Both the position numbers and the translations under genes were made by a program. A DNA stretch of 6,391 nucleotides from a bacterium (lineage in GTDB: Bacteria > CSSED10-310 > JAJRTK01): NCBI GenBank assembly GCA_024278345.1, contig JAJRTK010000301.1, positions 1-6,391 on the forward strand, in the 5' to 3' direction. The notes beneath the pieces were generated by a model that did no database searches, was not told where the DNA came from, and saw only the letters and a list, made by a program, of their open reading frames with translations. The stretch's first letter is position 1. The number at the start of each line of letters is the position of its first letter. Shown one piece after another: positions 1-6,391 of the stretch.

Positions 1-40
1 AAAAAAACTTGGCATCGGGCAGCGCCGCGCTCCGCTCGGC

Positions 41-130
41 GGGTCACGTTTGCGTGACTCGAAGGGTCACGTTTGCGTGACTCGAAGGGTCACGTTTGCG
101 TGACTCGAAGGGTCACGCCTCGCGTTACCC
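41..130. repeat. 23-bp tandem repeat, three exact copies plus a degenerate fourth, each containing a palindrome
   Basis: Units at 41-63, 64-86 and 87-109 are identical. Each contains GTCACG-TTTG-CGTGAC, a perfect 6-bp inverted repeat around a 4-nt loop, followed by a TCGAA spacer. A diverged fourth unit at 110-130 keeps a palindrome although its sequence has changed: GGGTCACGC and GCGTTACCC pair at 8 of 9 positions around CTC. The 23-bp period is close to two helical turns, so successive palindromes face the same side of the DNA. This could be an array of operator sites for a dimeric DNA-binding protein, an iteron-like array, or a REP/minisatellite expansion. No known binding consensus is recognised. 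Confidence 0.9.
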
Positions 131-154
131 GGCGGTCGTCCGGGGACGCTGGCT

Positions 155-171
155 GCGGCCCTGTGGGCCGC
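155..171. other. GC-rich perfect hairpin
   Basis: GCGGCCC and GGGCCGC form a perfect 7-bp stem around the loop TGT. No T-run follows on either strand, so it is not a standard intrinsic terminator. It lies just downstream of the tandem palindromes and may belong to the same repetitive element. Confidence 0.6.
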
Positions 172-242
172 GTCTCGCTGGCGCTCGGCTTCCCGCCCCT
201 GGCAGGACTTCGCCCTGCACCCACCAGGGAGCTCGCTCATCT

Positions 243-268
243 TCCCGTTGCAACGAAGGGCAACGGGA
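243..268. other. 9-bp stem hairpin
   Basis: TCCCGTTGC (243-251) pairs perfectly with GCAACGGGA (260-268) around the 8-nt loop AACGAAGG. It is stable enough to form in RNA or single-stranded DNA. No U-tract follows, and no known RNA family is recognised. Confidence 0.6.
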
Positions 269-415
269 TCCCAGCCCACATTTTTGTGCGCTGCGCGTTC
301 TCCTTTTATTTCTAATCTTTGTCCCGCCTTGCGTGGATACCCACCCTGGGCAAGCCGCCCAAAAACGGGGAGGAGTTCTGTTCCGCCGGTCTGGGTAGGG
401 CAGGAGAGGCAAACA

Positions 416-442
416 ATGAACATTGGGGATTTCTCTGCTTGA
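416..442 (+). CDS. Candidate 8-codon leader ORF (MNIGDFSA)
   Basis: ATG at 416 is preceded by AGGAGAGG at 402-409, the best ribosome-binding sequence in the upstream region, at near-ideal spacing. The frame codes for MNIGDFSA and stops with TGA at 440-442. That stop overlaps the next ATG (442) as TGATG, an arrangement typical of translational coupling. The peptide has no run of a single amino acid, so it is not an obvious attenuation leader. It may be a chance ORF behind a purine-rich patch; only the Shine-Dalgarno sequence argues for it. Confidence 0.2.
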   Translation: MNIGDFSA

Positions 443-504
443 TGTCTTCAATTTGGGACTTCAGGAGGTTACAGTTTTTGGGTTGTCAGAAGTTCCAGAT
501 CTAG
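442..504 (+). CDS. Candidate 20-residue small ORF coupled to the leader ORF
   Basis: The ATG at 442 overlaps the stop of the 8-codon ORF and opens a 20-residue frame beginning MSSIWDFRRLQF and ending at TAG 502-504. It contains AGGAGG at 463-468, an exact anti-16S complement, but no good start codon follows at the right distance apart from a TTG at 478 in the same frame. There is no recognisable family. It could be a leader peptide, a relic, or noise. The small size and lack of comparison keep confidence low. Confidence 0.15.
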   Translation: MSSIWDFRRLQFLGCQKFQI

Positions 505-767
505 GGGTTGAGGCCCGGAATTCCCGGGATGCTTCTGGAGCGATCCGAGCGACCGCGAGGAGCGTGAGAGGAACGCAACCAGAAATGACCGAGAAGGGGG
601 CTGAGGTCGATGCCATCCAAGGAGGCAAAGAAAGTCCGGGGTTGGGATGGCGGATTCGGCGGCAAATCGGTATCCTATTGATGAAGGTCGAAGAGATCGT
701 CTGCTGGGAGTGCTCCGAGAAGTCCTGCGGTGGGTCTGGTAGTCCCCGGTGATCTTCGGCGTTTTTT

Positions 768-773
768 GGGGGA
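768..773 (+). promoter_or_regulatory. Probable ribosome binding site of the SEDS gene
   Basis: GGGGGA ends 11 nt before ATG 785. It is a weak, G-rich Shine-Dalgarno sequence, but better than anything in front of the in-frame GTG at 749 or ATG at 800, so it favours 785 as the start. Confidence 0.45.
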
Positions 774-784
774 ATGAAGCGCTC

Positions 785-3754
785 ATGAGCGTTCAATTCA
801 TGGTGATGCTCGGCTTTTTGGCCGCGTTTGTCGGGCTGGTTTGGCGCCTTTTTAAGGGGCGCAAGCCGGGGCTCTGGTTAAGGCGCGGGAGCCGGCTTTC
901 TTTTGCTGCCGTTCTGGTGACCGCGATCTGGCCCGCCGTCGTGATTTGTTGGACCATGCTGGAGCTGGAGTGGGAAGATCGGGCGATTTTGCGCGTGGCG
1001 CAAACCGGATACCGGATCCGGATGGATGGGCGGGAGCCCGGTTCCAAGAGCATCACCGTGGGGGGGAACCGGTCGCGGCGGGACCTGGCGCCCGGAGAGC
1101 GCCTTGATGATCTGTTCATCAACCGGCTGCCCGGTGGCTTTTTGAAGATTGCGGTCGCGGAGTCGGGCTTTCGGGTCACGTTGCGGAAGGCCGGCTTCCT
1201 GGCGGAGGCTGAGGAGGAACCAGAGGAAGGAGATTCTCTCCCGCATCCGGGAGCCTTATTTGCCATCAACGGGAAGCGGAAAAATGTTCACCGGCTCCAG
1301 GCCGGCTCGCTGCTTCTTGTGAAGATGGCCGATGGCGGTGAGCTGGGGTTTACTCTCGATCCGGGTGGGCCGCTCCGAGCCGCTGCGCTGGTGGCTCCGG
1401 GAGGCGTGCGCCTCGAGCTTTCCAAGAGTCCCGCGCGGTTGCCGATGATCGACTGGAGACTTCCGGTTTCCAGGCCATTCACCGAAGGAGAACGGGTCGA
1501 TCACCTTGGAGACCTCCTGGCCAGGGCCTCAAAGCAGTCGGGCCGTGCTCCGCCTCCCGGGCTGGCAAGCTTCGTTTTCGCCACTCGCTCCTTTCCTTGG
1601 TTTGACTTTTCCGTGGCACTTCTTGATCCCGAGGTGCGGGTGAGGGAAGGTGGCCGGATTGTGGGTGCGAAGACGGAATTCACGGTTCCGGAGATTCGCG
1701 GCCTGGATTTTTGGCAAAGTTCAGGAGGCGCCGGGAGGCGGGGAGGCCTCCGCCCACTGACCGGGCTCGGGCAGGTGCGGATCGCCAACAACTCCTTCGA
1801 GATCGATTTTAGAAAGCCTCGTCGGGTCACCGTGGAGCACCGGTTCGACGGAGGAGCAGTGGCGACGTTTTGGCTGGCGGCGTACGAGCCGCCTCCGAAC
1901 ACCGACAGCCTCTGGATCCGGGGTCACAGCCAGCGCTTTGAAAACGCCGGAGCACACCTTCGCTTGACGCCGCCTCCAAGGTTGGCTCGCCGGTTGGTTT
2001 CCGCCATCGATGAATGGCTAGCCTGGGCGGGTTTGCTGGAGTCGGCCTCCCAGGGCGATCAGTCCGGATCATGGGCGATGGAGCTTGTGGAGGGAAGGGG
2101 TCGGAGCCAGATTGCGTCGTCGGAGCGGTTCGAGCTGGGCCGGGATTACGCCGTTTTTACGAGCGTGGAGATCGTGGAATTGCCGTTGGGGGTGATCGCC
2201 TGGATCTTGGTTCTATGCATGTTCCAGTGGATCATGATGCGGGAAACGGCGGTGGACGGGTTCCAGGTTGTGTTGGTGTCGGTGGTGAACGTCTTCTTGG
2301 GGTTCCGGTTGTTGGTTGCGTTCAAGGCGGTGTTGGTGCGTCCCTTCCACGAGGAAGGCTATGAGCTGGCTCTGTTCGCTCTCTTTTTCGTGCCTGCGTG
2401 GGTGATCGTGATGCGGGATCTTTGGCACGGTGTCCGCCGTGTTCGCGGGGAGTGGCTTCTTGGCCAGGCCCGCCGGAGGCTCTGGTGCGTGGGGCTCTTT
2501 TTGGCCTGTTTGGGGTACTGGACTCTTGGGCGTTATGGGGTGGGGGCGCGGTTGTTCCTTGTGGGACTCTCGTTGTTGCCCGCGATGTTATTTGAGGTGG
2601 CTCGTTTTTTTGCGGCGCCTTCGCGGGGTGGCCGGAGCGTGGGCGGGCGGTGGATGGTGTGGCTCCGGGATCTTGATGGCGGTGCCGTCAGAACGGTGCT
2701 TTGGGCATTGGCGGCCTGCGGGCTGGTGCGGATGGCCTTTTGGTTCTTGGGATTTCGAGAATCGGTGCGCCTTGGCGGGCGGCTTGCGTTCGAAATGTTC
2801 TACACGCCGGTCATCGCGCTGTTGGGCGGGCTGGCCTGTGGGCTTATCATCGAGCATTTCTGTCGGGCCTTCTACGAGCCTCACCTTTTGGAGCGTTGGG
2901 ATTTGGGATCTTTTCTTCGCCGCCGCACGCCTTTGAGGCTAGGGATTTTGTACGGCGTATTGCTTTTGAGCCTTGGAGGGATCGGCGCCCTGGTGAGTGA
3001 TTTGGGGATGCTGGTTCCCAACGGACTGGGAGTGCTTTTGGTGGCCGGAAGCACGGGCGTTTTTTTTCTTGTCTTCCTTGTAGGCCGCCGTGGCTATGGC
3101 CTGTTGAAGGGGGTTGCCGCCCTGGGCGCCCTGGGGCTTGTGATCCTCTTTTTGTTCCCCTGGATCTTGCTGGGCTGGGGATCGACCTCGGATGGGGATT
3201 CCGTGAGCTATGATCGGAACCGGCTGCGGCTCATGGCCTATTTCGACCCGGAGCGGGTGGCGGATTTGGGAACGCGTTCGGCGCAGGAGATCTTGGAGGT
3301 CCGGCGCCGCCTGGATGCCTATGCTTCCATCAAGGAACCGCGTTATCTGGGTGCTCCGATGCCCATGTCCCGGCCGGAGGATCTCAATGACCAGGTGGCG
3401 GCGATCTATATTCTGGCCGATTTTGGGCCGGTGGGCGGTTTCTTTTTGCTCTGGTGCTTGTTGCTCCTGGCGGCGGTTCCCTTTTGGGACGAGGGGCTTG
3501 CCGAAGCCGGCCGCGCAGGGCCCGGGGAACGCGCCGTGGCTCCCAGACTTGTGGCGGCGGCTTGCCTTGGGTCCATGAGTGCCACCGGCATGTACATGCT
3601 GGCCGCCAACGTCGGGATTGTACCGCTGACGGGAAAGAGTATTTACCTCTTGGGAATCAACTCCCTGTCAGACTTGGTGACGACGAGCCTCTTGCTTGGC
3701 ATAGCAGTTCTTGCCTTGGAGATGCAGCGATGGATCGACGGTCTCTCACGATAG
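785..3754 (+). CDS. Divergent SEDS-family (FtsW/RodA/SpoVE-like) glycosyltransferase with a large extracytoplasmic N-terminal domain
   Basis: SEDS proteins polymerise lipid II into peptidoglycan in the membrane. From ATG 785 the product is 989 residues; typical members have about 370-450. Residue numbers here count from the in-frame GTG at 749 (subtract 12). Two membrane segments (about 17-34 and 50-70) precede a soluble beta-rich region (73-475), followed by about 13 membrane segments (476-990), the last ten matching the SEDS core in number. Arg/Lys-rich loops at 35-50, 556-577, 619-646, 702-729 and 779-788 fit cytoplasmic faces and put 73-475 outside. The large outer loop (810-892) has RNRLRLMAYFDPER, then PEDLND with D881 at the catalytic Asp position of the family's PExHTD motif, then ADFGPVGGF. 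Near the end, NVGIVPLTGKSIYLLGINSLSD matches the conserved N-G-P-TG-S block in spacing. SEDS membership is near certain; the pathway is not. The gene overlaps the downstream transpeptidase by 25 nt. Confidence 0.87.
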   Translation: MSVQFMVMLGFLAAFVGLVWRLFKGRKPGLWLRRGSRLSFAAVLVTAIWPAVVICWTMLELEWEDRAILRVAQTGYRIRMDGREPGSKSITVGGNRSRRDLAPGERLDDLFINRLPGGFLKIAVAESGFRVTLRKAGFLAEAEEEPEEGDSLPHPGALFAINGKRKNVHRLQAGSLLLVKMADGGELGFTLDPGGPLRAAALVAPGGVRLELSKSPARLPMIDWRLPVSRPFTEGERVDHLGDLLARASKQSGRAPPPGLASFVFATRSFPWFDFSVALLDPEVRVREGGRIVGAKTEFTVPEIRGLDFWQSSGGAGRRGGLRPLTGLGQVRIANNSFEIDFRKPRRVTVEHRFDGGAVATFWLAAYEPPPNTDSLWIRGHSQRFENAGAHLRLTPPPRLARRLVSAIDEWLAWAGLLESASQGDQSGSWAMELVEGRGRSQIASSERFELGRDYAVFTSVEIVELPLGVIAWILVLCMFQWIMMRETAVDGFQVVLVSVVNVFLGFRLLVAFKAVLVRPFHEEGYELALFALFFVPAWVIVMRDLWHGVRRVRGEWLLGQARRRLWCVGLFLACLGYWTLGRYGVGARLFLVGLSLLPAMLFEVARFFAAPSRGGRSVGGRWMVWLRDLDGGAVRTVLWALAACGLVRMAFWFLGFRESVRLGGRLAFEMFYTPVIALLGGLACGLIIEHFCRAFYEPHLLERWDLGSFLRRRTPLRLGILYGVLLLSLGGIGALVSDLGMLVPNGLGVLLVAGSTGVFFLVFLVGRRGYGLLKGVAALGALGLVILFLFPWILLGWGSTSDGDSVSYDRNRLRLMAYFDPERVADLGTRSAQEILEVRRRLDAYASIKEPRYLGAPMPMSRPEDLNDQVAAIYILADFGPVGGFFLLWCLLLLAAVPFWDEGLAEAGRAGPGERAVAPRLVAAACLGSMSATGMYMLAANVGIVPLTGKSIYLLGINSLSDLVTTSLLLGIAVLALEMQRWIDGLSR
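3718..3721 (+). promoter_or_regulatory. Ribosome binding site of the transpeptidase gene, inside the SEDS gene
   Basis: GGAG lies 8 nt before ATG 3730. It sets the start of the second gene at 3730, although its frame is open back to an ATG at 3454. Translation from 3454 would put an arginine-rich, low-quality sequence in front of the N-terminal membrane anchor. Confidence 0.8.
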
Positions 3755-6132
3755 TGGCGCCCGCCTTATTGGGGCTGCTGGCGACCGGCGCGGTCATTGG
3801 CGCCTCAATACTGAGCCTCTCCGAAAAGGTGCCAAGCCCCTTCTATCCCCATTCGTACAACCAGAAGGTCAATGCCTGGCTCGAAAGTGGGCTCCTCACC
3901 ATTGAGCGGGGCAAGGGCCGGTTCGTGGCGAGCGTTTCCGACGAAAAACTTAGTGCCGAAGAAAAGGCCTGGCTCGGCCTCAGCTTTCTCCCGTCGGATA
4001 TCCGCCGGTTCAATGGGGATCCCGGCAAGGGGATCCCACCTTCTCGCGGCATTTTCCTCCAGAGGGAAGGCCAGTGGAAGATCAACCCCTACCAACATCT
4101 TTCGGCACCTTTCAGTTTCCTCCGGCGCCGGTGGACAGGCGGCATATGGTTTCGCGCCCCCGCTGTGGGCGCGGCTCTTTGGAGCGACGAACGGACCATC
4201 GTTTTTGCACGCCCCGAACCCGGCGAGTTGCCGATCAAGCCAGGACGATATGCCATCCTCGATCTGGCGGCTTCCGCTCCCGGCGCCGCTCCCGGTGCCG
4301 CTCCCGCCGTCTTGACCTGCAAGGGGTTGGCCGTGACCTATGGCGACAGGACGCGGAACCTGGCCGAGTTCTTCTTTTTGGGGGACGACGTGGTGATCAA
4401 TGTCCGGGACGAGCGGCTTCAAGTCTGGTTGGAGGGGCAGCGTCTCCGAATAGGGCAGATGGCGGTCCTTCGGGATGGTGACCGCCTGCTCTTCGAGAAG
4501 CCTGCCGCTAATCAGCGGCCCGTCGTCCAGGCTTTCCTTTTCCGCCAGACCACCGCGGGTGCCACGGCGGCTTCGGTGACCGGATCTTTGTCGGCGATCC
4601 AGCTCATCAACGGGCGCCAGGAGCGCCACAGCCGAGCCGCCCAGCTCGATTTCGCACCCACCCTCGCAAGTGCCATTGAGAAGCTATACAGCCAGCAGAC
4701 CACAGCCAACGAAAAACTTGATGTCTACTTGACTCTGGACGAATCCCTTCATGTCAATCTCACCCGAGGCCTCACCGATTGGATGCGGACACGGCGCTTG
4801 ACGAAGGCCGCCGGCGTGACACTCCTCGATCTGCGCACCGGCGAGCTTCTTGCCCTGGCGAGTTATCCGTCGCCTGCTCTGGCTGAGCGCCTGGCAAAAA
4901 CCAAGCGTCGTCGTCGCCAACTTCGCAGGAACCACAACTTCCATCTTCATCCCATCGGTTCCGCGGGCAAAGTTTTTTTGGCTACCGCGGCCCTGTCGGC
5001 CCGGCCTGAGATTGCGACTTTGGAGCGTCGCTGCCACCCCAGCACCCACGATTTCCGCCATGTCCTGGATATCGAGCTGCCAACGAACCTTGTGAAGGAA
5101 GGCGATGGGTTTATCGCCAACCCGCCCGCCATCTGCCGCGGCAGTCAATGGTTTGGTTTTTTGCCTTTCTTGACCTCCTCCTCCAATGCCTACATGGTCG
5201 ATCTCTTCACCCTGAGCCTCAGTGGGGCACTGGAAGGCGCCCAGTGCAGAAAGAGAGCGCCGGACAAGAATTGCCGTTGGCGGATCCGGACGGAGCGGGG
5301 ACTGGCGTACTATGACGAAGGCTTCGATCACAGTCTATATCTGACGCCGGAGCGACTGAATGTCATCGGCCTGGAGGGCCTTCCCACTTTCCGTGAGCTT
5401 CGGCGGATCTTTGGCATCCGGACAAGCCTGGTCCTGGACGGGGTGGATCCGGGTTACGACCTGCGCCTTTGGAAGCCCCTCACCGACCGCATCCTCACGG
5501 GGGAGCAGCGGCCCATCTCCCTCTACAGCGACGAAGTCACCCCGGAGCGAGTCAACCTTCGGGCCAACACCATCCAAAACCTTCGGCAGGACTACGTTTC
5601 TTTCCTCCTGGGTGGCGCGGCGAACGAATGGACTAACGTCCAACTGGCGGAGGCTCTGGCTCGCCTGGCCATGAACCGGCCCGTGGAAGCCCAGCTTGTG
5701 CATCGCCTGGAAGTGGATGGCCGTGTGATTGAGAATCCAAAACTGGTGGAGAACGCCCGGCCCACGGCACCTCTCATTGCCCCGGATATTCGGAGTTTGG
5801 TCCTTAGAGGGATGCATGCAGTGGTCCAAAAAGGCACCGCAAAAAAGGCGTTTGGCCCCAAGGGACTGAAGACGGTGGAAAGGGTTTTGCCGGGAAATGG
5901 CGCCACTCTCCGGCTCTACGGCAAGACTGGCACACTGAAGGACAAGAAACGGCCCACGTCGGTCTTCCTTTTCATCCTGGCCGCCGAAAAGAAGGGAGAG
6001 ATCCTGGGAGGCATCTCCGGTGCTATCTACATCGACAGCCCTAACGGCGGCGCTTTCGCCGCTTTCTTGGCTCGCCATTTGCTAGAAAAGGTCGTCCGCC
6101 CCTACCTCAAAGCCGCGAAATTCGTCCGCTAG
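3730..6132 (+). CDS. Class B-type penicillin-binding protein (peptidoglycan transpeptidase) with extended N-terminal region
   Basis: This 800-residue protein should cross-link peptidoglycan stem peptides outside the membrane. It has a short cytoplasmic MDRRS, one membrane anchor (about 7-29), an N-terminal region (30-325) and a transpeptidase domain (about 330-795). All catalytic motifs are present: SAGK (Ser411 nucleophile, Lys414), SSN (484-486) and KTG (732-734, followed by T). LDVYLTLDESLH (330-341), GVTLLDLRTGELLALASYP (362-380), FGIRTSL (561-567) and WTNVQLAEAL (634-643) fit standard family positions. No GT51 transglycosylase domain is present, so it is monofunctional. Residues 211-256 (ending RDGDRLLF) resemble the last strands of an FHA-like beta sandwich, behind an Ala-Pro-Gly linker (183-193). 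Paired cysteines at 435/469 and 506/515 could form disulfides. The gene overlaps the SEDS gene, its likely polymerase partner. The rod (PBP2) or divisome (FtsI) subtype cannot be decided. Confidence 0.9.
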   Translation: MDRRSLTIVAPALLGLLATGAVIGASILSLSEKVPSPFYPHSYNQKVNAWLESGLLTIERGKGRFVASVSDEKLSAEEKAWLGLSFLPSDIRRFNGDPGKGIPPSRGIFLQREGQWKINPYQHLSAPFSFLRRRWTGGIWFRAPAVGAALWSDERTIVFARPEPGELPIKPGRYAILDLAASAPGAAPGAAPAVLTCKGLAVTYGDRTRNLAEFFFLGDDVVINVRDERLQVWLEGQRLRIGQMAVLRDGDRLLFEKPAANQRPVVQAFLFRQTTAGATAASVTGSLSAIQLINGRQERHSRAAQLDFAPTLASAIEKLYSQQTTANEKLDVYLTLDESLHVNLTRGLTDWMRTRRLTKAAGVTLLDLRTGELLALASYPSPALAERLAKTKRRRRQLRRNHNFHLHPIGSAGKVFLATAALSARPEIATLERRCHPSTHDFRHVLDIELPTNLVKEGDGFIANPPAICRGSQWFGFLPFLTSSSNAYMVDLFTLSLSGALEGAQCRKRAPDKNCRWRIRTERGLAYYDEGFDHSLYLTPERLNVIGLEGLPTFRELRRIFGIRTSLVLDGVDPGYDLRLWKPLTDRILTGEQRPISLYSDEVTPERVNLRANTIQNLRQDYVSFLLGGAANEWTNVQLAEALARLAMNRPVEAQLVHRLEVDGRVIENPKLVENARPTAPLIAPDIRSLVLRGMHAVVQKGTAKKAFGPKGLKTVERVLPGNGATLRLYGKTGTLKDKKRPTSVFLFILAAEKKGEILGGISGAIYIDSPNGGAFAAFLARHLLEKVVRPYLKAAKFVR
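4276..4308 (+). repeat. Ala-Pro-Gly coding microrepeat (flexible linker in the PBP)
   Basis: A 12-bp near-repeat of the type GCTCCCGG(C/T)GCC encodes APGAAPGAAPA, residues 183-193 of the transpeptidase. It reads as a flexible linker between two parts of the extracytoplasmic N-terminal region. In-frame repeats of this kind can change length by slippage, so linker length may vary between strains. Confidence 0.7.
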
Positions 6133-6136
6133 CCCC

Positions 6137-6294
6137 ATGAAACAACCGCTCTTCGAAAATTCCCTCTTTTTTCTTCGGGCTGTCTTCCGCTCCCATCGGC
6201 GGCCATCCGGCCACCGCTGTCCGCCATCTTCGCCCCGCTCTTCATCAGCCAGCCCACCATCGACTGGCTCTATCCGGTCGATACCGGAGCGGGC
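6137..6294 (+). pseudogene. Possible start of a third gene, apparently frameshifted and cut off by a repeat
   Basis: ATG 6137, 4 nt after the PBP stop, opens with MKQPLFENSLFF and runs 76 codons in its own frame, but soon becomes Ser/Pro/Arg-rich and implausible. From about 6190 the frame one base back (the PBP frame) looks far more like protein: it contains PLSAIFAPLFISQPTIDWLY, and about 32 of 38 third positions are G or C against about 22 of 34 in the first frame. The frames would join at or after the six-T run at 6167-6172. A frameshift relic, a sequencing indel in the T-run, or chance are all possible. The better frame enters the dispersed repeat at 6295. No family is recognised. Confidence 0.3.
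6273..6288. other. 6-bp stem hairpin downstream of the PBP gene
   Basis: TCCGGT and ACCGGA pair perfectly around CGAT. No T-run follows, so it is not a typical intrinsic terminator. It abuts the right copy of the dispersed repeat and may be part of it. An imperfect GC-rich hairpin also lies at 6197-6216. Confidence 0.4.
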
Positions 6295-6362
6295 ATCCAC
6301 GCAAGGCGGGACGGAACAGGAAAAAAAGGAAAATGTGGTGCCGGGCGCAGCGAGATGCCAAG
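6295..6362 (-). repeat. Right copy of the dispersed repeat (inverted, compact)
   Basis: Read on the minus strand, this contains the same three blocks in the same order as the left copy: CTTGGCATC plus a GC stretch ending GCGCC (6362-6344, 16 of 19 identical), CCACATTTT (6338-6330) and GTCCCGCCTTGCGTGGAT (6312-6295, 18 of 18 identical). An A/G-rich stretch separates the last two blocks here (plus strand), and its T/C-rich counterpart does so in the left copy. The two copies bracket the SEDS-PBP pair as an interrupted inverted repeat about 6 kb apart. No transposase lies between them, so a scattered non-autonomous repeat family is more likely than a composite transposon. Confidence 0.6.
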
Positions 6363-6391
6363 CATAAGTGAGGCCTACCGTACAAAAAATG

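Follow-up and report, generated by a model that had tools for sequence, protein, structure and literature searches.

A divergent SEDS-like protein and its partner transpeptidase look like members of an FHA-bearing group of SEDS/PBP pairs

SEDS/PBP pairs in which both proteins carry large outside-facing domains, apparently related to FHA domains, were seen in two little-known bacterial phyla, and they are a real, recurrent variant of the SEDS-PBP pair. The window analysed here, which is a whole 6391-bp contig (C227) of a draft genome, carries a gene pair that looks like a diverged member of this FHA-bearing group and that probably makes cell wall like the FtsW/RodA-PBP machines. It is the most diverged example seen in the analysis and, because of this, the weakest single piece of evidence, and the pairs on contig C96 of the same genome and in L050 are better subjects for experiments.

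RESULTS

The contig and its gene pair

The source genome is a draft of 550 contigs and 6.06 Mb, with a completeness of 88% and an estimated contamination of 2.1%, and its phylum is represented by eight genomes in the compared set. Two long genes lie on the + strand of the window (Table 1), the first encoding a SEDS-like protein of 989 aa and the second a transpeptidase (PBP) of 800 aa, and they overlap by 25 bp. The base composition of the first frame is coding-like (GC1/2/3 = 0.65/0.48/0.72). The fragmented state of the draft and its estimated contamination would allow the contig to be a binning contaminant or an assembly artefact, but we consider this very improbable. Its tetranucleotide usage correlates with that of the genome's own contigs at r 0.85-0.94 against at most 0.76 with others, and a 78-bp repeat in an intergenic part of the window recurs in about 40 copies across the genome; on these two grounds contamination was rejected, and the intactness of both frames argues against an artefact.

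The repeat (268-345) is about 70-78 bp long, and its roughly 40 long copies in the source genome are 84-97% identical. An inverted stretch of 45 bp at 6291-6333 is 80% similar to it, and the gene pair is thus flanked by inverted repeat copies. Upstream of the longer repeat, at 35-117, we also noticed three tandem 23-bp units of the GGGTCACGTTTGCGTGACTCGAA type with an internal palindrome, GTCACGtttGCGTGAC.

Table 1. Features of the gene pair in the window (residue numbers refer to the protein encoded)
Feature	Position	Strand	Basis
SEDS-like protein, 989 aa, start ATG 785	785..3754	+	single open frame; 15 hydrophobic helices; remote SEDS profile match at residues 811-984
Two N-terminal membrane helices (residues 1-19, 38-56) and K/R-rich cytoplasmic loop	785..952	+	hydropathy, charge
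Predicted extracytoplasmic domain, residues 57-460 (404 hydrophilic residues)	953..2164	+	topology prediction
Return membrane helix, residues 461-479	2165..2221	+	hydropathy
SEDS-like membrane core, residues 495-978	2267..3718	+	hydropathy
SDLGM at the position of the SEDS (Q)PDLG motif, residues 738-742	2996..3010	+	sequence inspection; HMM alignment
Long extracytoplasmic loop, residues 796-879, with YDRNRLRLMAYFDPE and presumed catalytic Asp869 (codon 3389-3391)	3170..3421	+	hhalign: LND on HTD of FtsW
Loop ANVGIVPLTGKSIYLLGIN, residues 941-959, aligned with the SEDS P-x-TG loop	3605..3661	+	HMM and profile-profile alignments
Partner transpeptidase (PBP), 800 aa	3730..6132	+	one N-terminal helix (12-30); SAGK 411, SSN 484, KTG 732
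FHA-like stretch of the PBP immediately preceding the transpeptidase, residues ~232-287	4423..4590	+	FHA likeness by sequence inspection

Topology of the SEDS-like protein

Hydropathy gave 15 helices in the 989-aa protein, namely 1-19, 38-56 and 461-479 together with 12 in the core (495-978). The loop joining the first two helices contains seven K/R and no D/E, and most of the short core loops assigned to the inside are also rich in K/R; on account of these inside loops residues 57-460 are predicted to lie outside, as is the long loop 796-879, and the charge rule supports this placement. The earlier note had described two extra N-terminal helices which deliver a domain of about 400 residues to the outside of the membrane, on the side of the catalytic loop, and its coordinates, the layout (two helices followed by 404 residues) and the sidedness were borne out by the hydropathy and the K/R charge of the loops. 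Its ten-helix core, on the other hand, has to be corrected, as 13 helices follow the domain by hydropathy (the return helix and 12 more), giving 15 in total and not 12. The ten-helix layout of a SEDS core, with its long loop between helices 7 and 8, may be accommodated by the hydropathy, with an additional helix pair, and the long loop itself is present. The core helix pair 568-608 apparently occurs also in the Myxococcota-titled relatives, the helices being assigned by inspection of hydropathy.

The membrane core

The 989-aa protein was matched by no Pfam model at E<=10, by no NCBIfam model at E<=1 and by nothing in a PDB sequence search, and an HMM built from the SEDS proteins of its own phylum gave it -15.5 bits. 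In profile-profile comparison it reached a score of 31.75 against SEDS, which was attained by one of 400 block shuffles preserving its local composition; six unrelated polytopic reading frames scored at most 23.6. With a broader SEDS profile the alignment was unchanged and collinear, but the real score was exceeded by 4 of 200 shuffles, and a profile made from the FHA-SEDS cores alone matched the window core no better than it matched shuffles. A count of conserved SEDS columns (MAFFT --add --keeplength) gave 13/27 and was discarded, since shuffles scored as high; a MAFFT alignment of the protein with the relatives was clearly off in the core.

The profile-profile alignment places residues 811-984 on the second half of SEDS. 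In the hhalign alignment Asp869, within LND, falls on the aspartate of the FtsW HTD, which in E. coli FtsW is D297, the putative catalytic residue (PMC8765783), and PLTG falls on the SEDS P-x-TG loop. DLG, RxRLxxxFDP, the loop Asp869 and PLTG are all collinear with SEDS. After PLTG the protein reads GINSLSD, a degraded form of the SYGGSS motif, and nothing in it can be recognised as the QPSE-K stretch of SEDS, so that catalysis by the window core may be impaired. Compared with the SEDS family (PF01098: FtsW, RodA, SpoVE), the core thus carries DLG, RxR..F.P, the loop Asp and P-x-TG in an identical order, and its gene overlaps that of a class B-type PBP; it differs in giving no profile match, in the degraded SYGGSS, in having five more helices by hydropathy and in the 404-residue outside domain. 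We consider the protein very probably SEDS kin and refrain from listing it as an established member. The kinship is accepted because of the motif order and the gene neighbourhood, the sequence profile match being marginal by itself. The earlier designation as a SEDS polymerase agrees with the motif order and the partner gene, but no SEDS model recognises the core, and the protein is not simply an ordinary SEDS protein to which a domain has been joined.

Relatives with the same layout

An outside domain in front of a membrane core is met again in a clear SEDS protein of the source genome, and also in a second phylum. Contig C96 of the source genome encodes a clear SEDS protein of 1001 aa (68 bits) with an outside domain of about 458 residues, the start of which is FHA-like (14.6 bits, sub-threshold), and its gene overlaps that of a 1133-aa PBP in which the transpeptidase domain is clear. 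Its best relatives are found in another phylum, whose genomes are large and were deposited as MAGs of Myxococcota or Deltaproteobacteria, and they align with it over the whole length, ectodomain included, at 32% identity. In one of these, the Deltaproteobacteria MAG locus L050, the SEDS gene (3673-7089, 1138 aa) overlaps the PBP gene (6978-11720, 1580 aa). All five second-phylum genomes examined contained an FHA-type SEDS and all five an FHA-type PBP, the two genes being on different contigs in four of them. Among 386 genomes across Bacteria, full-length FHA-SEDS relatives were observed only in this second phylum and in the window's genome, and three further genomes matched the FHA-SEDS core only.

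With the FHA-bearing SEDS proteins (the C96 paralogue, L045/L051, L046/L052, L050 and L053) the window protein shares an N-terminal helix, a long outside domain, a return helix, a SEDS core, a similar length and an FHA-PBP partner. In the relatives, however, the SEDS core can still be recognised (Pfam 29-68 bits), as can the FHA domain to varying degrees; the window protein has kept neither in recognisable form, and it possesses one more N-terminal helix. No close homologue of it was found in 60 relatives, in the five second-phylum genomes or in the genome-contig scan, and a pairwise comparison of the window and C96 ectodomains gave no signal. The source genome has ordinary SEDS genes too, for FtsW within a dcw cluster and for RodA beside a PBP (contig C103), which makes both of its FHA-type pairs additional to the ordinary loci.

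Several other loci were noted in this survey. Downstream of the C96 pair (L005, 8367-13388) lie genes for proteins of 672 and 999 aa without Pfam matches, the latter of which reads as a chain of FHA-like repeats, and upstream (796-1842) lies a gene for a Lon-protease-domain protein. The SEDS proteins of 509-530 aa at L047 (9258-10847) and L048 (10425-11951), also found in G373:C22, have the cores next closest to the FHA-SEDS family, and a neighbouring protein within L047 seems to contain an FHA domain. The FHA-PBP matches in G134:C151 and G270:C382 (L074, L075) were flagged with one in-frame TGA each.

The outside domain

In the relatives, the ectodomain following the first helix matched Pfam FHA at 24.2 and 21.9 bits in two proteins (cut-off 20.7) and below the threshold, at 14.6-20.1 bits, in three others. 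An AlphaFold model of the relative L053, made from five sequences, was of low confidence as a whole (mean pLDDT 44) and partly confident only in its beta-rich ectodomain, with some blocks near 80. When this model (mean pLDDT 44) was searched with VIA-align the top rows were all FHA, the best being 3gqs_A (Z 10.0, 99 aligned, rmsd 3.0), and with Foldseek the top match was 9qks_H, a type VII secretion core unit, at E 0.0099. Together the Pfam matches and the VIA-align comparison indicate that the ectodomain of the relatives is FHA-type. In classical FHA domains GR, SxxH and N residues bind phosphothreonine. On inspection some relatives keep these residues, L051 for instance reading GR...ASTEH...NRS.

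The window ectodomain itself had no Pfam FHA match, and a single-sequence AlphaFold prediction of residues 57-465 was unusable (pLDDT 32). The family model finds its best local match in the window protein at residues 39-107, with the helix and the beginning of the FHA domain in register, and the relatives' FHA start lines up in register with residues 70-102. The FHA-region model scored 0.9 bits on the protein, a value that was equalled in at least 12 of 2000 full shuffles and in 5 of 1000 block shuffles (about 0.5%). From this register we regard an FHA-like origin of the window ectodomain as likely and unproven. The phosphothreonine residues GR and SxxH are absent from it, VGGNRSRRDL being present and SxxH missing, and because they are not kept, the proposed docking is probably not phosphate-dependent in the window protein; judged by its sequence, the protein is unlikely to bind phosphate.

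The partner transpeptidase

The window PBP keeps all three transpeptidase motifs (SxxK/SxN/KTG). Its best NCBIfam match is pbp2_mrdA (PBP2) at E 1.5e-8, and the Pfam transpeptidase model gave 18.1 bits, under the cut-off of 22.1. It resembles the class B PBPs (PBP2/FtsI) in this best match, in the single N-terminal helix and in the three motifs, and differs from them in that no pedestal model was found and an FHA-like segment precedes the transpeptidase instead. No Pfam match to the PBP_dimer pedestal domain was obtained in the window, C96 or L050 PBPs. By blastp the window and C96 PBPs are 29% identical over 185 aa, starting from the FHA-like segment (residues 232-404; 38.9 bits, against 31.6 for the best of 2000 shuffles), and the C96 and L050 PBPs match at 119 bits. 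The FHA-like sequence of the partner PBP, like the FHA-type character of the domain in the relatives and the strong divergence of the core, had not been foreseen by the earlier note.

DISCUSSION

Weighing the alternatives

The main rival to a working polymerase, owing to the loss of SYGGSS, is that the window core is a dead scaffold, i.e. a degenerate, non-catalytic SEDS relative which serves as membrane scaffold for the transpeptidase, in contrast to canonical FtsW and RodA, which polymerise. The C96 paralogue and the relatives keep SSGGTSL where the window protein has lost SYGGSS and its QPSE-K is unrecognisable, the window protein scores below every profile, and the genome encodes ordinary SEDS proteins as well. 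Against this, Asp869, RxRLxxxFDP, DLG and PLTG are all present and the partner PBP retains its catalytic triad, and we regard the scaffold as unlikely. Still less probable, in our estimate, is that the protein is another GT-C-type membrane enzyme, like an O-antigen ligase or polymerase, that lies beside the PBP gene by chance. The marginal SEDS-profile evidence and the resemblance of SEDS proteins to O-antigen ligases (PMC8765783) would permit it, but no O-antigen ligase/polymerase model in Pfam matches the protein at E<=10, the SEDS alignment is collinear across several motifs, and the neighbourhood is like that of two real SEDS-PBP operons.

As to the outside domain, it might have nothing to do with FHA and be a beta-rich domain for regulation or wall binding, for example a stand-in for activators of the FtsQLB/MreC type. 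The missing FHA profile match, an FHA-region score that about 0.5% of shuffles equal and the failed structure prediction (pLDDT 32) fit such a domain, but the family model has its best local match precisely where helix and FHA domain begin, in register, and the window operon is related to FHA-bearing operons through its PBP; an unrelated domain is accordingly the doubtful choice of the two. Our preferred reading, to which we give slightly more credence than doubt, is that the window encodes an accessory wall-synthesis pair of SEDS-bPBP type, belonging to the FHA-bearing subfamily, in which FHA-like ectodomains dock the polymerase to the transpeptidase. Evidence on the other side is that no family profile places the window protein with SEDS or FHA, that SYGGSS is degraded, and that the two genes are on different contigs in four of the five second-phylum genomes.

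Proposed mechanism

In this accessory pair the membrane core would polymerise lipid II through Asp869, and the ectodomain, presumably a diverged array of FHA-like sandwiches, would dock on the FHA-like part of the PBP, at the place of the canonical class B PBP pedestal. In FtsWI the SEDS loop ECL4 contacts the PBP pedestal (PMC8765783). Docking of FHA-like domains outside the membrane would replace this contact, would couple and switch on polymerisation and cross-linking, and may thereby serve a specialised, additional wall-synthesis task. Binding of the partner PBP, which had earlier been listed among the possible roles of the domain, is the proposal favoured here, as an inference. More tentatively, and with rather more doubt than confidence, we suggest that SEDS-bPBP machines include one more type, whose polymerase and transpeptidase each bear FHA-fold domains and are coupled by them on the outer side of the membrane, where FtsWI and RodA-PBP2 use the pedestal-loop contact; in those relatives that keep the phosphothreonine-binding residues the contact might even be phosphate-dependent in the periplasm.

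Comparison with known systems

A link between FHA domains and this machinery has a precedent in Actinobacteria, in which FHA proteins are genetically linked to RodA/PbpA in the cluster fhaA, fhaB, rodA, pbpA, pknA, pknB (PMC3989709). FHA domains are linked to RodA and a PBP there as they are here; in the actinobacterial cluster, however, the FHA domains belong to separate proteins with ties to phosphorylation by kinases, whereas here the domains reside in both enzymes, on the predicted outside of the membrane. Natural SEDS-PBP fusions also exist (PMC10449877), and they have in common with the present pairs a physical coupling of the two activities, but here two separate proteins with added ectodomains are involved. 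Such a fusion occurs in the window's own phylum, in G003, as a protein of 1218 aa (L031, 4600-8256) with a SEDS core (residues 268-559) and a transpeptidase domain (residues 833-1192). No SEDS protein with an outside FHA domain is described in the open-access papers searched, and in this literature the architecture did not turn up as an already described SEDS subfamily, the finding by which the earlier note would have been refuted.

Significance

How a SEDS protein is activated by its PBP partner is a central question of cell-wall biology, the contact being known from no other pairs than those of the FtsWI and RodA-PBP2 type. A lineage with matching outside domains on both partners amounts to a natural experiment on SEDS-PBP coupling. 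FHA domains are known as cytoplasmic phosphothreonine readers, and to find them outside the membrane, on wall enzymes, leads one to ask what their ligand is there. The window pair, for its part, suggests that SEDS/PBP pairs can diverge past detection by current profiles.
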